From Methanothermococcus okinawensis IH1 (lineage in GTDB: Archaea > AGJL01 > Methanococci > Methanococcales > Methanococcaceae), in NCBI RefSeq assembly GCF_000179575.2, contig NC_015636.1, positions 783,495-847,494 on the forward strand: 64,000 bases of DNA, given 5' to 3'. A program made the position numbers and the translations under genes. A model generated the notes under the pieces. The model saw only the letters and a list, made by a program, of their open reading frames with translations. It did no database searches and was not told where the DNA came from. Each line of letters starts with the position of its first letter. The first letter of the stretch is position 1. This document shows, one piece after another, positions 1 through 64,000 of the stretch.

Positions 1-352
1 AGGATATCACCACATCATCAAATAGTATTTTGCCCAACTCCCCACTTATATATCCACAGGCGATAAATGGGTTTTTAGATATCCTTTTCTGCACAGATTC
101 GTAATATTTTACTATATTTTGAGCAGATTCAGTCAATATTGTGCCAGATGTTGAAGAATATATAAGCTTTACACCAAGTTTTTTTTCAAGCCTTTTTATT
201 TGGATATTTACAGAAGATGGAGGTATATTTAATATTTTTGCAACTTTGTTTTGAGATTTATTTTCAGAGATTAATTTAAGTATTTCTATTTGTTTTTCGG
301 TTATGGATTTATTATTGTATTTTATATTAAGTGTTGTGGTTAAGTTTGGCAT
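1..352 (-). CDS. Winged-helix transcriptional regulator, C-terminus cut off by window
   Basis: This minus-strand gene begins at ATG 352 and runs off the left edge, leaving 117 codons. The visible protein starts MPNLTTTLNIKYNNK. An N-terminal helix-turn-helix follows (TEKQIEILKLI, then NKVAKILNIPPSSVNIQIKRLEKKLG), with the LysR/ModE-like signature of a second helix that reads out DNA and a wing ending in LTESA. After about residue 90 the sequence FIACGYISGELGKILFDD could begin a ligand-binding domain. LysR-type proteins have this layout, but the domain is truncated here. The target and ligand are unknown. Confidence 0.65.
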   Translation of the reverse strand, partial: MPNLTTTLNIKYNNKSITEKQIEILKLISENKSQNKVAKILNIPPSSVNIQIKRLEKKLGVKLIYSSTSGTILTESAQNIVKYYESVQKRISKNPFIACGYISGELGKILFDDVVIS

Positions 353-621
353 AATATTACCTATAATATTATAGTATACATTATGGTATTAATGTGATAA
401 TAATATCCAATGTGATAATATAAAGTGTGATATATCTAAAATGTTAATTTAAAATTATATATACTATTAGTTATTTTTTATTATTTGAATTAAGTGGGAA
501 TTTTTATATATTATATCTATATTATTACCATTGTTATAATATTGTATTTAAATTTATGGATTATTATATTGGCTATTATATTGGGCTATAAAATAGGTAA
601 TCTTATATATCAGGTGGTTTA

Positions 622-1689
622 ATGAATAATAATAGTATAGAATTTCGGAAACTTGAACACCTTTTGGTGTGCAATTACTGTGATGTTGAATATAAAAAAG
701 GAACACTTCTTGATGATGTTGAATTAATCCACAGAGGAATATCCAATTGTGATTTAAATAATATCGATACCTCAATTGAACTTTTTGGAAAAAAATTAGA
801 TGCTCCATTGATTGTAGCTGCAATAACTGGTGGTCATTCAAAGGCTAGGGAGATTAACAAAAATATAGCAAAGGCTGTGGAAGAACTTAACTTAGGTATG
901 GGCGTAGGCTCTCAAAGGGCAGGATTGTTAAACAGTAGTTTGATAGATACCTATTCAGTTGTAAGAGATTATACCTCATCACTTGTTATTGGCAATCTTG
1001 GGGCAGTTAATTTTATAGAAGATGGTTGGGATGAAGATATAATTGATAAATCTGTAAATATGGTAGATGCAAATGCCATGGCAATCCATTTTAACCCACT
1101 TCAAGAGGCAATCCAGCCAGAAGGGGATGTTAATTTTAAAGGGATATATATATTAAAAAATACTATAGAGGATTATAAGAAAAAATATAAAAATATCCCA
1201 TTTATAGCAAAACAGGTTGGAGAAGGCTTTTCAAGAGAGGATGCAGAGATTTTAAAGAACATAGGATTTGATGGGATTGATGTTGGGGGAAGTGGAGGCA
1301 CATCATGGGCAGCTGTTGAATACCATAGGATAAAAGATGAAAATCTTAAAAATTTCTCAAAACAATTTTTGGAGTGGGGGATTCCAACAGCAGCATCTAT
1401 ATTGGAAGTTAGAAGTGTTTTTGACGGCACAGTAATTGGAACAGGAGGTATAAGGTCTGGAATGGATATTGCAAAATCCATGGCAATAGGGGCAGATTGT
1501 TGCGGTGTGGCACTACCTATATTAAAAGCTGCATTGCGGAGCTCCGATGAAGTAATAAATGTTCTTGAAAAAATGATAAAAGAATTAAAAACAGTCATGT
1601 TTTTAGTGGGCTGTGATAGTATAGAGGATTTAAAAAAATCTCGTTATATTATAAAAAATGAGTTGAAGGAATGGATTAGTAGTAAGTAA
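622..1689 (+). CDS. fni: Type 2 isopentenyl-diphosphate delta-isomerase
   Basis: This 355-residue protein converts isopentenyl diphosphate to dimethylallyl diphosphate in the cytoplasm, the step that starts archaeal lipid isoprenoid synthesis. It is the FMN-dependent type 2 enzyme. Family features visible are the N-terminal R-K-x-E-H-L stretch, ITGGHS near residue 75, GMGVGSQRAG near residue 95, the QVGEGFSREDA region, and a TIM-barrel phosphate-binding GGSGGTSWAAVE near residue 225. The length is normal. The start at 622 has a CAGGTGG ribosome-binding site. RNase J lies downstream, and geranylgeranyl diphosphate synthase, acting later in the same pathway, follows it; that grouping is common in methanogens. 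Confidence 0.93.
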   Translation: MNNNSIEFRKLEHLLVCNYCDVEYKKGTLLDDVELIHRGISNCDLNNIDTSIELFGKKLDAPLIVAAITGGHSKAREINKNIAKAVEELNLGMGVGSQRAGLLNSSLIDTYSVVRDYTSSLVIGNLGAVNFIEDGWDEDIIDKSVNMVDANAMAIHFNPLQEAIQPEGDVNFKGIYILKNTIEDYKKKYKNIPFIAKQVGEGFSREDAEILKNIGFDGIDVGGSGGTSWAAVEYHRIKDENLKNFSKQFLEWGIPTAASILEVRSVFDGTVIGTGGIRSGMDIAKSMAIGADCCGVALPILKAALRSSDEVINVLEKMIKELKTVMFLVGCDSIEDLKKSRYIIKNELKEWISSK

Positions 1690-1803
1690 ATTAATAGTCT
1701 TGTTGTTGTTTTATTATTGTTTATGATATTTATATTATTGTATTTAGCGAAAAAATTTAGAATGAAAAATAAAATAAAAAATAAAGTAAAAGGAAGTGAT
1801 ATT

Positions 1804-3150
1804 TTGCAATTAGAAGTAGTAGCTATTGGCGGATATGAAGAAGTCGGAAGGAATATGACTGCTGTTAATGTGGATGGAGAAATAATCATATTTGATATGG
1901 GATTAAGACTTGATAGAGTTATGATACATGAAGACAGCGATGTTTCAAAAATGCATAGCTTAAATTTAATAGAAATGGGTGTAATTCCTGATGATACTGT
2001 AATGAAGAATATAGAAGGAGAGGTTAAGGCTATTGTGGTTTCTCATGGACACCTTGACCACATAGGGGCTATTACAAAGCTTGCCCATAGATACAATGCT
2101 CCTATTATCGGAACACCATATACCTTAGAACTCGTGAAAAGGGAAATATTAAGTGAAAAAAAATTCGATGTGAGAAATCCATTGATTACATTGAATGCAA
2201 AAGAAACGATGGATTTAACTCCAAATTTATCTTTGGAATTCATAAAAATAACCCACAGTATTCCAGATGCTGTTCTTCCAGTTCTTCATACACCTTATGG
2301 TGCCATTGTATATGGGAATGACTTTAAATTTGACAATATACCTATTGTAGGTGAAAAACCAGATTACCGAGCAATAAAAAAAGTTGGTAAAAAAGGCGTA
2401 ATCTGCATGATTTCTGAGAGCACAAGAGTGAATTTTGAAGGAAAAACCCCATCAGAAGGTGTAGCAGCAAGTCTTTTGAAAAATGATTTGCTTGGAACCG
2501 ATAATGAAAATAACGGCGTGGTAATTACAACATTTTCATCCCACATTGCAAGGATAAAATCTATTACTGAAATTGCAGAGCGAATGGGAAGAATCCCTGT
2601 GTTAATAGGAAGGTCTATGGCTAAATACTGTGGAATAGCAGAGGATATAGGTCTTGTAGAATTTCCAAAAAATACAAAGATGGCAGGAGACCCAACTTCT
2701 GTTGATAGAATATTCCATCAAGTAATGAAAGAAGGCAAAGAAAAATACATGCTTGTAGTTACTGGACACCAAGGGGAAGAAGGAGCAGTTTTATCAAGAA
2801 TGGCTACAAATAAAACTCCTTTTAGATTTGAAAGGCACGACCAAGTGGTATTTTCAGCTGATGTAATCCCAAATCCAATGAATGCAGCACAGAGATATAT
2901 GTTGGAAGCTCGTTTAAAATTGGCTGGAGTAAGACTTTTTAAAGGAGCTCATGTTTCAGGACATGCTGCTAAGGAAGACCACAGGGACATGATAAGATGG
3001 TTAAATCCAGAACATATAATTCCTGCTCATGGAGATTTCAATCTCACAGCAACCTATGCAAAACTTGCAGAGGAAGAGGGATACAGGCTTGGAGAGGATG
3101 TTCATCTTCTAAGAAATGGTCAGAGTTTGAAATTTGAAAGAATTATTTAA
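1804..3150 (+). CDS. rnj: Archaeal ribonuclease J
   Basis: This metallo-beta-lactamase/beta-CASP ribonuclease has 5'-to-3' exonuclease activity on RNA. From TTG 1804 it has 448 residues, the usual size of the methanococcal protein. The zinc motif HGHLDH is at residues 81-86. The beta-CASP part includes TTFSSHIARI and GRSMAKYCG, and the C-terminal PAHGDF supplies another metal ligand. An in-frame upstream start exists at 1717, but it would add a lysine-rich tail with no family match. GGAAGTGAT sits just before TTG 1804, and homologues begin close to this point (LEVVAIGGYEEVG). It lies between two isoprenoid genes without an obvious functional link. Confidence 0.92.
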   Translation: MQLEVVAIGGYEEVGRNMTAVNVDGEIIIFDMGLRLDRVMIHEDSDVSKMHSLNLIEMGVIPDDTVMKNIEGEVKAIVVSHGHLDHIGAITKLAHRYNAPIIGTPYTLELVKREILSEKKFDVRNPLITLNAKETMDLTPNLSLEFIKITHSIPDAVLPVLHTPYGAIVYGNDFKFDNIPIVGEKPDYRAIKKVGKKGVICMISESTRVNFEGKTPSEGVAASLLKNDLLGTDNENNGVVITTFSSHIARIKSITEIAERMGRIPVLIGRSMAKYCGIAEDIGLVEFPKNTKMAGDPTSVDRIFHQVMKEGKEKYMLVVTGHQGEEGAVLSRMATNKTPFRFERHDQVVFSADVIPNPMNAAQRYMLEARLKLAGVRLFKGAHVSGHAAKEDHRDMIRWLNPEHIIPAHGDFNLTATYAKLAEEEGYRLGEDVHLLRNGQSLKFERII

Positions 3151-3334
3151 GATTTGAAGTAATAAATATATCTAAATAAGATATTAAACAAAAAATTTAA
3201 AAAGGGAGATGTTCATTATTATTAATTATAATTAATTATATATAAATTATTTTTTATTTTATTGGAGTAATTATTTAAATTACCATATTTTTATTATATC
3301 TACTTATAATTATATATCTTCTTTTGGTGAAATT

Positions 3335-4294
3335 ATGGAAATATTCGATAAAGAATTATTGTCAAAAATAGATAATGAATTAAATAAATATGTTGAAAAA
3401 GATAACACATTGTATAATGCTTCAAAACATCTTTTATTTGCCGGCGGTAAAAGAATAAGACCTTATTTGGCAACTTTAACATACATGCTAAAAAAAGACA
3501 ATCTTGATGAGATATTGCCCCCTGCTGTTGCAGTAGAATTAATTCATAATTATACCCTTATACATGATGACATTATGGATAATGATGATGAGAGAAGAGG
3601 AAGAACAACGGTTCATGTTGAGTATGGGGAGCCAATCGCTATACTTGCCGGTGATTTACTATATGCAAAAGCCTTTGAAGCAATATCAAATATTAAAGAC
3701 CCAAAAAAAGCCCACGAAGTTTTAAAGGCATTGTCAAAAGCTTGTGTGGAGGTATGTGAAGGTCAGGCAATGGATATGGAGTTTGAGGATAGGGATAAAA
3801 TAAGTTTGGATGATTATTTTGAAATGATTTCAAAGAAAACTGGGGCGTTGATTATAGCTCCTATTGAAATTGGTGCAATAATGGCAGAATGCACCGATGA
3901 GGAAAGAAATGCACTATATGAATATGCCAAAAGAATAGGTATGACATTCCAAATACAGGACGATGTTTTGGATTTAATTGGAGATAATAAAAAGATTGGA
4001 AAGCCTGTGGGAAGTGATATAAGAGAAGGTAAAAAAACTGTTATTGTATTACATGCTCTTGAAAATCTTCCAAATAATAAAAAAGAAAGACTGTTAAAAA
4101 TATTGGGGAATAATAATGCCACAGATGAAGAAATTAAAGAGGCAATAGATATACTGGGCGATTCTATAAATTATGCAAAAAATATTATGAAGAATGCTAC
4201 GGAAGAGGCTAAGAATTATTTAAAAATATTTGACGCTGAAAAAAGAAAAAGATTAGAAGCTATTGCTGATTTTATAATGGACAGGGTTTATTAA
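3335..4294 (+). CDS. idsA: Geranylgeranyl diphosphate synthase (trans-isoprenyl diphosphate synthase)
   Basis: This 319-residue enzyme adds isopentenyl diphosphate units to allylic diphosphates to give the C15/C20 chains of archaeal ether lipids. The first aspartate-rich motif DDIMD is at residues 78-82, following the substrate-binding GGKRIRP at 37-43. The second, DDVLD, is at 209-213, followed by GKPVGSDIREGKKT. All catalytic motifs are present and the length is typical. The start has a GGTGAAATT site. With the IPP isomerase upstream it forms a small lipid-precursor group; the 184-bp gap after the RNase J gene suggests its own promoter. Confidence 0.93.
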   Translation: MEIFDKELLSKIDNELNKYVEKDNTLYNASKHLLFAGGKRIRPYLATLTYMLKKDNLDEILPPAVAVELIHNYTLIHDDIMDNDDERRGRTTVHVEYGEPIAILAGDLLYAKAFEAISNIKDPKKAHEVLKALSKACVEVCEGQAMDMEFEDRDKISLDDYFEMISKKTGALIIAPIEIGAIMAECTDEERNALYEYAKRIGMTFQIQDDVLDLIGDNKKIGKPVGSDIREGKKTVIVLHALENLPNNKKERLLKILGNNNATDEEIKEAIDILGDSINYAKNIMKNATEEAKNYLKIFDAEKRKRLEAIADFIMDRVY

Positions 4295-4405
4295 GTATAT
4301 TTAAATAATAATTTTTATAATATTTTTAGGGAAAATAAATAATAGAATTTAGGATTATTAGGAAAATTAAAAGAAGAGAATGAATATGTAATGAATTATA
4401 AAAAA

Positions 4406-4933
4406 TTATCCATCATATTCCCAATATAATGCATCCAACAATACTGCAACAGGATAACCCATAGTTTCAGAATATTCAGATGCATAAGGTATTATTTTAT
4501 ATGCTTCTTCTGGTGTTTTTGGACAGTAATATGGAATTTCAGCGGTTTCAAGTAATTTTTTAGTCCATCTACCCATTGGGATTTGGGCAGGTATTTTCTC
4601 TTTTAGTTCTCCTCTATGGCTTATAATAATTAATATTGGTATTTGATATACTTTACATAGGGAGCCTATTGCATTAATTGAGTTTCCAAGTCCTGAATTT
4701 TGCATTAATAGGCAGGTTTTTCTTCCAGCCAGGTGAGCTCCGGTACATATCCCAATAGCTTCTTCCTCCCTTGTGGCGGGGATATACTTTATTTGGTTGT
4801 TATTTTTATTATTATCTTTACCATTATCGCTGATTAAATTTATAACGTTTTTTAAATTTGCACATGGAACTCCTACAATAAAATCTATTTTTGATTTTTT
4901 AATTGCATCATATACACCTTTGCTTGCTTTCAT
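4406..4933 (-). CDS. comD: Sulfopyruvate decarboxylase, alpha subunit
   Basis: ComD is the pyrimidine-binding half of the thiamine-diphosphate enzyme that decarboxylates sulfopyruvate to sulfoacetaldehyde in coenzyme M biosynthesis. The 175-residue protein shows FIVGVPCANLKNVI, the ATREEEAIGICTGAHLAGR motif with the catalytic glutamate, and the QNSGLGNSINAI strand-helix. An asparagine/lysine-rich stretch around residues 36-46 looks like an expanded low-complexity loop. Its partner ComE is not adjacent but lies at 50980-51540. In some methanogens the two subunits are fused. Confidence 0.9.
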   Translation of the reverse strand: MKASKGVYDAIKKSKIDFIVGVPCANLKNVINLISDNGKDNNKNNNQIKYIPATREEEAIGICTGAHLAGRKTCLLMQNSGLGNSINAIGSLCKVYQIPILIIISHRGELKEKIPAQIPMGRWTKKLLETAEIPYYCPKTPEEAYKIIPYASEYSETMGYPVAVLLDALYWEYDG

Positions 4934-5037
4934 GATTTGCCTCTTTTTTGTAGTTTTTATAATTTTTATAATTTTACACTTTTTTACAATAATTTTTTTA
5001 TAAATTATTCTAACTTTTTTAGAGTTTTATATTTTGT

Positions 5038-6867
5038 TTATGTTGTTATATTTTCCGTAGTATAATTATTTTTTACTTTTACCAATTTTGCATTTCCAAC
5101 ACTATATACTATCTTAAAATATTTGCTATTATTAAAAAATCCTCCGTCATATTTTCCTAAATAATCCGACATATATATGTAGGATATATTTTCATCTTTA
5201 CATATCTTTAAAAAGAGCGTGTAATTTTTATCATCTACGGATTGTATGAACTTATCAAATGAAACATTATCTATACTGCCACTATTTAATTGAAATGAGT
5301 AATATGTAAAGAATGGGGTATTATTTGTATATATTGGTAAGTATTGACCAGCATCTTCACAAAAATTTAATATTTTTTGATTTGTTATATTATGGTTATT
5401 CATATATTCAAAGACTTTTAAGTCATTTTGGTGTATTACAAATGTATTTTTCTGTTTTTCTGAGATTATTCCATAATTTGTATATATTGAAATCGTAGAA
5501 AATAACAATATAAAAGTTATGAAAAGTGGTTTTATTATGTTATATATACTTATATTGGTTTTTTTAGAGCGTTCTATTACTGTGTATATGCCATATAAAC
5601 CTGCACCATAAAATATTGGCATGATAATTTGAATATTTATAGCCATCCTTAAACTATCGTATTGATTTGAGAAAAATGGAATTTGTAGATGTATAAATTT
5701 TATATTTATAATATTTAATACCAAAAAAATAACAAGCAATATAAACTGTTTTCCATATTTTAACTTTGAAAGAAAATAGGTTCCACATATTAAAAGAAAT
5801 GTAAATATTAAGGATATTAAAAAGGTATTTTCGTTATCCACTGCATGTTTATGGGATATATATAAAAACATAATACCAAATGCTGCTAATATATTATGGG
5901 AAATAGTTGAAATAGGCTCAGGACTAAAATTTTTTGATGATGCATAATTTACTATACTTTTTGACATTTTATTAAATATCAATAATATTGAAAATAAACC
6001 GCCTGAAATAAATGAAATCCATAAATTTTTTGTTTTTAAGTTGTGGGTTATTGTAAGAGATAGTAAATATAAACTTAATATCAATATTGGAAAGGTATGT
6101 GTTAGAGTTAAGGATGATACCACAAACGCCATCAATAAAAGATATATCTTTTCCTTAGTTTTTAAATATCTTATAGCAAAATACATTACAATAAGCATCA
6201 TTGAATATCCCAAATAATTCGGAAGAATTACCGATATAAAACTATAATATATATTCATTGTAGGTACAAAAATAGCTACAAAATATCCCATTCCTTTTTT
6301 TATTTCATTACCTATCAAATAAAATCCTAAAACAAATAATAAAATGATATAAAATTTCATAAACTGCACAGCATTTAATATATCGCTAATTTTTGACGAT
6401 AAAAAATATAAAACTGAGTGAAGACCTGCTGGGTAATTTACATAATATTTATAAGGTATCTCATCTATTTTATAGAATATCGTTTTATCTTCCATCATAG
6501 CCTTTGTTTTATAGGAATGAAATTGAATATCCGTTGTAGTTGCTGGATTTGATGGAAATATTATATATCCTACAAAAAGAGATATGGCAACAATTAAAAA
6601 TAAAATAGAATATGATTTTGAATAGTGAATCTGGATTATTGATTTTAAATTGTTTAGTTTAAAATTAATACGATATAAAATAAGAATTATCAACGGTAAA
6701 AAATATAAAATCTTATACATTGGAATATTTAACACTGATAATATATAAGATGTTATTACTATATAAGAAACCGTTAAAAAAGGTGTTGTAATGAGTTTTT
6801 CTTCATTTTTTAATGGATTAATCATGTAAATTAATATTAACAATATTATAAAATAAATTATGTCCAT
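5038..6867 (-). CDS. Large multi-spanning membrane protein, GT-C glycosyltransferase-like
   Basis: This 609-residue integral membrane protein has about a dozen hydrophobic segments over the first 450 residues and a soluble C-terminal part of about 130 residues. The extracytoplasmic-looking stretch YKYYVNYPAGLHSVLYFLSS resembles the loop of GT-C-fold glycosyltransferases that use lipid-linked sugars, but I see no WWDxG motif and cannot assign a donor or acceptor. An in-frame ATG at 6921 would overlap the prepilin gene by 26 bases. I chose ATG 6867 because AGGTAAAATT precedes it. It directly follows two prepilin-like genes on the same strand, so a role in modifying pili or surface structures is an inference. 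Confidence 0.6.
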   Translation of the reverse strand: MDIIYFIILLILIYMINPLKNEEKLITTPFLTVSYIVITSYILSVLNIPMYKILYFLPLIILILYRINFKLNNLKSIIQIHYSKSYSILFLIVAISLFVGYIIFPSNPATTTDIQFHSYKTKAMMEDKTIFYKIDEIPYKYYVNYPAGLHSVLYFLSSKISDILNAVQFMKFYIILLFVLGFYLIGNEIKKGMGYFVAIFVPTMNIYYSFISVILPNYLGYSMMLIVMYFAIRYLKTKEKIYLLLMAFVVSSLTLTHTFPILILSLYLLSLTITHNLKTKNLWISFISGGLFSILLIFNKMSKSIVNYASSKNFSPEPISTISHNILAAFGIMFLYISHKHAVDNENTFLISLIFTFLLICGTYFLSKLKYGKQFILLVIFLVLNIINIKFIHLQIPFFSNQYDSLRMAINIQIIMPIFYGAGLYGIYTVIERSKKTNISIYNIIKPLFITFILLFSTISIYTNYGIISEKQKNTFVIHQNDLKVFEYMNNHNITNQKILNFCEDAGQYLPIYTNNTPFFTYYSFQLNSGSIDNVSFDKFIQSVDDKNYTLFLKICKDENISYIYMSDYLGKYDGGFFNNSKYFKIVYSVGNAKLVKVKNNYTTENITT

Positions 6868-6895
6868 AATTTTACCTAATATTTTAGTTATGTAT

Positions 6896-7114
6896 TTATA
6901 TGCTTTTAATTGAATTTGCATATTTTATAGAAACATTGCCAAATGAAGATGTGGTGTTATTTGCTACTTTTCCAACATTTTCAGGATGTGAATCTAAATA
7001 GTTAGATATATAGTAATAAATTGATATAGTAGAAACTAAAATAGAACCAAAAACTAAAATAGCAATTTCCATTGAAATCTGTCCTTTTTTGGAAAAAAGC
7101 TTTTTAATGCCCAT
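6896..7114 (-). CDS. Class III prepilin-like protein (first of pair)
   Basis: This 72-residue protein has a short positively charged leader ending in SKKG. The motif QISMEIAIL follows, fitting the QxSxExxxL signature of archaeal class III signal peptides, which are cleaved before the glutamine by the EppA prepilin peptidase. A single hydrophobic helix and a short polar C-terminus make up the rest. Such proteins build the type IV-like pili of methanococci and are often glycosylated; NNTTSS and NVSIK contain N-glycosylation sequons. The start follows GGTAATAAA. It sits between a second prepilin gene and the large membrane protein. Confidence 0.75.
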   Translation of the reverse strand: MGIKKLFSKKGQISMEIAILVFGSILVSTISIYYYISNYLDSHPENVGKVANNTTSSFGNVSIKYANSIKSI

Positions 7115-7180
7115 TTTATTACCAATTGATATTATAAAGATAAAATATAATAGAAAAAATTAGAGTTCTAATTATCTGTT

Positions 7181-7399
7181 TTATATATTGCTCAGTTTAT
7201 TAGCATAGTTATTTGCTGCAGTACTCATATTTCCTATGCTACTATTTGCTGCCTCTCCTGAATGTTTTGCAGCACCTTTAACGTTTTTTGCATAGAAGTA
7301 TGCAGCTATTGCAGCTACGGCAACTGCGGCGGCAACTAAAATACCAATTTCCATTGAAACTTGTCCTTTTTTGGAGGTTAATTTTTTTAACATTTTCAT
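7181..7399 (-). CDS. Class III prepilin-like protein (second of pair)
   Basis: This 72-residue protein begins MKMLKKLTSKKG and continues QVSMEIGIL, an excellent class III (EppA-type) processing site. An alanine/valine-rich helix and a small hydrophilic tail with NSS and NMS sequons follow. An upstream start at 7411 is possible, but GGTGATATT lies immediately before ATG 7399. It is similar in size and layout to the prepilin at 6896-7114 and probably arose by duplication, since the leader and cleavage region match closely. The likely fate is export and assembly into a surface pilus. Confidence 0.78.
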   Translation of the reverse strand: MKMLKKLTSKKGQVSMEIGILVAAAVAVAAIAAYFYAKNVKGAAKHSGEAANSSIGNMSTAANNYANKLSNI

Positions 7400-7525
7400 A
7401 ATATCACCCATTAGGTTTTAACATATTATTTTACTGCATATATGTTCTTATTATTATATTATAAATATTTTTTTATTGCTTTGTATTACAGAGTTAATTT
7501 ATATTTTATTTTTATATCTATTTTT

Positions 7526-7801
7526 TTATTCAGATTTTGATAACCTTAGAATTTCTTCCAAATAATTTTTAAATTCATCTTTTCCTTTTTTGGTTATTTT
7601 AACTTCTGTTTTAAGTTTGTTTCTTATTACTGTTTTTTTCTGCGTTATTAATTCGTAATTTTCCAATTTATTTAGATGATGCTCTAAATTTCCATCCGTT
7701 AATTTTAATCTTTCTTTTAAATATCCAAATTCACAACATTCCATACCGTATAGTAATGCCAATATCTTTACCCTAACCGCAGAATTAAATAACTTATTCA
7801 T
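7526..7801 (-). CDS. Small winged-helix transcriptional regulator
   Basis: This protein of about 91 residues is essentially one winged-helix domain: NSAVRVKILALLYG, CEFGYLKERLKLTDGNLEHHLNKLENYELI, then a basic wing with VKITKKGKDEF. The pattern matches the ArsR/MarR-like single-domain regulators common in archaea. Two cysteines (CC near residue 23) could be redox or metal ligands. The start is uncertain: GTG 7810 or ATG 7801. It overlaps the end of the upstream membrane-protein gene by 8 bases, so the two are almost certainly co-transcribed. Confidence 0.7.
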   Translation of the reverse strand: MNKLFNSAVRVKILALLYGMECCEFGYLKERLKLTDGNLEHHLNKLENYELITQKKTVIRNKLKTEVKITKKGKDEFKNYLEEILRLSKSE

Positions 7802-8339
7802 TGCTCCCACATTTTATACTCCTTATTAAAAAATAAAAAGATACTAAAAACTGAACAAAAGCCAAAATCAAAAATTGATACTGGATATACATTATAATAG
7901 GGATGGATGATAACATTACAATTACTCCTAAAATTTTTCTACCTTTTGAATTAAACAGAGCTCCGTCAATGCAAATTAAAAAACCTAATATAAGAGATAT
8001 AAAAACGCATGAAATTTCAGGAAATACATACAACGAAATTATGGAGGACAATATAATTGCAAATAATCCATATATCATAATTTTTTCAAAGATTTTATCA
8101 AAATAGCATTTAAATTTTTTATAGATGATTTTTTGTTTAATTATCAATATGCCCCCAACCAACATTAAAAAAGATATTACAAATAGTATATTTGGTGAAT
8201 TGTAGTTTATGGCTATATGTATCAATATAAATATCAATGCACTTAAAAAATAGGATATGGCATAGACTTTATTTTTATAAGTGGTGTTTTCTGAGGTATA
8301 GCCTTCTTCAACTAATTCTAAGATTTCTTTTATATCCAT
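7794..8339 (-). CDS. Small membrane protein paired with a winged-helix regulator
   Basis: This protein of about 181 residues starts at ATG 8339, preceded by GGTGG. A polar N-terminal segment of about 25 residues is followed by five or six hydrophobic helices. I do not recognise the family. Its stop overlaps the start of the winged-helix gene at 7526-7801. Membrane-protein/HTH pairs of this kind are frequent in archaea, where the membrane partner may sense or sequester the regulator, but no direct evidence for that exists here. Confidence 0.6.
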   Translation of the reverse strand: MDIKEILELVEEGYTSENTTYKNKVYAISYFLSALIFILIHIAINYNSPNILFVISFLMLVGGILIIKQKIIYKKFKCYFDKIFEKIMIYGLFAIILSSIISLYVFPEISCVFISLILGFLICIDGALFNSKGRKILGVIVMLSSIPIIMYIQYQFLILAFVQFLVSFYFLIRSIKCGSNE

Positions 8340-8519
8340 CATACCCACCAGATAATATTAATAGCTATAATATATCTATAATCTATTATAAAAATGATAT
8401 ATGAACATATATTATATAAAAATATTTGCATATTTGGATACTAATATTACTAAATAAATATATTGGTTAAATATTACTAAAAAATTAATAAATAATTAAA
8501 AAACATATAAAAAATAAAG

Positions 8520-8634
8520 TGGGGATACTGGGATTCGAACCCAGGTCCAGGGATTTCTCCTGCATCGGGATTTAGTCCAGGTCCATATAGGCACTTGGAG
8601 TCCCCGATGATAGGCCAGACTACACCATATCCCC
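8520..8634 (-). tRNA. trnW: tRNA-Trp (anticodon CCA) with a 40-nt intron
   Basis: The acceptor arms GGGGATA and TATCCCC pair, and the T-arm CTGGGTTCGAATCCCAG is canonical. The anticodon loop CTCCAAA carries CCA once an intron at 8555-8594 is removed between positions 37 and 38. The splice junctions form a textbook bulge-helix-bulge. The CTCC of the loop pairs with GGAG in the intron, flanked by 3-nt bulges AAG and AAA, with outer helix GGGGA/TCCCT and inner helix TGC/GCA. The 40-nt intron lacks a recognisable C/D-box guide RNA, which many euryarchaeal tRNA-Trp introns encode. Confidence 0.92.
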
Positions 8635-8710
8635 GAAATATATATAAAATATAAACATCACTAAAATAAAACTCAATACTTAGAATGTGATAAATATACA
8701 AATTATAAAG

Positions 8711-8732
8711 TAATATATATACTTTTCGGAAA
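8711..8732 (-). promoter_or_regulatory. Strong BRE/TATA promoter for tRNA-Trp
   Basis: Read on the minus strand, the segment contains CCGAAAAGTATATATATTAC, a close match to the methanococcal stable-RNA promoter (a CGAAAA element followed by a TATA box). It would start transcription near 8690, about 55 bases before mature tRNA-Trp. It ends only about 8 bases before the mfnE start codon on the other strand. Confidence 0.65.
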
Positions 8733-8739
8733 TGATATT

Positions 8740-9381
8740 ATGCATCTGATAAAGATAGGAGGAAGTTTAACATATTATGCAAAACCACTATTAAATAAAT
8801 TAAAGCGTTTTAGCGATGAGTATGAAGAAAAAATAATTGTAGTGCCCGGTGGTGGAGCATTTGCCAATGTTGTTAGAGAATTAAATGAAAAGGGTGGATT
8901 GAATAATAGGAGCTCACATAAACTTGCCACCATGTCTATGGATATGATGGGTATTTATTTCTCTGAAATTTCTAACATTAAAACAGCCGATAATTTATAC
9001 GACGCAAAATATATATTAAAGAATGATAATATTGTTATACTACTTCCATCAAAAATTGTATTATCAACGGATGAGCTCCCCTGTTCATGGGATGTTACAT
9101 CGGATTCAATAGGAGCTCATATTGCCAGACTTTTGAATTTGAATAGTATTATAATTGCCACTGATGTTGATGGCATATATGATAACTATCCAGAAGGAAA
9201 ACTATTAAATACTATAAATGCAAAATCCATTAAAGGTTTCACATCGGTTGATAGTTATTTACCAAAATTATTATTAAAACACAATATCGAATGTTTTGTG
9301 GTTAATGGGAAATATCCCGATAGAATAATAAGTATTTTAAAAAACAACAATGATATATATACCAAAATTAACTTACAATAA
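8740..9381 (+). CDS. mfnE: [5-(aminomethyl)furan-3-yl]methyl phosphate kinase
   Basis: This 213-residue protein of the amino-acid-kinase fold matches MfnE. In methanofuran biosynthesis MfnE phosphorylates aminomethyl-furanmethyl phosphate to the diphosphate, which is then condensed with tyramine-glutamate. Kinase features are KIGGSL at the N-terminus, the VVPGGGAFANVVRE nucleotide/phosphate loop, a central SWDVTSDSIGAHIARLL and IATDVDGIY. I recall the same ladder of motifs in the Methanocaldococcus enzyme. The start has GGAAATGAT. The older annotation for this family was archaeal uridylate- or adenylate-like kinase. Confidence 0.82.
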   Translation: MHLIKIGGSLTYYAKPLLNKLKRFSDEYEEKIIVVPGGGAFANVVRELNEKGGLNNRSSHKLATMSMDMMGIYFSEISNIKTADNLYDAKYILKNDNIVILLPSKIVLSTDELPCSWDVTSDSIGAHIARLLNLNSIIIATDVDGIYDNYPEGKLLNTINAKSIKGFTSVDSYLPKLLLKHNIECFVVNGKYPDRIISILKNNNDIYTKINLQ

Positions 9382-9471
9382 TCGGAATATTTAAAATGGG
9401 AATAATAATTAATATAAAAATATAAAAATAATATAAAAGACAATATTAAATAATAAATAATTGGTGATAAT

Positions 9472-9636
9472 ATGAAATATAGATGCACATCATGCAATGC
9501 AGAAATAGCTCCAAGAGAGCATGCTACAAAATTTTTATGTCCAAACTGCGGAAAGGCAGAGATAGTAAGATGTGAAAAATGCAGAAAATTGAGCAACCCC
9601 TACAAATGTCCAAACTGTGGATATGAGGGACCATAA
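9472..9636 (+). CDS. Small zinc-ribbon protein upstream of aEF-1beta
   Basis: This 54-residue protein has four CxxC knuckles: CTSC, CPNC, CEKC and CPNC. It should bind two zinc ions and belongs to the DUF1610-like archaeal RNA-binding zinc-finger family. The start at 9472 has a GGTGATAAT site. It stands 60 bases before the elongation factor 1-beta gene, a linkage conserved in many archaea, which points to a role around translation. The exact function is not known to me. Confidence 0.85.
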
Positions 9637-9696
9637 TTAAATAAATAACTTAATAATTTAAATCATTTTATATTCAAATAATAATGGGTGAAAAGC

Positions 9697-9966
9697 ATGG
9701 CAAAGGTTATGGCGAAATTAAAAGTAATGCCTGTAAGTCCAGAAGTGGATAAAGAAAATTTAAAGAAAAAAGTAAAAGAAACCGTAGAAAAAATGGATAC
9801 AATATGCAGAAATATATCTGATGAGCCATTGGCATTTGGTTTATATGCAATATATGTTCTTATAGAGATGGAAGAAAGGGAAGGCGGAACAGAACCTATT
9901 GAAAATGCAATATCTCAATTGGACGATGTAGAAAGTGTAGAGGCAGTAGAGGTTTCATTAGTTTAA
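9697..9966 (+). CDS. ef1b: Elongation factor 1-beta (aEF-1beta)
   Basis: This 89-residue protein is the guanine-nucleotide exchange factor for archaeal EF-1alpha. It starts MAKVMAKLKVMPVSPEVD and ends with the family pattern in which SVEAVEVSLV forms the last beta strand. The length equals that of other archaeal aEF-1beta proteins. ATG 9697 is preceded by GGGTGAAAAGC; an in-frame ATG at 9688 lies inside that site and is rejected. Confidence 0.92.
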   Translation: MAKVMAKLKVMPVSPEVDKENLKKKVKETVEKMDTICRNISDEPLAFGLYAIYVLIEMEEREGGTEPIENAISQLDDVESVEAVEVSLV

Positions 9967-10054
9967 TAATATTAACTAAATATCTATTCTTTTAATATTT
10001 AATTATGATTATATATCTTTATGATGGAATATAATATATATTATTAATGATAGC

Positions 10055-10279
10055 ATGATAAACTATATAAACAAGTTTAAGCAAATGAAGGAATTTGTCA
10101 AATGTATTGAAGATAGTGGATATTCTGTTTATATTCATCATAAAGATAAACCTATTTTGGAAGTCGGGACTAAAAAATCCAATTACTTATTAAAAAACAC
10201 AGTTGGTGATGTGAAAATTCACTACATAAACACCACCAAATTAATAGCAAAAATAGGCATTGAGCTATTAAAATCATAA
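10055..10279 (+). CDS. Small conserved-looking hypothetical protein
   Basis: This 74-residue protein is soluble, basic and of mixed alpha/beta character. Its core GYSVYIHHKDKPILEVG followed by VGDVKIHYINTTKLIAKIGIELL would suit a small beta-sheet domain. I do not recognise it. The ribosome-binding site (TGATAGC) is modest. It sits between aEF-1beta and the ribosomal-protein cluster, with codon use like its neighbours, so I take it as a real gene. Confidence 0.55.
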   Translation: MINYINKFKQMKEFVKCIEDSGYSVYIHHKDKPILEVGTKKSNYLLKNTVGDVKIHYINTTKLIAKIGIELLKS

Positions 10280-10385
10280 TTTTTAGTAGAGTTATTAAAT
10301 AAATAAAAATAAAAATAAAAATTAAGATATATTTACCTAAATAAAAAAATAAGAAAGAAAAAAAAGAAAAAAAGGTGAATAAACG

Positions 10386-10847
10386 ATGAGTAAGTTAAAT
10401 TATAAAGTAGAAGCAGACCCAAGCAAAACCGCAAGAGCTATGGGTAGAGCTCTAAGAATTTCAAGAAAGCATGCAGTTGAAATTTGCAGAGAGATAAATG
10501 GTATGAAGCTAAATGATGCTATTGCATACTTAAATAGAGTAATTGAGTTGAAACAGGTTGTTCCATTTAAAAGACATGGAAAAGATGTTCCTCACAGAAA
10601 AGGAAAATATGGTTGGACAGCAGGAAGATTCCCACAAAAAGCATCAAGTGAAATATTGAAAGTTCTCGACAATGCAAAGAAAAATGCAGAATACAAAGGG
10701 CTTAACACCGACAAATTGAGAATAAAACATATATCCTCAAACAAAGGATTTACAATAAAGAGATATATGCCAAGGGCATTTGGTAGAGCATCACCTAAAT
10801 TCCAAGAAACAGTTCATATTCAAGTAATATTGGAAGAATTCCATTAA
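10386..10847 (+). CDS. rpl22: Ribosomal protein uL22
   Basis: This 153-residue large-subunit protein lines the peptide exit tunnel. It has the archaeal signature SKTARAMGRALRISRKHAVEI at the N-terminus and KRYMPRAFGRASP near the C-terminus, within the loop that reaches into the tunnel. It opens the cluster here; the usual upstream genes (rpl3, rpl4, rpl23, rpl2, rps19) are absent, so the S10 operon is split in this genome. The start has GGTGAATAAACG. Confidence 0.95.
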   Translation: MSKLNYKVEADPSKTARAMGRALRISRKHAVEICREINGMKLNDAIAYLNRVIELKQVVPFKRHGKDVPHRKGKYGWTAGRFPQKASSEILKVLDNAKKNAEYKGLNTDKLRIKHISSNKGFTIKRYMPRAFGRASPKFQETVHIQVILEEFH

Positions 10848-10933
10848 TAATATAAACTATTAGAATAAAAAATGAGAATAAAATAAAAATAAGAAATAAG
10901 ATTAAGAACTAATTAATATATGGGTGAAAATAA

Positions 10934-11593
10934 ATGATTGAAAGAGCATTTGTAAAAGAGAATGTTGTAGAAACATTAGTTGATGAGTATCTCAAAAACA
11001 AGTTACCAAGAGCAGGATACAGCCACATGGATATAAAAAAGACACCAGTAGGAACAAGAATAACAGTATTCGCTGAAAAACCAGGTTTTGTAATTGGAAG
11101 AAAGGGTAGAATGGTAAAAGAATTAACCGAAACCATTGCAAATAAATATGGCGTAGAAAATCCTCAAATTGAAGTTAAACAAATCCAAAATCCTGATTTA
11201 GACCCAGAGGTTGTAGCCCAAAAAATAGCCTCATCTCTTGAAAGGGGTATGCATTTCAGAAGAGTTGCTCACTCAGCAGTTAGAAGGGTTATGGGAGCAG
11301 GTGCAAAAGGTATTGTTATAATTATCTCAGGAAAATTAACTGGTGAAAGGTCAAGAACAGAAAAATTCATGGAAGGATATATGAAACACTGCGGAGAACC
11401 ATCAGAAGTTCTTGTTAAAAAAGCACATAAACTTGCAAAATTAAAACTTGGGATAATTGGTGTTACTGTAAAAATCATGCCCCCAGAGATTGTATTACCT
11501 GATGAAATTGTTATAAGAGACGGTGCTGGGGAAGTTCAAGAGGTAGCAGTAAATGAATCAGCAGCAGTAGTAGGAGAAGTATCAGAAGAATAA
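10934..11593 (+). CDS. rps3: Ribosomal protein uS3
   Basis: This 219-residue small-subunit head protein has an N-terminal KH domain with [11 protein letters not shown] (type II KH, RNA binding at the mRNA entry site). The C-terminal domain contains [25 protein letters not shown]. The acidic tail after about residue 200 is common in methanococci. It follows rpl22 with the standard archaeal order and has a GGGTGAAAATA site. Confidence 0.96.
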
Positions 11594-11616
11594 ATTATTA
11601 TTAAAGGTGATAGAAA

Positions 11617-11829
11617 ATGGCTATATTAAAAGCTAGTGATATAAGAGAAATGAATATTTCTGAAATGAATGAAAAATTAGCTGAGTTGAAAAAGGAGCTC
11701 ATGAAAGAAAATGCAAATAAAGCCACTGGAGGCTCTCCATCAAATCCTGGTAAGATTAAAGAGATAAAAAGGACAATTGCAAGAATATATACAATAATGA
11801 ATGAGAAGAAAGGAGAAGCTGAGGCATAA
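11617..11829 (+). CDS. rpl29: Ribosomal protein uL29
   Basis: This 70-residue two-helix large-subunit protein at the tunnel exit near the SRP and translocon docking site contains the expected [17 protein letters not shown] and [22 protein letters not shown]. It lies 23 bases after rps3 with a GGTGATAGAAA site and is certainly co-transcribed. The length is typical. Confidence 0.95.
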
Positions 11830-11978
11830 TCTAAATAACTATTATAATAATAAAAATTAAAATTTAACAAAACTTATAAATATAATTTATTTCAATCTAT
11901 TATTAAATTAACTTCAATTATATGTTAAATTATATATTAAAAAAGAAATAGGATTAATTTAAACCAAGAGGTGCAGTA

Positions 11979-12287
11979 ATGCCTGAAATTTGTCCAAGAT
12001 GTGGGCTACCAAAAGAATTATGTGTATGCGAAGAAATTGCAAAAGAAGAACAAAAAATAAAAATATATGTTGCAAAAAGAAGATTTGGAAAATTAATGAC
12101 TGTAATTGAAGGTTTTGATACAGATTTAATTGATGTAAAAGACCTTGCAAAGAAATTAAAAGATATATGTGCATGTGGAGGAACTGTAAAAAAGGATTCC
12201 ATTGAATTGCAGGGAGACCACAGGAGAAAAGTTGAAGAAGCTCTGGTAAAGATGGGATTCTCGAAGGATACTATTGAAGTTAGATAA
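11979..12287 (+). CDS. sui1: Translation initiation factor aIF1 (SUI1 family)
   Basis: This 102-residue protein helps select the start codon on the small subunit. The SUI1 fold is visible as [19 protein letters not shown], then [22 protein letters not shown] and [20 protein letters not shown]. The N-terminal [19 protein letters not shown] carries a CxxC and CxC set that could bind zinc, as in other archaeal aIF1 proteins. Its place between rpl29 and the RNase P gene is the conserved archaeal order. Confidence 0.95.
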
Positions 12288-12435
12288 AAATATATATGAT
12301 AAACTAATAAAAAAATAAAAAAGATAAATCATATTAATAATAATCTTTATATACCACATAATCATTACATTATGAAGTAATTAATTATTAATATCATAAT
12401 ATTATATTTAGATTATAAAAATCAAGGAAATAAGG

Positions 12436-12483
12436 ATGCCTGTTGGCACACCCTTATGTCCTTATGGGTCGGGGGACACCCAA
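12436..12483 (+). promoter_or_regulatory. GC-rich leader upstream of rnp1, possible structured RNA
   Basis: This 48-base stretch is far richer in G and C than the surrounding spacer. It can form TGCC-TGTT-GGCA, and alternatively GGGT...ACCC or TGTCC...GGACA, pairings that would place the GGGGGA ribosome-binding site in a stem or loop. It could instead be a short in-frame N-terminal extension of rnp1. I cannot tell which without comparative data. Confidence 0.35.
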
Positions 12484-12774
12484 ATGATAACTCCACAAAA
12501 TATATTGAGACATGAATTAATTGGATTAAATGTTGAGATTGTAAAATCTCCAAATCTATCCCTGGTTGGAATAAAAGGCAAAGTTGTTGATGAAACAAGA
12601 AATACCCTAATTATTGAAAGATTTGGCAGTGGCAAAGAGATAAGAATTCCAAAGGATGTTGCAGTATTTAGATTTGAATTAAAAGATAAATCTGTTGATG
12701 TGATAGGAAGCCTTTTAATCGGAAGACCAGAGGATAGATTGAAGAGGAAAATAAAAACTATTTATCCATACTAA
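12484..12774 (+). CDS. rnp1: RNase P protein component 1 (Rpp29)
   Basis: This protein of about 96 residues starts MITPQNILRHELIGL. It is the Sm-like subunit of archaeal RNase P, which with RPP21 binds the specificity domain of the RNA and matures tRNA 5' ends. Family motifs are GIKGKVVDETRNTLIIE and the C-terminal LLIGRPEDRLKRK. An in-frame ATG at 12436 would add 16 residues, but homologues as I remember them begin at MITP. The GGGGGA 8 bases before ATG 12484 would be the ribosome-binding site. The GC-rich leader is described separately. Confidence 0.9.
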   Translation: MITPQNILRHELIGLNVEIVKSPNLSLVGIKGKVVDETRNTLIIERFGSGKEIRIPKDVAVFRFELKDKSVDVIGSLLIGRPEDRLKRKIKTIYPY

Positions 12775-12960
12775 TTCATTATCTATTTTAAAGTCCCCAA
12801 AGAAAAGAATGGCATATAAAAACTTATATTAAGTTTGATATTATTTCTACCTTGCATATATGCCACATTTACTATTATCGAAAAATAAATAAGCAAATAT
12901 ATATTTATTTTAATCGTTAATGTGGTATGTGCACTTGAAGTAAATTTAGGAGGTATTATT

Positions 12961-13290
12961 ATGAGAAATATAGGAATTGATGTTAAATCTCCTGAAAATA
13001 CATGTAATGATAAAGACTGTCCATTCCATGGCAATTTGCCAGTAAGAGGACAGGTATTTGAAGGTATTGTGGTAAGTGATAAAGGACACAATACCGTTGT
13101 AATTAAAAGGGAGATTGTAAGCTATATACCAAAATATGAAAGATACGAAAAAAGAACAGCTACAATGGTTGCTCACAATCCATCATGCATAGGTGCAAAG
13201 GTTGGAGATAAGGTAAAAATTGCAGAGTGCAGGCCTATAAGCAAAACTAAGTCATTTGTAGTTGTTGAAAAAACAGAACTTACAGAATAA
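12961..13290 (+). CDS. rps17: Ribosomal protein uS17
   Basis: This 109-residue OB-fold small-subunit protein contains the archaeal N-terminal extension ([30 protein letters not shown]) and the core [19 protein letters not shown] with [25 protein letters not shown] 12961 has an ideal GGAGGTATTATT; the in-frame ATG at 12922 has no site and would add residues not found in homologues. A 186-base AT-rich gap separates it from rnp1. Confidence 0.95.
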
Positions 13291-13299
13291 GGTGATTTC

Positions 13300-13698
13300 A
13301 TGAAGGGATTTGGTTCAAAAGTAATAAGAGCTCTGCCAAATGGAGCTAGGCTAGTCTGTGCGGATAACACCGGGGCAAAAGAACTTGAAGTAATTGCAGT
13401 TAAAAACTACAAAGGAGTTACTAGAAGACTGCCTGCTGGTGGAGTAGGGAGCATGGTTTTTGTTTCTGTTAAGAAAGGAACGCCTGAAATGAGAAAACAG
13501 GTATTGCCTGCTATTATCATAAGACAGAAAAAGGAATATAGAAGACCAGATGGTTCAAGAGTTAAATTTGAAGATAATGCTGCGGTAATTGTAACACCAG
13601 ACGGAAATCCAAAAGGTTCGGAAATAAAAGGACCTGTTGCAAAAGAGGCAGCTGAAAGATGGCCTGGTGTATCAAGGCTAGCTAAAATAATTCACTAA
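13300..13698 (+). CDS. rpl14: Ribosomal protein uL14
   Basis: This 132-residue large-subunit protein forms an intersubunit bridge and contacts translational GTPases. Key segments are [46 protein letters not shown] and [18 protein letters not shown]. It starts 9 bases after rps17 with a GGTGATTTC site, so translation is probably coupled. Confidence 0.96.
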
Positions 13699-13747
13699 TA
13701 AAATTCACTAATAATAAAATATGTTGTAAAAATAAAAGGTGAATAAT

Positions 13748-14110
13748 ATGGTTTTGACAAACTCAAAACAGCCAAGGAAACAAAGAAAAGCACTTTACAA
13801 CGCTCCACATCATTTGAGAAATAGATTGATGTCATCAACGCTCTCAAAGGAGTTAAAGGAAAAATACAATAAAAATGCACTTCCTGTTAGAAAAGGAGAT
13901 GTTGTAAAGATAATGAGAGGAAACTTCAAAAATATAGAAGGAGAAGTATCAAAAGTTGATTATAAATCTTACAAAATATATGTAGAAGGAGCAGTAAATA
14001 GAAAACAGGATGGAAAAGAATCTCCATATCCAATTCATCCATCAAATGTTATGATTGTTAAATTGGATGACTCAGACGAAAGGAGATTTAAATTTTTAAA
14101 AAATGAATAA
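13748..14110 (+). CDS. rpl24: Ribosomal protein uL24
   Basis: This 120-residue KOW-domain protein is an assembly initiator of the large subunit. The N-terminal [24 protein letters not shown] is the archaeal/eukaryal extension, and [22 protein letters not shown] is the KOW motif. ATG 13748 is preceded by GGTGAATAAT; the ATG nine bases earlier lies within the site. Confidence 0.95.
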
Positions 14111-14123
14111 CTGAGGTGCGAAT

Positions 14124-14867
14124 ATGGCAAGTAAGGGACCTAAAAGACATCTAAAAAGATTACCCGCTCCAACAAATTGGCAACTTCCAAGAAAAGTTAA
14201 AAAATTTACTACCAGAGCTCTGCCAGGACCACATTCAATGGATAATTCATTGCCATTATTGTTGATAGTTAGGGATATTTTAGGCTATGCAGATAATGCA
14301 AGAGAAGCTAAAAAAATCATTAAAATGGGTAAAATATTAGTTGATGGCGTAAAAAGAAAAGAACACAGATATCCAGCAGGATTAATGGATGTAATTTCCA
14401 TACCTGATACAAATGAAAACTTTTTAGTATTGCTTGATGAAAAAGGTAGAATTACCTTGAAGAAAACAGATAAGAATGATGTAAAATTATGCAAAATTAA
14501 AAATAAAACTGTGATTAAAGGCGGACATATTCAATTAAACCTTCATGATGGTAGAAACCAGATTGTAAAGGTTTCAGATGCTACAAAGGCAGAAGAGGAT
14601 ATCTATAAAACCGGAGATTGTGTTCTTATCTCAATCCCTGAACAAGAAATAGTAGGTCATGTCCAGTTTGGTGAAGGAAAATTGGCATATATTACTGGTG
14701 GAAAACACGCAGGAGATTTTGCAAAAATCATTGAAATAGAAAAGAGAAAATTATATCCTGATATTATTACCCTTGAAACAAAAGATGGAGAACAGTTTAA
14801 AACCATTAAAGACTATGTATTTGTAGTTGGCGATGAAGAACCTGTTTTACCATCATTAAAGGAATAA
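14124..14867 (+). CDS. rps4e: Ribosomal protein eS4
   Basis: This 247-residue archaeal/eukaryal small-subunit protein begins MASKGPKRHLKRLPAP. An S4-like RNA-binding region (AREAKKIIKMGKILVDGVKRKEHRYP) follows, with a KOW-containing C-terminal part including YITGGKHAGDFAKI. It is 13 bases from rpl24. No anomalies. Confidence 0.96.
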   Translation: MASKGPKRHLKRLPAPTNWQLPRKVKKFTTRALPGPHSMDNSLPLLLIVRDILGYADNAREAKKIIKMGKILVDGVKRKEHRYPAGLMDVISIPDTNENFLVLLDEKGRITLKKTDKNDVKLCKIKNKTVIKGGHIQLNLHDGRNQIVKVSDATKAEEDIYKTGDCVLISIPEQEIVGHVQFGEGKLAYITGGKHAGDFAKIIEIEKRKLYPDIITLETKDGEQFKTIKDYVFVVGDEEPVLPSLKE

Positions 14868-14989
14868 TTTAATAATTAATATACTTAATAATATAATGAT
14901 AATTAAGTGAGATAAGAGTAAATGATAGCAAATAATAGCAAATCATAAAGATAAATTTAAGTAATTGAATAACTAAACATGGTGGAAAA

Positions 14990-15538
14990 ATGACATTCCA
15001 AGAAACATGGGAAAAACAGCCTATGAGAAAACCTAAGATAGAGAAGGTTACCATCAATATGGGTGTAGGCGAAAGTGGAGATAGGTTGCTTACCGGTGCA
15101 AAAGTTATTGAAGAAATTACTGGTCAAAAACCTGTAAGAACACTGGCTAAACAAACTAACCCTGCATTTGGTATTAGAAAAAAACTTCCAATTGGTTTAA
15201 AAGTCACATTGAGAGGAAAAAAAGCAGAAGAATTTTTAAAAAATGCATTTATAGCATTTAAAGCATCTGGGAAAACATTATATTCCTATTCATTTGATAA
15301 AAGGGGAAACTTTTCATTCGGTATTCCAGAGCATATTGACTTCCCAGGCCAAAAATATGAGCCAGATGTCGGAATCTATGGTATGGATGTATGTGTAACC
15401 TTTGAAAAACCAGGATACAGAGTTAAAAGAAGAAAAGTAAAAAGAAACAGCCTTCCTGAAAAACACCAAGTTAAAAAAGATGAAGCTATTGAATACATAA
15501 AATTGAACTTTGGTGTTGATGTAGTAGAGGAAGAATAA
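14990..15538 (+). CDS. rpl5: Ribosomal protein uL5
   Basis: This 182-residue protein binds 5S rRNA and contacts the P-site tRNA from the large subunit. Visible signatures are KVTINMGVGESGDRLLTGAKVIEEITGQ, the loop GKTLYSYSFDKRGNFSFGIPEHIDFPG, and the C-terminal GYRVKRRKVKR basic patch. The start has GGTGGAAAA. A 122-base spacer separates it from rps4e. Confidence 0.96.
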   Translation: MTFQETWEKQPMRKPKIEKVTINMGVGESGDRLLTGAKVIEEITGQKPVRTLAKQTNPAFGIRKKLPIGLKVTLRGKKAEEFLKNAFIAFKASGKTLYSYSFDKRGNFSFGIPEHIDFPGQKYEPDVGIYGMDVCVTFEKPGYRVKRRKVKRNSLPEKHQVKKDEAIEYIKLNFGVDVVEEE

Positions 15539-15701
15539 CTTATAAATTAAATTAATTAAACTAATAATTAAATTAAGTTAAGTTTCTACGATATATAACT
15601 TATTTTAATTAAATAACGAGTGCAAAATAACGAAATAGATGTAATATTTATAATTATACTGGATATAGTAACTTTCGGATTTTGCTTGGAGGTCGAAAAA
15701 A

Positions 15702-15863
15702 ATGACAAAAGCACCATATAAGAAAAAATACGGATACGGTTCTAAGGTATGTTCAAGATGTGGAAGGAAAGGACCTGGAATCATTAGAAAATATGGATTG
15801 AACTTATGCAGACAGTGTTTTAGAGAATTAGCACCAAAATTAGGATTTAAAAAATATGATTAA
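15702..15863 (+). CDS. rps14: Ribosomal protein uS14 (zinc-binding form)
   Basis: This 53-residue protein of the small-subunit head has a single zinc knuckle built from CSRC and CRQC (cysteines near residues 17, 20, 35 and 38). The C-terminal [14 protein letters not shown] is typical of archaea. It is preceded by TTGGAGG, which lies inside a predicted small hairpin (TTTCG pairing with CGAAA, about 15674-15701). Confidence 0.96.
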
Positions 15864-15888
15864 GGATAAGGATTAAGGAGGTATCAAC

Positions 15889-16281
15889 ATGAGTCTAATG
15901 GACCCACTTGCGAATGCATTGAACCATCTATCCAACTGTGAAAGAGTGGGAAAGAATGTGGCATACATAAAGCCCGCCTCAAAACTCATAGGAAGAGTAT
16001 TGAAAGTTATGCAGGATAAGGGATACATAGGAAACTTTGAATACATAGAAGATGGTAAAGCAGGAATCTATAAAGTAGAACTGACAGGACATATAAACAA
16101 ATGTGGAGCAGTTAAGCCAAGATATGCTGTTAAAAAGCATGAATTTGAGAAATTTGAAAAAAGATATTTGCCTGCAAAAGGTTTTGGTTTATTGATTGTA
16201 AGCACACCAAAAGGATTAATGACCCATGATGAAGCTAAGGAGCAAGGCTTGGGTGGAAGATTGATATCATATATTTTCTAA
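15889..16281 (+). CDS. rps8: Ribosomal protein uS8
   Basis: This 130-residue primary 16S rRNA-binding protein begins [21 protein letters not shown] and ends with the universally conserved [26 protein letters not shown], including the STPKG-type motif. A strong GGAGG site precedes the start. It follows rps14 by 25 bases. Confidence 0.96.
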
Positions 16282-16359
16282 GATAGATATTCTAAGATAT
16301 TATATAGATATTCTAAGTTAAATTATAATTATTTAAACACGATAAATGGAGGTATGGTT

Positions 16360-16908
16360 ATGCCAGTTGCCGCTATAATGAGGGAAGAGATTGAAATACC
16401 TGACAATGTTTCTGTTGAGATAAATGGCAACGAAGTTGTTGTTAAATCAGGCGGAAAAGAACTTAAAAGAACACTTTCCTTCCCAAATGTAAGCATTAAA
16501 AAAGAAGATAATAAAATAGTTATTGAAAGTTTATATCCAAGAAAAAAACAGGCAGCAATTATCGGAACATTTGCATCCCACATCAACAACATGATAAAGG
16601 GCGTAGTTGATGGATTTGAATATAAATTGAAAATAAGATATGCTCACTTCCCTATGAAAATTAGTGTTAAAGGTAATGAAGTAATTATAGACAACTTTTT
16701 AGGTGAGAAACACCCAAGAAAAGCAAGAATTATGGAAGGAGTGAATGTCAAAGTGAGCGGTGAAGATATTATAGTTAGCGGAATAGATAAAGAAAAAACA
16801 GGACAGACCGCCGCAAACATTGAACAGGCAACAAGAGTTAAAGGAAGAGATACCAGAGTATTCCAAGACGGTATCTATATTGTAGAAAAAGCAGGGAAAG
16901 TGTTATAA
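16360..16908 (+). CDS. rpl6: Ribosomal protein uL6
   Basis: This 182-residue large-subunit protein sits near the factor-binding site. It consists of two related beta-alpha domains; visible are [25 protein letters not shown] and, in the second, [51 protein letters not shown] 16360 is chosen over ATG 16354 because the GGAGG is then 7 rather than 1-2 bases away. Confidence 0.95.
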
Positions 16909-16917
16909 GGTGGTTTC

Positions 16918-17379
16918 ATGAGTAAAAAAAGGTTATTGAGATTAAAACTCAAAATGAAACAAAAAAAACCTGACTTTAAAAGGCAGGAATGGTTCAAGTG
17001 TAAAAGAATAGGCACAAGTTGGAGAAGACCCATAGGACTTCACAGTGGGATGAGAAAACAGTTGAAACACAGACCAGCTATTGTTAAGATAGGATACAGA
17101 GCTCCGGCTCTTGTAAGAGGATTGCATCCATCAGGTTTAGAAGATGTTCTCATCCATAATGTAAAAGAGTTGGAAGCATTAAATCCTGAAACACAAGGAG
17201 CTAGGGTGGCTTCAACTGTTGGCAGAAGAAAAAAGATAGAAATAGTAAAAAGAGCTAATGAATTAGGTATCAGATTATTAAATATTTCCAACGAGAAACA
17301 GGAAGAACTTTTAAATATTACTAAGGAAGTTTCAGAAGAGGAAATAAAAGAAGAAACCGAAAAAGAAACAGAAGAATAA
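16918..17379 (+). CDS. rpl32e: Ribosomal protein eL32
   Basis: This 153-residue archaeal/eukaryal large-subunit protein has the core WRRPIGLHSGMRKQLKHRPAIVKIGYRAPALVRGLHPSG, typical of the family. A C-terminal acidic glutamate/lysine tail (about the last 20 residues) is longer than in many relatives. It starts 9 bases after rpl6 with a GGTGGTTTC site. Confidence 0.95.
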   Translation: MSKKRLLRLKLKMKQKKPDFKRQEWFKCKRIGTSWRRPIGLHSGMRKQLKHRPAIVKIGYRAPALVRGLHPSGLEDVLIHNVKELEALNPETQGARVASTVGRRKKIEIVKRANELGIRLLNISNEKQEELLNITKEVSEEEIKEETEKETEE

Positions 17380-17418
17380 TATAATAATTTTATATATTTA
17401 TTTATGTTAGGTGATATA

Positions 17419-17868
17419 ATGGATATATCAACCCAGAGGAGAATTGCCGCAGATGTGCTGGACTGTGGTATTGATAGAGTATGGATTGACCCTGAAAATT
17501 TGGATAAGGTCAAAATGGCTATTACCAAAGATGACATCAGGATGTTAATTAAAGAAGGTATTATTGTAAAAAAACAGAAAAAAGGAATAAGCAGGGCTAG
17601 AACTCAGAAATTAAAAGAACAGAAAAGAAAAGGTAAAAGAAAAGGCCCAGGTTCAAGAAGAGGGGCAAAAGGCTCTAGAACTCCTAAAAAAAGAAAATGG
17701 ATAAACACCATAAGGCCTTTGAGAAGTATGTTAAAGGAGCTCAGGGAAGATGAAACAATTGAAAGAAGCACATATAGAAAATTATATAGAATGGCAAAAG
17801 GTGGAGCATTCAGAAGTAAAAACCACATGAAGATGTATATGAAAGACCATGGGCTTCTTGCGGAATAA
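17419..17868 (+). CDS. rpl19e: Ribosomal protein eL19
   Basis: This 149-residue helical large-subunit protein begins MDISTQRRIAADVLDCGIDRVW. The long basic region GISRARTQKLKEQKRKGKRKGPGSRRGAKGSRTPKK that threads into rRNA follows, then YRKLYRMAKGGAFRSKNHMK. ATG 17419 has GGTGATATA; the ATG 15 bases earlier overlaps that site. Confidence 0.95.
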   Translation: MDISTQRRIAADVLDCGIDRVWIDPENLDKVKMAITKDDIRMLIKEGIIVKKQKKGISRARTQKLKEQKRKGKRKGPGSRRGAKGSRTPKKRKWINTIRPLRSMLKELREDETIERSTYRKLYRMAKGGAFRSKNHMKMYMKDHGLLAE

Positions 17869-17935
17869 ATAAAAAATCTTTTTAGATTTTTAAATTCGCT
17901 TTATTCCATATTAAAATTATATAGGAGGTATAATC

Positions 17936-18520
17936 ATGGCACATAGTGCTAAATATAGGGTCCCTTTTAGAAGAAGAAGGGAAGGAAAAACGAATTATAG
18001 ATTAAGATTAAAATTGCTTTTATCAAAAAAACCAAGATTGGTTGTTAGAAAATCTTTAAACAATATAGTAGCTCAGCTTGTAGCTTATGACGAGATTGGA
18101 GATAAAATATTGGTTTCAGCTCATTCAAGAGAGCTCGTAAAAATGGGATACAAAGGACACTGTGGAAACATACCCGCTGCATACTTAACAGGACTTTTAC
18201 TGGGTAAAAAGGCACTTAAAGAAGGTTATGAAGAAGCAGTTCTTGATTTAGGATTGCAAAGTGCTACAAAAGGAGCAGCTGTTTTTGCTATATTGAAGGG
18301 AGCAGTTGATGCAGGAATGGATATACCACACAGTGATGACATTCTTCCAGAAGATGAGAGAATTAATGGTTCTCATGTAAAGCAATATGCCAAGCTCCTA
18401 AAAGAAGAAGATGAAGAAAAATACAAAAAACAGTTTTCAAAGTATTTAGAGAAAGGATTGAATCCTGAAAATTTGCCAGAACACTTTGAAGAAATAAAGG
18501 AGAAGGTTCTCAGTTTATAA
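17936..18520 (+). CDS. rpl18: Ribosomal protein uL18
   Basis: This 194-residue 5S rRNA-binding protein has the archaeal N-terminus [34 protein letters not shown], the central [20 protein letters not shown], and [23 protein letters not shown]. The C-terminal 60 residues are a charged helical extension found in archaea. A GGAGG site precedes the start. Confidence 0.96.
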
Positions 18521-18542
18521 TTTGAGATATAAAGGTGAAATC

Positions 18543-19208
18543 ATGGCAGCTGAAAAAAGATTTAATGTAGAAGCTTGGGAACCTAAAACCCAGGTAGGAA
18601 AAATGGTAAAAGAGGGGACCATTACTGATATGGATTATATTTTAGATAATGGTCTTCCTCTATTAGAGCCTGAAATTGTAGATGCATTACTTCCTGATAT
18701 TACAGAACAGGTTTTAGATGTTTCACTTGTTCAGAGAATGCACAAATCAGGAAGAAGAGCAAGATTTAGAGCTACCGTTGCAGTAGGAAATAAAAACGGT
18801 TATGTTGGCGTAGGAATGGGTAAAGCAAAAGAAGTAGGGCCTGCAATTAGAAAAGCTATTGCTCATGCAAAATTATCATTGATTAGAATAAGATTAGGAT
18901 GCGGTTCATGGGAATGCGGTTGTGGAGCACCTCATTCAATTCCATTTACTGCAAAAGGTTCCTGTGCAAGTGTAAAAATTGAGTTATTACCTGCACCAAG
19001 GGGAGTAGGTTTAGTGGCAGGAGATGTTGCAAAGGCAGTATTGGGTCTTGCAGGTATAAAAGATATCTGGACAAAAACATTTGGAGACACAAGAACAACA
19101 TACAACTTTGCAATGGCTACATTTGATGCACTTAAAAACTTGAATTTTGTTAGATATCTGCCAGAACACAAAGAAACACTTGGAATTAACGAAGGTAAGG
19201 TATTGTAA
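18543..19208 (+). CDS. rps5: Ribosomal protein uS5
   Basis: This 221-residue small-subunit protein acts at the decoding accuracy site. Its double-stranded-RNA-like N-terminal domain has [42 protein letters not shown]. The archaeal insert [16 protein letters not shown], with three closely spaced cysteines, precedes the C-terminal [28 protein letters not shown] 18543 with GGTGAAATC is preferred over the in-frame start at 18522. Confidence 0.96.
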
Positions 19209-19272
19209 TTAATAATAAATTAATAAATAAATAATATTCTACCAATATTTTTAATAAAATAGGTGATGAAAC

Positions 19273-19737
19273 ATGGCTTACGCAGTTGTAAGGGTTAGAG
19301 GTAGCGTAGGTGTCAGAGGAGACATTGCAGATACCCTTAAAATGTTAAGATTACATAGGGTAAATCACTGTGTAATAGTTCCAAACACCGAGACATACAA
19401 AGGTATGATAAATAAGGTAAAGGATTATATTACCTACGGTGAAATAGATAAAGATACCCTTGTAAAATTGATATTGAAAAGAGGAAGATTGCCCGGAAAT
19501 AAAAGACTAAATGAAGAAAAAGTTAAGGAATTGATGGATTTATCAGTAGAAGAGTTAGCTGAAAAAATCGTAAATGATGAAATCCTCTTAAAAAATACTC
19601 CATTGAAACCAGTATTTAGACTTCACCCTCCAAGAAAGGGATATGACAAAGCTGGTATTAAAAGACCTTTCTCAGTAGGCGGAGCTCTGGGGTACAGAGG
19701 AGATGAGATAAACACATTATTAGAGAAAATGATGTAA
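19273..19737 (+). CDS. rpl30: Ribosomal protein uL30
   Basis: This 154-residue archaeal-length protein has the N-terminal core [35 protein letters not shown], the middle WxV-less linker around [12 protein letters not shown], and the C-terminal [28 protein letters not shown]. It follows rps5 by 64 bases and has a GGTGATGAAAC site. Confidence 0.95.
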
Positions 19738-19760
19738 GCAATTACATTTAAGGTGATTGG

Positions 19761-20192
19761 ATGATAAGAAAAAGTAGAAAAATCACAAAGTTAAGAGGAA
19801 GTAGAACCTGTGGATACGGTGCTGCTAAAAAGCACAGAGGCGCAGGTCATAGAGGAGGTAGAGGTTTGGCAGGAGGTCATAAACACAAATGGCTTCACAT
19901 AGTCAAATACATGCCAGACCACTTTGGAAAATATGGATTTAAAAGACATCCAAGTTTGGTTAAAAAATTAAATACCATTAACTTGGGAGATATTGACGAA
20001 TTAGTATCCAAAAACAAGGATGCATTTGAAGTTGAAGATGGAAAAATTGTTGTTGATGTAACAGCATTTGAATATGAAAAAGTTCTTGGAAAAGGTAAAT
20101 TATCCTGTCCAATGATTATAAAAGCAGTGGAATTCTCAGAAGGAGCAAAAGAAAAAATAGAATCTGCTGGTGGAGAGTTTGTTGAATTGTAA
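19761..20192 (+). CDS. rpl15: Ribosomal protein uL15
   Basis: This 143-residue late-assembly large-subunit protein has the expected glycine/arginine-rich N-terminus (RKITKLRGSRTCGYGAAKKHRGAGHRGGRG, GLAGGHKHKW) and a C-terminal L15e/L18e-like domain. It is the last ribosomal gene of the cluster; secY normally follows directly in archaea. Here a 734-base interval with a GC-rich element intervenes. Confidence 0.96.
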   Translation: MIRKSRKITKLRGSRTCGYGAAKKHRGAGHRGGRGLAGGHKHKWLHIVKYMPDHFGKYGFKRHPSLVKKLNTINLGDIDELVSKNKDAFEVEDGKIVVDVTAFEYEKVLGKGKLSCPMIIKAVEFSEGAKEKIESAGGEFVEL

Positions 20193-20504
20193 TTCAATTA
20201 AAACAAATCTTTTGATTATATTATTGCTCTTTCTTATTTTTAATAAATATGATGATGTTAGTCTAAATCTTACATCTAAAAACAATTTTAATGCATTTAA
20301 ATATAATAATATTTTTTAATAAATATTCCTATTTTTTATAGTTTTTTATCAATAGTTATGTTTTTTATGTTTTATAGTTTTGGAATCGTGTATATGGATG
20401 ATGGGATAAATAAAATTTATAATATGATAATGAAATAAAAATAATAAAGATAAACCAATAAGGTAAAATCGAAAAAATAAAAATTAATAAGTTGATAATT
20501 TCTT

Positions 20505-20790
20505 TATAGTGAACTACCCCGACCTTACGGACGGAGCTTCCTGCTTCCGACCCGTAGTCTCCACAGGCGTCACTTCGGACTGTCCCAGCCCTAGGCTACC
20601 TTTTCTTTTCGGTAGCAATAAATATTGTGGGAATAGTTATATAAATAATTTTCGGCTTTCATCCTCCCGTAGCGAAGCGGAGGGCTACAATTAGAAAAAC
20701 CTTCGGTTTTTGTTGCTCGCTTACTTCGTAAGCGAAATCCGAAGGATTTTTGTTTAATCCCTTACGGAAGGGGACTTCTCGCCGAAATAA
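20505..20790 (+). mobile_element. GC-rich multi-hairpin element between rpl15 and secY, IS200/IS605-remnant-like
   Basis: About 285 bases of roughly 50% GC sit in spacer DNA that is otherwise about 80% AT. The left part (GTGAACTACCCCGACC... at 20509) resembles, from memory, the subterminal sequence next to IS200/IS605-IS1341 (tnpB) elements; GGCTTTCATCCTCCCG at 20654 resembles the opposite end. No transposase remains. Perfect hairpins follow each other: 20595-20616 (GCTACC/GGTAGC), 20663-20683 (CCTCC/GGAGG), 20695-20711, 20717-20735, 20735-20749 and 20758-20774. TTTCGGC at 20650-20656 pairs with GCCGAAA at 20781-20787 and encloses the last five hairpins. It may be a MITE-like remnant, a structured RNA, or both. 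The strand is arbitrary. Confidence 0.55.
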
Positions 20791-20926
20791 GTTAATAAGT
20801 TAAAATTTAATGATTTTATAAACAACAATCTTTATTAATTGTTATATATCTCATTAAAATAATAATAAGAAATATTTGGGAGTAAATTTCACTTATTTTT
20901 AATATTAAAAATACATGGTGATACAT

Positions 20927-22255
20927 TTGGAGGAATTTCTTCATAAAATAAGACCTATACTTGAATATATCCCAGAAGTGAAGAGACCTGAAAGGGACAT
21001 AACATTTAAAGAAAAGTTGAAATGGACAGGAATGGTTCTTGTATTGTATTTTATTATGGGAACAATTGATGTATATACAGGAGGAGCTCAGATTCCACCA
21101 GTCTTTGAATTCTGGCAAACTGTGACTGCATCTAAAATGGGAACATTGATTACATTAGGTATTGGGCCTATTGTTACCGCAGGAATTATCATGCAGCTTT
21201 TGGTCGGCTCTGAAATTATAAAATTGGATTTATCCATTCCAACCAATAGGGCAATGTTTCAGGGACTTCAAAAATTATTTGCAATATTTATGTGTTTCAT
21301 AGAAGCCATAATGTTTGTTGGTGCAGGTGCATTTGGTCCATTATCGCCACTTCTAATGTTGGTATTGGTTCTTCAATTGGCAATAGGAGCCATACTCTTA
21401 ATATATCTTGATGAGATAGTTTCAAGGTATGGTATTGGTTCAGGTATTGGTCTTTTCATTGCTGCGGGAGTTTCCCAAACAATATTCGTAGGGACTTTTG
21501 GTCCAGATGGATACCTGTGGAAATTCTTCAATGCCCTTATGCAAGGTTCTTTGGGAACTGCATTGGAATTCATACTGCCAATACTGGGAACAATAGTGGT
21601 ATTCTTTATAGTAGTATATGCTGAAAGTATGAGGGTAGAGATTCCACTTGCACATGGAAGAGTAAGAGGTGCCGTAGGTAAATACCCTATAAAATTTGTA
21701 TATGTATCAAACCTACCTGTTATTCTTACAGTAGCATTATTTGCAAATATCCAATTATGGGGCATGTTCCTTGAAAAAATGGGATTCCCAATATTGGGAC
21801 ATTATGTAAATGGTAGGGCAGCAGATGGTTTAGCATATTATTTCTCCACACCTTATGGATTAACAAGCGTAATTTCTGACCCATTACATGCCATATTTTA
21901 CACAATAATGATGATGGTATTTTGTGTAATTTTTGGGATATTCTGGGTTGAAACATCAGGTCTTGATGCAAAATCTATGGCAAAAAGACTTGGAAGTCTT
22001 GACATGGCAATTAAAGGATTTAGAAAAAGCACAAAATCTATAGAGCAGAGATTAAAAAGATATATAAAACCTATTACTGTTATGAGCTCAGTATTTATAG
22101 GACTACTTGCAGCAGGTGCTAATTTCACAGGAGCTCTTGGTGGAGGAACTGGGGTTTTGCTTACAGTTTCCATAGTTTATAGAATGTATGAACAGCTTGT
22201 TCAAGAACAGGTTTCAGAGTTGCATCCTGCACTTGCAAAGTTGTTAAAAAAATAG
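20927..22255 (+). CDS. secY: Preprotein translocase subunit SecY
   Basis: This 442-residue protein forms the channel of the Sec translocon, with ten transmembrane segments beginning around LKWTGMVLVLYFIMGTIDVY. The plug and pore region IGPIVTAGIIMQLLVGSEIIKLD and the cytoplasmic loop RVRGAVGKYPIKFVYVSNLPVIL are recognisable. TTG 20927, preceded by GGTGATACA, gives MEEFLHKIRPILEYIPEVKRP, the normal archaeal N-terminus; the GTG/ATG upstream at 20915 is inside the ribosome-binding site. Its partner SecG is at 29104-29268. Confidence 0.95.
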   Translation: MEEFLHKIRPILEYIPEVKRPERDITFKEKLKWTGMVLVLYFIMGTIDVYTGGAQIPPVFEFWQTVTASKMGTLITLGIGPIVTAGIIMQLLVGSEIIKLDLSIPTNRAMFQGLQKLFAIFMCFIEAIMFVGAGAFGPLSPLLMLVLVLQLAIGAILLIYLDEIVSRYGIGSGIGLFIAAGVSQTIFVGTFGPDGYLWKFFNALMQGSLGTALEFILPILGTIVVFFIVVYAESMRVEIPLAHGRVRGAVGKYPIKFVYVSNLPVILTVALFANIQLWGMFLEKMGFPILGHYVNGRAADGLAYYFSTPYGLTSVISDPLHAIFYTIMMMVFCVIFGIFWVETSGLDAKSMAKRLGSLDMAIKGFRKSTKSIEQRLKRYIKPITVMSSVFIGLLAAGANFTGALGGGTGVLLTVSIVYRMYEQLVQEQVSELHPALAKLLKK

Positions 22256-22312
22256 GATAGGAAATGATTGATAAAAATAAAATAATTAAAAATAAAAAAA
22301 TAAATAAATTAA

Positions 22313-23224
22313 TTAATAATTAATTATTCTATTGAATAAAACCGCCAATATCCCAAAAAATATAGATATACTCCACAATACAATTACAATATTATACTCT
22401 TTCATAGGTTTTTTCTTTAATATAATTCTGGGAAGTGATAAATAGCCACCTTTAACATGGAGCTTCCCATCTTCTCCCAATACTGTTGGAGTATGGTTTT
22501 CTCTCTTAGTGACTCCTGCTGAATAATATTTCAGAAAAGCATCAATAATATATGGTAGCATAATGATAATGAATTCTAAAATAACATTTCTCCATATAGC
22601 TATTGTAGCTAAAAATGCTCCAATAGATAATGTCCCAACATCCCCTGGGAATATCTTTGCAGGGTATCTATTGAGTATGAAAAATCCAAAATATGACGAT
22701 AAAAATATCATAACAATCTCAAAACCATAATAATCTCCATTTAACAGCAAAACAATACCTAAAAAAAATGCTGAAATCACACCTAAACCTATTTCTAATC
22801 CATTAAATCCAGCCAACATATTTGTTAGATTTGAAGATATCGATATGGCTAAAACAAGTAGTATTATCTTAAATATGTTAAAACCAAATAATAAATAACC
22901 TATGGGAATACCAATTAATCCAAGCAGTATAAGCTTTTTATAAGGAGATAATTTATATAAATCATCATATATGCCTATGATTCCAGACATTAATAAAACC
23001 GATGATATTATGGGGTTAAAAATAGATATTATCAGAGCGCTTAAAGATACAGGGACAATTCCCCCCATTTCAGGCACTTTGGTTTTTTCTCTCTTGTGTA
23101 AATCAATACCGTATTTGTAATTAATCATCTTAGAGATATAAATTCTTGTGAAAATGTATGAGCATATAAAACATAATAAACATAAAACACCTAAAAAATA
23201 AATATTTAAACAATGTTCAAGCAT
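22313..23224 (-). CDS. MraY/WecA-family sugar-1-phosphate transferase, AglH-like
   Basis: This 303-residue integral membrane enzyme has about ten hydrophobic helices. The family's cytoplasmic active-site features are present: GIIGIYDDLYKLSPYKK (the DDxxD-like pair) after helix 3, NLTNMLAGFNGLE (the NxxNxxDG-like motif with F in place of a second D), and FPGDVGTLSIGA. These enzymes transfer GlcNAc-1-phosphate or a similar sugar to a dolichyl phosphate, the first step of N-glycan assembly. It is divergent from aglB, the last step, which supports that role. ATG 23224 has GGGTGAAAAA. Confidence 0.78.
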   Translation of the reverse strand: MLEHCLNIYFLGVLCLLCFICSYIFTRIYISKMINYKYGIDLHKREKTKVPEMGGIVPVSLSALIISIFNPIISSVLLMSGIIGIYDDLYKLSPYKKLILLGLIGIPIGYLLFGFNIFKIILLVLAISISSNLTNMLAGFNGLEIGLGVISAFFLGIVLLLNGDYYGFEIVMIFLSSYFGFFILNRYPAKIFPGDVGTLSIGAFLATIAIWRNVILEFIIIMLPYIIDAFLKYYSAGVTKRENHTPTVLGEDGKLHVKGGYLSLPRIILKKKPMKEYNIVIVLWSISIFFGILAVLFNRIINY

Positions 23225-23407
23225 TTTTTCACCCTTAATAATCCTAACCAATAATATTAAACTTTTTCGGCGAATATTTTAAAGTATGTGTACCATATAT
23301 CAATAAATATTAAATTCATAAACTATTTATAAATATATTATTTTAATATGAAATATGCATCTCTAACTATTAATAATATGATAATATAACAATATTGGAG
23401 GCATAAT

Positions 23408-26014
23408 ATGGGGAATTTAATAAATAAAATCTCTGAGCTCTTTAACAAACATAAATACATAAAACTATTTTTAATAGTTTTGGTTATAGGGCTCATAAGC
23501 TTTCAGCTAAGAGCTCAGCCAGCAGATATGGGATTTACAGATAACCCACAATTGAAAAGTATGTTCGCAGATGAACATGGAAGAATGTATTTGGTGGCAT
23601 TAGACCCTTATTACTATCTAAGATTAACTGAAAATTACTATTATCATGGATATCTTGGGGAAACACTAAAAGAAGTTAATGGAAAATTGGTGCCTTATGA
23701 TACCTGTCAGTATGCACCACCAGGACATCCAATAACAGAACCAGTTCCTGTAATATGTTTAACCACAATTGCAATATACGATATATGGCATTCGTATGAT
23801 GCTACTGTAACCTTAATGAATGCAGCATATTGGGTTCCTGCTATAATGGGTATATTGTTGGGAATTCCTGTATTTTTCATAGTTAGAAGAACCACATTAA
23901 GCAATATTGGAGGAATTGTAGGGGCATTAACGATAATATCAAGTCCTGCACTATTGTATAAAACTTCAGCAGGTTTTGCAGACACCCCAATATTTGAGGT
24001 TTTGCCCATATTATTTATAGTATGGTTTATTATGGAGGCCATACATCACCAGGAAAACCTAAAAAAATCCTTAATATTTGCCACATTGGCAACAATAGTT
24101 ATGGCATTGGCTCCGAGAATGTGGGCAGGTTGGTGGTATGGATACGATATTGTAAGTGGATTTTTAGTTATATATTTGATATATAGTTATATCATCAAAA
24201 ATAGTTATAAAAAAACTGTTGTTGTAGAAGTTGGAAACATAAAAAATATACTTTCCATTATAGGTATATTTACTGCGGGCGGAGTTCTACTGATATCTGC
24301 TATATATGGAATAAATAATTTCATAAATGGAGCTCTTGCACCCATTGGCTTTACAACAATAAAGGCAGTTTCCCATGCATCAGGATGGCCAAATGTATAT
24401 ACGACTGTATCGGAGCTCGCCACTCCATCTATCAATGATATTATAAGTGGCTCACTTGGTAATGCATATCTCTTTGTATTGGGTATAATTGGTGCTTTAC
24501 TGTCATTCATTTCAATGAGATACAAGGAGATGAGTATTAAATTTGATGCAAAATATGCTATATTATTAACACTTTGGTTATTTGCAACATTCTATGCAGC
24601 TACAAAAGGTGTTAGGTTTATAGGTTTGATGGTTCCGCCATTATCCATAGGTGTAGGTATATTTGCTGGACAGATGGCAAATATAATAAAAAGAAGAAAC
24701 GATGATTTAACAAAATGGACATTATACCCAATAATTGGTATTTTATTTTTGGTGGCACTCAAAATTACAGCACAAAAGATACCTAAGATATTGATACCTA
24801 CAACCTATGTGCCTATTGCAGAATATATTATGATTTTAACTATTGCAATACTTGCAGTGTATAAGATAATTGATATAATCTCTTCAAATAAAGAGATGCA
24901 AATAAAAAAGACTATCAGTATATTGCTTGCATTAACTTTGGTTCTTCCACCGCTTGCAAATGCAGTGCCACTGAGCTCGGCACCAACATTGAATAATGGG
25001 TGGTTGGAGAGTTTAAATTGGATAAAAACAGAAACTCCAAATAACTCTGTAATCACCTGTTGGTGGGATAATGGGCATATTTATACCTGGGCTACAAGAA
25101 AAATGGTAACATTTGATGGAGGTAGCCAAAACTCACCAAGGGCATACTGGGTTGGAAGAGCATTTTCCACATCAGATGAAAATCTTTCCATTGGAATACT
25201 TAGAATGCTTGCCACCAGTGGAGATAGTGCATTTGAAGAAAATAGTATTTTAATGAATAAAACAAACCACAGCGTGGCTAAAACTGTAAAGATATTGAAT
25301 GAGATATTGCCTCTGGATAGAACCGATGCATATACGGTATTAACCAACAAATATGGACTAACAGGTAAAGAAGCATATAATGTATTAAATGCAACTCATC
25401 CAGAACATCCAAATCCTGATTATTTAATTACATACAATAGAATGACAGACATTGCTCCAGTTTGGAGTATGTTTGGTATGTGGAACTTCAATCTTTCACC
25501 AAATACACCGGATGATAAAAGAGAAAAAGGATATTATCAAAAATTAAGAGGAGAAGGATTTTTAACTAATGGAACACTTGTTATAAGAGTCCCACTACAA
25601 AAAACAAAGGATTATATGGTTATGAATCTTATCATGGTAAAAAATTCAACCATGGCAAGTTATGATATTACATACAACACCAAAACAAATACATTGATAA
25701 GTGAAAATATCACAGGATTCCATAAGGTAATTGTTAAGGATGAAAATAATATTTATGAAGATACATACAATAAAAATGGGGTTATGAGCGAAATTGTTAG
25801 GTTGGAACCAGTAGGAAATGGTCAGTATTATGCCTATGTATGGATATCAACAAGAAATCTCGAAGATAGCGTATATACAAAGCTTCATTTCCTTGATGGA
25901 TATGGTTTAAAACATATAAAATTGGTTAAAGCATCCTTAGACCCTACAAACTATGGAATTCAGCCAGGATTTAAGGTTTATAAGGTAGATTATGGAAATA
26001 AATATTTAAATTAA
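23408..26014 (+). CDS. aglB: Oligosaccharyltransferase AglB (STT3 family)
   Basis: This 868-residue membrane enzyme transfers a lipid-linked glycan to Asn-X-Ser/Thr sequons of exported proteins such as S-layer protein, archaellins and pilins. About 12-13 transmembrane segments form the first 500 residues. The catalytic loop includes AEDHGRMYLVALDPYYYLR-like sequence near residue 55, the acceptor-binding WWDNG is at residues 552-556, and a large extracellular domain follows. An ideal GGAGG site precedes the start. The prepilins at 6.9-7.4 kb carry sequons and are plausible substrates. Confidence 0.95.
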   Translation: MGNLINKISELFNKHKYIKLFLIVLVIGLISFQLRAQPADMGFTDNPQLKSMFADEHGRMYLVALDPYYYLRLTENYYYHGYLGETLKEVNGKLVPYDTCQYAPPGHPITEPVPVICLTTIAIYDIWHSYDATVTLMNAAYWVPAIMGILLGIPVFFIVRRTTLSNIGGIVGALTIISSPALLYKTSAGFADTPIFEVLPILFIVWFIMEAIHHQENLKKSLIFATLATIVMALAPRMWAGWWYGYDIVSGFLVIYLIYSYIIKNSYKKTVVVEVGNIKNILSIIGIFTAGGVLLISAIYGINNFINGALAPIGFTTIKAVSHASGWPNVYTTVSELATPSINDIISGSLGNAYLFVLGIIGALLSFISMRYKEMSIKFDAKYAILLTLWLFATFYAATKGVRFIGLMVPPLSIGVGIFAGQMANIIKRRNDDLTKWTLYPIIGILFLVALKITAQKIPKILIPTTYVPIAEYIMILTIAILAVYKIIDIISSNKEMQIKKTISILLALTLVLPPLANAVPLSSAPTLNNGWLESLNWIKTETPNNSVITCWWDNGHIYTWATRKMVTFDGGSQNSPRAYWVGRAFSTSDENLSIGILRMLATSGDSAFEENSILMNKTNHSVAKTVKILNEILPLDRTDAYTVLTNKYGLTGKEAYNVLNATHPEHPNPDYLITYNRMTDIAPVWSMFGMWNFNLSPNTPDDKREKGYYQKLRGEGFLTNGTLVIRVPLQKTKDYMVMNLIMVKNSTMASYDITYNTKTNTLISENITGFHKVIVKDENNIYEDTYNKNGVMSEIVRLEPVGNGQYYAYVWISTRNLEDSVYTKLHFLDGYGLKHIKLVKASLDPTNYGIQPGFKVYKVDYGNKYLN

Positions 26015-26154
26015 ATAATAAATAACTAAATAAAAAATTATTAAATAAATAATAAAATAATTAATTTTTATTTTTATACACCATTTAAATTATTTTAAAA
26101 TTATTTTTTATATTATACTTTTATATTATAATTTATACTTTTTTAGGTGATTTA

Positions 26155-26694
26155 ATGACTGTTGAAGTTTTAAGAGTGGGTCATAGAGGAGAACGAGATA
26201 AGAGAATTTCTACACATGTGGCATTAACTGCACGAGCTCTGGGTGCGGATAGGATATTATTTATCTGTGATGATAATCATGTAAGAGAAAGTGTAAATAG
26301 AATAGTGGAAAACTGGGGTGGAGATTTTAAATTTGAAGTAATAGATTCATGGAAATCTTATATAAAAAGATTTAAAGAAAATAATGGAGTTGTAGTCCAT
26401 TTAACCATGTATGGTGAAAATATAAATGAGGCAATAAATAACATCAAGGAGGATATAAACACAGGCAAAAATATTTTAATAATAATCGGTGCAGAAAAGG
26501 TTCCAAAAGAAGCCTATGAGTTGGCAGATTATAACATATCTATTGGAAATCAACCACACTCAGAAGTTGCAGCAATTGCCATATTTTTAGATAGGCTGTT
26601 TGAAGGAAAAACGCTTTATAGAGATTATAAAGATGCAAAAATAAAGGTCATGCCTTCAAAAAAAGAAAAGGTTGTAATAACTGAAAAAAAATAA
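26155..26694 (+). CDS. trm56: tRNA (cytidine(56)-2'-O)-methyltransferase
   Basis: This 179-residue archaea-specific SPOUT methyltransferase modifies C56 in the T-loop of tRNAs using S-adenosylmethionine. The start VEVLRVGHRGERDKRISTHVALTARALGAD is a strong family match, and LIIIGAEKVPKEAYELADYNISIGNQPHSEVAAIAIFLDRL forms the trefoil-knot cofactor site. Length and motifs are complete. It stands alone with its own upstream AT-rich promoter region. Confidence 0.93.
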   Translation: MTVEVLRVGHRGERDKRISTHVALTARALGADRILFICDDNHVRESVNRIVENWGGDFKFEVIDSWKSYIKRFKENNGVVVHLTMYGENINEAINNIKEDINTGKNILIIIGAEKVPKEAYELADYNISIGNQPHSEVAAIAIFLDRLFEGKTLYRDYKDAKIKVMPSKKEKVVITEKK

Positions 26695-26825
26695 TTAAAA
26701 ATTAAAAAAGATAAAATAAAATGATAAATAATAACTAAATTAAAAGATAAATGATAAAGTATAATAATAAATAGTCCATATAAAATAATCTTTTTTTGAT
26801 AATATGCATCATAATGGTGAAAATA

Positions 26826-27443
26826 ATGATATTGAGTGATAGAGATATTCTTGAATATGTAGAATCGGGTAAATTATTTATTGAACCATTTAATATGGAT
26901 TTTGTTGGGCCGTGTTCTTATGATGTTACACTTGGAGATGAGTTTATCGTATATAACGATGAGGTTTATGATTTAAAGGAAAAGCTTAACCACGAAAAAT
27001 TTAAAATAAAAAATTCAATAATGGTATGTCCACTATATCATAAATTAGATGATGATATAATAGATTATTATAAGGAAACATATAAAGTAGATACTGTGGT
27101 TGATGGAGGATTACTTGGAACTACAAATGAATATATAAAATTATCAAATGATGTATGTGCTCAGTATCAGGGTAGGAGTTCCTTTGGAAGGGTATTTTTA
27201 CAATCTCATCAAACAGCAGGATGGATTGATGCCGGATTTATGGGGAAAATTACATTGGAGATTGTGGCTTATGATAAACCAGTAATACTCTATAAAAATC
27301 AAAGGATTGGACAGTTGATATTTACCAAAACACTTAGTCCTGCAAATGTAGGTTACTGTGATAGGGTGAGCTCTAAATATGGAGGTCAGGATTCTGTAAT
27401 GCCATCATTAATATGTAAAGAGCTAAATGCTTTAAAAAAGTAA
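26826..27443 (+). CDS. dcd: dCTP deaminase, dUMP-forming type
   Basis: This 205-residue trimeric enzyme acts on dCTP. In Methanocaldococcus the homologue both deaminates dCTP and cleaves the diphosphate to give dUMP, keeping dUTP low. Motifs are MILSDRDILEYVESGKLFIEPF at the N-terminus, GPCSYDVTLGDEF, the catalytic YQGRSSFGRVFLQSHQTAGWIDAGFMG, and the C-terminal YGGQ stretch. Whether this copy is bifunctional is inferred from its relatives. ATG 26826 with GGTGAAAATA is preferred to 26796. Confidence 0.92.
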   Translation: MILSDRDILEYVESGKLFIEPFNMDFVGPCSYDVTLGDEFIVYNDEVYDLKEKLNHEKFKIKNSIMVCPLYHKLDDDIIDYYKETYKVDTVVDGGLLGTTNEYIKLSNDVCAQYQGRSSFGRVFLQSHQTAGWIDAGFMGKITLEIVAYDKPVILYKNQRIGQLIFTKTLSPANVGYCDRVSSKYGGQDSVMPSLICKELNALKK

Positions 27444-27643
27444 TATTAATAAAAATAGGTTGTTAATCATAATACTAAATACTCTAAGATAAAAATAATA
27501 TAATAATAAAAAATAACAATATGATAATAATAAAATAATAAATAAAATAGTGAAATAATAAAGAAATTAAAAATGAATATATAATAATATAAATAAAAAT
27601 AAAAAAAGAAACGATTAAAAAATTAAATAAAAAAGATGATATT

Positions 27644-29020
27644 ATGTATGTTCCAGAAGAAATTATAGAAACTATTAGAATGATAGAGCATGAGAATTTA
27701 GATATTAGAGCAACTACAATGGGTATAAATTTAAGGGATTGTGCCTGTGAAGATATAGATACCTTAAAGGAAAATATATATAACAAAATCACAACAAACG
27801 CAGAGAATCTCGTAGAAACTGCTGAGAGAATATCTAAAAAATACGGTATTCCAATAGTTACAAAGAGGGTTTCAGTTACGCCAATTGGTTCTATTATTGG
27901 AAGTGCCATAAAAAACATGGATAAAGAGGAAGCAATTAAGGCATGTGTAGAAGTCGGGAAGACACTTGATAATGCTGCAAAGGATATAAATATAGATTTT
28001 ATTGGAGGCTATTCTGCACTTGTTCAAAAGGGCATCACAAGAAGCGAAGCAATGTTAATTGATTCCATACCATATATGATGAAGGAAACCGATACCGTAT
28101 GTTCATCGGTAAATGTTGCCACAACAAAAGCTGGAATAAACATGGATGCCGTTAAAAGAATGGGGGAAGTAATAAAGAAAACCTCTGAAATGACAAAAGA
28201 TGCATTGGGATGTGCAAAACTTGTTGTATTTGCAAATGCTCCTGAGGATAATCCATTTATGGCTGGGGCATTCCATGGAGTTGGAGAAGGAGACGCCGTA
28301 ATAAATGTTGGAGTTTCAGGACCTGGTGTTGTAAGGTCAGCTATTGAAAAACTCAAAGGTGCTGATATAGGAACAGTATGCAACGAGATTAAAAAAACTG
28401 CATTTAAAATCACAAGAGTGGGTGAGCTCATAGGAAGAGAAGTATCAAAAGAATTAAATGTTCCATTTGGAATTGTGGATTTATCCCTTGCACCAACTCC
28501 TGCTGAGGGGGACAGTATAGCTAATATTTTGGAGGCTATTGGCCTTGAAAGATGTGGAACACACGGAACAACCGCTGCATTAGCTTTATTAAACGATGCC
28601 GTTAAAAAAGGTGGAGCTATGGCAGCAAGCTATGTAGGGGGATTAAGCGGTTCATTTATCCCAGTTAGTGAAGATGCAGGGATGATAAGGGCTGTTGAGG
28701 ATGGTGCATTGCGATTAGAAAAACTTGAAGCCATGACCTGTGTATGTTCCGTAGGTCTCGATATGATAGCGATACCTGGAAAAACTCCTGCTTCAACAAT
28801 ATCTGCAATAATAGCCGATGAAATGGCAATAGGTGTAATCAACAAAAAAACCACAGCAGTTAGAATTATACCAGTTCCAAATAAGGATGTTGGAGACTAT
28901 GTGGAATATGGTGGATTGTTGGGAAGAGCTCCGATTATGCCTGTAAATGAATATTCATCGGAAGAATTTATAAACAGAGGAGGAAGAATACCTTCACCAT
29001 TACAATCTATGCTGAATTAA
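27644..29020 (+). CDS. UPF0210 (PFL-like) family protein
   Basis: This 458-residue cytoplasmic protein belongs to a widely distributed uncharacterised family with a pyruvate-formate-lyase-like barrel but no glycyl-radical loop. Hallmarks seen are [21 protein letters not shown] near the start, [25 protein letters not shown], and [24 protein letters not shown]. Cysteines in DCACED are notable. Its role is unknown, and its neighbours (dcd upstream, secG downstream) give no clue. The start has GATGATATT. Confidence 0.88.
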
Positions 29021-29103
29021 AAAAGAAAATATATTTATATACTAAACATAAAATATTATTATTAAATAAAATAATAAAGAATAAAATAATATGATGTGGT
29101 AAT

Positions 29104-29268
29104 ATGGCTAGAAAAAATGAAGATGTTGGACTTAGCACAAGTGCAGGGCTTGTTAGATATATGGATGAAGATATATCTAAAATTAAAATAGCTCCTGAGA
29201 AAGTTCTTGGCATTACCGTTGCAATAATGGTTTTAGAGGCTATTTTAAACTACGGCATATTTATCTAA
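29104..29268 (+). CDS. secG: Preprotein translocase subunit SecG/Sec61-beta
   Basis: This 54-residue tail-anchored protein has a cytoplasmic N-terminus containing [28 protein letters not shown], the conserved archaeal Sec-beta signature, then one transmembrane helix ([17 protein letters not shown]). It associates with SecY. It begins 83 bases after the UPF0210 gene, with GATGTGGTAAT upstream. Confidence 0.93.
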
Positions 29269-29323
29269 ACTTAATTTTTTAGCATATTTTATTATTAAAT
29301 AATTATTTTATTGAATATTTTTT

Positions 29324-30628
29324 TTAATTTATAGCTTTTCTATATATTATCAATATATTTTTATCGAGCTCAGTAGATTTAAAGTTATAGTTCTCGACAT
29401 AAGGATAATTAACATATTTTTTCAGTTTTTTTCCAAGAGCTCCTGTGAGTATAAATTTAATATTACTTTTATTTTTATATTTATTAATAATATTTGATAA
29501 TCTTCTTACATTTAGCTCTTCGCATGTGCATCCAAAGTCTCCTCCAATTATTACAATTCCATCAAAAATCTCTGAAAAATCTTTAATGGCATAATCAATA
29601 GATTTAACATTAAGACCAGGGTTTATATTTTCAATCATATAGCGGTTATTTATCTCTTTGATATTCATTCTATTTTTTATTTCAAAAGTTTTTATTTTAT
29701 CGATAATATATTCACAATTAACAAAATTTTTACATATATTTAAAGCAAATAGAGAATCTTCTATATAATGAGCTCCGAATATGTATTTACTAAACTCGAT
29801 GATTTTGTTATTATATTTATATTTTAGAGGATATTTTGATATAATTTCAGCATCTTCTGGGCTTATGGCAGTTAATTTTTTTAAATTATCATTATTCTTA
29901 TTATCAACATACTTATTATCAATATATTTATATTTAATATTATTATTAACTAAATCAAGATTATTATTATCATAACCGTAATTATCTAAAATATTTTTAT
30001 TGATGTATATCCTATCGGCGTTTTTTAAAGTGTATAATTTGGCATTAAGTGCGTTTCGTCTGCCTTTACCGATAGGGTAGTTTTCAACGACATTTGTAAG
30101 AGCTCCGTATTTGCATGAGGTAATTCCCAATGATACTTCAAATATAAATAAATTGTATAAATCAAGTTTATTTTCTTCATTTAATCTATTAATATGATTT
30201 AATACCGAAACTGGGGTGATAGAACCACTATTACTATTATTTAGAAATATATTATATTCATCCTTTAATATATAATATAGGAGCTCCGTTGTTGTGGTTT
30301 TTCCTTTTACACCTGTAATCTCTATGAACTTTTTATGTATATTTCCATATTTTTTATATAGGAGCTCAGAGATAGCATCATGAAAGGAGATAAAATTACA
30401 GTCAATTGGGCAGTGTATTGGAGCAATGATATTATCGTATTTTTCAAAATCTGGTTTTTCTTTTGATGATATTAAATTTATATGTTCCATAGAATAATTT
30501 AAATTTTTTAAAATATCTTTATCCTTTTCCAATTTCCCGTAGATGTCCCAAACAGATACATTATATCCTAAGTTAATATATTCTTTTGCAATATCCAATG
30601 CACCATGATTTACATCGATTATAAGCAT
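29324..30628 (-). CDS. cfbE: Mur-ligase-like coenzyme F430 synthetase
   Basis: This 434-residue ATP-dependent ligase has the Mur-family P-loop GVKGKTTTTELLYY near residue 108 and the central FEVSLGITSCKYGALTNVVENYPIGKGR. In methanogens lacking pseudomurein, the conserved Mur ligase is CfbE. It activates a propionate of 15,17(3)-seco-F430-17(3)-acid to close the final ring of F430, the methyl-CoM reductase cofactor. An asparagine-rich insertion (about residues 220-250) looks like low-complexity expansion. CfbC of the same pathway lies at 42478-43320. Assignment rests on family logic rather than a diagnostic residue. Confidence 0.78.
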   Translation of the reverse strand: MLIIDVNHGALDIAKEYINLGYNVSVWDIYGKLEKDKDILKNLNYSMEHINLISSKEKPDFEKYDNIIAPIHCPIDCNFISFHDAISELLYKKYGNIHKKFIEITGVKGKTTTTELLYYILKDEYNIFLNNSNSGSITPVSVLNHINRLNEENKLDLYNLFIFEVSLGITSCKYGALTNVVENYPIGKGRRNALNAKLYTLKNADRIYINKNILDNYGYDNNNLDLVNNNIKYKYIDNKYVDNKNNDNLKKLTAISPEDAEIISKYPLKYKYNNKIIEFSKYIFGAHYIEDSLFALNICKNFVNCEYIIDKIKTFEIKNRMNIKEINNRYMIENINPGLNVKSIDYAIKDFSEIFDGIVIIGGDFGCTCEELNVRRLSNIINKYKNKSNIKFILTGALGKKLKKYVNYPYVENYNFKSTELDKNILIIYRKAIN

Positions 30629-30750
30629 AATCTCTCCAATTTTATTTCTTTAATTAATTATTTTATTATTTTATTTTATCACATTACATTTTATTATTTT
30701 ATTATTATCATATTGTTTTTTATTATTATATATTATAACCTTTTAATTTA

Positions 30751-31419
30751 TTATTTTTCAATCCTTTGGAGCAATTTCTTTGGGTATGTTGATAGGCTAT
30801 TTTTTAGTTCTATTTCAGTCATACCACATCCCAAACCAACCATTTTTGCAAAATCGATATCTATTAAATCAGAAGGTGCATGGGTATCGGTATTTATCAA
30901 TGTTGGAATATCGTATTTCCTTGCAATGTTTAAAACATGTCCATTTGTTAAAGAATGCCCATTTCTTGAAGTAATTTCTAAAAATATATTATTATTTTCC
31001 TTAATATTTTGAGCAGTTTCATCATCTATTAATCCAGGATGCGCCAATATATCCACATCTTCGGATAATGATGTGTAGTAGTTTGTTTTTTCTTCAACAG
31101 GTTCTACGATTGTTTCACCATGAACAACCACGATTTCAGCACCAATATCCTTGCATTTTTTAGCCATCTTTGGTATGGATTTTGCAGGAATATGGGTGAG
31201 CTCTATACCTACTATAAGTTGGATGTCCCAGTAATTTTTCAATTCTTCTTTTGCAAGGGTGGTTTTATATATGAGCTCCTTATAATTGCTGGCATCGCCA
31301 TGGTCTGTAATTGCTATTGCCTTATGGTTCAAAACTTTTGCCCTTCTTACGAGCTCGGATGGTATTAACTCCCCGTCGCTAAAAACTGTATGCGTATGGA
31401 AGTCATATCTAAATCTCAA
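30751..31419 (-). CDS. PHP-domain metal-dependent phosphoesterase
   Basis: This 222-residue protein has the four PHP motifs with metal ligands: DFHTHTVFSDG at the start, AITDHGD near residue 39, VVHGETIVEP near residue 98 and INTDTHAPSDL near residue 176. It resembles the histidinol-phosphatase-like PHP proteins of methanogens. The substrate is unknown; a phosphoesterase or nuclease role is possible. The gene starts with TTG 31419 behind GGTGATAAT. It is transcribed toward cfbE, with a 122-base gap. Confidence 0.82.
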   Translation of the reverse strand: MRFRYDFHTHTVFSDGELIPSELVRRAKVLNHKAIAITDHGDASNYKELIYKTTLAKEELKNYWDIQLIVGIELTHIPAKSIPKMAKKCKDIGAEIVVVHGETIVEPVEEKTNYYTSLSEDVDILAHPGLIDDETAQNIKENNNIFLEITSRNGHSLTNGHVLNIARKYDIPTLINTDTHAPSDLIDIDFAKMVGLGCGMTEIELKNSLSTYPKKLLQRIEK

Positions 31420-31676
31420 ATTATCACCAATCTATTTTATAATGTTAATAACTTAAATAATTAAATAATAAATAAAAATAGAAACAAAAATAAAAATAAA
31501 AAGTCATATATATTATTTTTAACGATTAAGTTTTAACTATTTAATTTATATTATTTATGCGATTTATTTATATTATATAATATTGCAAATATAATCTTAA
31601 ATATAAATTATAATTATATAACATCATATAAAAATATATAAATCAGATGTATCTTAAAAATAAAACGGTGAAAGAT

Positions 31677-32669
31677 ATGTATAAAATATGTGTAATTGAA
31701 GGAGATGGAATAGGAAGAGAAGTAGTTCCAGCAACAGTTAATGTTTTAAAAGCCACAGGCGTTGATTTTGAATTTGTTCATGCTGAGGCAGGAGATGAGG
31801 TTTTTGAAAAAACTGGCGTAGCACTTCCAGAAGAAACCATAAACACTGCAAAAGAATGTGATGCAGTATTATTTGGTGCAGCAGGGGAGACCGCAGCTGA
31901 TGTAATTGTAAAATTAAGAAAAATATTAAATACCTATGCAAATGTTAGACCTGTTAAGGCTTATAAGGGAATAAACTGCTTAAAGGACAATATCGATTAT
32001 GTAATAGTTAGGGAAAATACAGAAGGATTATACAAAGGTATAGAGGCAGAAATAACCGATGGAGTATATACGGCAACAAGGGTAATCACAAGAGAAGCCT
32101 GTGAAAAAATATTTAAATTCGCCTTTGAGATGGCAAAGGACAGAAAAAAACAAGGTAAAGAAGGAAAGGTTACATGCACACATAAGGCAAATGTTTTAAA
32201 ATTATCAGATGGGGCATTTAAAAGTATATTCTACGAAGTTGCAAAGAATTATCCAGAGATAAAAACAAACGACTTCTATATAGATGCTATGAATATGTAT
32301 GCAGTATTAAGACCTGAAACCTTTGATGTTGTTGTTACCTCAAATTTATTTGGTGATATATTATCAGATGGTGCAGCAGGAACAGTGGGAGGTCTTGGAA
32401 TGGCTCCTTCTGCAAATATTGGGGATGAATATGGATTATTTGAACCTGTCCATGGTTCAGCACCAGATATTGCTGGAAAAGGCATAGCAAATCCAACAGC
32501 AACAATATTAACAGGAGTTTTAATGCTGAGATATTTGGGAGAAAATAAAGCTGCTGATAGGGTAGAAAAAGCACTTGAAGAGGTTCTTGAAAACAAATTA
32601 ACAACACCGGATTTAGGGGGCACATTAACAACATTTGAGATGGCAGAAGAAGTTGCTAAAAGAGTGTAA
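31677..32669 (+). CDS. leuB: 3-Isopropylmalate dehydrogenase
   Basis: This 330-residue NAD-dependent beta-decarboxylating dehydrogenase has the starting motif CVIEGDGIGREVVPA, the substrate arginines of VRPVKAYKG and VRENTEGLYKG, the metal-binding region DAMNMYAV...SNLFGDILSDGA, and the NAD-binding EPVHGSAPDIAGKGIANP. Methanogens carry two close paralogues, LeuB (leucine) and AksF (coenzyme B). The AGETAADVIVKLRK helix and overall pattern match the LeuB type. ATG 31677 has GGTGAAAGAT. Confidence 0.85.
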   Translation: MYKICVIEGDGIGREVVPATVNVLKATGVDFEFVHAEAGDEVFEKTGVALPEETINTAKECDAVLFGAAGETAADVIVKLRKILNTYANVRPVKAYKGINCLKDNIDYVIVRENTEGLYKGIEAEITDGVYTATRVITREACEKIFKFAFEMAKDRKKQGKEGKVTCTHKANVLKLSDGAFKSIFYEVAKNYPEIKTNDFYIDAMNMYAVLRPETFDVVVTSNLFGDILSDGAAGTVGGLGMAPSANIGDEYGLFEPVHGSAPDIAGKGIANPTATILTGVLMLRYLGENKAADRVEKALEEVLENKLTTPDLGGTLTTFEMAEEVAKRV

Positions 32670-32823
32670 ATACTTTAATATATTAAATATTAATTTTTTA
32701 AAGAATTTTTAAATATTCATTTTTAACTAAACAAGTAATTAATTATTAAAAAATATAATTATAATTACAGCATAATTTAGATAGATAATTAAGATAAATA
32801 AATACAGTGGATGTAGTGATACA

Positions 32824-33555
32824 ATGGATATAAATATCGACGAAATATTAAAAAAAGAACCAATATATAGTGGAAAGGCAAAATCAATATATAAAATAGA
32901 TGATGATAAGGTTTTAATTAAATTTAGAGATGATATTACAGCAGGAAATGGTGCAAAGCACGATGTGAAAAAAGGAAAAGGGCACTTAAATGCTTTAATA
33001 TCTTCAAAATTATTTAAACTGTTAAATGAAAATGGGATACCTACTCATTTTTTAGAATATATTGAACCAACCCACATAATTGCTAAAAATGTAAAAATTA
33101 TACCAATTGAGGTAATAGTTAGAAATATTGCAGCAGGAAGTTTGTGCAGAAGATACCCCTTTGAGGAGGGTAAAGAATTAACAACCCCTATTGTGCAGTT
33201 TGATTATAAAAACGACAACTATGGAGACCCAATGTTAAACAATGACATAGCTCTTGCTTTAAATATTGCAACAGAAGAGGAATTAAAAGAACTAAAAAAA
33301 TTGGCACTAAATGTAAATGAAATATTGAAAAAATTCTTTGATGAAAAAGGCATAATTCTTGTAGATTTCAAAATCGAAATTGGAAGAACAAAAGATGGGA
33401 AATTGGTAGTTGCAGATGAGATAAGTCCTGACACCATGAGATTATGGGACAAAGAAACAAAAGATGTTCTTGATAAGGATGTTTATAGGAAAGACATGGG
33501 AGATGTTGTTAGAAAATACGAAGTTGTAGCAAAAAGAATAGGTTGCATAGATTAA
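32824..33555 (+). CDS. purC: Phosphoribosylaminoimidazole-succinocarboxamide synthase
   Basis: This 243-residue SAICAR synthetase ligates aspartate to CAIR in de novo purine synthesis. Motifs present are YSGKAKSIYKIDDDKVLIKFRDDITAGNGAK, the IPIEVIVRNIAAGSLCRRYPFEEG region, and DEISPDTMRLWDKETK. Length and motifs are complete. It forms a two-gene unit with purS 25 bases downstream. Confidence 0.95.
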   Translation: MDINIDEILKKEPIYSGKAKSIYKIDDDKVLIKFRDDITAGNGAKHDVKKGKGHLNALISSKLFKLLNENGIPTHFLEYIEPTHIIAKNVKIIPIEVIVRNIAAGSLCRRYPFEEGKELTTPIVQFDYKNDNYGDPMLNNDIALALNIATEEELKELKKLALNVNEILKKFFDEKGIILVDFKIEIGRTKDGKLVVADEISPDTMRLWDKETKDVLDKDVYRKDMGDVVRKYEVVAKRIGCID

Positions 33556-33580
33556 GGATAATTAAGGAGGAGTCAATATT

Positions 33581-33829
33581 ATGTATAAAGCAACGATTAT
33601 AATCAAATTAAAAAAGGGAGTTTTAAACCCCGAGGGTAGAACAGTTTTGAGAGCTCTAAACTTTTTAGGATATAATGAGGTAAAGGATGCAAAAACTTTT
33701 AAATGTATAGAGCTCATGGTCGAAGGGGATGATGAACATAAGGTGATGGAAAGAGTAGAAGAAATGTGTAAAAAGCTATTGGCAAATCCCGTGATTCATG
33801 ATTATGATATTAAAATAGAAAAGATGTAA
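33581..33829 (+). CDS. purS: Phosphoribosylformylglycinamidine synthase, PurS subunit
   Basis: This 82-residue small subunit bridges PurL and PurQ in FGAM synthase. The sequence shows the family pattern KLKKGVLNPEGRTVLRALNFLGYNEVKDAKTFK and a C-terminal MCKKLLANPVIHDYDIKIE. A strong AGGAGG site precedes the start. purQ and purL do not follow; the next 278 bases are AT-rich non-coding DNA. Confidence 0.95.
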   Translation: MYKATIIIKLKKGVLNPEGRTVLRALNFLGYNEVKDAKTFKCIELMVEGDDEHKVMERVEEMCKKLLANPVIHDYDIKIEKM

Positions 33830-34107
33830 CTTAGTATGGATATTGTTGGATTTAGGTAAATTCTATTCTATTCTTTCTATACTGTAAAATCTCCAATTTT
33901 ATTATATATTTTTTATTCTAATAAAAATCATCCATATTATCTATTTTATATTTTTATTTTAAGATATAATATCATAATTTTTCAAGCTAACATTTATATA
34001 TTTAGTTATATGATATTAACTTAAATTATATATATTTGAAAATGATAAATGATGATAAATAATTATAATTATTAAAAATTACATATAATATATTAAATCG
34101 TGAGAAC

Positions 34108-34716
34108 ATGACCACCCATATAATAAATATAGGCTACCATATAGAGCATGTATATAAACCAATTGCCGAATTTGGAGCAAAAAAGGTTATAATAATATAT
34201 GCAAAAGACAATGAAGATTATCTTACAGAAGAAGACCATAAAATAATAGATGACGCAGTTAAAAAGGCAGAAGATTTATGCAATATGCTCGGCATTGAAC
34301 ATGAAAAAGTAAAAGTAAATGGCATTGAATTTGAAAAAAATGTAGAAATATTTAGGGAAATTATAAAAAAAGAAGAAGATAATAATATTATTGTAAATTT
34401 AACTGGTGGAAGGAAGATAACTTCTTTTGCGTTGTTGTATGCCTCTCTTTATGAATTTCATAAAATTAACAAAATTGTGTATGTCCATGATAAAAGAATA
34501 ATAGAATTTCCAAAAATAGCACATCCATATAATTTAACAAAATTTGAGCGGAAAATACTGGCTTCATTAAATGAAGGAGAAAAGACAATTACTGATTTAG
34601 CAAAGGAATTTGATGTATCACTTCCTGCAATTATTAAATATGTAAATTCCTTAGAACAGAAAAAACTGGTAAAAACATATAAAATAGGAAGAAAGAGAAT
34701 TGTAAATATAGTTTAA
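34108..34716 (+). CDS. CARF-domain winged-helix regulator (Csa3/Csx1-like)
   Basis: This 202-residue protein has an N-terminal Rossmann-like CARF domain: HIINIGYHIEHVYKPIAEFGAKKVIIIYA, and the nucleotide-binding loop VNLTGGRKITSFALLYASLYE near residue 98. A C-terminal winged helix follows (LTKFERKILASLNEGEKTITDLAKEFDVSLPAIIKYVNSLEQ). Proteins of this design bind cyclic oligoadenylates or related ligands and regulate CRISPR-Cas loci or toxins. No cas gene or CRISPR array is visible in the window, so it is either an orphan or acts at a distance. Confidence 0.8.
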   Translation: MTTHIINIGYHIEHVYKPIAEFGAKKVIIIYAKDNEDYLTEEDHKIIDDAVKKAEDLCNMLGIEHEKVKVNGIEFEKNVEIFREIIKKEEDNNIIVNLTGGRKITSFALLYASLYEFHKINKIVYVHDKRIIEFPKIAHPYNLTKFERKILASLNEGEKTITDLAKEFDVSLPAIIKYVNSLEQKKLVKTYKIGRKRIVNIV

Positions 34717-34896
34717 AATTTTTTTTAATTTTTTAAAATCATTAAATTCTTTTTTTATAAAACTAGCTAAAATTTTAAATATTATATTTTTTAGAAGAAA
34801 AATAAAAAAATTTAACATATTATTTTTTAGAGGAATTAATTATTAATATGAAATAAGATATAAAAAATATACTATTAAAAAAATTTAGGTGGCATT

Positions 34897-35073
34897 ATGG
34901 CATCAATAATGGAAGAAGGAAATATTATAGTAATAAAAGATAAAAAAGTAGCAGATAAATTTTTGAAGGATTTAATTGAAACACCCACAGGAGATATACC
35001 AGAATATAGAATTAAAAGAATAAATAGGTTAGTTGAAGAGGGTAAGAGATGGGCAAAACAAATGAAATTATAA
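34897..35073 (+). CDS. Small hypothetical protein, antitoxin-sized
   Basis: This 58-residue protein begins MASIMEEGNIIVIKDKKVADKF and ends with a basic helical RIKRINRLVEEGKRWAKQMKL. A good AGGTGG site precedes ATG 34897. It is small, charged and followed by another tiny gene, an arrangement seen for antitoxins, but no toxin partner is visible and I do not recognise the family. Confidence 0.55.
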   Translation: MASIMEEGNIIVIKDKKVADKFLKDLIETPTGDIPEYRIKRINRLVEEGKRWAKQMKL

Positions 35074-35259
35074 TTTTCCCTTAAAATATTTTAAAAGTTT
35101 AAGATAAGAAAAAAGTAAATATTAATCTTTTTTTACACCAAATAATAATCAAATAATTTAAGTTTTTAATTCATCATTATATATTGCATTACACCCTCCT
35201 AGAAAAAATAAAAGTCAAGAGGGTAAATAAGGTATAAATTATATATTTGGTGAAAAATT

Positions 35260-35482
35260 ATGAGCTATAAAAAACCAAAGAAATATAAAGAGAATTAAAA
35301 ATCATAGGGTAAGAAAAATAAAATATGTTGATTATGATGAGCTCCCAACATGGATAAGAAGGGCAGAGGATAGGATAAATAAAATGAGTCATGAAGAATT
35401 TTGCGATGAGATGGTAAAATTTGGAACAGAGGCAAAAAAAGCAGGAGGAGTTGTAAATTTAATTTTTAAAGACATGCAGTAA
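35260..35482 (+). pseudogene. Small gene with apparent +1-base frameshift in an A6 run
   Basis: A good GGTGAAAAATT site precedes ATG 35260, but that frame stops after 12 codons. From the A6 run at 35269-35274 onward, the next frame stays open for about 70 codons to TAA 35480-35482. It encodes a plausible protein: ...RVRKIKYVDYDELPTWIRRAEDR, then MSHEEFCDEMVKFGTEAKK and VVNLIFKDMQ. Deleting one A would restore a single ORF of about 73 residues. This could be a recent mutation, phase variation at a homopolymer, programmed frameshifting or a sequencing error. The family is unknown. Confidence 0.5.
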
Positions 35483-35669
35483 TATTACAACTAATTATAA
35501 GTGTTTATAACACATTAATGTATAAATTATATTGATATATTTGAATAATAAGAAAGAAATAAAAGGACTTAGATAGGGGGACTATGTAAGGTAAGGGGAC
35601 TAAAAAAATCAAAAAAAATTTATATAAAAAAAGACCAAATAACTCTTAAAATCGTTAAAAAAGTAAAAG

Positions 35670-35742
35670 GGCCGGGACCGGGAATTGAACCCGGGTCAGG
35701 GGATCCACAGTCCCCCAGGATAGCCACTACCCTACCCCGGCC
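35670..35742 (-). tRNA. trnH: tRNA-His (GTG)
   Basis: The acceptor arms GCCGGGG/TCCCGGC are present. There is an extra 5' G (position -1) opposite discriminator C73, as required for histidine tRNA, an anticodon loop with GTG, and T-arm CCCGGGTTCAATTCCCGG. It contains one of only two GATC sites found in the window (35702-35705). It is probably part of a minus-strand polycistronic tRNA transcript. Confidence 0.94.
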
Positions 35743-35813
35743 ACAGTGAAATGTAATTTATTTTATGTAGGGCATATATCATTATAAGTCCTATCCCTAC
35801 CCCATATAAATAG

Positions 35814-35898
35814 TGCAGGGGCAGGGATTTGAACCCTGGAACCACTACTGGACAGGATTCTAAGTCCTGCGTCTTTGGCCAGGCTCGACAACCCCTGC
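35814..35898 (-). tRNA. trnL: tRNA-Leu (TAG)
   Basis: This is an 85-base class II tRNA with acceptor GCAGGGG/CCCCTGC, a long variable arm, anticodon TAG in CTTAGAA and T-arm CAGGGTTCAAATCCCTG. No CCA is encoded. It lies in the minus-strand tRNA cluster, 71 bases upstream of tRNA-His. Confidence 0.94.
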
Positions 35899-35912
35899 AT
35901 AGAGAATTAAAG

Positions 35913-35987
35913 TGCTCCAGCCGGGATTTGAACCCGAGTCGCGGGCTCGAAAGGCCCGCATGATTGGCCGGACTACACCACTGGAGC
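35913..35987 (-). tRNA. trnE: tRNA-Glu (TTC)
   Basis: The acceptor is GCTCCAG/CTGGAGC, the anticodon is TTC in the loop CTTTCGA between the GCGGGC/GCCCGC arms, and the T-arm is CTCGGGTTCAAATCCCGG-like. It lies 14 bases before tRNA-Leu on the same strand, so co-transcription is certain. Confidence 0.94.
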
Positions 35988-35997
35988 ATTACTAATA

Positions 35998-36072
35998 TGG
36001 GACCGAAGGGATTTGAACCCTTGACCACTCGGTTATGAGCCGAGCGCTCCAACCAGGCTGAGCTACGGTCCC
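35998..36072 (-). tRNA. tRNA with CAT anticodon (elongator Met or Ile2)
   Basis: The acceptor GGGACCG/CGGTCCC, anticodon arm CTCGG-CTCATAA-CCGAG and T-arm AAGGGTTCAAATCCCTT form a clean cloverleaf. The CAT anticodon is shared by elongator tRNA-Met and by tRNA-Ile2, whose C34 is modified to agmatidine. It is not the initiator, which in archaea has an A1-U72 pair and a GGG/CCC anticodon arm. I cannot separate Met from Ile2 by eye. Confidence 0.88.
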
Positions 36073-36117
36073 ATAATCTATAATATAACTGTATAATAAT
36101 ATCATATAAAAAAATGG

Positions 36118-36190
36118 CGCCCCCAGCAGGACTCGAACCTGCGACCTACGGATTAACAGTCCGTCGCTCTACCTACTAAGCTATGGGGGC
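36118..36190 (-). tRNA. trnN: tRNA-Asn (GTT)
   Basis: The acceptor is GCCCCCA/TGGGGGC, the anticodon arm ACGGA-CTGTTAA-TCCGT gives GTT, and the T-arm is GCAGGTTCGAGTCCTGC. It is the first gene of the minus-strand tRNA cluster, about 45 bases downstream of the TATA box at 36233-36242. Confidence 0.94.
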
Positions 36191-36231
36191 TCTTGCTATT
36201 TATCTTGTTTGCACAATAACAATTAAACTTC

Positions 36232-36251
36232 TACTATATAAACTTTTCGGC
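36232..36251 (-). promoter_or_regulatory. Minus-strand tRNA-cluster promoter (BRE/TATA)
   Basis: On the minus strand the segment reads CCGAAAAGTTTATATAGTAG, a B-recognition element followed by a TATA box. It lies about 45 bases before tRNA-Asn. Its CGAAAAG half overlaps the palindrome CTTTTCGGCGAAAAG at 36243-36257, which is shared with the divergent promoter. Confidence 0.7.
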
Positions 36252-36267
36252 GAAAAGTATATATATG
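36248..36267 (+). promoter_or_regulatory. Plus-strand tRNA-Phe promoter (BRE/TATA)
   Basis: CGGCGAAAAGTATATATATG matches the stable-RNA promoter pattern, with the TATA box centred about 44 bases before tRNA-Phe. The B-recognition elements of this promoter and the minus-strand one overlap back to back. Confidence 0.7.
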
Positions 36268-36305
36268 ATGAATACATTGTTTAGTTTGGAATTGTAAGCG
36301 ATATT

Positions 36306-36379
36306 GCCGTGGTAGTTCAGCCCGGGAGAACGCTGGACTGAAGATCCAGTTGTCGGGTGTTCGAATCACCCCCACGGCA
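36306..36379 (+). tRNA. trnF: tRNA-Phe (GAA)
   Basis: The acceptor is GCCGTGG/CCACGGC, the anticodon arm CTGGA-CTGAAGA-TCCAG gives GAA, and the T-arm is GGGTGTTCGAATCACCC. It holds the second GATC of the window (36343-36346). It is transcribed away from the other five tRNAs from its own promoter. Confidence 0.94.
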
Positions 36380-36497
36380 TATTTATTTTGAACATATTAA
36401 TTCATATATTTAAATTTAAAAATTAGTTTAAATCTCTATTTTTAGATATTTTTGATAAAAATAATTTTGATAATTTTAGTTAAAAAAGGCATGAAGC

Positions 36498-39400
36498 TTA
36501 AAGTTTTTCTTCAATCATGCCTTCTATATCCAAATATTTTTTCCTTAATTTTTCTTTCATCTCGTTATTTACATTCCATTTTTCTCTTTCTATTGCCTCC
36601 AATAATCGTTCTGTAATATTCATTAAAGCATAAGGATTATTCTCCTTAAAAAATTCTTCCATTTCTTTGTCAAACACATATTTTTCAGCTATTTTTTCAT
36701 ACATCCAATCATCAATTATATTGGATGTGCAATCCCATGCAAACATATGGTCAATATATTTTGAGAAATCTCCCGCTCCTTTATACCCATGTTTTTTCAG
36801 ACCTTCAATCCATTTTGGATTTAATATTTTTGTTCTAAATATCTGCTTTCCTTCCTCTTTTAGATGTTTTGTTTTTATTTTATTTGGATTTGATGTATCT
36901 CCAATATAACTTTTCGGCTGTTTTTTGGAGTAATGAGTAACAGCTGCAATAAGTCCTCCATGATAACTGTTAAAATCGTCCCCTTCAAAGATGTCCCATT
37001 CCTGAGAATCTTCATTTTTAACCGTTAATTCTATCTTTGACAGTCGATTTACGAACTCCTTTTTTGCATCAATTCCGTAGATATTTTTACCGTAGGCATA
37101 GCCACCCCATTCAACAAATACCTTTGCTAAATCTTCAATTGATTCCCAGTTCTTTTCATCAATCAAATTGGCTACCCCTGCACCATAAGTGCCGGGCTTA
37201 TCGCTAAATATCCTATATAAACTCGTTTCTCTTGCAATTTTCTCATCAATACCGTTTTTTAATTTTTCCTCAACATCCTGTTTATAATGCTTTTTAATAT
37301 AATTCATTTCGTCGGGCTCATTAAGATTTGCCACTTTTCTAACTGCATCATCGATTAAATCAATAACCTGTGGAAATGTATCCCTAAACAAACCACTTAC
37401 TCTTAATGTTAAATCTATTCTTGGGCGTCTGAGCTCACTTAGTGGTATTACCTCAGTGCCTATTACCCTCCCCATTTTGTTCCAAATAGGTTTAACTCCC
37501 AAAAGATATAAAATCTCCCCAATATCATCCCCTTTGGTCCTCATCGTTGGAGAACCCCATACTATAACTCCCAAATATTCTGGATATTTGCCTTCTTCGT
37601 CTAAATATTTATTAACTAAATCATCTGCAAGCCTCTTCCCCATTTCATAGGCGGTTTTTGTAGGTATTTCCTGTGGATTGCATGAGTAAAAGTTTCTTCC
37701 AGTTGGAAGGCAATTTATGTCTTTTGTCGGAGCTCCGGCTATTCTTGGTGGAACATACTTACCTTCCAATGCATCAACAGCATGTTTTATCTCATCATCT
37801 ACTCTCATCAAGCTTTTGTAGATAATAGATACTGTTTTTAAAATTTCCTTTAAATTAGAGTTTATTTTAATGGTTTTTAGGTTTTTTATTTCATTCTCAT
37901 TAAAATCGTATTTTTTATATTCATTAAGTAGATTTATGGCAATTTCGTTTATTTTATCAATAATTTTGTGATTTTGCCCCATATTTTCGTTTAATTTATC
38001 CCAATCATAACCCAATATATTGGAAATTATCTCTAAATAATTAAATTGATACCTAATTATCATAAAAATCATATTTATTAATTTATCATCACAAAGTGGA
38101 ACGCCCATTATATGCAGTCCTTCATTTATTTGTCTATTTTTTAATTCCTCCAAATAATCATGGATTTTATTTAAAAGATTTTCAAAATTGGTATTGTCCA
38201 TTTTTTTATTTATTGTATTTCCATCCATTAAATCCTCATCAAGTTTTAACTCCTTAATTTTATTCAATATATTTTTCTTTAAAAAGTCTTTTTTTTCTAC
38301 TCCTTCTACTTCATAATATTCATCTATATCCTTTTCTAATTCAGATAATTCAGCGTATAAATCTGATATTGTCATAGGTGGAATTAAATGACTTATAATT
38401 GTTGCATAACTTCTTCTCTTTGCCTGTGTTCCCTCTCCTGGATTATTTACAATGTAGGGATATATATTTGGGAGCTCCATATTTACATCTGGATAGCAAT
38501 CTCTTGAAAGACCTACACATTTTCCTGGAAGCCATTCCAAATTGCCATGTTTTCCTATATGCATAACTGCATCTGCTTTAAAAACATTTTTAATCCATTT
38601 ATAAAATGCAATGTAATAATGTGGCGGAGATAAGTCGGGAGAGTGGTATATTGCAGATGGATTTTCCCCAAAACCTCTTGGTGCTTGAACAGATATAAAG
38701 ATATTTCCATTTATAATTCCGGGAATAATTAATTTACCATCAAAATTCATTACATCTCCTGGAATTTCGCCCCAATCTTTTATTAATTCATATTTTACCT
38801 TTTCCGATAGATTGTTAAACCATTTTTCATAATCCTCTTTTTTTACATTTCCTACGGCTTTTTTTATGAGTTCCTCTGTTAAGAATCTTTTATCGTTTGT
38901 AGCATAGTTCAGCATATGTTTTATTAAATCTGTTCCATTTTTATATAAATCTGGATTTACATCAAATCCTCTGTTTTTTAGTTCTTTTAAAATATTTAAA
39001 ACACTTTCTGGACTATCTAAACCAAAAGCACTTGCTATTTTATCGTTTCTTGGTGGATAGTTATGGAATATTATTGCTATTCTTTTATCTTTATTTTCTT
39101 TTAATTTTAAATTGGCATACTTTAAAGATAAATCAACAATCTTTTCTACTCTATCTTTTATTGATTTATATTTTATAATAGGAGCTCCTACTTCTCCATC
39201 TTTTATTTTTTCTTTTCCACCTATTGGAAAATGTATTATAGTCCCATCAAATTCAGGCATAGCCATTCCAATTACTAAATCAATTGGATTTATTCCTGCT
39301 ATTGATTTTTTCCAGTCCTCAATATATCCTGTGGATACAATTGCCTGCAATATTGGAACATTGAGTTTTTTTAAGAATTCTGGTTCATCCTTTAATAAAT

Positions 39401-40220
39401 CTGGTTTAACACCCATCGACAAGGTGAATAATGTTGTATTAATTAAACTGTGGATAATTGGCTTGTTATTTTTATAAAAGAATTTTTCAAAGGTTTTTAG
39501 TGTTCCAATAGCACCCAATTCATTTTCTAAATGTGATGTAAATACGGCAATAGGTAGAGCTCCTTTATCCTCTATTATATTTATTAAATCATCTACATAA
39601 TCTACATTATTTGCAATAAACCAATTTCTGTAAAATAGTATTCCAATAACTGGTTTATAATTATGTTTATAATTGTTATTTATTTGTATTTCTTTTCCAT
39701 TTTTAATTAGATAGTTGATATAATCATCAAGAGTCTCAAAATATTTGTTTTTATAATAAATACCCTGCCATGGCATGAGTTTTGGTTCTTCATATTTTAT
39801 ATTTGAATTTAAGTTTCCAAAGGTATTTGCTAAATATAAAAGGAGATTTTTGTAATTTTCAACACCTTCATATCCTAAATATTTAATAACCTTTAATTTA
39901 ACATCACTGCTAACTGTTGTAGCTTCATCTAAATCTGGATGAATCTCATTTAAGGTAGGTAGAGGTAAAAATGGGATATCATTTTTTAATGTAAATGCTT
40001 TTAATTCATCAAAATATTTAAAAGCACTTTTTCCACCCATAAGTTTTGTAAATACAATATTTGCATCTTTAATAAATTCTAAGAACTCATTAAATTCCAT
40101 TTCAGAGCAGTTATAATCCAATATCTTAAATTTTATGCCATACTTTTTAACTTCTTTATATACCTCTTCAAAAACCAAATCATCACTATCAACAGTAGAT
40201 ACAAAACCTATTTTAATCAT
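36498..40220 (-). CDS. CobN-like magnesium/cobalt chelatase large subunit
   Basis: This 1240-residue protein of the CobN/BchH family inserts metal ions into tetrapyrroles. The signature region VMHIGKHGNLEWLPGKCVGLSRDCYPD (around residue 545) with GEGTQAKRRSYATIISHLIPP, the later IVWGSPTMRTKGDDIGEILYLLGVKP and SGLFRDTFPQVIDLIDDAVRKVA are diagnostic. An asparagine/lysine-rich segment around residues 660-690 is an expanded linker. Methanogens have several CobN paralogues. Cobalt is inserted into corrins by CbiX/CbiK-like enzymes, and CfbA inserts nickel for F430, so the true metal and ring are not settled. It is divergent from an Fe-S gene with a 141-base shared promoter region. ATG 40220 has GGTGAGATT. 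Confidence 0.88.
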   Translation of the reverse strand: MIKIGFVSTVDSDDLVFEEVYKEVKKYGIKFKILDYNCSEMEFNEFLEFIKDANIVFTKLMGGKSAFKYFDELKAFTLKNDIPFLPLPTLNEIHPDLDEATTVSSDVKLKVIKYLGYEGVENYKNLLLYLANTFGNLNSNIKYEEPKLMPWQGIYYKNKYFETLDDYINYLIKNGKEIQINNNYKHNYKPVIGILFYRNWFIANNVDYVDDLINIIEDKGALPIAVFTSHLENELGAIGTLKTFEKFFYKNNKPIIHSLINTTLFTLSMGVKPDLLKDEPEFLKKLNVPILQAIVSTGYIEDWKKSIAGINPIDLVIGMAMPEFDGTIIHFPIGGKEKIKDGEVGAPIIKYKSIKDRVEKIVDLSLKYANLKLKENKDKRIAIIFHNYPPRNDKIASAFGLDSPESVLNILKELKNRGFDVNPDLYKNGTDLIKHMLNYATNDKRFLTEELIKKAVGNVKKEDYEKWFNNLSEKVKYELIKDWGEIPGDVMNFDGKLIIPGIINGNIFISVQAPRGFGENPSAIYHSPDLSPPHYYIAFYKWIKNVFKADAVMHIGKHGNLEWLPGKCVGLSRDCYPDVNMELPNIYPYIVNNPGEGTQAKRRSYATIISHLIPPMTISDLYAELSELEKDIDEYYEVEGVEKKDFLKKNILNKIKELKLDEDLMDGNTINKKMDNTNFENLLNKIHDYLEELKNRQINEGLHIMGVPLCDDKLINMIFMIIRYQFNYLEIISNILGYDWDKLNENMGQNHKIIDKINEIAINLLNEYKKYDFNENEIKNLKTIKINSNLKEILKTVSIIYKSLMRVDDEIKHAVDALEGKYVPPRIAGAPTKDINCLPTGRNFYSCNPQEIPTKTAYEMGKRLADDLVNKYLDEEGKYPEYLGVIVWGSPTMRTKGDDIGEILYLLGVKPIWNKMGRVIGTEVIPLSELRRPRIDLTLRVSGLFRDTFPQVIDLIDDAVRKVANLNEPDEMNYIKKHYKQDVEEKLKNGIDEKIARETSLYRIFSDKPGTYGAGVANLIDEKNWESIEDLAKVFVEWGGYAYGKNIYGIDAKKEFVNRLSKIELTVKNEDSQEWDIFEGDDFNSYHGGLIAAVTHYSKKQPKSYIGDTSNPNKIKTKHLKEEGKQIFRTKILNPKWIEGLKKHGYKGAGDFSKYIDHMFAWDCTSNIIDDWMYEKIAEKYVFDKEMEEFFKENNPYALMNITERLLEAIEREKWNVNNEMKEKLRKKYLDIEGMIEEKL

Positions 40221-40361
40221 AATCTCACCAAGCTTAATTAAAATAAATTAAAGAATAATAATTAAATAATAAATATATTTTTAATAACAATGTTAATAAA
40301 TATGATATATTTAAAATTTTTTATTAAAAATAATAAAAAACATATTAATTTGGTGAAAAAA

Positions 40362-40814
40362 ATGGACAACCAATTAAAACAATTAAAACAAAAAGAACTA
40401 TTAATAAAAATTAGGGAATTTATGATATTAAATATAGAGATAAAAAAGCTTATGAATGAATTGGATGTTGATAGGGAAATATATAATACCTATGAGAATA
40501 TAACAAAAATGGTTAGAGAGCCAAATAAACTAATATATAAAAAATTTTATAATGCTGGAAAGGAAATTTACTATGAAGAATATCGCAAAAAAAGAAAGGA
40601 TATAGTATGGTTTCCAACAATTAATTATACAAACTGCAAAAAATGCAAAAAATGTATAGATTTCTGCCCAAAAGGAGTTTATGAATGGGAAAATGGTAAA
40701 GTTGTTGTTAAATATCCATTTAATTGCATAATAAACTGTAATGCCTGTTCCTGCTTATGCTGTGAAAATAATGCCATAGTATTTCCAGAGAAAAAAATTA
40801 ATAAATATGATTAA
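40362..40814 (+). CDS. 4Fe-4S cluster protein with helical N-terminal domain
   Basis: This 150-residue protein has about 90 residues of charged helix followed by a ferredoxin-like module. That module contains CKKCKKCIDFCPKGVYEW and a cysteine-dense NCIINCNACSCLCCENNAIVF, enough for two 4Fe-4S clusters with unusual spacing in the second. ATG 40362 has GGTGAAAAAA. It is the first gene of a plus-strand group with the U32-like protein, a CxC/CxxC protein and cfbC, so it may donate electrons to a member of that group; this is an inference. Confidence 0.75.
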   Translation: MDNQLKQLKQKELLIKIREFMILNIEIKKLMNELDVDREIYNTYENITKMVREPNKLIYKKFYNAGKEIYYEEYRKKRKDIVWFPTINYTNCKKCKKCIDFCPKGVYEWENGKVVVKYPFNCIINCNACSCLCCENNAIVFPEKKINKYD

Positions 40815-40905
40815 AATTAAAAATATATAAAATTGTAATTTATATTAATTTATATTTATCTATATTATTATTTATATATTCGTATATTTATATTAAGGTG
40901 TTGTT

Positions 40906-41943
40906 ATGTTCTCAATTCCCCATCCTGGAAATTTTGAAAGTTTAAGAATTATAGTTAATGAGATAAAAAAATATCAAAAAAATTGTAAAAACTGCAAAAC
41001 TGATAAAAACATAAGAAAAATAAATAATAAGAAAATGAACGATAAATTTGAAGTATATATGGGATACGCCGATTTTATAGGAACTGGAAGAGCTACGCTT
41101 TATAAACCACCACTTGAAGATATAAAAAGACAGATAGAATACGCCCATAAAAATAAGATAAGGTTTGAAGTTACTATAAATTCCGCATGCATGGGAGCTC
41201 TGCATTTAACACCCAATGGTATAAACTATATAAAAAAATTATTTAGTATATTTTCGGATATGAATTTAGATAGTGTAACCCTTGCAGACCCATATTTAAT
41301 TGATTTGGCAAATGATTGTGGATTAAAGGCAAATGTATCTTGCATAGCATTGGTGGATAGTCCCCAAAAGGCAGAATTCTATGACAGTAAGGAAGTTTAT
41401 GCCATTACCCTTGATAGCTCAATAAATAGGCATTTTGATATTATTGAAAATATAAGGGATTCGGTATCTTGTAAATTGAAGATTCTTGTTAATGAGGCAT
41501 GTTTATATAAATGCCCTATGAGAGCTCAGCACTTTAATTTCTTTTCCCATGCAAATATACAGAATGTTCCTGTTTTAGATGATTACTATTATAATAGATG
41601 TATAAGTATGAGAGTTAGGGATAAGTCATTAATAATAAAAAGCCCATTTATTAGACCCGAGGATTTAGGAGTTTATGATAAACTCGTGGATATTTATAAA
41701 TTATCTGGAAGAAGTCATCCTATTGGATGGATAAGAAGAGTTTTAAATGCTTATTTAAATAGAAACTATGATGGTAATCTTATGGAACTTTTAGACTGCC
41801 CAAGGGAACTCGAAAGTCATTACTATATCGATAATAAATTACTTGATGGAGCTATTGAAAAATGGAAAACCTGCGATAAATTCTGTAATAGATGTAATTA
41901 CTGTAAGGATTTGGAGGAAAAGGTAGTTAAGGTGAAAAAATGA
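40906..41943 (+). CDS. U32-family (UbiU/V, collagenase-like) protein
   Basis: This 345-residue TIM-barrel protein is related to the U32 peptidase/UbiU-UbiV family. The family's conserved four-cysteine Fe-S site appears as NEACLYKCPMRAQHFNFFSH plus the C-terminal CDKFCNRCNYCKD. Other matches are the GRATLYKPPLEDIKRQIEYAHK and LDSVTLADPYLIDLANDCGLKANVS strands. Members hydroxylate rings (UbiU/V) or act on tRNA and proteins. An Fe-S enzyme acting on a tetrapyrrole would fit the neighbours but is unproven. The stop overlaps the next start (ATGA). Confidence 0.75.
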   Translation: MFSIPHPGNFESLRIIVNEIKKYQKNCKNCKTDKNIRKINNKKMNDKFEVYMGYADFIGTGRATLYKPPLEDIKRQIEYAHKNKIRFEVTINSACMGALHLTPNGINYIKKLFSIFSDMNLDSVTLADPYLIDLANDCGLKANVSCIALVDSPQKAEFYDSKEVYAITLDSSINRHFDIIENIRDSVSCKLKILVNEACLYKCPMRAQHFNFFSHANIQNVPVLDDYYYNRCISMRVRDKSLIIKSPFIRPEDLGVYDKLVDIYKLSGRSHPIGWIRRVLNAYLNRNYDGNLMELLDCPRELESHYYIDNKLLDGAIEKWKTCDKFCNRCNYCKDLEEKVVKVKK

Positions 41944-42398
41944 GTGAATCCATTAATAATGAAAATAATAATATAAGTAATAAAAATAGTAATAAAATTA
42001 ATAAAAGTAGAAATAATATGGGCAACAATAAACCTATTAAAGAACTTATAAAAAACGATAGGAGATATTTTGAGGAATTTTTATCAAATTCTTTTGGAAA
42101 AAATATCTTTGTTCCTGAAATGGATGTTTTTTCATCAAAATGTGGTTGTTATGGTATAATGATTATGACAAGGGGGGTTTTATTCGATGAAGTGGATGTA
42201 TTTAAAGATAGGATTATAAAAAAACTTGAAGAAATAGCAAATAATTATGGTATAAATGCCAATTGGATATTTATAAGAATAATTCCGTCAAGTGAGGATG
42301 TAATATCATTTGGAGTAAGGGAGCTCTGCAATATGTGTAGGGAAGAATACAATGCAAATAAACCAAGACCTGATTTAATTACATTAAAATATGATTAA
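41940..42398 (+). CDS. Uncharacterised cysteine-motif protein in cfbC group
   Basis: This 152-residue protein has an asparagine/serine/lysine low-complexity leader (about residues 4-32). A compact domain follows with SKCGCYGIMIMTRGVLFDEVD and VRELCNMCREEYN. The CGC and CNMC motifs suggest a metal or Fe-S site. I do not recognise the family; it may be one of the methanogen-restricted marker proteins. Translation is coupled to the U32-like gene by a 4-base overlap, and cfbC follows 79 bases downstream. Confidence 0.65.
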   Translation: MSESINNENNNISNKNSNKINKSRNNMGNNKPIKELIKNDRRYFEEFLSNSFGKNIFVPEMDVFSSKCGCYGIMIMTRGVLFDEVDVFKDRIIKKLEEIANNYGINANWIFIRIIPSSEDVISFGVRELCNMCREEYNANKPRPDLITLKYD

Positions 42399-42477
42399 AT
42401 ATTTTATTATATTATTTATTATTTTTATTTTTTTATTTTATTAAATATTTTTAATTCTTTTACTTTTTGGTGATAGG

Positions 42478-43320
42478 ATGGTTAGAAAATTTTGTATCTA
42501 TGGAAAGGGAGGTATTGGAAAATCCACAACCGTATCCAATATAGCCGGAGCTCTGGCTGAATCTGGTAAAAAAGTAATGGTCATAGGATGCGACCCAAAG
42601 GCAGATTCAACAAGAAATTTGATGGGTAGGAAAATACCAACAGTTTTGGATGTTTTTAGAAAAAAGGGTAATGCTATTAAACTTGAAGATATTGTTTTTG
42701 AGGGATTTTGTGGAACTTACTGTATTGAAAGTGGGGGTCCTGAACCTGGTGTAGGATGTGCAGGAAGGGGAGTAATTACGGCAATAGAGGTATTGAATAG
42801 GTTAGGGGCATTTGAAACATTAAATCCTGATGTAATTATCTATGATATATTGGGGGATGTTGTTTGTGGTGGATTTGCCATGCCATTACAAAAACACCTT
42901 GCAGATGATGTTTATATCGTTACAACATGCGACCCAATGGCAATTTATGCTGCAAATAATATATGTAAGGGAATAAAAAGATATGCAAAAAGAGGAAAAG
43001 TGGCATTGGGAGGAATTATATATAATGGAAGAAGCGTAATAAACGAGCCTTCCATTGTAGAGGAGTTTGCTTCAAAAATTGGAACAAATGTTATGGGAAA
43101 TGTTCCAATGAGTAATATCATCACAAAGGCAGAAATTTACAAAAAAACCGTAATAGAATATGCACCAGATAGCGAGATTGCAGATGTTTTTAGGGAGCTC
43201 GCAGATGCCATTTATAAAAACGATAAGAGGGTTATTCCAACTCCTTTATCTGAGGAAGAAATTGACGAGATTACGGAAAAGATAGACGATTTATTAAAAG
43301 AAAAGATAGTTATTGTATAA
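42478..43320 (+). CDS. cfbC: Ni-sirohydrochlorin a,c-diamide reductive cyclase, reductase component (NifH-like)
   Basis: This 280-residue homodimeric ATP-dependent Fe-S reductase delivers electrons to CfbD in the six-electron reduction and ring closure that makes seco-F430. The P-loop GKGGIGKST is at residues 9-17, [10 protein letters not shown] near 37-46, and the cysteines that bridge the 4Fe-4S cluster are C94 (GVGCAGRG) and C130 (DVVCGG). It differs from dinitrogenase reductase in lacking neighbouring nifD/nifK, and the methanogen-wide NifH class is CfbC. The start has GGTGATAGG. Confidence 0.87.
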
Positions 43321-43512
43321 TAAATGTTTAACAGATTATTATGTTTATTTAATTTTAATTTTAATTTTTATCATTATTTTAATTTTATTTTCTTTTTTAT
43401 CCATTCTATTAATTATATAATTTAAAGATATATATAACATTATTAAAAGAAATTTAATTAATTATATAAATAAATGATGTATTGTAAAATAATAAATTTA
43501 AATTGTGATACC

Positions 43513-44664
43513 ATGTTAAAAACTGAAAATTTAACTGTTGGATATAAAGATTATGTTGTAGTTGAAAATGTAAATTTACATGTTAAAGAAAGGGAAATAT
43601 TGTGTATCATAGGTCCAAACGGTGCAGGTAAATCCACGCTTTTAAAAACCATAGCTACATATTTAAAACCTAAAAAGGGAGTAGTTTATTTAAATAGTCA
43701 AATTATACACGATTTAACGCCAAAAAAACTTGCAAAAGAAATGGCTGTTGTATTGACTGAAAGGGTAAATCCTGGAAATATGACTGGATATGATATTGTG
43801 GCTATTGGAAGACACCCATATACAGATTTATTTGGGAGATTAACTGAAAAGGACAATGAAATAATAATAAATGCTGCAAAGTCTGTAAATGCAGAGTATC
43901 TATTGAATAAAAACTTTTTTGAAATGAGTGATGGAGAGAGACAAAAGATAATGATAGCAAGAGCTCTTGCCCAAGAACCAGATGTTCTTATACTTGATGA
44001 ACCTACAAGTTTTTTGGATGCAAAACATAAAATTGAATTAACCCTTTTACTTAGAAATCTTGCAACAAAGAATAACTTGGCAATAGTAGTTACACTTCAT
44101 GATATAGAGCTCGCTTTAAGGATAGCCGATAAAATGGCATTGATAAAAAATCATAAAGTCATAGCTTATGGGCATCCAGAGGATGTTATGAAAAAAGAAA
44201 TCGTTAATAATCTTTACGATTTAGATAATGCAAATTATAATGAGATAATAGGCTATTTTGAACTAAAAAACAATAAATCAAACTTAAAATCTGGCAATAG
44301 GATTTTTTTGATTTGTGGAGCTGGAACGGGGGTTGATGTGTTAAGATTTCTTACTAAAAATGAATATAATGTCGTTGTGGGAATACTACATAAAAATGAT
44401 GTGGATTATATCGTAGCAAAGACTATGGAATTGGATGCAATAGTAGAAGAACCTTTCAATCCCATATCAAATGAAAAATTTGAAGAGGCATTGCGTGAGC
44501 TCCGGTTATCAGATATAGTTATATATACGGATTTTCCAGTTGGAGAAATTAATATTATAAATAAAAAACTTGTAGAATATGCAAAAACCCATAATAAAAA
44601 AGTGATAGAATATAATGGTAAAATAACATCTTTAAAGAATATGTTGGATGATATATTGGATTAA
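43513..44664 (+). CDS. Corrinoid/iron-type ABC transporter ATPase with C-terminal extension
   Basis: This 383-residue ATPase of the FepC/BtuD class has Walker A GPNGAGKST near residue 36, signature MSDGERQKIMIARALA, Walker B VLILDEPTSFLD and the switch histidine in TLHDIE. The last 120 residues form a separate Rossmann-like domain (RIFLICGAGTGVDVLRFL, then LDAIVEEPFNPIS and LSDIVIYTDFPVGEIN). From memory a similar extension occurs in haloarchaeal cobalamin-import ATPases, which favours a corrinoid substrate. ATG 43513 follows GTGATACC. Its permeases are convergent at 44820-46999. Confidence 0.85.
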   Translation: MLKTENLTVGYKDYVVVENVNLHVKEREILCIIGPNGAGKSTLLKTIATYLKPKKGVVYLNSQIIHDLTPKKLAKEMAVVLTERVNPGNMTGYDIVAIGRHPYTDLFGRLTEKDNEIIINAAKSVNAEYLLNKNFFEMSDGERQKIMIARALAQEPDVLILDEPTSFLDAKHKIELTLLLRNLATKNNLAIVVTLHDIELALRIADKMALIKNHKVIAYGHPEDVMKKEIVNNLYDLDNANYNEIIGYFELKNNKSNLKSGNRIFLICGAGTGVDVLRFLTKNEYNVVVGILHKNDVDYIVAKTMELDAIVEEPFNPISNEKFEEALRELRLSDIVIYTDFPVGEINIINKKLVEYAKTHNKKVIEYNGKITSLKNMLDDILD

Positions 44665-44819
44665 TATTAATTAAATTTTTATATTTTTTATTGTTAATTT
44701 TATTTATTACCATTTAATTATTTTTATTTTTTTTATTTTTAGTTTTAATCTTTTTTTATCCTTATTTAATTTTTAATTATTTTATTTATTTCTATTATTT
44801 TTATTTTATTTATAATTAT

Positions 44820-45947
44820 TTAATACATTTTTATCTTTTTTTCGCTTTTATATACAAGATATATTACAATTATACCCCCCAATACATCAAGAATGGAGCC
44901 TATTGGCAATACCTGAGCTGGACGGTTTAATCCATATATATAAAATATAGGGACCCAGTATTTTAATGAGATTATATGACACATAAGCATTAACACCACA
45001 CCTACAAACATGGTTGTTGGCAGTAACCATCTGTGGTCTGAGGTTTTTATAAGGGGTCTTGCCAAATAGGGTGATGCAATGCCCACAAATGCCATTAATC
45101 CAACATAAGGCACTATGGCACCTACGATAAATGAAGTTAGTAATAAGATTAATACTCTAATATTTTTTATATTTAAACCAAAACTTTTTGCATATTTTTC
45201 TCCAAATAATAAGGCGTTTAGAGGTTTTATTAAAAAAATACTCCCAATTATAAATATTATGGTGCATATAGTCATTGGAAGTATATCATTCAAATGAATT
45301 TTAGTTACATTTCCAACAACAAAATTAAAATAGTCTTGAATAGCCACATCTGTTCCATTTGCTATTAAATAAGCTCTTATTCCTCCAAATAGATAACTCA
45401 TCAATAGGGCAACAATTAAGACGCCATTTACCTCTTTAATTCTAAGGGCTATAATTATAAGCATGATTATTGAGAGTAGCCCTCCACACCATCCTGCTAT
45501 CATGACTGTATCTGTTCCAAAGGCTGAAAGTAATTCTGCAAAACTATTTATGAATATTACAAGCACAACGGCAAATAATACGCCACTTGATATACCTGTT
45601 GTGTATGGTGATGCAAGAAGGTTCCTAAATAATGTCTGTAACATCAATCCACAGGCCGATAATGTTAAACCTACAAGAATTGCTCCAATAATAGGTGGAA
45701 GACGAACTTTTTTTAATAACATATATTTAAATGCAGTGGTTTCATCCAAGCTCTGCTGATGAAAAATATGGTGTTTGGTAATTTTATAACAGATGTTATC
45801 CACTGTAATTTTTGATTGATATATAACAAAATTTGTGGTATCCTCTAAGGTAATTGATTTGGCATTTCCACCAAAATACATACCTGCAATGGACAATCCA
45901 AATATCGAAACAATTAACGCTAAGATTATAGCATATCGGTAATTCAT
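44820..45947 (-). CDS. FecCD/BtuC-family ABC permease (second)
   Basis: This 375-residue permease has about ten transmembrane helices, including RLPPIIGAILVGLTLSACGLMLQTLFRNLLASPYTTGISSG, the hallmark of the FecCD family, and SFIVGAIVPYVGLMAFVGIASPYLARPLI. An additional N-terminal loop of about 50 residues precedes the conserved core. Its ATG shares one base with the stop of the preceding permease (TAATG), so the two are translationally coupled and probably form a heterodimeric channel. Confidence 0.88.
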   Translation of the reverse strand: MNYRYAIILALIVSIFGLSIAGMYFGGNAKSITLEDTTNFVIYQSKITVDNICYKITKHHIFHQQSLDETTAFKYMLLKKVRLPPIIGAILVGLTLSACGLMLQTLFRNLLASPYTTGISSGVLFAVVLVIFINSFAELLSAFGTDTVMIAGWCGGLLSIIMLIIIALRIKEVNGVLIVALLMSYLFGGIRAYLIANGTDVAIQDYFNFVVGNVTKIHLNDILPMTICTIIFIIGSIFLIKPLNALLFGEKYAKSFGLNIKNIRVLILLLTSFIVGAIVPYVGLMAFVGIASPYLARPLIKTSDHRWLLPTTMFVGVVLMLMCHIISLKYWVPIFYIYGLNRPAQVLPIGSILDVLGGIIVIYLVYKSEKKIKMY

Positions 45948-46999
45948 TATACCCCCATTTTTCTAACTTTTAAATATATAACTATAGCAATAGGAGCTCC
46001 TACTATTGACAAGGGACATAAAAGCGGAAGATTGTTTGAGGACTGTGGCACAATAACCCCGGGTCGTGTTAGTATATCTGCAAATAATACAAATACAGAG
46101 CCCAATATCGCAGTCATTGGTATTACATACATATGTTTTGATGTATTGCATAGCATTCTTGCAATAATAGGACATACCAATCCTACAAAGGCAATTGGAC
46201 CAGCAAATGCCACAACAGTTGCCGTTAATATACAGGACAAGATTATTAACCATTTTTTTAGATTTTTTACATCTACACCAACGCTTATGGCATATTTTTC
46301 CCCAAGAAGATTAGCATCAAGTTTTTTTGAGAGAAATATATATGCTAAAATAACTATTGGAATAAGTATAACTGCCATTAAATTAATTTGGGTCCATGTT
46401 AAATTATTGACTGAGCCCATGCCCCACATAAAATATCCTGCAAGTTTGGAGTTTTCTTCGCCAATATAATCCCCAGTATATACAACAAGGGTGGTTAATC
46501 CTGATGCTATGGCTCCTATCATAATACCGCAAATTAATAAAGTTGCAGTTTGCCTTATAATTCTTGCTATACTTATGACTATAAACATGGTAATTAACGA
46601 GCCAATGTATGCAGAAATAATGAATCCATATATAGAATGAGGAATGCCCATATTAAATAGCAATGATGTAAATATATATAGAACAACACCAAGGGATGCT
46701 CCACTTGCTACTCCCATTAAATATGGGTCTGCCAAAGGATTTCTAAAATATCCCTGCATTAAAATTCCAGCTACGGCAATACCTAAACCAACAATAATTG
46801 CCCCAACTGTCCTTGGAAGTCGTAATTTTTCTATAATTAAGTCCATAGTATTATTTCCTGTGGTGCCTTCAAATAAATATTTTTTTAACTGTTCATCTTT
46901 TATTCCAATGGTCCCTTCAACAATACTAAAATAAGACAACACCAACAATAAAATTAAGGATAATGTAAATAATCCTAAAAATCGTTTTTTAACTTTCAA
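45947..46999 (-). CDS. FecCD/BtuC-family ABC permease (first)
   Basis: This 350-residue permease of the same family has the motif [37 protein letters not shown] and [18 protein letters not shown]. It is closer than its partner to the common family length. With the downstream permease and the plus-strand ATPase it would import corrinoids, haem or ferric chelates. No substrate-binding lipoprotein is encoded in the window. The start has GGTGAAATT. Confidence 0.9.
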
Positions 47000-47298
47000 A
47001 ATTTCACCAAATTTTTATGTATATTATATTTTATAATTATTAAAATTTATAGAAAAATAATAATTAATAATATAAATATTTTTTTAACTATATTAACAAT
47101 AACTTTATAGTGAAAATTAATTATATATGAATAAAATAATATATTAATAAATGAATACCATATAATTATGATATAATGATATAATATAATGATATAATAT
47201 CGATTCGATAATACTAAATAGGATTTTAACATAAAAGATATATTTAATATATATAAATACATGAACAGCATATTTTAATATTAAATATTTGGGATTAT
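47000..47298. other. AT-rich intergenic region, nothing recognised
   Basis: These 299 bases are nearly all A and T with tandem-like ATATAATGATATAAT stretches around 47168-47200. I see no ORF with a ribosome-binding site and no GC-rich stem. It presumably holds promoters for the permease pair and for the gene at 47299. Confidence 0.5.
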
Positions 47299-47481
47299 AT
47301 GAGCTCAGTAAATTCAATTCAATTGGCGTATGAATTTGTTTTATATATAATTATGGGCTTTATTATCGGATATTTTTTATCAAATTATTATAATAATAAC
47401 ATATTTATTGTAATAGGATTTTTATTTGGAGTTTTAATGGCTTTTTTAAGAGTAATTAAATTAATAAAGGATAGGAATTAA
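47299..47481 (+). CDS. Small two-helix membrane protein, AtpZ/AtpI-like
   Basis: This 60-residue protein has two hydrophobic segments with the pattern IIMGFIIGYFLSNYY...FIVIGFLFGVLMAFLRVIKLIK. It resembles the glycine-rich AtpZ/AtpI two-helix family, associated elsewhere with ATP synthase assembly or Mg transport. No ATP synthase genes are near. The ribosome-binding site (GGGATTAT) is acceptable. Confidence 0.6.
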   Translation: MSSVNSIQLAYEFVLYIIMGFIIGYFLSNYYNNNIFIVIGFLFGVLMAFLRVIKLIKDRN

Positions 47482-47576
47482 TAAAATGAAAAATAAGGTT
47501 TATAAAAAGAAAAGTTAAAAAGTAATAAAAATAAAAAGGACTTAATATATACTACTGTAATAAAATCGGTGATACT

Positions 47577-48566
47577 TTGGAATTAATTACAAGGGAAGAA
47601 TCAAAAACAAATTATGAGTATGGATTTAATCCATATAATAGACCAATAGCTGAGCTCCTACAATATGGTCTTGTGGTAATTGACAAACCATCTGGACCCA
47701 CATCTCATGAGGTTTCATCATGGGTAAAAAAGATATTGCATTTAAATCTTGCAGGACATGCTGGAACACTTGACCCAAAGGTAACTGGTGTTTTGCCTGT
47801 TGCACTGGAAAATACAACAAAGTGCATACAAGTTTGGCACATGCTTCCAAAGGAGTATGTGTGTTTAATGCATCTTCATAGGGATGCAACAGAGGAGGAT
47901 ATTATCCGTATTTTTAAGGAGTTTGAGGGAAGAATATTCCAAAGACCCCCATTAAAAGCAGCAGTGAAAAGAAGTTTAAGAATAAGAAAGATACACAAAC
48001 TGGAACTTCTTGAAATGGATGGAAGGGATGTTCTGTTTAAAGTTAAATGCCAATCTGGGACATATATAAGAACACTTGCAGAAGATATTGGAGAGGCACT
48101 TGGAACATCGGCACATATGCAGGAGCTCAGGCGAACTAAAAGCGGACCATTTGGAGAGGAGGAGGCTGTTTATTTACAGGATTTAACTGATGCCTATGTA
48201 TTTTGGAAAGAGGAGGGAAATGAGGAGGAGTTAAGAAAGATAGTAAAACCTATGGAATATGGGCTTCGACATTTAAAAAAGATAGTAATAAAAGACAGTG
48301 CTGTGGATGCAATTTGCCATGGTGCAGATGTGTATTTAAATGGTATTGCAAAACTTAGTAAAGGAATAGGTATTGATGAAATTGTTTTAATAGAAACTTT
48401 AAAGGGAGAGGCTGTAGCAATAGGTAAGGCATTATTAAGCACAAAAAATATATTAAAAGAGACAGAATATACTAATCCAATAGTAGATACCGAAAGAGTA
48501 TTGATGAAACCTGGAACATATCCAAGAATGTGGAAAGGTAAAAAAGGTAAAAATAGGAAAAAATAA
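47577..48566 (+). CDS. cbf5: rRNA/tRNA pseudouridine synthase Cbf5 (dyskerin)
   Basis: This 329-residue catalytic subunit of archaeal H/ACA ribonucleoproteins also modifies tRNA U55 alone. The catalytic aspartate is in HAGTLDPKVTGVLPVAL near residue 62, followed by KEYVCLMHLHRDAT and QSGTYIRTLAEDIG. The C-terminal PUA domain (VDAICHGADVYLNGIAKL, then IVLIETLKGEAVAIGKAL) is complete. It starts with TTG 47577 behind GGTGATACT. A possible small structured RNA follows it at 48.63-48.71 kb. Confidence 0.94.
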   Translation: MELITREESKTNYEYGFNPYNRPIAELLQYGLVVIDKPSGPTSHEVSSWVKKILHLNLAGHAGTLDPKVTGVLPVALENTTKCIQVWHMLPKEYVCLMHLHRDATEEDIIRIFKEFEGRIFQRPPLKAAVKRSLRIRKIHKLELLEMDGRDVLFKVKCQSGTYIRTLAEDIGEALGTSAHMQELRRTKSGPFGEEEAVYLQDLTDAYVFWKEEGNEEELRKIVKPMEYGLRHLKKIVIKDSAVDAICHGADVYLNGIAKLSKGIGIDEIVLIETLKGEAVAIGKALLSTKNILKETEYTNPIVDTERVLMKPGTYPRMWKGKKGKNRKK

Positions 48567-48631
48567 TTATGGTGTTTGATGTAATTTAAACAGTGGAAAT
48601 TTATTAACCTAATATTATTTTATTTTTACGT

Positions 48632-48710
48632 AGGAAACTGTGAGCTCTACTCAGTATTGAGATGTGGATATAGTCAAAAAGTTCTGTCTTTGACTATAAC
48701 TACACATTAG
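48632..48710 (+). ncRNA. Candidate structured RNA or leader upstream of the ATPase gene
   Basis: A 10-bp stem (TATAGTCAAA at 48669-48678 with TTTGACTATA at 48689-48698) stacks through a small internal loop on ATGTG/CACAT (48662-48666 with 48703-48707). The apical loop is about ten bases. The flanking sequence from GTAGGAAACTG onward is more GC-rich than the spacer. It could be a guide-type RNA next to cbf5, or a 5' leader hairpin of the ATPase gene whose start is at 48730. Confidence 0.35.
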
Positions 48711-48729
48711 CGGTTTATATGGTGAAACC

Positions 48730-49824
48730 ATGAAATTTTTCAACAGAGAAAAAGAAATATTTGAAATATTATCTGTATTGGATGAAGAACCAAATAATAT
48801 TTATTTTATTTATGGTCCCATAAACAGTGGGAAAACTACTTTAATTAATCATATTATAAACAATAAGTTAAATGATGGGTATAAGGTATTTTATATAAAT
48901 TTTAGAACATTGCTAATATCTGAAAAAAGAGATTTTATTGAAGCGATATTTACTACAAAAAAAGAGGGGATTTTGGAAAAAATAAAAGATAAGTCTGAAG
49001 TAATTAACATACTTACAAAGGGAGTAGGGATAGTTACAGGAATTCCGATTCCTGAAGTGGAATTAAATAACTTATTTGAAGCTAGAATAAATGATGCTTT
49101 TCAATATCTTAATGATATATTATTGGAAACTAAAAAGTGCGGTAAGAGACCAATTATAATATTTGACGAGTTGCAGATGATTAAAGAAATAACTGCTAAT
49201 GGACAAAAATACCTTTTAAAAGAAATATTTCAGTTTTTAGTGTCCTTAACAAAAGAACAACATTTAGCACATTGTTTATGTTTAACATCAGATAGTTTAT
49301 TTGTTGAGTATGTATATAATACAGGAGAGCTCCGAGGACGAGTGGAATATATTTTTGTGGATGATTTTGATAAAAAAATTGCATTAAAATTTATGGAATT
49401 CTTAGCTCGGGAAAAACTAAACAGAAAATTATCAAATGATGAAAAAGAACTAATATATTCTTATGTTGGGGGAAAGGCCAAAGATATTTACGACATAATA
49501 ATTAAAACAGCCCATAAAAACTTACGAGATGTATTGGAAGAAAAATTACTCAACGAAGTTAATATAATGGAAGAATTTCTACGGGATTTGAATTACATTA
49601 AACCAGAAGTTAATATTAGAGGACAAATGATTGAAGTAAATAAAAAAGAAATAAGGGAAGCACTGGAATTATTTAAAAAAAAGTATATTGTGAAATTACA
49701 TGATATTCCAAAACATGTTTATGTTTATCTGATTAACGAGAACATATTATTCCTAAATCCACAAAAAGGAATATTGAAACCACAGTCATTTTTAGTATGG
49801 AATGCCATTAAGAAGGTCGTTTGA
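48730..49824 (+). CDS. Archaeal ATPase (PF01637-type STAND/AAA protein)
   Basis: This 364-residue P-loop ATPase has [38 protein letters not shown] with the Walker A near residue 27, Walker [12 protein letters not shown] near residue 142, and the sensor [15 protein letters not shown]-terminal winged-helix-like region follows ([28 protein letters not shown]). This family is present in many copies in methanococcal genomes, often variable between strains, and is suspected to be selfish or defence-related. Its function is unknown. The start has GGTGAAACC. Confidence 0.85.
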
Positions 49825-49998
49825 TTTTTCATATAGTAGTGTATTTAGGAGAGCTCCCATAAAATATAATAACAAATTTAAACAATGGATATCTTATGAC
49901 TTATGCTGTTTCATTTATTGTGTAGAAACCTGGAATCCATATATAAGTTTTATCATATGATGATATAAAGTCTTGAAACTAAAAATAATGGTGATATT

Positions 49999-50208
49999 AT
50001 GAAAATAGAGATAAATGAAAAGTACTGTAAAGGCTGTGATATTTGCATATATGTATGCCCAAGGGATGTTTTTGTAAAATCCGATAAATTGAACAAAAAA
50101 GGAGTTTATCCACCTGTTGCAGAACATCCTGAAAAATGCACAAACTGTCAATTATGTGTTTTAGAATGTCCAGACCAGGCAGTATCTGTTGAAGTTGATG
50201 AAGAATAA
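49999..50208 (+). CDS. Two-cluster 4Fe-4S ferredoxin-like protein
   Basis: This 69-residue protein has two CxxCxxCxxxCP motifs (CKGCDICIYVCP and CTNCQLCVLECP), expected to bind two 4Fe-4S clusters. The spacing and the NKKGVYPPVAEHPEKC linker resemble the delta subunits of 2-oxoacid:ferredoxin oxidoreductases. No alpha, beta or gamma subunit genes are adjacent, so it may act as a free electron carrier or join a complex encoded elsewhere. GGTGATATT precedes the ATG. Confidence 0.85.
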   Translation: MKIEINEKYCKGCDICIYVCPRDVFVKSDKLNKKGVYPPVAEHPEKCTNCQLCVLECPDQAVSVEVDEE

Positions 50209-50306
50209 GGATAATGTAGAATGTATTTATCATATAGTAATATAATAGAATAATAAGATAAAAATAATAAGTAATAAAAATAGAAATTTAAAAAAAAGGA
50301 AAAAAC

Positions 50307-50990
50307 ATGAAATACGGGATAGCCACAAAATTAAGCAAGATAAATAATGATTATTCTAAACTATTGGAATTAAATAAAATAATTAGTTCTAATTTTGATT
50401 ATCATGTGATTGATGCCGAGCTCCTGCCGATTACCGATGAAAATATTTTAAAATCTAAATCTAAAAAGCTTGTTTTAACAGTCCAAAGCAAAAGGAAGAA
50501 CGCCTTTGAACTACTTGAATTGTATTCTTCATATAATGTTGATATATGTGTTGTTCTTGGAAGTAATTTTTATTTAACTAATGAAAAACCAAAACCAAAA
50601 GATGTAATTTTAAAGGTAATTGATAGGGCATTGGATATATGTAATAATAAAATATGGGTAGGCACAGAAGGAGTCGAAGATATTGTAAAGAATATTGTTG
50701 AAGAGAATGATTTAATTGCCTATTATGTTTATGGGGGTAAATTTCCTGATTATGATTCAAAAAAGGCTGTTTATGTTCCATATACTGAGAAAATTGATAG
50801 AAATACATTAGATACTATGGAAAACTATCTAAAAAGAAGAAAAAATTATATTGGAAATTACGAGGATTTTATACTTTCACTAAATAATCATGTAAAAATA
50901 AAGGAATTAAAAAATAAAAATGATATAATAATAGGCTATCCAATAAATAACAATAATATTTTTAATTTTAAAAAATATTTTAATTTTTAA
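50307..50990 (+). CDS. Uncharacterised protein, possible TIM-barrel
   Basis: This 227-residue protein alternates strands and helices (HVIDAELLPITDENIL, KKLVLTVQSKRKNAFELLELYSSYNVDICVVLGSNF, NKIWVGTEGVEDIV, LIAYYVYGGKFPDYD), a pattern compatible with a TIM barrel. I do not recognise the family. The ribosome-binding site is weak (AAAGGAAAAAAC). Its last 11 bases overlap the convergent comE gene. Confidence 0.6.
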   Translation: MKYGIATKLSKINNDYSKLLELNKIISSNFDYHVIDAELLPITDENILKSKSKKLVLTVQSKRKNAFELLELYSSYNVDICVVLGSNFYLTNEKPKPKDVILKVIDRALDICNNKIWVGTEGVEDIVKNIVEENDLIAYYVYGGKFPDYDSKKAVYVPYTEKIDRNTLDTMENYLKRRKNYIGNYEDFILSLNNHVKIKELKNKNDIIIGYPINNNNIFNFKKYFNF

Positions 50991-51540
50991 CAGCTTTCAT
51001 AAACCTATCTTTTATAACAATTGGATGAATCTTTATATTTTCTGTTTTTTCGTTATATGGTATTGCCTTAGCAACAATTACCTTTGTTTTATTTTCATTT
51101 AATGATTTTTTAATTGCTTCCCTTAATTCTTTTTCATCGGACACTTCTACGGCATCAATACCGCATGCCTGTGCTATTTTACATAGATTTGTATTGTTCG
51201 TATGGGTTGGCTGGTTTCCTGTTGAGCCATAGGCTGAATTATCCACAATCAACAATATAAAATTATCTGGTTTTTCATGTCCTATGGTAGATAAAGAACC
51301 TAAATTCATAAGAACAGAACCATCTCCATCTATTGATATTACCTTTTTATCTGTGGATAGTGCCAATCCTAAACCTATGGAAGAACATAAGCCCATAGAA
51401 CCTAACATGTAGAAATTTTCAGCCCTATCTTTTACACAGCAGAGTTCCTTACATGGACATCCTATATTACATATTATGAGCTCATCTTTAACATACTCCA
51501 TTAAGATTCTTATTATATCGATTCTTCTTAATTTTTGCAA
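50980..51540 (-). CDS. comE: Sulfopyruvate decarboxylase, beta subunit
   Basis: This 186-residue diphosphate-binding half of the thiamine-diphosphate enzyme partners with ComD. The cofactor/Mg motif appears as SIDGDGSVLMNLGSLSTIGHEKPDNFILLIVDNSAYGSTGNQPTH, following MLGSMGLCSSIGLGLAL. Cysteines cluster near the start (CNIGCPCKELCCVKD). Translation begins at TTG 51540 behind GGTGATAAT. comD is about 46 kb away on the same strand, so assembly of the enzyme depends on two unlinked genes. Confidence 0.9.
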   Translation of the reverse strand: MQKLRRIDIIRILMEYVKDELIICNIGCPCKELCCVKDRAENFYMLGSMGLCSSIGLGLALSTDKKVISIDGDGSVLMNLGSLSTIGHEKPDNFILLIVDNSAYGSTGNQPTHTNNTNLCKIAQACGIDAVEVSDEKELREAIKKSLNENKTKVIVAKAIPYNEKTENIKIHPIVIKDRFMKAVKN

Positions 51541-51654
51541 ATTATCACCAGTTTATAAAAATTTATATACTTATCATTTTTTTAGTTTATTATTTTATTT
51601 TATATTTTACTTTATCTATTATTTTTTATTATTTTACTGACATTATTCTTTTAA

Positions 51655-52326
51655 TCATCTATATTTTTCAATAATTTCTTTTAAATTTAAAATTCCTTTA
51701 TGAATTGCAGTGGCTATAAGCACACCATGAGCTCCTAAATCATAAGCATCTTTTAAGTCTTTTTCGTCTTTTATCCCCCCACCAATATATATTGGGTTAT
51801 TGGTTTTATCAATTATATGCGTTATTAAATTTTTGTTAATGCCTTTTTGAGTCCCAACGGAAGAGATATCCAATATAATTAATGGAGTATTATTATTTAT
51901 ATTATTCAATATATCTTCTAATTCATAATTTAATAGCCTCCCGTCTTTGAAATCCAAACTTAAAATAATGTCATTTTCTCTTAATAAATCTAAATCATTC
52001 AATGTTTCTGTGCCTACAATTAGTTTATTACATATATTTAAATTTTTTATATGTTCTATATCTTTTTTAGTGCTTACCCCTACATCTACAATTTTATACA
52101 ATGGGAGCTCCCTAATAACATCAAAATTATCTCCCTTTTTCATTATGGCATCCAAATCAGCAATATATACCTTTTCAGCCCCATTTTTTTTATATTTTTC
52201 TATTATATCAATGGGATTTGACGAATTGCACAAAACAGTTTTTAGAGGTTTGTAAGTTTCCCTATTTCCGCTTTTTCCATGAACTGCGATACCTTTCATT
52301 ATATCTATTACTGGGATAATTTCCAT
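51655..52326 (-). CDS. HisA/HisF-related TIM-barrel protein
   Basis: This 223-residue protein is related to HisA: it begins MEIIPVIDIMKGIAVHGKSGNRETYKPL and has both phosphate-binding half-barrel motifs (VDVGVSTKKDIE and IYIGGGIKDEKDLKDAYDLGAHGVLIATAIHKG). The catalytic aspartates correspond to ID in PVIDIMKG and LDISSVGTQKG. Methanogens encode this as a paralogue distinct from genuine HisA, so the substrate is uncertain. AGAGGTCATACTT precedes the ATG. Confidence 0.85.
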   Translation of the reverse strand: MEIIPVIDIMKGIAVHGKSGNRETYKPLKTVLCNSSNPIDIIEKYKKNGAEKVYIADLDAIMKKGDNFDVIRELPLYKIVDVGVSTKKDIEHIKNLNICNKLIVGTETLNDLDLLRENDIILSLDFKDGRLLNYELEDILNNINNNTPLIILDISSVGTQKGINKNLITHIIDKTNNPIYIGGGIKDEKDLKDAYDLGAHGVLIATAIHKGILNLKEIIEKYR

Positions 52327-52818
52327 AAGTATGACCTCTTTTATTACAATTTAATGAGCTTTTTAAAGAGATATAATTTTTCTTTTTATTATTTTGATTT
52401 TTGGTATTTATTACCAATTTTTATATTATTCATAAATATATATTCTTCTAATTATTATATATATCAAGAAAATAGTAAAAACAGCGTTTTTTATTAAAAA
52501 GAAAATAAAAAATAAAAAAGTCCAATTTTTAAATTTTATATAAAAAATCTATTATGTGATATTTTAAAGAATTATAAATGACTACACCAAAATATTATAT
52601 TTTGATAATGTAATATCTATCTTGCCATATAATAAATGATTTTTAGATAATTTTTTAGATTATGATATTATTTTTATTCAAAATCATTATCAGGGTCTAA
52701 TATTTTAAAATAACAGGCATCATATCCTGAGCTAAACATTTTGTTTCTTTTACTATAATGTTTTTAGAATATATAGATATTACAATATTAACTGCAAAAA
52801 TATAGAAGAATTAATATT
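52327..52818. other. AT-rich intergenic region without a convincing gene
   Basis: This 492-base interval is strongly AT-rich. A short minus-strand reading near 52676-52775 (ending ...GYDACYFKILDPDNDFE) could be the tail of a decayed gene, but it has no start with a ribosome-binding site. The 52327-52500 part should carry the promoter of the HisA-like gene. Confidence 0.4.
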
Positions 52819-54048
52819 TTATTGGGATATTGTTTCATTACCAATTACCAATATTGTTGAAGTTTGGTTATAATGTCCAATGGAACCTCCAAGTGTAGCT
52901 CCCTGTTCCCCATAGGTATTAAATCCAATTACTGGAACATCCCCCACTATTTCTTTTATTATGTCAAGGTCATTTATATTTAACCGTTCTTTGAGTAAAT
53001 ATCTTAATATACAGTTAAATATTATAATTGCCCCTATCTTTTTTGGATTTCCTGCATTATTTATGGCATTAATTAATGCGTTCTTAAATGAATTTATGGC
53101 ATATTCTCTATCTGTGTCCATTACTGTTAAATAATTTCCTTCATTAACTTCTGCATAGAATGTTATGCTTCCATCGTTATTTGCACACATAGCACTTTTT
53201 ATAGTATATTCACCAAAAACATCAGAAGATTTAACCCCCATTGGTCTTTGAGCAAATATCTCTGGGGTGAGCTCATCCACATTAAGCAGTTCTTTCATAA
53301 CATCTACTGCGGGTCTATGGTCAAGTTCATAAACTGTTCTTCCTTTCGATTTCGTGATAATGGCTCCTTTTTTAGTTGGAAAATATGGATGGCCATATCC
53401 AACACCTATTTTTAATGCACTGCTTAATGTAGCAACTATGCCTGTGTTTGAATACACGCCATTTGCAAATTGGTATGTTTTTTCAAATTTTAAATCATCA
53501 CCTGTGGAACCTCCAACAATTGGGATACTACTTCCAATTTCTGAAATTACTCCCCTTAAAAATTCTTCCTCATGCCCTGCCAATCCGTCGGGTATTATAA
53601 TATTCATGAAAGGTTTCATTTTTAGAATATCTGAACTGTTTTTATTCATAAATGCAACAGATATCAACGCAGATGCGGTAGGGTTATTTTTTAATGAAGT
53701 ATAGGCCTGTTTTACAGCTTCTTTTCCACATTCAAAAGGCTTTTGAGATAAATCATTCCCAATACCAACACCTACTTTTAGATATGGACTTTCAATAGTC
53801 ATCACCGCAACACTATCGTTTAATGGATGTTCAACAGCACTCGAAAACTCACCTGCTGTTGTTCCACCTATTATATGAGAATTTCCAACTTCTTTTTTAA
53901 TAGAATCATACACTTCATTAGGATTTAAATTTGAAGAAGCAAAAACAATGGTTAAGGTCGGATTTTTTGTTTTTTGCATTGCCATTTTTATGGCTTCTTC
54001 TGGGTCTTTTGACTGACCCGCCCCAACTTTTAATACTTGTCTATTCAA
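52819..54048 (-). CDS. FIST-domain sensory protein
   Basis: This 409-residue cytoplasmic protein has FIST_N followed by FIST_C. The N-terminal part has MQKTKNPTLTIVFASSNLNPNEVYD and HIIGGTTAGEFS; the middle IPIVGGSTGDDLKFEKTYQFANGVYS and C-terminal VPVIGFNTYGEQGATLGGSIGHYNQTSTILVIGNE are typical. FIST proteins are thought to bind small ligands such as amino acids in signalling. No kinase or chemotaxis gene is adjacent. Translation starts at TTG 54048 with AGGTGAGCTA. Confidence 0.88.
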   Translation of the reverse strand: MNRQVLKVGAGQSKDPEEAIKMAMQKTKNPTLTIVFASSNLNPNEVYDSIKKEVGNSHIIGGTTAGEFSSAVEHPLNDSVAVMTIESPYLKVGVGIGNDLSQKPFECGKEAVKQAYTSLKNNPTASALISVAFMNKNSSDILKMKPFMNIIIPDGLAGHEEEFLRGVISEIGSSIPIVGGSTGDDLKFEKTYQFANGVYSNTGIVATLSSALKIGVGYGHPYFPTKKGAIITKSKGRTVYELDHRPAVDVMKELLNVDELTPEIFAQRPMGVKSSDVFGEYTIKSAMCANNDGSITFYAEVNEGNYLTVMDTDREYAINSFKNALINAINNAGNPKKIGAIIIFNCILRYLLKERLNINDLDIIKEIVGDVPVIGFNTYGEQGATLGGSIGHYNQTSTILVIGNETISQ

Positions 54049-54262
54049 TAGCTCACCTCTGCAAAATATAGGTTATAATATTTTTAATATATTTTTAGTA
54101 ATAATTTACTGTATAATTATATGATTATAATATGATTAATACTCATATATAAATTTATACAGCAATATAACAAGATAATTTTATATAACCATGTATTTAA
54201 TTATATAAATATATTTATATATTAAAATTATTCGAAAAATAAATTATAAATGGTTAAAAAAA

Positions 54263-54294
54263 TTTGAAGAGTCCCAAAAGGGTTCCTCTTCAAA
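54263..54294 (-). promoter_or_regulatory. SECIS element of fwuB
   Basis: On the minus strand TTTGAAGAG and CTCTTCAAA form a perfect 9-bp helix. The archaeal SECIS internal loop (GAA on the 5' side, single A on the 3' side), a CCC/GGG upper stem and a TTTT tetraloop sit above it. It lies 91 bases after the fwuB stop, in the 3' untranslated region as expected. A second hairpin (ACATTTA/TAAATGT, 54300-54317) stands just before it. Confidence 0.9.
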
Positions 54295-54384
54295 GCAAAA
54301 CATTTAACTCTAAATGTAGGATACCAGTTTGCAAAAAATAATTTTATAGTTTTATAATATTTTATTACATAATTATTATGATAA

Positions 54385-55692
54385 TTACATCATTTCATCG
54401 ACTTTTTTCATCAACATTTTTAGGATTTCACTATCTGGTAATACACCTTCTGGTGCATCAATTACTTTTCTAAGTTCTATTGGAACTCCATCCATCCTAT
54501 ATGCTGTTCCATCAACCTCAACACCTGCTATTGCAGGAGGAATTATAATGTTTGCCAATTCTGATGTTGGTGTTTGGTGAGGGTCAATACATACCAGAGG
54601 GATTTTTGCCATGTGTTTAACAGCTTTTTGTGGGAAGTGAGCTCCTGGGTCAGAGGCTATGTTTAGCATCATGTCAGTTTCTCCTCTTTGGAGAAGGTCA
54701 TTTGCACAGGTTTCCCCAGGGTTGTATCTTGGATATCCTCTTGAGAAATCAACACCAAATGGGTATCCAGTAACCCATGTGGAAACTTGGTTGAACCCAT
54801 TTACATTGTAGTGCCCTCTCATTGGCATTAAACCAAATTTTGTATGAGCATTTAAGTCAATAACAAGTTCAATGGCATTGTCAATGTTTCTGTGTTTTCC
54901 TTTTGTCATCGTAACGCCCATAGCGAAGAACAATTGTCCGAACTGGGCATTTTTACAGATATCCACAGCTTCGTAGATGGTTTCAGATGGAACACCTGCA
55001 ACTTCATCCACTTCCAATTCAAAGCCTTTTAATACAGCCCTCATAGCACTTATTAATTCATAATCCTTATGAGGTTCAACCTGTAAATGAATATCTGCCA
55101 ATTTTGCAGTGTCGGTTTTTCTTGGGTCTACAACAATCATTGTTCTGTCGTGTCTTCCCCTTTCTCTGAAAAATCCTCTGGAAAATATTGAATATCTACT
55201 CATATGTCTTGGGTGAGCATGCATTGGGTTTGAGCCCCAAAATATAACAACATCAGCTCTGTTTTTAACTTCTCCAAGGGTGCAAACTGGGTATCCTACA
55301 TCTTGTAAAGCCAATACAGAAGGCCCGTGTCAAACACTTGCCGTGTTATCCAATACTGCTCCTATTTTTTCACCGAGCTCGACAGCTACCTGATGAGCAT
55401 GACACTCTGTTGCTGAGAATCCATACATTAAAGGTAATTTTGATTCTACCAATAATCTTGCAGTTTCTTCTATTGCAGTTTCATAATCTGTTTTTTTGAA
55501 GTCGTCTTTTTTATTTTCTCTCATTAAAGGTTCTGTATATCTTACAGCACCTTCAAAATGCATGAATTTTGCATTTCCTATTCTGCAAGCATTTTTTGTT
55601 CCAACTATGTGTCCATCTTCAACCATAATTTCCAAGTCATCACATAGGGTGCCGCAGAAAGGACATACAACATCCTTTACTATTTTTACCAA
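54385..55692 (-). CDS. fwuB: Tungsten formylmethanofuran dehydrogenase subunit B, selenoprotein
   Basis: FwuB carries the tungstopterin active site that reduces CO2 onto methanofuran, the first step of methanogenesis. The gene is interrupted by an in-frame TGA at 55330-55332, read as selenocysteine within the sequence NTASV-U-HGPSV, where non-selenium homologues have cysteine. The N-terminus has [13 protein letters not shown], a 4Fe-4S motif. The molybdopterin-binding body includes [20 protein letters not shown] and [14 protein letters not shown] 55692 behind GGGGTGAT is preferred over GTG 55701. With this start the protein has 435 residues including selenocysteine near position 121. The SECIS is at 54263-54294. 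No other Fwd/Fwu subunits are in the window. Confidence 0.93.
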
Positions 55693-55773
55693 GTAAATCA
55701 CCCCACATAAGGGTATATTTTTATCATAAATTTTAATTTAAAATTAATTTTAGTTTTAGTTTAATCATCAAAT

Positions 55774-56934
55774 CTATTTTAAATCAATGACTTTACCTTT
55801 TCCCTTTATCTGCTCTGCACAGCTTAAACATAAAAGACACATTACACAGTATCCCTTTAAAGGAAGGTGTTCATCATTTTCATCTATCTCTAAAACCTTC
55901 ATTGGACAAACTTCTACACATTTTCCACATTTATCACATAGGGAAGGGTTAAATTCTATTCTATTATAATCCTTTCCATTATGGTTTATTGTGCCCATTT
56001 TTAAGGCACCAGTAGGACAAGCTACTGTGCAGGCTCCACAAACTATACACATTTTTACAGTTTTTGATTTTTCATCTACCTTTATAGCTCGTGTAGGACA
56101 GACTTCTGCACATTCTTTAAGGGTTTCGTAATCTTCATCGATGATTACGAGACCTTCGTCTGTAATTGGATGAGCACTGTCATATTTTACATTCAGTGTT
56201 AAGGAATTTACTGGACAGACATTGACACATAAACTACATGCTGGACAAGCCTTTGGAGGCATTACTATCAAATTATTTTTATCCACTTTAATCATATTTC
56301 CTGGACATATCTCAGCACATTTGAAACATCCTATGCAGGTGTTTCTATCAACATTAAAGGATATAACTTCTTTTTTTCTCTTTTTAGGTATCTTTCCAGA
56401 TACTGCAATTGCATTCCATGGGCAGGTTTGACCACATATAGAGCAGTATATACATTTTGTTTTATCTATAACTGCCTTGTTGTCCTCAATTGTAATAGCC
56501 TCCACAGGACATTCTGGAACACATACTCCACATCCAACGCAGTTATCCATTACAGCTATTGGTTCGTCGGGTATTGTAATTTGTTTCTTAGGTTTTTCTA
56601 CAAGTCCAGGTATTGATATAATTTCAATTGGACAGACATCTACACATTTTTGACATAAAACACAATGTCCCTTTGAATATGGGTATATATTATCTACTCT
56701 TTTTATTTTTGTAGGACAGGCCTCTGCACATTTTCCACATTTCATGCATTTAACTGGATTATAGTCTATCTTACCATCTATTTCTGATAAAGCCCCAGTT
56801 GGACATACTTCCACACACTGCATACAGAGTGTGCATGTTTTAAAGGGGGCTATCTCTATGGCGTCTGTTGGACAGACAGCCTTACATGCATTACATACCA
56901 AGCATGCATCCTCTTGAATTTTTATTCCTTCCAA
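55774..56934 (-). CDS. vhuB: Polyferredoxin VhuB
   Basis: This 386-residue electron carrier is built from tandem ferredoxin repeats. I count about ten full CxxCxxCxxxCP motifs (for example [36 protein letters not shown]) and one or two degenerate ones, room for about a dozen 4Fe-4S clusters. It is thought to conduct electrons between the hydrogenase/heterodisulfide reductase complex and formylmethanofuran dehydrogenase, which fits its place between vhuU and fwuB. It starts at TTG 56934 behind a GGGGG stretch. Confidence 0.92.
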
Positions 56935-57140
56935 TGTAAAACCCCCGTTGATTTTTTATTATTAAAACCGAATTATATATTATTCGGCTATACGAGGAGT
57001 ATTGATTTATTTATTGTTGTAATCTCTATTTTATTAATCTCTATTTTATTCATTATCATACATTTTATTCTATATATTTTTATTCATTATATCTATTATT
57101 TCTATTTATTATTCACCTTCTGCATAGAAGGTATTCCCTA

Positions 57141-57163
57141 CAACCTCCCAAAGGGTTCGGTTG
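57141..57163 (-). promoter_or_regulatory. SECIS element of vhuU
   Basis: On the minus strand CAACC and GGTTG flank the GAA/A internal loop, with a CC(C)/(G)GG upper stem around CCCTTTGGG; the lower helix extends outward by a further few pairs with one mismatch. It begins 7 bases after the vhuU stop codon, in the spacer before vhuB. Confidence 0.87.
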
Positions 57164-57169
57164 AAGAGT

Positions 57170-57307
57170 TTATTCATCTTTGACTAATTCAAATAGCACT
57201 TTGCCCTTTTCATCTTTAACTATCATGTGGGCAGCACATGAGTATCAAGGGTCATAAGCTCTCAATACGAGCTCTATTAAATTTAGTTTTTTCTCATCTA
57301 TTTCCAT
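57170..57307 (-). CDS. vhuU: Hydrogenase C-terminal active-site selenopeptide VhuU
   Basis: This 45-residue peptide has selenocysteine at position 21 (TGA at 57245-57247) in RAYDP-U-YSCAAH. It is the detached C-terminus of the [NiFe] hydrogenase large subunit, supplying the selenocysteine and cysteine nickel ligands (the DPCxxC motif of ordinary enzymes). VhuA accordingly ends without that motif. The peptide continues MIVKDEKGKVLFELVKDE, probably removed on maturation after the CAAH. Ordinary gene finders miss it because of its size and the UGA. Confidence 0.95.
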
Positions 57308-57395
57308 ACCTATCACCAAAGGAATAGGGAATTTTTATTAATTTATATATTATTTAATTCAAATTTATTTTATTATTATTTTATTAAAATTTAAA

Positions 57396-58652
57396 TTATT
57401 TGAATATTTCCGTTGCAGCCTGCTGAATAGCTTTTTCCATTGTAGGAACATTGTGTGTTGTTGCTACAATCATGTTTGCCTTTACGACAACTCCTCTATC
57501 ATCAGTCTCATAGTTATGAATCAATACACCCCTTGGAGCCTCTACTACTCCAACTCCATTTCCTGCTTTTGGCTGAACTTCGGCTCTTGTGTCTGTCGAT
57601 GTAATTTCGCTGTCGTTTAATAATTCTTTTGCCCTTTCACATGCTGCAAGTAATTCTATTAATCTTGCATGGTTGTATGCCAAGGACTGGTTTGCAGGAC
57701 TTCCGAATGTATCCATAAATTCTTTTCTAGCCTCTTCTGCTAATGGTGTTGCCATGGAATCACATACATTAACCATTGCCAAAGGACCTACTCTGTAAAG
57801 CCCTTCTGGATATCCAACTTTTTTGTTGTAAGGATATTTTACATAGTTATGTGAAACTACATGTTCTCCAATGTAATCCAAGTATTCAGCGGGCTTAAAC
57901 TCCATCTTTTCTTTACCATCTGGTGATAAAAATCTCAAAGTATCGTCGTAGAAGTTATGTTTTCCATCCTTTACCAATCCCAAATACCATGTATCAATAA
58001 CACCTAATGATTTTGCAACATCCATATATTGCTCGTTTAATGATTTTATTAAATCAATACCATCCTTTGCATATTCCACTACTGTATCTATTTCTTTTAA
58101 CAATTCATCTCTTTCTTCTTCTTTAAGTGATTTAGAAATTCCTCCGGGTATCCCAGAAACTGGATGAATGGGTCTTCCTCCGGTTTTTTCAACCAATGTT
58201 TGACCGAATTTTCTCAATGCTATTGCCTTTTTGGCTACTTCGGGAGCCTTATCAATAATGCCGATTATATTTCTAACAGCAGGGTCTGCATCTGGACCAA
58301 CTACTAAGTCAGGAGCTGCCAAATAGTAAAAGTGCAATGCATGGCTGTGTATCATATTACCCATAAGCATTAACTCTCTAAGTTTGCTGGCTGCACTTGG
58401 TACCTCAGCTCCCCATGCTGCATCAACAGCTTTAACACTTGCAAGGTGATGAGCTGTTTGACATATACCACAAATTCTTGGAACAATTCTTGGAACTTCC
58501 TCAGCAGGTCGCCCTATAACAAATTGTTCAAAGCCTCTCAGTGCAGTAATATGCAATTTAACATCTTTTGGTTTTCCTGACTCATCCAATGTAATTGTAA
58601 CTTTTCCATGCCCTTCAACACGGCTTAGCGGTTCGATTGTAATTTTGCCCAT
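57396..58652 (-). CDS. vhuA: F420-non-reducing [NiFeSe] hydrogenase large subunit VhuA
   Basis: This 418-residue subunit houses the Ni-Fe centre that oxidises H2. The N-terminal ligand motif RICGICQTAHH (C61 and C64) is present along with LSRVEGHGKV and the C-terminal EVQPKAGNGVGVVEAPRGVLIHNYETD. The usual C-terminal DPCxxC is absent and provided by VhuU, encoded 88 bases downstream. Co-transcribed with vhuG and vhuD. The start has GGTGACTCTAA. Confidence 0.95.
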   Translation of the reverse strand: MGKITIEPLSRVEGHGKVTITLDESGKPKDVKLHITALRGFEQFVIGRPAEEVPRIVPRICGICQTAHHLASVKAVDAAWGAEVPSAASKLRELMLMGNMIHSHALHFYYLAAPDLVVGPDADPAVRNIIGIIDKAPEVAKKAIALRKFGQTLVEKTGGRPIHPVSGIPGGISKSLKEEERDELLKEIDTVVEYAKDGIDLIKSLNEQYMDVAKSLGVIDTWYLGLVKDGKHNFYDDTLRFLSPDGKEKMEFKPAEYLDYIGEHVVSHNYVKYPYNKKVGYPEGLYRVGPLAMVNVCDSMATPLAEEARKEFMDTFGSPANQSLAYNHARLIELLAACERAKELLNDSEITSTDTRAEVQPKAGNGVGVVEAPRGVLIHNYETDDRGVVVKANMIVATTHNVPTMEKAIQQAATEIFK

Positions 58653-58721
58653 TTAGAGTCACCATATTTAATTTATTATGAATCTTAAACTTAATTTTAA
58701 ATTTAAATCTTTATAATTTAT

Positions 58722-59588
58722 TTATTTTTTTATTTTATTAGGTATTAATGCAGCGGCTAATGAAAACCTATTAAATAACGCTACTTTGTCCATAATTTCC
58801 AAAGATGCATCTCCTGATGCTGCATAAGCATTTGCTGCTGCTGCACCTTGGTCAATAACCGCAGGTGCTTTTCCAAAGCATCCTCTGCATGGCATACCTG
58901 CTCTTGGGCACATTGCTCCACATCCTGATTTTGTAGCCATACCTAAACAGGTATATCCCTGTTCAAATAGACATTTTTCAGGGTCAGGAGTTCCTTCATA
59001 TGACCTTTTAAATTTCTCAGGATAAGTTCCTTCTTTTTTCCTTGGACAGTCATCACATACGATTTTTGAAGATAATTGTGGTTCTCTACCTTCCAATAGT
59101 GCAACAATAGCTTCTGCGTTATGTTCTGGTCTTGGAGGACATCCAGGTAATACTAAATCAACTTTTACTACCTTGCTTATAGGTTTAACTTCTTCCTCCA
59201 ATGGTGGTATATCTTCGCTTGGAATTTCACCGGGATTATCTGTTGATGCTGTGCTATATATCGTATTTAAAAACTCTTCTTTGGTGTATAGATTACCAAG
59301 TCCTGGTATGCCACCAAAAGCTGCACAGCTTCCCCATGCAACTACTATTTTTGATTTTTCTCTGATTTCTTCAACGAGATGTTTGTCGTGTTCGTTTCTT
59401 ATGCCGCCCTCAACAAGGAATACATCGATGCCCTCAGGTATTTCTTTTACATCTGCAATAATAGGAGCATAAACTATTTCCAAGTTTGGAAGGACATCGA
59501 GTAGTTTTTCATGTAAATCCAATAATGACATGTGGCATCCAGAACATCCGCATAACTGTATCAGTCCTACTTTAACTTTATCTGCCAT
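58722..59588 (-). CDS. vhuG: F420-non-reducing hydrogenase small subunit VhuG
   Basis: This 288-residue small subunit carries the Fe-S relay from the Ni-Fe centre. The proximal-cluster motif is at residues 13-18 (LCGCSGCHMSLLDLHE), joined by VEGGIRNEHD, GSCAAFGGIPGLGN and GCPPRPEHN. The C-terminal CLFEQGYTCLGMATKSGCGAMCPRAGMPCRGCFG binds the remaining clusters. It starts with ATG 59588 after GGTGGTTAG. Order hdrA-vhuD-vhuG-vhuA-vhuU-vhuB matches that I recall for Methanocaldococcus. Confidence 0.95.
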   Translation of the reverse strand: MADKVKVGLIQLCGCSGCHMSLLDLHEKLLDVLPNLEIVYAPIIADVKEIPEGIDVFLVEGGIRNEHDKHLVEEIREKSKIVVAWGSCAAFGGIPGLGNLYTKEEFLNTIYSTASTDNPGEIPSEDIPPLEEEVKPISKVVKVDLVLPGCPPRPEHNAEAIVALLEGREPQLSSKIVCDDCPRKKEGTYPEKFKRSYEGTPDPEKCLFEQGYTCLGMATKSGCGAMCPRAGMPCRGCFGKAPAVIDQGAAAANAYAASGDASLEIMDKVALFNRFSLAAALIPNKIKK

Positions 59589-59670
59589 CTAACCACCTAA
59601 TTATTAGGAATAATAGAAATAATAAGAATAAATTTAAAAAAGTAATTACCTCCTACATTGGAGGCAGTCC

Positions 59671-59700
59671 TTCCACAGGTCCTTTCGGTTCCCCGTGGAA
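59671..59700 (-). promoter_or_regulatory. SECIS element of vhuD
   Basis: On the minus strand TTCCACGGG and CCTGTGGAA pair around the GAA/A internal loop, capped by a CC-GAAA-GG stem-tetraloop. It begins 15 bases after the vhuD stop and must serve both UGA codons of that gene. Confidence 0.9.
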
Positions 59701-59715
59701 TTCATCCTTTTTTAT

Positions 59716-60120
59716 TTAAGCTTTCAGAGGGTTTGGACCTAATTTTTTAACTCTTTCAGTCATTTCTTTTACTGCGGAAGCGAATTTATCAGCCTCGGCA
59801 CTACTCATGAAGAACATTTCAATTCTTTCTCCACCTATACCGAGCTCATCTAAAATCTGTTTTGTAAGTTTAACCCTCTCTTCAGCTTTGAAGTTCCCTG
59901 TTTCAAAGGCACATTCATGAGGCTTTCATCCAGCTACGAATACTGCATCAGCACCTTTCTGGAAAGCTCTTAATGCATAGGTAATATCGAATTTTCCAGT
60001 GCATGGCATTCTTACAATCCTTACTGATGCTGGATATTGAAGCCTACTGGTGCCTGCTAAATCTGCTGCACCATATCCTCACTGGTAGCATACAAATGCC
60101 ATGATTGTGGGTTCAGCCAT
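59716..60120 (-). CDS. vhuD: Hydrogenase-heterodisulfide reductase linker VhuD, two selenocysteines
   Basis: This 134-residue iron-sulfur protein links VhuAG to HdrA and holds a 2Fe-2S cluster (MvhD family). It has two in-frame TGA codons, read as selenocysteine at positions 14 (FVCYQ-U-GYGAAD) and 65 (FVAG-U-KPHEC), in places where other MvhD proteins have cysteine. Remaining cysteines are C11, C40 and C69. Read conventionally the gene looks like three fragments and would be overlooked. ATG 60120 follows GTGATATT, and the stop is TAA at 59716-59718. Confidence 0.94.
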
Positions 60121-60254
60121 AATATCACTTTTTTTAAACTTTTTATTTTTATTTAACTTATAAATTATTTATAATAAGTTTTGGAGGAACTTAAATATAA
60201 GAAATTTTTAAATTTTTACTTTTTTAACTTTGCCGAGCTACATAGCTCACATCA

Positions 60255-60285
60255 GCATTATCCTGGCTATGCCTTCGGGTAATGC
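60255..60285 (-). promoter_or_regulatory. SECIS element of hdrA
   Basis: On the minus strand GCATTACCC pairs with GGATAATGC (one C-A mismatch) around the GAA/A internal loop. The GGC-ATA-GCC upper stem-loop completes it. It lies about 150 bases after the hdrA stop and about 135 bases before vhuD; the adjoining 60225-60250 segment can form another short stem (GAGCTA/TAGCTC). Confidence 0.88.
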
Positions 60286-60432
60286 CTCATCTGTAATGGC
60301 TAAATCACTTATGCCGAGTTTTTTTATTTTAGTTATTAATTATTTAGTTATTTTTTTAGTTATTTTAATATATATATTGAATATTGGTAATGATTTATTT
60401 ATAAACTGTGACCATTCGCTCTTAATTTAAGT

Positions 60433-62409
60433 TTATCCATTAATTATTTTTTCTGCATCCAATATTCCATCTATTGTGGCAAGTATCTGCTCATCTCTGT
60501 AATATCTTAACTGCATAGCACCACTTGGACAAGCTCCTGCACAGGCACCACAGCCTTTACATGCAACATCATCCACTTGGGCTATTAAATGACCATCAAT
60601 CTCTTTGTAAGATATAGCGTGATATGGGCACATTTTTCCACAAATTTCACATCCACCACATACATTTTCATCAACACAGGCTCTTATCATTTCAATTTTA
60701 AACTGTCCCTGTGCCATGGGTATAGATACTGCACTTGCTGCACCTTTTGCCTGAGATACTGTATCAGGTATATCTTTTGGACCCTGGGCAACTCCTGCAA
60801 TGGCTATACCATCGACTTTTGTATTTACTGGTGCTAATTTTGGATGCAATTCTTTGAAAAATCCATCAGGACTTAATTCAAGACCCAACATTTTTGCAAT
60901 ATCTTTGTTTTCAGTTCTGGCAACTAATCCTGCTGAGAGAACTACAAGGTCTGCATCAATGTCAAGCACTTCTCCCATCAATGTTTCTTCAACTCTAACT
61001 GTTAAATTTTTGGTTTTAGGGTCTTCAATTATACATCCTGGTCTTCCTCTTACAAACCTGACTCCAAACTGTTCCTGAGCTCTCTGGTAGTATTCCTCAT
61101 AACCTTTACCAAATGCCCTAATATCCATATAACATATGTAGATATTTACATCAGGATATTCTGATTTAATAAGCTGTGCGTTTTTAAGGGCAAACATACA
61201 GCATACTCTGGAACAGTATGGATTTCCAACTTTTAAATCCCTTGACCCTACACACTGTATGAATACAATGTTTTTAGGATGCTTTCCATCGCTTAATCTA
61301 ACTACATGACCGCCTGTTGGTCCAGATGGATTTACCATCCTTTCCAATTCAAGAGTTGTAATTACATTATCATATATGCCATATCCATATTCTTCTTTTT
61401 TAGTGGCATCAAATTCATTAAATCCATTGGAAACAATTATTGTACCAACTTTGAATTTAATTTCTTTTGGTTTTTGATTATATCTTATGGCTCCAGGACC
61501 ACAGGCTTTTTCACACAATCCACAGTGAATACAGTGTTCCATGTCAATGGTATATACCAAAGGCACGGCTTGAGCGAATGGCACATATATGGCTTTTCTA
61601 GTACCTAACCCTAAATCAAATCCATTAGGCACTTCAATAGGACAAGCTCCTGCACAGGCACCACACCCGGTGCAGGTATCTTCATCCACATATCTTGGTT
61701 TTTTCTCCACAGTAACTTCAAAATTACCAATATATCCTTGTACATCTTTTATTTCGGCATAAGTGATTAATTCAACATTTGGATGGCTAGCAACTGTAAC
61801 CATCTTTGGCGCGAGAATTCACATCGCACAATCATCAGTAGGGAATGTCTTGTCAATTTGAGCCATCCTTCCTCCAATAGATGGTTCTTTTTCAACAAGA
61901 TATACCTTATATCCTTGGTCTCCTAAATCAAGAGCGGCATTTATTCCAGCAATACCTGCCCCTATAATAAGACATGATTTTTCAACATCAACAACTTTTT
62001 GAGGAACATCCTCTAATTTTTTAGCTCTCTCCACTCCTCCTGCGATTAATTCAATGGCTTTTTTAGTAGCCTCTTCCTTTTCACTCATATGAACAAATGA
62101 GTCGTGTTCTCTTATATTTACGAATTCTAAGTAATAAGGGGACAAGCCTGCTTCTGAAATACATTTTCTAAATGTTGGCTCGTGGATTTTTGGTGTGCAT
62201 GCTGCAACTACAACCCTTTCAAGACCGTATTCTTTAATACAGTCTTTTATTAAATTCTGACCTGGGTCAGAACACATAAATGGGTATGTTTTTGCAACTA
62301 CGACACCGTCTAATTTTTCTACGGCGTCTCTTACTCCTTCACAATCCACGACACCGTTAATATTGGCACCACAGTAGCAGACAAATACCCCTATTTTGGG
62401 GTTACTCAT
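60433..62409 (-). CDS. hdrA: Heterodisulfide reductase subunit HdrA, selenoprotein
   Basis: This 658-residue flavoprotein is the electron-bifurcating subunit that couples reduction of CoM-S-S-CoB and ferredoxin to H2 oxidation. An in-frame TGA at 61819-61821 encodes selenocysteine 197 in PTDDCAM-U-ILAPKM. The FAD motif GAGIAG is at residues 150-155. Four 4Fe-4S motifs are visible: CTGCGACAGACP, CIHCGLCEKACG, CGGCEICGKMCP and CKGCGACAGACP. An excellent AGGAGG site precedes ATG 62409. HdrB and HdrC are not in the window. Without recognising the UGA it would be split into two ORFs. Confidence 0.95.
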
Positions 62410-62568
62410 GTATTCACCTCCTGGTGTATTTCATTCATAAGTATAATATGCATATATTATTAGCTCTATATTATTATAAAAATATATATTCTTAAATTTC
62501 TTAATATTGCATATTAAAAATATTATATATAGTTAATATATTTTAAATATAGTAAGTTAATTTAATTA

Positions 62569-62586
62569 GCGAAAAGTATATATATT
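62569..62586 (+). promoter_or_regulatory. Stable-RNA-type promoter (BRE/TATA) upstream of an ncRNA
   Basis: GCGAAAAGTATATATATT is nearly identical to the tRNA-Phe promoter at 36250-36267. The TATA box predicts a transcript start around 62605-62610, exactly where a long stem begins. There is no tRNA or rRNA downstream. Confidence 0.65.
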
Positions 62587-62605
62587 CGAAAGGTATATGT
62601 TAAAG

Positions 62606-62725
62606 ATGCACGGTGTGGGACAGTGGCATTAAGTTATTTTACACCCCCCATATATAGCTGCTGATAACACCGTGTATAGGAGAAGTCTCCTAAATCCCAT
62701 TCCCACCCCCTCATACCCCCAAATA
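62606..62725 (+). ncRNA. Candidate structured non-coding RNA of unknown class
   Basis: A CACGGTGT/ACACCGTG helix (62609-62616 with 62667-62674) continues, after GGGA and ATA internal bulges, into CAGTGGC/GCTGCTG (7 pairs including wobbles). This leaves a 29-base loop containing CACCCCCC. A separate TAGGAG-AAGT-CTCCTA hairpin follows at 62676-62691, then a cytosine-rich tail. GGGA at 62617-62620 could also pair with TCCC at 62701-62704. The island is GC-rich in a very AT-rich spacer and has a strong promoter. No ORF is convincing. It is not a tRNA, SRP or 5S RNA. The 3' end is uncertain. Confidence 0.6.
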
Positions 62726-63081
62726 AATACGGAAATGAATGGTTAGGATTTAACGGAATATATTTTATAAAATTTTAATTAATTTTAAACCCCTCCCCAT
62801 TTTATTTTACCCCCCTTTTATTTTTCAATGATTAAATCTTTTTTGTTTTTATTATTTTTTCATGTTATATTCTTATATTTAAATATATAAAAATATATAA
62901 TCAATACTGAATATTGTAATTATATATATAAATTATATATATTCTTTCAACGCTATAAGATATATTTAAATACCATTTAAAAAATAATTCTGCAAGAATG
63001 TTTTTAATAATATTTTTAATGTTATTATCCAAGGTATTAATTTGGATGTTAGATGTTGTTAAATATTATACGAGGGATTTT

Positions 63082-63618
63082 ATGAGTATAATTCAATTAA
63101 TATATAATTCATTGATATATATATTACCTGCATATGTTGCAAATGCTTCTGCATGCATATTTGGTGGAGGCACACCTTTGGATATGGGGAAAAAATTTGT
63201 TGATGGCAAGAGAATAGTTGGAAATGGGGTAACATATAGGGGAACTTTTTTTGGAATTTTATGTGGAATTATTGTAGCTGTTTTAGAAGGTATGATTGTA
63301 AATTTAAACATTGTTAATAATATTGCATTTTATTTTAATATATTTGAATGGGTATATATTGGTTTTTTATTATCGCTCGGAGCTCTGTTTGGTGACATGT
63401 TGGGAAGTTTTATTAAAAGAAGAATTGGAATTGCACAAGGAAAACCTGCTCCGATTCTTGACCAAATTGGTTTTGTAGTGTTTGCCATATTATTTGCCTA
63501 TCCTATTGCTCCCATATCTATTGAAATGATAATTGTATTATTGATTATAACACCAGCAGTTCATTTGTTGGGTAATATTGTGGCATACCTATTGGGTGTC
63601 AAAAAAGTATGGTGGTGA
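63082..63618 (+). CDS. carS: CDP-archaeol synthase
   Basis: This 178-residue integral membrane enzyme transfers CMP from CTP to unsaturated archaetidic acid, making CDP-archaeol for polar lipid head-group attachment. About five transmembrane helices are seen. The DUF46/CarS signature is ILPAYVANASACIFGGGTPLDMGKKFVDGKRIVGNGVTYRG, with LGALFGDMLGSFIKRRIGIAQGKPAPILDQIGF. ATG 63082, with GAGGGATTTT, gives the usual family length; the in-frame ATG at 62998 would add an extra hydrophobic segment. Confidence 0.9.
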   Translation: MSIIQLIYNSLIYILPAYVANASACIFGGGTPLDMGKKFVDGKRIVGNGVTYRGTFFGILCGIIVAVLEGMIVNLNIVNNIAFYFNIFEWVYIGFLLSLGALFGDMLGSFIKRRIGIAQGKPAPILDQIGFVVFAILFAYPIAPISIEMIIVLLIITPAVHLLGNIVAYLLGVKKVWW

Positions 63619-63727
63619 AATTAACATTTAAAAAAATAAATTAAATAATTAATTAAAATAAATATAATATATAAATTATAATAACAATAAAATAACGAAT
63701 GATATAATAATTATATATGGTGAAAAT

Positions 63728-64000
63728 ATGATTACTCTTGATTTGGAGTTAAAAGATGTTCCCGGTGAATTAATAAGAGCTCTGACACCAATCTCAAATA
63801 TGGGTGTTAATATATTTAGTGTAATACATTTAAGAGAAAAGAAAACAGATGGTAGGGTTCCTGTTAGGGTAGTTATTGATGATGTAGAAAACAAATTAAA
63901 TGATGTAATAAAAAAACTTGAAGAAATGGATATAATTATTACAAAAGTAAATGAAACAGTCCGAAAAACAGATATTGATATGGTCGTTGTTGGTCATGTA
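63728..64000 (+). CDS. ACT-domain amino-acid-binding protein, cut off at window end
   Basis: Ninety-one codons are visible before the window ends. The N-terminal LDLELKDVPGELIRALTPISNMGVNIFSVIHLREKKTDGRVPVRVVIDD is a clear ACT domain, which binds amino acids to control enzymes of their synthesis. The following MDIIITKVNETVRKTDIDMVVVGHV begins a second region. In methanogens such a protein is often encoded just before homoserine dehydrogenase, so a role in aspartate-family regulation is likely but unconfirmed. GGTGAAAAT precedes the ATG. Confidence 0.8.
   Translation, partial: MITLDLELKDVPGELIRALTPISNMGVNIFSVIHLREKKTDGRVPVRVVIDDVENKLNDVIKKLEEMDIIITKVNETVRKTDIDMVVVGHV

Follow-up and report, generated by a model that had tools for sequence, protein, structure and literature searches.

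A gene-less IS200/IS605-type element between rpl15 and secY of Methanothermococcus okinawensis and the double-hairpin modules nested in its left end

What is the GC-rich block of hairpins that stands between rpl15 and secY in the spc operon of Methanothermococcus okinawensis IH1, and does it belong to the operon? The block lies in a 64,000-nucleotide stretch of contig NC_015636.1 (positions 783,495 to 847,494), referred to here as the window; the contig comprises 1,662,525 bases of a two-contig genome of 1,677,455 bases, and the named close relatives of the SecY encoded in the window are from Methanothermococcus. An initial annotation had read the block as one multi-branched RNA or as a single unit bounded by inverted repeats, and had seen in it a likeness to IS200/IS605 ends. 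The block is real and lies where it had been placed, with exact bounds of 20509-20790 that were set by other copies.

A transposase-free IS200/IS605-type element in the rpl15-secY spacer

The 282 bp at 20509-20790 are a transposase-free IS200/IS605-type element (PATE/MITE) on the minus strand, encoding no protein, an identity directly visible from ends and a target that are common to other copies, to tnpB elements and to tnpA+tnpB elements. Elements of the IS200/IS605 type integrate on the 3' side of a short, fixed target sequence, which is not duplicated (PMC8612924). Here, the target is the pentanucleotide TTAAC (20791-20795, minus strand), kept at the left flank: TTAAC stands before 27 of 28 distinct left ends and TCAAC before the remaining one. 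The left end (LE; 20759-20790, minus strand), TTATTTCGGCGAGAAGTCCCCTTCCGTAAGGG, contains a subterminal palindrome and is 91-93% identical over 23-29 nt to IS605-type left ends of the same genome; it was also aligned with other left ends by eye. The right end (RE; 20509-20618, minus strand) terminates in TTCAC, and all 24 distinct right ends from the loci compared finish in TCAC and then run into unrelated flanks; because the ends were found with patterns from the same family, invariance within the pattern is partly by construction, while the flanking TTAAC lies outside it. In distinct copies no repeat was seen across the element, i.e., there is no target-site duplication. Imperfect palindromes lie subterminally at both ends, the one in the LE being broken by nested modules, and the single-stranded DNA fold of the whole element beats 200 of 200 dinucleotide shuffles (z –3.55). 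The suspected IS200/IS605 connection was thus borne out: what is the left part of the block is, on the minus strand, the right end of the element.

Related elements were found both at home and in other genomes. The ends of 20509-20790 recur in the M. okinawensis genome, but a second whole copy does not. Two resident tnpB elements (L011 and L012) and two tnpB-less derivatives (L002 and L003) share its LE/RE architecture; their left end, TTATTCCGCAAGAAGTCCCCTTCCGTAAGGG, and their right end, ...GGGTAATTCAC, are the counterparts of those of 20509-20790. The TnpB of L012 matches the OrfB_IS605 and Cas12f1-like_TNB domains and an HTH domain, and the tnpB of L011 is an open frame of only 245 codons. 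The tnpB-less elements L002 (C2:1288044) and L003 (C2:1024989) are about 390 bp long and are of the resident tnpB subfamily. The ends are also related to those of a Y1 tnpA element (L142): in genome G009, a same-ended element carries both tnpB and a tnpA that is split over two frames by frameshift. Six copies of the 142-bp core (20509-20650), 97-99% identical, are spread over three genomes besides that of M. okinawensis, namely G009 (two), G019 (one) and G015 (three), and G015 has six further core copies at 77-95% identity. Complete copies in other genomes occupy different loci, with T(T/C)AAC at the left. The exact 41-nt right-end pattern was not found in viral contigs. Against Rfam, which the initial annotation had proposed to scan, no element or module locus matched a family above its gathering score; weak matches of the window to CRISPR-repeat and sRNA families fell far below threshold and were dismissed. 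As a separate observation, one locus (L085; G015:C30:141-298 and beyond) joins a tnpB-type left end, TTATTCCGC, to a core of the type found in the window, and this apparent hybrid suggests recombination between element subfamilies.

The position of the element just upstream of secY and its strong folding would suit an RNA that is native to the spc operon and regulates secY in cis. We consider this highly improbable, and rejected it on the empty spacers of 21 relatives: in all 21 compared, no copy of the element is present between rpl15 and secY, an absence judged per whole spacer, as the spacer diverges too fast for alignment of the empty site base by base. Copies of the element lie elsewhere in other genomes, and its conserved core points against the operon. 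The case that the initial annotation had held would speak for a regulatory RNA, i.e., a spacer conserved in all relatives, was thus not seen. Its statement that the element splits rpl15 from secY holds in that the element lies in the spacer; yet it makes up only 282 nt of a 734-nt gap, and the spacers of the 21 relatives, all without the element, range from 35 to 653 nt. The length of this gap varies naturally within the family. The initial annotation had suggested that the element could alter secY expression or set a transcription boundary; since the element sits in a long and variable spacer, a mild effect on secY expression, or none, would be as likely as a strong one.

Two features of the spacer deserve mention in their own right. 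A small open frame of about 45 aa (20179-20319, plus strand), in the +1 frame and with the hydrophobic core LIILLLFLIF, overlaps rpl15 at its end. A frame open for 42-98 codons past the rpl15 stop is found in 16 of 16 genomes with spacers longer than 200 nt (L059-L079 spacers) and is missing where the spacer is short. Its core has the fewest pairwise differences at codon position 2 (301, versus 820 and 728), as expected for a membrane peptide, and the frame is a possible secY leader peptide. Further downstream, a TTG at 20927 (plus strand), preceded by GGTGAT, matches the secY start of relatives, and the listed ATG at 20915 (plus strand) is probably not the true start.

The right end and the proposed history of the element

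We regard it as very probable that 20509-20790 is a non-autonomous IS200/IS605 element (PATE) with the history of movement, RNA and nesting set out below, taken jointly. In ISDra2, the guide RNA of TnpB comes from the right end of the element (PMC8612924). The RE of 20509-20790 contains an omegaRNA-like region, judged by its likeness to the right ends of tnpB elements, with which it has in common GGGCTGGGA.AGTCC, CCTG.GGAG, CAGGAAGC and a terminal hairpin. The fold of the right-end RNA has a subterminal hairpin, CTCCG-T-CC-GTAA-GG-T-CGGGG (20517-20536, minus strand), and only 1 of 200 shuffles folds as well as the 110-nt right-end stretch (z –2.83). An archaeal-type BRE/TATA sequence, CGAAAATTATTTATATAA (20637-20654, minus strand), read from the sequence and kept in the element family, stands little over 20 bases ahead of a GCTACC...GGTAGC hairpin in the core and may act as a promoter. 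By analogy with the ISDra2 mechanism (PMC8612924), the flank at 20493-20508 (minus strand), TATAAAGAAATTATCA, would by its position be the guide. A structural alignment of PATE and tnpB right ends was mis-registered, with weak support from covariation and with wrong boundaries for one tnpB fragment.

With these features, a history can be proposed. The element entered the rpl15-secY spacer of a Methanothermococcus by a minus-strand insertion 3' of TTAAC. Its movement was most likely that of a single-stranded circle, with the cuts made by a Y1 TnpA acting in trans; the genome no longer has a TnpA. Its own TATA box may drive an omegaRNA-like transcript with the adjacent flank as guide, and a TnpB bound to such a guide could cut the empty donor joint and so help to retain the element. 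Small double-hairpin repeats of a separate family entered the left-end palindrome and produced the multi-hairpin look. We take the chances that a TnpB uses the RNA of this element to be evenly poised; the resident TnpB may not use its right end, because the right-end core is 83 nt long in 20509-20790 versus 131 nt in the resident tnpB elements.

The same evidence bears on a second reading, in which the element is a dead remnant, i.e., a tnpB element in decay, reduced by an internal deletion, whose RNA has no function and whose core is conserved by recent spread and not by selection. No Y1_Tnp match was found in the M. okinawensis genome, which makes present mobility doubtful, and together with the frameshifted tnpA of G009 and the single copy of the subfamily in its own genome this gives the dead-remnant reading some substance. 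However, the LE and RE are intact, and the core, with its TATA box and right end, has hardly changed in the copies of three other genomes, in contrast to the variable left end. A dead remnant is a possibility that we hold to be less likely than a PATE with a functional right end.

Double-hairpin modules in the left end and across the Methanococci

The left end varies because hairpins have been inserted into it. As had been described, TTTCGGC at 20650-20656 and GCCGAAA at 20781-20787 do pair, with the later hairpins enclosed between them, but the view of these as one multi-branched RNA or a single inverted-repeat-bounded unit has to be given up: several hairpins of the left end entered it separately, as nested insertions, and differ from one copy to the next. 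The shortest copies (G019:1571904 and G009:588786) have a simple palindrome for a left end; other copies carry extra hairpins in or just behind this palindrome, different in each. In the window, a double-hairpin module of 47 nt (20690-20736, minus strand; 61 bits with model R1) is a clean insertion relative to G015:C54:34367-34602: the GGATTT/TGTAGCC of that copy is broken here by CGCTTAC...CTAAT. The 47-nt module splits an older module of the same family (20663-20758, minus strand) into 20663-20689 and 20737-20758, as comparison of copies indicates; an unsplit copy (L082:500-550) scores 40.2 bits with R1. At G009:92071, an insert of the CGCTTAC...CTAAT type is interrupted in turn by another insert, and in the tnpB element L011 the left palindrome is broken by an insert between CCGT and AAGGGAGGGG.

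The modules are 44-55 nt long and follow one plan with two separate hairpins: a hairpin of 8 bp with a 3-nt loop, a GAGC(A/T)AC linker, then a second hairpin, of 9 bp, and a tail close to CTAAT. R1, a covariance model built from eight module copies and used at E≤0.01, gave at least 428 matches in 21 of the 36 genomes of a phylum-level set (a sum over the table, with the best 150 candidates per genome scored), weak ones of which may include other hairpins. The matches number at least 9 in the M. okinawensis genome, 58 in G009, 50 in G015, 89 in G019, 42 in G020 and 48 in G021, with smaller numbers in a second family; fifteen of the 36 genomes had no match among their best 150 candidates. Nor were matches found in seven archaeal genomes outside the group, in a search without a positive control. 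Compensatory change in the module hairpins is overwhelming: 101 distinct aligned modules have 98.9% standard pairs, compared to 76.6% in shuffles, and 14 of 17 pairs have changed on both sides, values that no shuffle reaches; the alignment was fitted to the structure and leans towards it, and slid controls collapse. The open-access literature yielded no description of double hairpins in Methanococci, which is no proof of novelty.

Module sites are enriched within palindromes. With the flanks joined, 25 of 82 non-redundant module sites lie in a perfect hairpin (stem ≥6), versus 8.5% of random positions in the same loci (about 7 expected), in a set biased to IS ends, as some loci were picked for matching the element in the window. 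A stand-alone hairpin array (L149:660-790) was also observed adjoining an IS605-type left end, not obviously within an IS element.

Modules in genes and their counterparts elsewhere

Frames open through modules were found in genes for MtnA (L179), CobN (L163), acylphosphatase (L202 and L212), a LarC-like protein (L226), an AcsV/RamA-like protein (L183), an MJ1010-like ATPase (L160, L162, L232 and L234), a polyferredoxin (L201) and the C-termini of TnpB (L180 and L215). In MtnA, the module is an exact 48-nt insertion relative to 9 of 10 orthologues by DNA alignment; the predicted insert peptide in the G009 protein is IACGSKRATKTKGFRLI, and at this site the M. okinawensis orthologue carries 9 extra nucleotides of its own. 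The cases other than MtnA were judged from open frames and profiles. Taking 2 from the module length leaves a multiple of three in 11 of the 13 clear coding cases, compared with 16 of 57 among the non-coding ones (Fisher p 0.0003, or 0.003 once orthologues are removed), a supporting and not an independent statistic, since the coding class was defined by frames open through the module, which favours in-frame lengths. One listed case (L193) may be a spurious frame. In the acylphosphatase genes, which come from two genera, the module stands at the same place, directly ahead of the conserved VQ-VGFR loop. Pfam and NCBIfam recognition of the module-bearing protein starts just after the insert, and a PDB search with it returned nothing.

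Short palindromic pairs in many copies, without clear target duplication, recall REP sequences moved by a RAYT-type Y1 transposase. We disfavoured this model for the modules, and think it unlikely, on account of the module-rich, single-contig genomes G019 (89 modules) and G021 (48), which have no Y1_Tnp match; insertion within genes is, moreover, atypical of REPs. A fairly probable reading is that Methanococci harbour an undescribed, order-wide family of mobile double-hairpin repeats of 44-55 nt that prefer palindromes, nest in one another and in IS605-type elements, and can enter conserved genes in frame (adding about 14-17 residues) by means of some enzyme.

Both the element and the modules have likenesses among known systems. 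Gene-less IS605-type derivatives in Haloquadratum walsbyi were named palindrome-associated transposable elements, or PATEs (PMC3119063). According to that report, they resemble 20509-20790 in having no terminal inverted repeats, IS605-related palindromes near both ends, no target duplication and too little length for a transposase; the element described here comes from a different archaeal class, differs in sequence, and has a conserved TATA box and an omegaRNA-like right end. ISDra2 and IS608 are like it in their subterminal palindromes and in their duplication-free insertion 3' of a short, fixed target, but their targets are TTGAT or TTAC and not TTAAC, and 20509-20790 is gene-less (PMC8612924). 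The element itself is thus a further member of an already known kind. For the modules, a likeness in the Haloquadratum report is SMR-A, which enters palindromes close to the ends of PATEs and IS605-type elements; like the modules, it is transposase-free, enters palindromes without target duplication and is mobilised in an enigmatic way (PMC3119063). As described there, SMR-A is about 110 bp long with terminal inverted repeats, whereas the modules are double hairpins of 44-55 nt, are spread across an order and also lie in frame within genes. Two further likenesses are by description and not by sequence. Rickettsia palindromic elements are palindromic repeats in frame in unrelated protein-coding genes, as the modules are; they are about 150 bp long and bacterial, the modules being a third of this size and archaeal (PMC10969869). 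Short double hairpins in AT-rich genomes are also seen in fungal and sponge mitochondria, as double-hairpin elements and GC clusters that insert repeatedly, sometimes in genes and sometimes in tandem, but these are mitochondrial (PMC2800124).

The double-hairpin family matters more than the element in which it was met. If the reading given here is true, the modules would be an archaeal counterpart both of the palindromic elements known from Rickettsia and of the small mobile repeats that have been called "enigmatic" in Haloquadratum. With a size of 44-55 nt and as many as about 90 copies in one single-contig genome, they would make repeat movement testable in culturable methanogens, and the in-frame copies in enzymes such as MtnA would be a natural experiment on the tolerance of proteins to inserted peptides.
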